Below, in pieces: positions 1 to 10,685 of a stretch of DNA of 10,685 nucleotides; position 1 is the first letter of the stretch, and the number at the start of each line of letters is the position of its first letter. The position numbers and the translations under genes are program-made. The notes below the pieces were generated by a model. That model was not told the origin of the DNA. It was given only the letters and a program-made list of their open reading frames with translations, and made no database searches. The DNA lies in NCBI GenBank assembly GCA_903901395.1, contig CAIUQW010000094.1:1-10685 (forward strand). Direction: 5' to 3'. This stretch comes from an uncultured Chlorobiales bacterium. Lineage in GTDB: Bacteria; Bacteroidota; Chlorobiia; Chlorobiales; Chlorobiaceae.

Positions 1-1259
1 AGGGTTTTCAGATCGAGAGACCAGACCCCGATATGGGCGTTTTCAAGAGCGAACTCCACTTCGGCCTTGTACTTTTTCAGTTCGCACTCTCGTGCTTTCT
101 GTTCGGTAATATCTCTGGTGACTCCCATGAGCCGGACAAGCTTGCCCTGTTCGTCCCGTATCACCACGCCGGTGTCGGAGAGATAGCGTATCTGTCCGTC
201 GTTTTTGCGGCGGATGCGGTATTCCACATCGAAGTGATCGAGCGTCGTACGGAGCTTCTGATAGAGTTGTTCGAGCGCCGCGCGATCATCCGGTACAACA
301 TGCTCGATGAAGCGCAGGAAGTTCCATTCCGGCAAGAGAGTGTCATAGCCGAAAATGCGGCAGTGTTCCAGAGAATTGCGGCAGACTCCGTTCTGGAAAT
401 TCTCATCCCACGGGCCGATATGGCAGCTTTCGAGCGTGTAGTTCCATTGTTGCAGCATCTCCTGATAGCGTTGCCCGGTCTCTTTTTCATCCGTGACATC
501 CCGCACCATGCCGCACCATGAGACGGGCGCGCCGCTCTCGTTGCAGCGCGTGCTCCAGGTGGTGGACAACCATCGAATGTTTCCGTCCGCACGCCGGATG
601 CGGAAATCGTACCGCAAAAGATTTTTTGAGGAGGCGTGCCGCTCCCGGATAAATTTGATACAGCCGGGCCGATCCTCTTCGATGACATGCGCCAGAAAGG
701 TCTCTTCCGACCATTCGACCGTGTTCGGCTCATAGCCGAAAAGCCGGTCATGACCCGGGCTGCGGATGACCTTTCCGGTCTGGAGGTTCAAGTTGAGGAT
801 GGCTGCCGACACCTGTTCGAGCGCGGCATTGGTGCGCTCCAGAACTTCCGTGCTGCCGAGTTCATCGCTTTTTTTTGCGGTGATGTCGCGTGAAATGACG
901 AGCAGTTGAGTGGCCGAGCTGTCTGGCGCATGAACCGGATAGAGATCGAGCCTCAAAAGCTTTTCGCCCAGCTTCTCCTCGATGCTCAACGATGTACCAA
1001 TGCTCAACACCGCTTGCACCTCGGATTTACGCTGTTCTCCGCTCCCTTTCGGGTAGAGGCTGCTGGCTTCCATCAATTCATAGATGCTCGCGCCTATGCA
1101 CTCCCGGAGCGATTTGCCGAAATGCCGGGCCAGCCGGAGATTCGCATCGAGCACGATTCCTTCAGAATCGATGATGTATACGGGTTCAGGGTGGGTTTCG
1201 AAGAGCGTGCACACCAGGCCAAAAGAGGAATGGCTGTCGATATGGGAGCGTTGCTTCAT
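1..1259 (-). CDS. Multi-PAS sensor protein, 5' part only (runs off left edge)
   Basis: This is the N-terminal 419 residues of a soluble PAS-repeat sensor, probably the input half of a histidine kinase or cyclase whose output domain lies outside the window. PAS1 covers about residues 17-127 (YIIDSEGIVLDANLRLARHF, ending SRDITAKK). PAS2 covers about 148-259 (LFGYEPNTVEWS, ending RDVTDEKE). PAS3 covers about 274-389 (IFGYDTLLPEWNF, EYRIRRKNDG, ending TRDITEQK). PAS4 begins near 402 (ENAHIGVWSLDL). PAS2-4 have the PAS_3 look with D-[IV]-T linkers. There is no signal peptide or membrane segment, so it should be cytoplasmic. The start at 1259 (MKQRSH) is chosen because PAS1 follows directly. An in-frame ATG at 1358 would add 33 arginine-rich residues that look non-domain, and neither start has a clear ribosome site. 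PAS2 and PAS3 resemble the sixth PAS of the kinase at 6105-9545, so the genes share ancestry. The ligand is unknown. Confidence 0.9.
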   Translation of the reverse strand, partial: MKQRSHIDSHSSFGLVCTLFETHPEPVYIIDSEGIVLDANLRLARHFGKSLRECIGASIYELMEASSLYPKGSGEQRKSEVQAVLSIGTSLSIEEKLGEKLLRLDLYPVHAPDSSATQLLVISRDITAKKSDELGSTEVLERTNAALEQVSAAILNLNLQTGKVIRSPGHDRLFGYEPNTVEWSEETFLAHVIEEDRPGCIKFIRERHASSKNLLRYDFRIRRADGNIRWLSTTWSTRCNESGAPVSWCGMVRDVTDEKETGQRYQEMLQQWNYTLESCHIGPWDENFQNGVCRNSLEHCRIFGYDTLLPEWNFLRFIEHVVPDDRAALEQLYQKLRTTLDHFDVEYRIRRKNDGQIRYLSDTGVVIRDEQGKLVRLMGVTRDITEQKARECELKKYKAEVEFALENAHIGVWSLDLKT

Positions 1260-1437
1260 TCGATTTCTGATTCGCTGTACTTGTTTTGACGTGCCGTCTC
1301 GATAGCGCGATCGACACGGAATTCGGCGGAGCGATAGAGCACTCTCGATACTTCGCATTTGCGAATATAGCTCTTTGCACCGATCTTTATGAGGAGATAA
1401 AGGTGATTTACCCGAGTTCCGGCTTCTCTGGCAGTTG

Positions 1438-1456
1438 TTGAGGCGCGACGCCTTAA
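1438..1456. terminator. Short GC hairpin, possible terminator
   Basis: AGGCG, CGA and CGCCT at 1441-1453 form a tight hairpin, extended by TT/AA and one G-T pair to about 8 bp. It sits directly after the TAG (1458-1460) of a minus-strand open frame and upstream of the left sensor gene. There is no T tract, so termination is only a guess. Confidence 0.25.
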
Positions 1457-1457
1457 A

Positions 1458-1634
1458 CTACTTCAAATCCATATCGGAATTTTGTCGAATCCGGTTGCCG
1501 ATCTCTGCCAGGCGATTTCGAATCTCCGCTTTGAACTGGAGTCGGTGAAAAATTTTCAGAAGCGCGTTCTCGGCTGTTTGCCGGTTTTTCCATAGATTTG
1601 CACCATAGTTATCAATCCCAAATCTGTTGTTCCC
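1458..1634 (-). other. Open minus-strand frame, possible gene relic
   Basis: This minus-strand frame is open for about 59 codons before a TAG at 1458-1460. Its last 40 or so residues look protein-like: charged and helical, with NRQTAENALLKIFHRLQFKA and then RNRLAEIGNRIRQNSD. The only available ATG in frame is at 1820, but that would run antisense through the membrane protein at 1635-1838, where the translation becomes the His/Arg/Asp-rich text typical of a shadow. It may be the 3' remnant of a lost small gene, or chance. No family is recognised. The rest of the 1260-1634 intergenic stretch shows only the hairpin at 1438-1456. Confidence 0.25.
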
Positions 1635-1838
1635 ATGGCTTTGATGGATCCTGCGAGCTGGATGTTCGTGCTGGTCGTGAGCATCGTCTGCTCGATTGCG
1701 TGCGCGGTTATTTCGATGAAGAAAGGGTATGGCGGCGCTCAGGTGTTCGCCTGGTTCATCGCGGGTTTTGTGTTCAGCGTGTTCGCCCTGATCGCCATCA
1801 TTCTCGCCCCACATTCGCATGAGGCGGGGATGGAGTAG
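1635..1838 (+). CDS. Small two-helix membrane protein, hypothetical
   Basis: This encodes a 67-residue protein with two predicted membrane helices: about residues 9-27 (WMFVLVVSIVCSIACAVISM) and about 38-58 (FAWFIAGFVFSVFALIAIIL). A short basic, glycine-rich loop (KKGYGG) joins them, and the tail is short and polar (APHSHEAGME). The layout of a helix, an RG/KG-rich turn, then W-F-x-x-G-x-x-F and a second helix is common in small bacterial inner-membrane proteins of unknown function. By the positive-inside rule the loop would face the cytoplasm. ATG 1635 is used; ATG 1644 is an equally possible start three codons in. No strong ribosome site is visible. The gene stands alone, diverging from the sensor gene on its left, and a terminator-like inverted repeat follows at once. 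No specific function can be given. Confidence 0.7.
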   Translation: MALMDPASWMFVLVVSIVCSIACAVISMKKGYGGAQVFAWFIAGFVFSVFALIAIILAPHSHEAGME

Positions 1839-1873
1839 AGTATTTCACGATTCTGTATTAGATGTGAAATATT
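1839..1873 (+). terminator. Inverted repeat after the small membrane protein gene
   Basis: TATTTCAC at 1841-1848 pairs with GTGAAATA at 1864-1871. One A-T and one G-T pair extend this to 10 bp around a 15-nt loop. It starts at the first base after the stop codon of the 1635-1838 gene and is followed by a T-rich run (TATATTTTTG). Position and shape fit a weak intrinsic terminator. Confidence 0.45.
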
Positions 1874-1972
1874 TGTAATATATTTTTGTCGGGCTGTGGA
1901 CTTGCTTTGCAGAATGAGGAGACTGCTTCCGATGTTCTACAATGTTTCAATGAGCAGAAGTTATTTCGATGC

Positions 1973-2009
1973 TGAACATTGCATTATTTTACCGTGCAAT
2001 CAATGTTCA
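1973..2009 (-). terminator. Inverted repeat beyond the decayed kinase
   Basis: TGAACATTG (1973-1981) and CAATGTTCA (2001-2009) are perfect 9-bp inverted arms around a 19-nt loop. It lies 16 bases beyond the original stop (TAA 2027-2025) of the decayed hybrid kinase on the minus strand, so it may be that gene's old terminator. No strong T tract is seen. Confidence 0.35.
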
Positions 2010-2024
2010 ATCAACCTGCGCTTT

Positions 2025-2320
2025 TTACGCAAAATTAAGAAATTCTTTAAAAAGAAATTCTTTTAAAGAAGGTGATATTTTGTTGGGAAATGCATGACCT
2101 CTTTGTGATAAACTGAAAAAAATATGATATTGATATCTTGATATTTATTTTCATTTCAGTAGAATATTGTATACCATCATCACAGGTATAATCAAATCCG
2201 TAATCAATAGATCAACAACTCCAGAAAGCGTATTTCGATGCGAATAGAAGGGCGTAACCATGTTATGAAAGTAATACTTTTACAGTTTTTTTTGATGAAT
2301 TTTATCGACTGCTAACAAAA
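2025..2320 (-). pseudogene. Receiver-domain remnant of a hybrid histidine kinase
   Basis: One minus-strand frame, different from that of the kinase ORF at 2312-3097, reads as a response-regulator receiver from about 2320 to a TAA at 2027-2025. It is broken by three stops (2282-2280, 2153-2151 and 2147-2145). The recognisable pieces appear in the right order. First is ILLAVDKIHQKKL, where the acidic N-terminal motif ILLVDDE belongs. Then comes SGVVDLLITDLIIPVM, the phospho-acceptor strand with its Asp kept. Then follows SLSQRGHAFPNKISPSLKEF, where the conserved Lys-Pro and the last helix belong. The order and spacing match a normal receiver of about 115-120 residues. It lies right behind the HATPase domain, so the ancestor was a hybrid kinase and this domain is dead. 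The 15/16-bp tandem repeat at 2037-2067 lies inside its last helix. Confidence 0.72.
2037..2067. repeat. 15/16-bp tandem direct repeat
   Basis: AAGAAATTCTTTAAA (2037-2051) is followed at once by AAGAAATTCTTTTAAA (2052-2067). On the minus strand it translates as KEFLF-KEFLN in the last helix of the receiver remnant, so it looks like a small slippage duplication in the dying gene. Each unit is also nearly palindromic. Confidence 0.7.
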
Positions 2321-3097
2321 TATTTTGATAACTTTATCGTATAGACTAATATTGGTTTTTGATTTCTGGGATATATTCTGAACTTTATTTTGAAGAGGCA
2401 ATATAATGCTCACAGATGTTCCTTTTCCTGCCGTACTGTTAACGATGATATTTCCTCGATATTGCTTTACGATGCCAGATATTGTTGAAAGGCCGATCCC
2501 TGAAGCCGTTGTGCGATTTTTCGTTGTAAAAAAAGGATCGAATATATTTGGCATAACCGACGCCTCGATTCCGGTGCCATTATCGCTGATCGTTAACCGG
2601 GCATAATCGCCTTCAGCCATACTCAGCCGTTTCACAAGCTCTCGTTCGAGTGTTACGGTTTTTAATTCTATCGTCAGAATTCCTTCATCCCGTATGGCAT
2701 CCTGCGCGTTCAAAACAAGCCCGAAGAGGACTTGCCTCAGCTTTTCGATATTCATCTCCACGCGAGGAGATGAGCCATCATAATATCGCTTAATTTCGAT
2801 ATTATTTCTTATAGCGCTACGCATTAAAGGTTCGATATCTGATATGGCTTCATTCAAATAGATATATTTTAAATTTAACAAATGTGAACTGTCATAATCA
2901 TATAATTGATGAATCAGATCAGCAGCTTTGTGAGTTGATAGAGATAAGCGCCGGAGGTATTCGCTTGATTCATCGTTTTTGTTGCAGCGTTGACATAAAA
3001 TTTCTGAATATCCAGAAATGAGCATCATTGTGTGGTTCAGTTCAAGAGCGAGCCCACTGAAAATGGGATCGATGAACTCATTTGTTTTGTTTTGCAT
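2312..3097 (-). CDS. Histidine-kinase core lacking its phospho-acceptor His (surviving ORF of a decayed hybrid kinase)
   Basis: This 261-codon frame holds a HisKA-like segment (about residues 8-70) and a HATPase_c domain (about 115-234). The ATP-binding boxes are intact: N box with Asn130 in LVLNAQDAI, G1 with Asp172 in SDNGTGI, F box FDPFFTTK at 186-193, G2 around SGIGLS at 200-204, and a last glycine box GKGTSVSIILP. The H box is not intact. Related kinases read GIAHDFNNxLxxIxGYSEL, and this one reads GLALELNHTMMLISGYSEI, so the acceptor His is Leu18; the nearby His22 stands at an Asn position. The frame stays open upstream of ATG 3097 to 3211 and includes the end of a PAS domain (YRVGIVHNVNKR), so this ATG is internal to the ancestral protein. 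With the PAS and receiver pieces around it frameshifted, this is most likely a pseudogene fragment. An expressed ATPase-only protein is the less likely alternative. Confidence 0.8.
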   Translation of the reverse strand: MQNKTNEFIDPIFSGLALELNHTMMLISGYSEILCQRCNKNDESSEYLRRLSLSTHKAADLIHQLYDYDSSHLLNLKYIYLNEAISDIEPLMRSAIRNNIEIKRYYDGSSPRVEMNIEKLRQVLFGLVLNAQDAIRDEGILTIELKTVTLERELVKRLSMAEGDYARLTISDNGTGIEASVMPNIFDPFFTTKNRTTASGIGLSTISGIVKQYRGNIIVNSTAGKGTSVSIILPLQNKVQNISQKSKTNISLYDKVIKIFC

Positions 3098-3564
3098 ATC
3101 TATGTATAAAATTTTTTTACAATGATATTTTTTGTCGATTCGTTTATTGACGTTGTGAACAATACCGACACGATATTGGTTACCTCTCCAATACCGTTGA
3201 TGATAAGACGGTCATGACATCGGAAATAACAGCAAAGCCATCTTTTCTGATCTGCTCGTACTCGCTCATATCGAATCTGCCAGGTAAATCACCGGAAAGA
3301 ACGATTCTGATGCGCTTATCATGCAACGCTTCATATTTTTACTGCCGTCTCGGGTGTAAAAGTATCACACACGCATTGTTGTTTTTTTTCTTTCAAAGTT
3401 AAGCCAATGAGTGTGAGAAAAGCGTAGCTATGCCTGATTTTATGAGCATCATTGGACCAAAGAACATCACCAGCACTTTCCAGAACAAGTTCAAATGAAG
3501 AATTTAGCTCGAAAAGATTTATATGCTGATTTTGTGCTGCAAGTATGCGAAATGAATTAAAAAA
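3098..3564 (-). pseudogene. Frameshifted PAS domain, N-terminal part of the decayed hybrid kinase
   Basis: Three minus-strand frames in succession spell one PAS domain. Piece 1 (3564-3331) reads LFELNSSFELVLESAGDVLW and later DTFTPETAVKI, then stops at TGA. This is the familiar opening of a PAS domain (LVLESAGDVLWE.D, ending F.TPES). Piece 2 (3338-3180) reads KYEALHDKRIRIVLSGDLPG, then SEYEQIRKDGFAVISDVMTV, which matches the EYR.RRKDGS core strand, and ends at TAA. Piece 3 (from 3211 into the ORF ending at 2312) reads YWRGNQYRVGIVHNVNKRID, the usual VVGIVRDITERK exit strand and linker. None of the pieces has a usable start codon of its own before 3097. The order and combined length fit one domain of about 120-130 residues, so at least two frameshifts have hit it. 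The gene's true start is not visible. Confidence 0.72.
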
Positions 3565-3832
3565 TTATCTTCGATTAAGAAGTAATGATGCAATGTTGCT
3601 TAAATTTTATTCGAAAGTTGCATTGCAATAATAGACAGAATTGCAATCATAATATCGCGAGATAGTTGATATATTTATGTGATTCTAAATTATTCAAATT
3701 GAATCGTCTCAAGCTCTCGAGATCAAACAGCGAAATTATGTGAATCAATTGAGGCGCAATAAGTGATATATTGCTGTAAATGTCTAATCGATTAAGAATG
3801 ATATATTTTTACCAAAGTTTAAATTTTTATCA
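3565..3832. other. AT-rich intergenic stretch with a possible further relic
   Basis: No gene with a start codon is visible. On the minus strand 3808-3647 is open for about 53 codons without a methionine and reads leucine-rich text (IIHIISLFDLESLRRF-like around 3720). It could be older N-terminal sequence of the decayed kinase or chance in AT-rich DNA. Nothing else is supported. Confidence 0.3.
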
Positions 3833-4264
3833 TTAAATTTTTTTTATTGAATGCACATAGTTCTCTTTAAAAAAATGGCTTTTTATATGAGATACAGCGA
3901 CCTTCATTCTTTCAGAAAATGAAAATGACTTACGGAGTTTTGCAAGAGCGATGATCGCGAAACCGATCCCAATTAACTCTATGCTTGATGGCTCAGAAAG
4001 ATCAACATTCTTGACGTCGTTGCGATTAGCTTTGGTTTTTGCTGTGTTGTCGCTATTCCTCAATCCATTGCTGGCGGAGACGGTAGAACTATTACCACGA
4101 ATGACAAGCTGGGAGTCTATGCTTCTATTGTTAAATGCGGTAATGTTGCTGCATGTATTTTTGGCGTGTGTGTTATAATCCTGCTTTAGGTTGATCACTT
4201 CTGCAAAACCTGGAGTGCTCCAGAAAAGCGGCAGAAAAGCAAAAAAAAATAATTTCGTTTTCAT
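3833..4264 (-). CDS. Putative secreted protein with a degenerate PEP-CTERM sorting signal
   Basis: This 143-residue protein has a clear Sec signal peptide (MKTKLFFFAFLPLFWSTPGF, then AE), likely cut near Ala21. A polar, Asn/Ser/Thr-rich body of about 65 residues follows, of no known fold. Near the C-terminus Leu89-SEPSS-IELIGIGFAIIALAKLRK (residues 89-112) has the PEP-CTERM layout: a Pro-Ser motif, one hydrophobic helix, then a basic cluster. In genuine PEP-CTERM proteins this signal is read by an exosortase and usually ends the protein. Here the first Pro of PEP is Ser, and 31 further residues (113-143, basic and aromatic) follow the basic cluster. Either the stop was lost or the signal is decaying. 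The start at 4264 is fixed by the signal peptide. It lies downstream of the KTSC-like gene on the same strand, 288 bp away. No exosortase gene is in the window. Confidence 0.6.
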   Translation of the reverse strand: MKTKLFFFAFLPLFWSTPGFAEVINLKQDYNTHAKNTCSNITAFNNRSIDSQLVIRGNSSTVSASNGLRNSDNTAKTKANRNDVKNVDLSEPSSIELIGIGFAIIALAKLRKSFSFSERMKVAVSHIKSHFFKENYVHSIKKI

Positions 4265-4552
4265 TAGTGTACTGCTTGGCTGGTGAAGAAAGAGTTATTG
4301 TGAAAAAAACTGAAAAACGTTGATTTTCTGTCGCTTCAGTGTTGTTGCATAGCATCACCCATATCGATTCTCGCAGCCTCTTACATATACGTATCTTCGC
4401 AGAGCATCGTGGGTGTTGGGAGGTGCGGGATTTTTTAATGCCCTGCGAAGTATAACGTATAAGAAAGTCGAACCGCTTTAATCTTTAGATTACAGAAGAG
4501 TTTCCTCTGTTCATTATATGCTGTTTTTTTATTTTATTATTATTTAATAAGC
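4265..4552. other. Intergenic stretch dominated by a large inverted repeat
   Basis: No gene is seen. The stretch holds the long inverted repeat at 4386-4461 (separate entry). It also has a small palindrome, TAATCT-TT-AGATTA, at 4479-4492, between the KTSC-like and PEP-CTERM-like genes. Confidence 0.4.
4386..4461. repeat. Long imperfect inverted repeat / RNA hairpin
   Basis: The arms 4386-4407 and 4438-4461 pair over 21 bases. GCAT pairs with ATGC, CTTCGCAG (4395-4402) with CTGCGAAG (4443-4450), TAT with ATA, and TATACG with CGTATA, with one mismatch and two single-base bulges. The 30-nt loop contains GGGAGGTG on the plus strand (CACCTCCC on the minus) and a run of six T. It could be a terminator for the KTSC-like gene upstream on the minus strand, a leader structure for the PEP-CTERM-like gene (about 120 bp from its start), or a small mobile-repeat remnant. 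Confidence 0.55.
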
Positions 4553-4786
4553 TTATAATTCTCTTTCTGTTTTGAAGAGTCTCTTATTTTTCATAATGAA
4601 GCTCGCCAAATTTTTTCCGCTTTTTGCGTATCTGATCATTCGCCTTACATTGAGCCATCCCGAGTCGCAGTATCGGTATGTTTGGATGTCTCCATTTATA
4701 AATCTTACGCTGATCCAGTCTTTTCCAAACGCATAGGCGTCTACAGGTGAAAGCACATTAATGTTTTTATACGGAGTAAAAATCAT
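4553..4786 (-). CDS. Small KTSC-like domain protein
   Basis: This encodes 77 residues. The core, about residues 10-66, fits the KTSC domain pattern. A first strand near VLSPVDAYAF is followed by WISVRFINGDIQTYRY (the L-x-V-x-F-x-N-G-x-x-Y-x-Y signature), then a helix with VRRMIRYAKSGKNLASFI (the A-x-S-x-G-x-x-F segment) and a basic tail. KTSC domains occur alone in many small bacterial and phage proteins and at the C-terminus of some lysyl-tRNA synthetases. Their exact role is not settled, with nucleic-acid binding suspected. There is no signal peptide or membrane helix. ATG 4786 is the first start in the frame and has only a weak TAAG before it. A 10-bp palindrome AGTTTAAACT (4790-4799) sits right upstream. 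The neighbours are AT-rich accessory genes. The family call rests on pattern only. Confidence 0.6.
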   Translation of the reverse strand: MIFTPYKNINVLSPVDAYAFGKDWISVRFINGDIQTYRYCDSGWLNVRRMIRYAKSGKNLASFIMKNKRLFKTEREL

Positions 4787-4789
4787 CTT

Positions 4790-4799
4790 AGTTTAAACT
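4790..4799. promoter_or_regulatory. 10-bp palindrome just before the KTSC-like gene
   Basis: AGTTTAAACT is a perfect palindrome ending 4 bases upstream of the start codon at 4786. It could be a binding site, but in DNA this AT-rich it may be chance. Confidence 0.25.
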
Positions 4800-4802
4800 T
4801 AA

Positions 4803-5041
4803 AGGCGCAGTAAATACAAAGTGTATTATTTTTATGATCTTTTGCTTTACTCTTTTTTGACTTCGTAAAATGCTTCGTTTTAATTTAATGCTGATGATAA
4901 TTTATAAAAAAATTATAATAATTGCAATAATTGCGATGAAAAATATTTGGAATTGTGAGAAATACATATTTTGACTCTATAAAAACACTTCATTGTATAT
5001 GGGCTATGCGGGATCAAAACCATCTTTGTTTAAAAGCTTCT
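4803..5041. repeat. Diverged direct repeat, copy A
   Basis: This copy aligns by eye with 5167-5464 from AGGCG through GTGTA...TTTTT.TGATCT.TTG, TAATTTATA.AAAAA.TATAATAA, CAATTGCGAT and ACTC..TAAAA.AC, to a final TTTGTTTAA.AAGCTTC. It is shorter than copy B, so an indel is present. On the minus strand it holds a 21-codon ORF (4967-4902) of hydrophobic residues, MYFSQFQIFFIAIIAIIIIF plus L. There is no other coding evidence. Confidence 0.55.
4902..4967 (-). CDS. Possible 21-residue hydrophobic peptide (copy A)
   Basis: This short ORF encodes one membrane-spanning stretch (FIAIIAIIIIFL) ending in TAA. In the diverged copy B the same frame gives FIAIVVFIIFFL and a stop at the same aligned position, so hydrophobic content and stop are shared by both copies. 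Small duplicated hydrophobic peptides can be type I toxins or regulatory membrane peptides, but no ribosome site or antisense RNA is demonstrated. AT-rich DNA often gives such text by chance. Confidence 0.2.
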   Translation of the reverse strand: MYFSQFQIFFIAIIAIIIIFL

Positions 5042-5166
5042 TTGTAAATGCGATGATCTGTTATCTCTCTGAGTCGCCGAGGCTCTACGATATCTTGCTT
5101 ATATGACATGTATGCGCGTAAAAAAATGCGTTAATTTGGTATTGTGGGGTGTCATCGCTCTGGGGT

Positions 5167-5464
5167 AGGCGTATAATTAGAGTGTAATTCTTTTTGTGAT
5201 CTCTTGTATTGCTCTCCGTCGATTTTTTCAGACACTTTTTTTTGATTTAAATCTACTGGTAATTTATAGAAAAAATATAATAAATACAACAATTGCGATA
5301 AATCGTGTTCTGAATCGTGAAAAGATTACAGTTACACTCGGTAAAAGTACGTCGCCATATATGCTTGATATGTTTGACCGCTCAATTGTCATGAGGCGGT
5401 GAGGGAGGTGGATCGGGAGAACTCGCTTCAGCGTGAAATTTGCTGACAATTTGTTTAAGCTTCA
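5167..5464. repeat. Diverged direct repeat, copy B
   Basis: This is the second copy of the segment at 4803-5041, about 364 bp away, with many substitutions. On the plus strand the GTG-started frame 5196-5402 gives a 68-residue protein, but copy A is broken by stops in that frame. On the minus strand the shared frame ends at 5264 in a hydrophobic tail (see 5264-5392). The frame kept by both copies is the minus one. Confidence 0.5.
5264..5392 (-). CDS. Possible short membrane peptide (copy B)
   Basis: From ATG 5392 this frame encodes 42 residues: a polar start MTIERSNISSIYGD and a C-terminal hydrophobic helix (RFIAIVVFIIFFL) ending at the stop shared with copy A. A TTG at 5449 could extend it by 19 residues. 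Real expression is uncertain; the only support is the aligned helix and stop in the neighbouring diverged copy. Confidence 0.25.
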   Translation of the reverse strand: MTIERSNISSIYGDVLLPSVTVIFSRFRTRFIAIVVFIIFFL

Positions 5465-5499
5465 TAAGACATAATAAAATGGTCACTTAGGCTTAATCT

Positions 5500-5835
5500 T
5501 TGGAAAAATGCTTCTTCCCGGACAGTTGTCGCGACGCATCGCTCGGAGTGATTGTGCTACATGATATTCAAGAATCGCTGATCTATCTCCTTTCGGGATC
5601 ATTCAGTCGAACGGTGGATTTGGAAATCCGTCTCCCGCTCAAGATGATTCTTGTCGGGTTGAAAACTCACCATATTAATATGGCGAGCTTGTTTTGGCAT
5701 TCATCGCAGTATTTTCGTGTTGTTAAGGTAGTTGGGCGAGAGTGCAATGCGCCGGGGACGTGTCAGTTGCATTGGTGGGGGGGATCGCGACTTTTCAAAC
5801 TCGTGGATGATGACAGTTGCCAAGTATCGCCGTGA
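5500..5835 (+). CDS. Unassigned ORF, possibly a pseudogene
   Basis: This frame opens with TTG (5500) and runs 111 residues to TGA. Its base composition is clearly richer in G and C than the DNA on either side. No family is recognised for the whole. One stretch, SRTVDLEIRLPLKMILVG (about residues 37-54), resembles the end of the response regulator at 9584-10324 (KKDDLKIRLPLKTIHGVGYI), the last strand of an OmpR-type winged helix. After it the text (HINMASLFWHSSQYFRVV, CQLHWWGGSRLF) matches nothing known to me. This could be a shuffled relic of a response regulator, a real orphan gene, or an open frame by chance. There is no clear ribosome site. A 28-bp interrupted palindrome lies within it at 5663-5690. 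Confidence 0.35.
   Translation: MEKCFFPDSCRDASLGVIVLHDIQESLIYLLSGSFSRTVDLEIRLPLKMILVGLKTHHINMASLFWHSSQYFRVVKVVGRECNAPGTCQLHWWGGSRLFKLVDDDSCQVSP
5663..5690. repeat. 28-bp interrupted palindrome centred on CCATATTAATATGG
   Basis: A perfect 14-bp palindrome, CCATATTAATATGG (5670-5683), is extended by CTC/GAG and AA/TT pairs, with two single mismatches, to 28 bp. It sits inside the unassigned frame 5500-5835. It may be an operator, a cruciform or a hairpin. Confidence 0.6.
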
Positions 5836-6104
5836 GCAAGAGCACCAACGGAGCTAGCGTCTGTTTTTGTCTATCGGTATATCAGATAGAAGTGATATCG
5901 TTACTTGCTCGAAGAATTCTTCTAATTATGGTATTTTACTCAATAATGAAACTTTAGCATCAGTAATGGTACTTTAGTGTAAAAAAGGCGTGTATTTGTC
6001 TTTCGTGAGTGATAATCGAGGCTCATGTAATAAAAACACCCATGCAAGCAATAAAAAGAGACGTATAAAAGGCTTTTTAGCAGCCGTCCTAACAGTATTT
6101 TCCG
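5836..6104 (+). promoter_or_regulatory. Upstream region of the kinase/regulator operon with palindrome and iterated motif
   Basis: No gene is seen here. GAAGAATTCTTC (5911-5922) is a perfect 12-bp palindrome. Right after it come three copies of a 12-mer: ATGGTATTTTAC (5928-5939), ATGAAACTTTAG (5946-5957) and ATGGTACTTTAG (5966-5977), starting 18 and 20 bp apart, close to two helical turns. Such spacing suits side-by-side binding of a regulator dimer, and the OmpR-type protein of this operon is the obvious candidate. The motif block lies about 130 bp before the ATG at 6105. No convincing -35/-10 pair can be assigned, and no ribosome site is evident before 6105. Confidence 0.45.
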
Positions 6105-9100
6105 ATGCCGATAAGTAATTTCATCATTAATGAGACGTCAGATAACGACCACCCAACTCTGTTTTCGTTACTTGAATCGCTTCCTGATCCTGCCATCATC
6201 ATAAAACCGGATGGCCTGATTCAGGTTGTCAATGCACATTTTGCCTCTCGCATAGGAAAAACGCCGAAAGCGTGCGTTGATCACTCTATATACGACCTGC
6301 TCAACTCCGATTTCCATTGTTTGCCGCCTGCCGAGGCTCTTGTAAAACAGTGCGCTTCGGCACTCCTGTCCGGCAAAAGCAGCGTCTTCCAAGACGGCAG
6401 TCATGGCTGGAGCGTGATGTTTAATCCGATTCGAGTAGATTCTGGAGCAGTGACAAGCCTCTTTGTCTCTTTTCAGGAGATTGTTCCGCCATGCAAAAGC
6501 ATTGAGGAAAGCAGGAGCGCCAGTCAGGAAAAACTGGCCGCGGCGTTAGACGGAACGGGAGCAGGCGTCTGGGAGTGGTCGCTGAAAACCGGTGAACTTG
6601 TCTGCTACGGTGATGTCGGCTCGATATTCGGCAGTGAAAAAAACAAAATGAGCCTTTCCCTCGACCGTTTCAAAGAGTCGATCTATCCGGATGATCGTGA
6701 ATACAGTTCTTTATTGATCTCGGAGGCTCTCAACACAAAGCGTGCTCTCGATATTCAATTCAGGGTCGTCAAGTCTGACGCTTCCGTTCACTGGATCATG
6801 ATGAGGGGCAAACCGCTTTGCGGCACCAATGGCACGTTGGATCGTTATTCAGGAGTTCTTCTCGATATAACCGAACGCAAACAGCTTGAGGAGGAGCTGG
6901 GCAAAAGCAGACTGATGATGGCGCAGAGCCTCAAGGCTGCGCGTGCCGGCATATGGGAAAAGGATTTGAAGAACGATACCCTGTATTGGTCTGATTCCAT
7001 GTGGCCACTCTTTGGTCTTGACGTGAGCCAGCAACCACTCACCTTCGCGCTCTGGAAGAAAGTGCTTCATCCTGAAGATCGTGATAAAGCGATCGAGAGC
7101 GCGGCGCAGGCCATCAGCGCAGGAGCTGAAATGAACGTGGAGTACCGGATATGTCGAGCAGACGGATCTGTACGATGGTTTATGTCGAGGGGTATGCCGG
7201 TATGGAATGATGATGGTAGTTTCGACCGCTATCTTGGCACAGTCATTGACATTTCCGAACGGAAACTTCTGGAGCGGGAGCTTCTTGAAAGCAAAAGCGT
7301 GTATGGTTACGCCCTCAAAGCGGCACGCGCTGGTGTCTGGGAATGGGATCTGCAAACTGACGAGAACATCTGGGACGACGAGATGTGGCCATTGCACGGG
7401 CTGACATTCGACAAGGGACTCAATCCTTCCTTCAGGCTCTGGGCGGATTCTATTCATCCCGATGATCGGGAGGTGGCCATCTGGGCCGTCACTGCCGCTG
7501 CCCGGCAGAAGCGCGAATTGAATGTCGAATACCGTACGATTCATAAGGACGGTTCCATTCACTGGCTCATGTCGCGCGCCCAGCCAAGATATGACAAGAC
7601 TCGCAATGCCGTTTGTTATATCGGGACGGTTATCGAGATTACCGAACGGAAAATTGCTGAAATAAAACTCGCTGAAAGCAAGGTCAGGTTCAATTTCGCT
7701 CTTGAAGTAACCGGCGCGGGCATCTGGGAGTGGGATATCAGAACCGATCGTCTCTTCTGGTCCGATCAGATATGGATACTCTACGGTCTGGAACCGCAAG
7801 GCAAGATTGCATCGCACAAACTCTGGAAAATCCATGTCCATCATGAAGATCGCGATTTGACCTTCCAGACCATCATGTCTGCATACTCGCGTCGTGTGGG
7901 TTTCACTGTCGAGTACCGCGTCTGCCATCCTGATGACTCCATTCGCTGGCTGATGTGCCGGGGTGTTCCGTTGCAATCACAACACGAGTCTTCAGGCAGC
8001 TATCTCGGTATTATCATGGACATAACCGAGCGCAAACGGTCAGAAGAAGAAAAAAGTAAAAGCCAGAAGCAGCTCAATCTGGTGATCGAACAGGGCGATA
8101 TTGGCGTCTGGACTATCGATCTCAGGGACTTCAGCGCACAGCGTACGCTCCAGTATGCGCGTATTTTCGGCTACGACTCGGTCGAGTCGGAATGGTCGCT
8201 GGAAGCGTTTCTCGAGCATGTGGTTCCCGAGGAGCGCCAAACCATCAGCCAGAAGATCAGGCAATGCTGCAAAAAACATCTGAATCATGCTTTTGAGTGC
8301 CATATCCGTACAGTCGACCAGCGGTTGCGATGGATTTGGGTGTTTGGCACGTTTAACTATGACACAAGCAACAGAACCTATTATCTCTCCGGAATTGTTC
8401 AGGACATAACTGTCCGGAAGCAGGCCGAACTGCTGCTCAAGGAGAGCGAGCAGAAATTCAGGAACATCTTTGAATTTTCACCGGTCGCGATTGGCATCGC
8501 CGATAACCGGGCAGGAGAGCTTTTCGATGTCAATGCCTCCTGGCTCAGACTCTTCGCCTGTTCAAAAGATGAGGTGATCGGCAAACAGCTTGGTGATTTT
8601 GGCATGTTTTTCAATGTCGAAGATCATCACAATATCATGTTTGATTTACGGGAGCACGGTCGGGTTTCGAACCGGCAGCTCGAACTGAAAAACCGCGCAG
8701 GCAAGACAATCACCGTGCTTTTTTCCGCCGAATCGATCACCATTACCGGTGAGCGTAACATGCTGCTGATGCTGAACGATATTACCGTACAGGAGCTTCA
8801 GCAGGCAAGCATCAACCAGCTCGAGCAGGCGGTAGCCGAGCGAACGGAGCAGTTGGAGGAGGAGGTTCAGCGTCTGAACCGTTTTCTCAGCATGATTTCC
8901 CATGAATACCGTACGCCACTGGCGATTATTCGCGGCAATCTGGATTTTATCGTGCTGAAACATAAAAGCGGCGATTATTCGCTGCAGCGCGAAATCGACA
9001 AAATCAAACAGGCTATTGACCGGCTGGTGGAGGTGATGGAGGTTTCGATTCAGGACAGCCGCCTCAAGGAGGCGAGAGAAGATTTGATCGTGACCAACTT

Positions 9101-9545
9101 TCAGGTTGAACCGGCGATTATGTCGCAGATCGAATCGTTCCGCGCCATGTGGCCTGAAAGAACGATTCGCTATGCCGGTAATGTCGATGGAGCGGAAATC
9201 TTCGGAGAGCAGGGGCAGTTCGGCATGGCCATCTTCAATCTGCTCGATAATGCCAGGAAATACTCCCCGCCGGTCTCACTGATCGAACTGGAGTGCCGGA
9301 TTGAAAACGGCGAGGTGATTATTGTCATACGAAACGAGGGAAAAAGCATTTCCAGCGCCGAGTGCAGCGAGCTTTTCGAGAAGTACCGGCGAGGCTCAAA
9401 TGCAGCCAACACGGGCGGCGCGGGGCTTGGCTTGTGGCTCGTCAGGGATATCGTCGAGCACCATCATGGCGCGGTAACGCTTCGTGGAATCAAGACAGGA
9501 GTCGAGGCGATCATCACTTTACCTTTGGTCAAGAGCAAAGTTTGA
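6105..9545 (+). CDS. Seven-PAS sensor histidine kinase
   Basis: This 1146-residue kinase lacks a signal peptide and membrane helices, so it should sense in the cytoplasm and phosphorylate the regulator encoded 38 bp downstream. PAS1 is at about 17-125. Five PAS_3-type domains follow, with their core Trp at 156, 284, 412, 541 and 669, and exit linkers DITERK 254, DISERK 382, EITERK 511, DITERK 639 and DITVRK 767. PAS7 is at about 785-895 (FRNIFEFSPVAIGIA). A short coiled coil follows at about 905-928. HisKA has the acceptor His933 in FLSMISHEYRTPL. HATPase_c has the N box Asn1049 (NLLDNARKY), G1 box IRNEGKSI (1075-1082), F box LFEKYRRG and G2 box GGAGLGLWLV (1104-1112). The G1 Asp is Asn1077, a change also seen in some active CusS-like kinases. 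No ribosome site is clear before ATG 6105, but PAS1 fits this start. The signal sensed is unknown; no haem- or flavin-binding motif was identified. Confidence 0.96.
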   Translation: MPISNFIINETSDNDHPTLFSLLESLPDPAIIIKPDGLIQVVNAHFASRIGKTPKACVDHSIYDLLNSDFHCLPPAEALVKQCASALLSGKSSVFQDGSHGWSVMFNPIRVDSGAVTSLFVSFQEIVPPCKSIEESRSASQEKLAAALDGTGAGVWEWSLKTGELVCYGDVGSIFGSEKNKMSLSLDRFKESIYPDDREYSSLLISEALNTKRALDIQFRVVKSDASVHWIMMRGKPLCGTNGTLDRYSGVLLDITERKQLEEELGKSRLMMAQSLKAARAGIWEKDLKNDTLYWSDSMWPLFGLDVSQQPLTFALWKKVLHPEDRDKAIESAAQAISAGAEMNVEYRICRADGSVRWFMSRGMPVWNDDGSFDRYLGTVIDISERKLLERELLESKSVYGYALKAARAGVWEWDLQTDENIWDDEMWPLHGLTFDKGLNPSFRLWADSIHPDDREVAIWAVTAAARQKRELNVEYRTIHKDGSIHWLMSRAQPRYDKTRNAVCYIGTVIEITERKIAEIKLAESKVRFNFALEVTGAGIWEWDIRTDRLFWSDQIWILYGLEPQGKIASHKLWKIHVHHEDRDLTFQTIMSAYSRRVGFTVEYRVCHPDDSIRWLMCRGVPLQSQHESSGSYLGIIMDITERKRSEEEKSKSQKQLNLVIEQGDIGVWTIDLRDFSAQRTLQYARIFGYDSVESEWSLEAFLEHVVPEERQTISQKIRQCCKKHLNHAFECHIRTVDQRLRWIWVFGTFNYDTSNRTYYLSGIVQDITVRKQAELLLKESEQKFRNIFEFSPVAIGIADNRAGELFDVNASWLRLFACSKDEVIGKQLGDFGMFFNVEDHHNIMFDLREHGRVSNRQLELKNRAGKTITVLFSAESITITGERNMLLMLNDITVQELQQASINQLEQAVAERTEQLEEEVQRLNRFLSMISHEYRTPLAIIRGNLDFIVLKHKSGDYSLQREIDKIKQAIDRLVEVMEVSIQDSRLKEAREDLIVTNFQVEPAIMSQIESFRAMWPERTIRYAGNVDGAEIFGEQGQFGMAIFNLLDNARKYSPPVSLIELECRIENGEVIIVIRNEGKSISSAECSELFEKYRRGSNAANTGGAGLGLWLVRDIVEHHHGAVTLRGIKTGVEAIITLPLVKSKV

Positions 9546-9583
9546 ATTAATTATTCAGCGAAGTTATCTATAACCGACTGCAC

Positions 9584-10324
9584 ATGTCTGATCATAAGAT
9601 TATCGTTGTCGAAGATGACCGTGATTTCCGTGAAATCATGGTAAAGTATCTCACGCTTGCCGGGATCAACGTCACCGCGACTTCATCAGCTCTTGAATTT
9701 TACAGCAGCATTGCAAGGGAGCCGTATCATATTGCCGTGCTTGATATTGGCTTGCCTGACCAGAACGGTCTTGTACTCGCCGAGTTCATCCGCAAGAATA
9801 CCAATATGCGCATCGTGATGCTCACCGCGCAGGCCTCCATTTACAGCAAGCTCAGCGCGTATCGCTCCGGAGCCGACATCTACCTGGTCAAGCCGATTGA
9901 TCTGGCTGAGCTCGCGGCGTCGATTCAAAGTCTTCTTGGTCGTCTCAATGTCGATTCGGAGCCTGCAAGCGTCCATGAGTGGCAGCCAGCCGAACTTGCT
10001 CCGGCTCCGGCGCAAACAGATGAGCCTCACTGGTCACTATTGCGCCAGGAGTGCTCTCTGATTTCGCCACAGGGATGCAAGGTTTCCCTGACCTCGAAAG
10101 AGTTCGATTTTCTGGAAAAACTGGCCGCGTCCCCCAATGAAGTCGTGGAGCGGCAGACGCTTTTGCAAGCCCTTGTCTATGACAACGACGAGTTCGGAAA
10201 CAAGGCGCTCGACTCGATGGTTCACCGGTTACGGCGCAAAAAAGATGATCTCAAAATCCGGCTTCCGTTGAAAACTATCCACGGCGTCGGATACATCTTT
10301 TTCGGTTCCATCGTCATCTTCTGA
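9584..10324 (+). CDS. OmpR/PhoB-family response regulator
   Basis: This 246-residue regulator has an N-terminal receiver (about 5-120) with all key residues: the acidic pair Asp11-Asp12 in VVEDDRD, the phospho-acceptor Asp54 in AVLDIGLPDQNG, Thr81 in MLTAQ, and Lys103 in LVKPID. A flexible Pro/Ala-rich linker (about 122-147) follows. The winged-helix DNA-binding domain (about 150-240) contains SLTSKEFDFLEKLAASPNEV, the recognition region KALDSMVHRLRRKK and the closing KIRLPLKTIHGVGYIF. It is the partner of the PAS kinase at 6105-9545: same strand, 38-bp gap, no promoter or terminator visible between them, so very likely one operon. Its targets are not known; the iterated motif at 5928-5977 is a candidate autoregulatory site. 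ATG 9584 gives a standard receiver start. It converges with the gene at 10418-10685. Confidence 0.96.
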   Translation: MSDHKIIVVEDDRDFREIMVKYLTLAGINVTATSSALEFYSSIAREPYHIAVLDIGLPDQNGLVLAEFIRKNTNMRIVMLTAQASIYSKLSAYRSGADIYLVKPIDLAELAASIQSLLGRLNVDSEPASVHEWQPAELAPAPAQTDEPHWSLLRQECSLISPQGCKVSLTSKEFDFLEKLAASPNEVVERQTLLQALVYDNDEFGNKALDSMVHRLRRKKDDLKIRLPLKTIHGVGYIFFGSIVIF

Positions 10325-10417
10325 ATTTTCGTTCGACTCATTGCTCTCCCTTGCGCACGCTGGAGGTGAGCGTTGCCAGGGTGGAGCGGGGCGTGACGAT
10401 TCTCCGAACCGCCAATG
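10325..10417. other. Convergent intergenic gap
   Basis: These 93 bases separate two convergent genes. A short hairpin ACGCT/AGCGT around a 7-nt loop (about 10358-10374) could help termination, but it has no T tract. No gene is seen. Confidence 0.3.
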
Positions 10418-10685
10418 TCAATCACTCAAGACCTCCGTGATTGCCTCGGCAAGCTTGTTGAGCTTTACCGGTTTTTTCAGCAGTTTGCGCAGCCCGTAGC
10501 GGCTGAGCGACTCATAGTTGTCGATTGTTTTGCCAAATCCGGTCATCAGAATCATTTTGAGCTTCGGATTAAGCGCTTGCAGATTTCGCGCCAGTTCGAT
10601 TCCAGTCATCTCCGGCATGGTGAGGTCAGTGATAACCAGGTCGAAGGCATCTGGATCCTTGCGGAACTCGGCAAGTGCCTCGACA
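10418..10685 (-). CDS. Receiver domain, C-terminal 88 residues (gene runs off right edge)
   Basis: This minus-strand frame enters from the right edge and ends at TGA 10420-10418. It shows the last three quarters of a receiver: the phospho-acceptor Asp in FDLVITDLTMPEMTG, the conserved Thr in ILMTGFG, the Lys-Pro in LLKKPVKLNKL, and a last helix AEAITEVLSD. The N-terminal acidic pair and everything before it lie outside the window. The frame is open at the edge, so the ATG at 10618 is internal and not the start. Receivers of this LVITDLTMPEMTG / KPV type that close the protein are typical C-termini of hybrid histidine kinases, but a single-domain CheY-like regulator cannot be excluded. It converges with the OmpR-type regulator gene across 93 bases. 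Confidence 0.9.
   Translation of the reverse strand, partial: VEALAEFRKDPDAFDLVITDLTMPEMTGIELARNLQALNPKLKMILMTGFGKTIDNYESLSRYGLRKLLKKPVKLNKLAEAITEVLSD

Follow-up and report, generated by a model that had tools for sequence, protein, structure and literature searches.

The minus-strand stretch 3543-2030 of the contig analysed here is, with high confidence, a pseudogene of one PAS-HisKA-HATPase-receiver hybrid histidine kinase, the orthologues of which are whole in related green sulfur bacteria. Since the phospho-accepting histidine has been lost and the reading frames are broken, it very probably no longer acts as a sensor kinase. The window, i.e. the whole stretch of DNA that was analysed (10,685 nucleotides), is the entire contig C94 of a draft genome of 2.53 Mb in 457 contigs, which is 77.8% complete. 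This genome encodes the FMO antenna protein family (PF02327, E 5.5e-219), found in none of 14 control genomes; we take FMO to be a marker of green sulfur bacteria, and its presence agrees with the assignment to that group in the original prediction.

Orthologues and gene order

A search of 61 genomes (the own genome and 60 relatives) with the protein encoded by 2312-3097 identified five close orthologues, all from the same genus, in the genomes designated G015, G020 and G010 (54% identity), G014 (46%) and G017 (44%), the next best match being 39% identical. The orthologous proteins of G015 and G020 comprise 524 aa, that of G014 528 aa and that of G017 684 aa, and the G020 protein contains the Pfam domains PAS, HisKA, HATPase and Response_reg. 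The features of the window are as follows.

3..1358, minus strand: multi-PAS kinase, truncated at the contig end; in synteny with G015 and G020
1635..1838, plus strand: small conserved, probably membrane protein, downstream of the kinase remnant; 83% identical to the G020 copy
2030..3543, minus strand: remains of one PAS-HisKA-HATPase-receiver hybrid histidine kinase; collinear orthologue tblastn matches and one frameshift-aware path over 3510-2030
3337..3543, minus strand: PAS remnant, first part (orthologue residues 1-73); tblastn and frameshift-aware path
3172..3332, minus strand: second part of the PAS remnant (residues 74-127), broken into two more frame pieces; frameshift-aware path
2312..3097, minus strand: 261-aa open frame, leftover HisKA-HATPase core; ORF list and Pfam, 53, 54, 52 and 46% identical to four orthologues
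3044..3046, minus strand: H-box position, with Leu in place of the phospho-accepting His (residue 169) of the five orthologues; H169L, invariant column
2381..2884, minus strand: HATPase segment (residues 223-390); no frameshifts or stops, N-, G1- and G2-box residues kept, dN/dS not significantly raised
2030..2333, minus strand: receiver remnant, with four of the eight frameshifts and both stops, a fifth shift lying at its border (2335); frameshift-aware path
3833..4264, minus strand: small protein that ends in a PEP-CTERM-like tail; 27-33% identical to its syntenic copies in G010, G015 and G020
4553..4786, minus strand: small conserved protein; syntenic in G010, G015 and partly G020
6105..9545, plus strand: multi-PAS kinase of 1146 aa, intact, which marks the edge of the locus; 75% full-length identity to the G015 copy

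The intact kinase of G015 (locus L016) and that of G020 (L017) have the neighbours seen in the window, with the multi-PAS kinase and the small conserved protein on one flank and the PEP-CTERM-like short protein, another small protein and the second multi-PAS kinase on the opposite flank. The G010 locus (L018) has the small proteins as well as the second multi-PAS kinase in common with the window; the first multi-PAS kinase was not found beside its orthologue. In G014 and G017 the kinase orthologue sits among other genes, and neither the small proteins of the locus nor bactofilin were found in the stretches read, the G014 orthologue being near a contig end. The window copy has a long branch in both trees (0.79-1.02 vs 0.21-0.27 for G010), and its grouping with G010 received support of only 53 and 48% in the two trees.

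The 67-aa product of 1635-1838, probably a two-helix membrane protein, has no Pfam match and is conserved better than the other proteins compared at the locus; the opposite strand is also open there. Family matches of the PEP-CTERM-like protein were all below cut-off, and the protein of 4553-4786, for which KTSC-like serves as an informal label, has no Pfam or NCBIfam match. The interval of about 1.3 kb between this gene and the 1146-aa kinase (4787-6104) contains small ORFs only and has no Rfam match; the corresponding stretch in G020 holds an ORF that was named transposase-like by eye (L017:12225-13451). At 10418-10684 on the minus strand, a second receiver-like fragment of 88 aa is cut off by the end of the contig; in tblastn it matched the receiver portions of other kinases.

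Reconstruction of the decayed kinase

As originally predicted, 2312-3097 on the minus strand is the only normal-looking gene of the region and its only kinase-like open frame (261 aa). Its product matches HATPase_c (E 1.3e-18), and HisKA remains below cut-off (17.2 vs 26.9 bits). The proposal that the flanks on the same strand spell the missing parts in order was borne out by tblastn, in which the G015 orthologue matched 3510-3337 in frame -3 (41%), 3359-3210 in frame -1 (50%) and 3169-2036 in frame -2 (41%), and the G014 orthologue extended the first piece to 3543, starting from its residue 1, so that the upstream end initially placed at 3564 was approximately right. A frameshift-aware alignment of a profile of the five orthologues against the window yielded one continuous path from 3510 to 2030, corresponding to residues 12 to 517 of 524, so that all four domains of the hybrid kinase are present as homologous sequence, in order and on one strand. 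The attribution of the pieces to a single ancestor is thus upheld by intact 524-aa orthologues that are collinear with the remnant through three frames and have the same neighbouring genes; the kinases of G015 and G020 each align in order as one full-length subject, and the PAS pieces and the core are matched by the same five kinases (those of G010, G014, G015, G017 and G020) rather than by unrelated proteins.

Each flank was also scored alone in the frameshift-aware profile alignment against 200 dinucleotide shuffles, none of which reached the observed score. The PAS flank scored 189 (shuffle maximum 35, opposite strand 26), the receiver flank 91 (32 and 20) and the PAS-HisKA linker 46 (31 and 15). 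Both the predicted PAS pieces and the predicted receiver are therefore real, the latter with its Asp codon (within LLITDLIIP) at 2198-2196 on the path. Pfam searches with single flank pieces matched nothing at E <= 1 for any of four pieces (of six listed initially, one was trimmed at its stop and the two shortest, of about 20 residues, were left out); the flank pieces are recognisable only through orthologues.

The best path contains eight frameshifts, at about 3333, 3209, 3171, 2335, 2303, 2235, 2177 and 2148, and two stops, at 2265 and 2065. Three of the shifts cut the PAS domain and five cut or border the receiver. Frame changes had been anticipated, and they are real; their number, given as at least three, falls short of this count. 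The stops interrupt the receiver as proposed. The motif SPSLKEF, suggested to be the last receiver helix, is present, in another frame than that of the path near 2065, and an additional shift may take the place of the stop in this last stretch (read from the sequence, unscored). The window copy has no continuous reading frame, Leu occupies the H-box position at which all five orthologues carry the phospho-accepting His, and the copy combines several disabling lesions with an intact orthologue at the same locus in relatives. The loss of the catalytic His within the open core and the unevenness of decay along the gene are additions to the original prediction. As an RNA element the region was rejected, with no matches at the Rfam gathering thresholds.

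Uneven decay and the fate of the HATPase domain

The principal alternative is that the open frame is a retained, shortened gene for an ATP-binding (HATPase) protein that lacks the phospho-accepting His, sensor and receiver and is kept by selection for another use, e.g. to partner other kinases or compete with them, which we consider unlikely. Its more specific form, in which a hybrid kinase was stripped to a bare ATP-binding domain and selection keeps the orphan HATPase in a new role, for instance to bind or inhibit other components of this kinase-rich locus, is likewise unlikely. In favour of retention, an uninterrupted stretch of 836 bases out of 1481 is free of lesions (P = 0.003 under uniform placement), the ten lesions being confined to about 650 bases and avoiding the open core. 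The predicted ATP-binding HATPase part has the N-, G1- and G2-box residues, N130, D172, G174, G176, G200 and G202 being invariant in the window and four orthologues. A precedent is provided by RcsD-Hpt, a domain reported to have outlived the frameshift of its signalling gene (PMC10191623).

Substitutions follow a similar pattern. The five orthologues have 186 invariant columns, of which 65 are changed in the window (including H169 to Leu), i.e. 27 of 59 in PAS, 17 of 31 in HisKA, 9 of 67 in HATPase and 12 of 29 in the receiver, and the difference between HATPase and the remainder (56/119) likewise argues for retention (Fisher 2.5e-6). In leave-one-out controls with the other genomes, changes numbered 1-12 in PAS (of 60-71 columns), 0-29 in the core (of 95-124) and 0-8 in the receiver (of 29-37). 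The long-branched G017 changes to a similar extent as the window in the core (29/124 vs 23/95), which weakens the case for retention, and less in PAS (12/71 vs 27/59).

Selection was assessed with a codon model in which synonymous branch lengths were shared; the segment borders were set after the site table was known, and the resulting p-values are therefore nominal, which counts against retention. The dN/dS of the window branch relative to background was 2.31 outside HATPase and 1.21 within it (p 0.0004). By segment, dN/dS reached 0.33 in PAS vs 0.14 in the background (p 2e-7), 0.49 vs 0.14 in HisKA (p 7e-10) and 0.38 vs 0.22 in the receiver (p 0.003), while HATPase alone, at 0.215 vs 0.173, was not significantly relaxed (p 0.18), as retention would have it. 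When the other five genomes were in turn made the foreground, p ranged from 0.06 to 0.67, the lowest value (G017) being in the opposite direction. Six variants (two tree shapes, G017 dropped and three segment choices) gave p 0.0002-0.0016 and HATPase ratios of 1.09-1.58, the 1.58 deriving from the model restricted to the open frame and speaking against retention. HisKA, the dimer-forming part, is the most relaxed segment, and partner binding through HisKA is therefore unlikely to have been kept. No clear ribosome-binding site was seen by eye before 3097, an absence that says little since the neighbouring genes likewise lack one. Every segment remains far from a dN/dS of 1 over the whole window branch, which indicates that the gene remained functional during a large part of the time since it diverged.

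Base composition differs in the same direction, with 28% GC in the receiver remnant vs 39-41% in three relatives and 41% in the HATPase segment vs 39-44%; the latter, similar to the relatives, is in keeping with retention, and the fall in the receiver is as expected of unselected DNA drifting towards A+T. Even decay since one inactivation would not show a nearly normal HATPase and lesions that avoid the open core. Either the HATPase part kept a role longer than the rest of the gene or it still has one.

Origin of the frame changes

It is extremely improbable that the frame changes stem from errors of assembly or sequencing in a draft that is presumably metagenome-derived (457 contigs, 77.8% completeness). 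The genome is fragmented and incomplete, and a contig scan with the core alignment found no independent assembly of the species; among the best 80 of 558 confirmed stretches, all at most 35% identical and belonging to distant kinases, there was no green sulfur record. However, the eight shifts and two stops are concentrated in about 650 bases beside a 1146-aa neighbour that aligns unbroken to its G015 orthologue, which makes sequencing error unlikely, and the other neighbouring kinase (3..1358) also aligns unbroken to its G015 orthologue over 429 residues. Such errors, moreover, neither change invariant residues across PAS and the receiver (39 of 88 columns) nor push the GC content of the receiver to 28%.

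In G010 (L018:6120-7707), the kinase is split into a 406-aa kinase (6487-7707) and a 142-aa receiver (6120-6548), which overlap by 62 bases in different frames; this is a second, milder break at the same kinase-receiver joint. A single lesion shared by G010 and the window was considered and rejected, given that the frame offset from kinase to receiver is 1 in G010 and 2 in the window. Natural gene fission or programmed frameshifting, by which separate sensor, kinase and receiver proteins would be made from overlapping frames, can draw on the G010 arrangement as a parallel but is scarcely credible for the window, where no fragment equals a whole domain (three shifts cut PAS, five cut or border the receiver and two stops lie inside it), the offset shows a split other than that of G010, and the phospho-accepting His is lost.

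Probable loss of the associated bactofilin and course of decay

A bactofilin gene lies near the kinase in G015 (L016:5598-6161), G020 (L017:10928-11491) and G010 (L018:9067-9630). Among the 21 genomes of the genus (own genome included), exactly these three, which are those with the syntenic kinase, have a bactofilin over the Pfam cut-off; weak matches below cut-off occur in G006 and G008. No bactofilin was detected in the own genome, an absence that is firmer for the interval at the kinase locus and uncertain elsewhere since the genome is 77.8% complete. A search of both strands of 3601-6110 for remnants of bactofilin and winged-helix genes gave best scores of 28-37, against maxima of 37-40 in 20 shuffles and positive controls of 113 and 199. 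The winged-helix gene lies between the PEP-CTERM-like and bactofilin genes in G020 (L017:10422-10733, with HTH_34) and G010 (L018:8555-8935). It was detected neither in the window nor in G015 (no match at E 0.01), and its absence from the window is uninformative because G015 also lacks it. The presence of kinase and bactofilin together in three genomes and their joint loss in one suggest, without proving, a common pathway.

With no His for autophosphorylation and neither sensor nor receiver in frame, the phosphorelay presumed in the relatives cannot run in the window copy, and since the accompanying bactofilin gene is also gone, the pathway was probably dismantled as a unit. For the pseudogene, the most likely course is that the lineage lost its need for this signalling step, whereupon signalling would have been lost with PAS, H-box and receiver and the associated bactofilin deleted, while HATPase may have held out longest, coming under relaxed selection later than the rest or never. 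The 261-aa frame is the part of the wreck that is still uninterrupted. As originally foreseen, an annotator would see one small kinase gene there; annotation would name a living 'small kinase' at the site of a dead hybrid kinase that only its orthologues reveal. Should the uneven relaxation be real, the locus offers a worked case of domains of one signalling protein losing selection at different times. Overall, this is a well-documented pseudogene, and titles and abstract openings covered by a literature search contained no description of the locus.

Comparison with known systems

The closest counterparts are the same-genus hybrid kinases of G015, G020, G014 and G017, which belong to the same gene family, have the same domain order and are 41-54% identical in the core, those of G015 and G020 also having neighbouring genes in common with the window. 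They are open throughout, in contrast to the window copy with its eight shifts, two stops and missing phospho-accepting His. The split kinase and receiver of G010 are orthologous to the window copy and likewise broken between HATPase and receiver, but both halves are whole and open and their frame offset is another.

Among solved structures, the best match by sequence is 5idj ('Histidine kinase', E 1.1e-30), and CckA is among the nearest (5idm, E 2.7e-25). The NCBIfam CckA models match far below their equivalog cut-offs (142.3 vs 1000 and 134.4 vs 1000 bits); the window gene was thus rejected as a CckA equivalog at the curated cut-off. DivL-type pseudokinases are functional kinases in which a different residue replaces the His. 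As in DivL (4q20, E 6.5e-5), HATPase is kept and the His lost in the window, but DivL is long and intact, whereas the window gene has broken sensor and receiver parts. The report on RcsD-Hpt describes a single frameshift mutation, with both a small protein and full-length RcsD produced (PMC10191623). The RcsD-Hpt case resembles the window gene in that one domain survives from a frameshifted signalling gene, and differs from it in having one frameshift and reported products.
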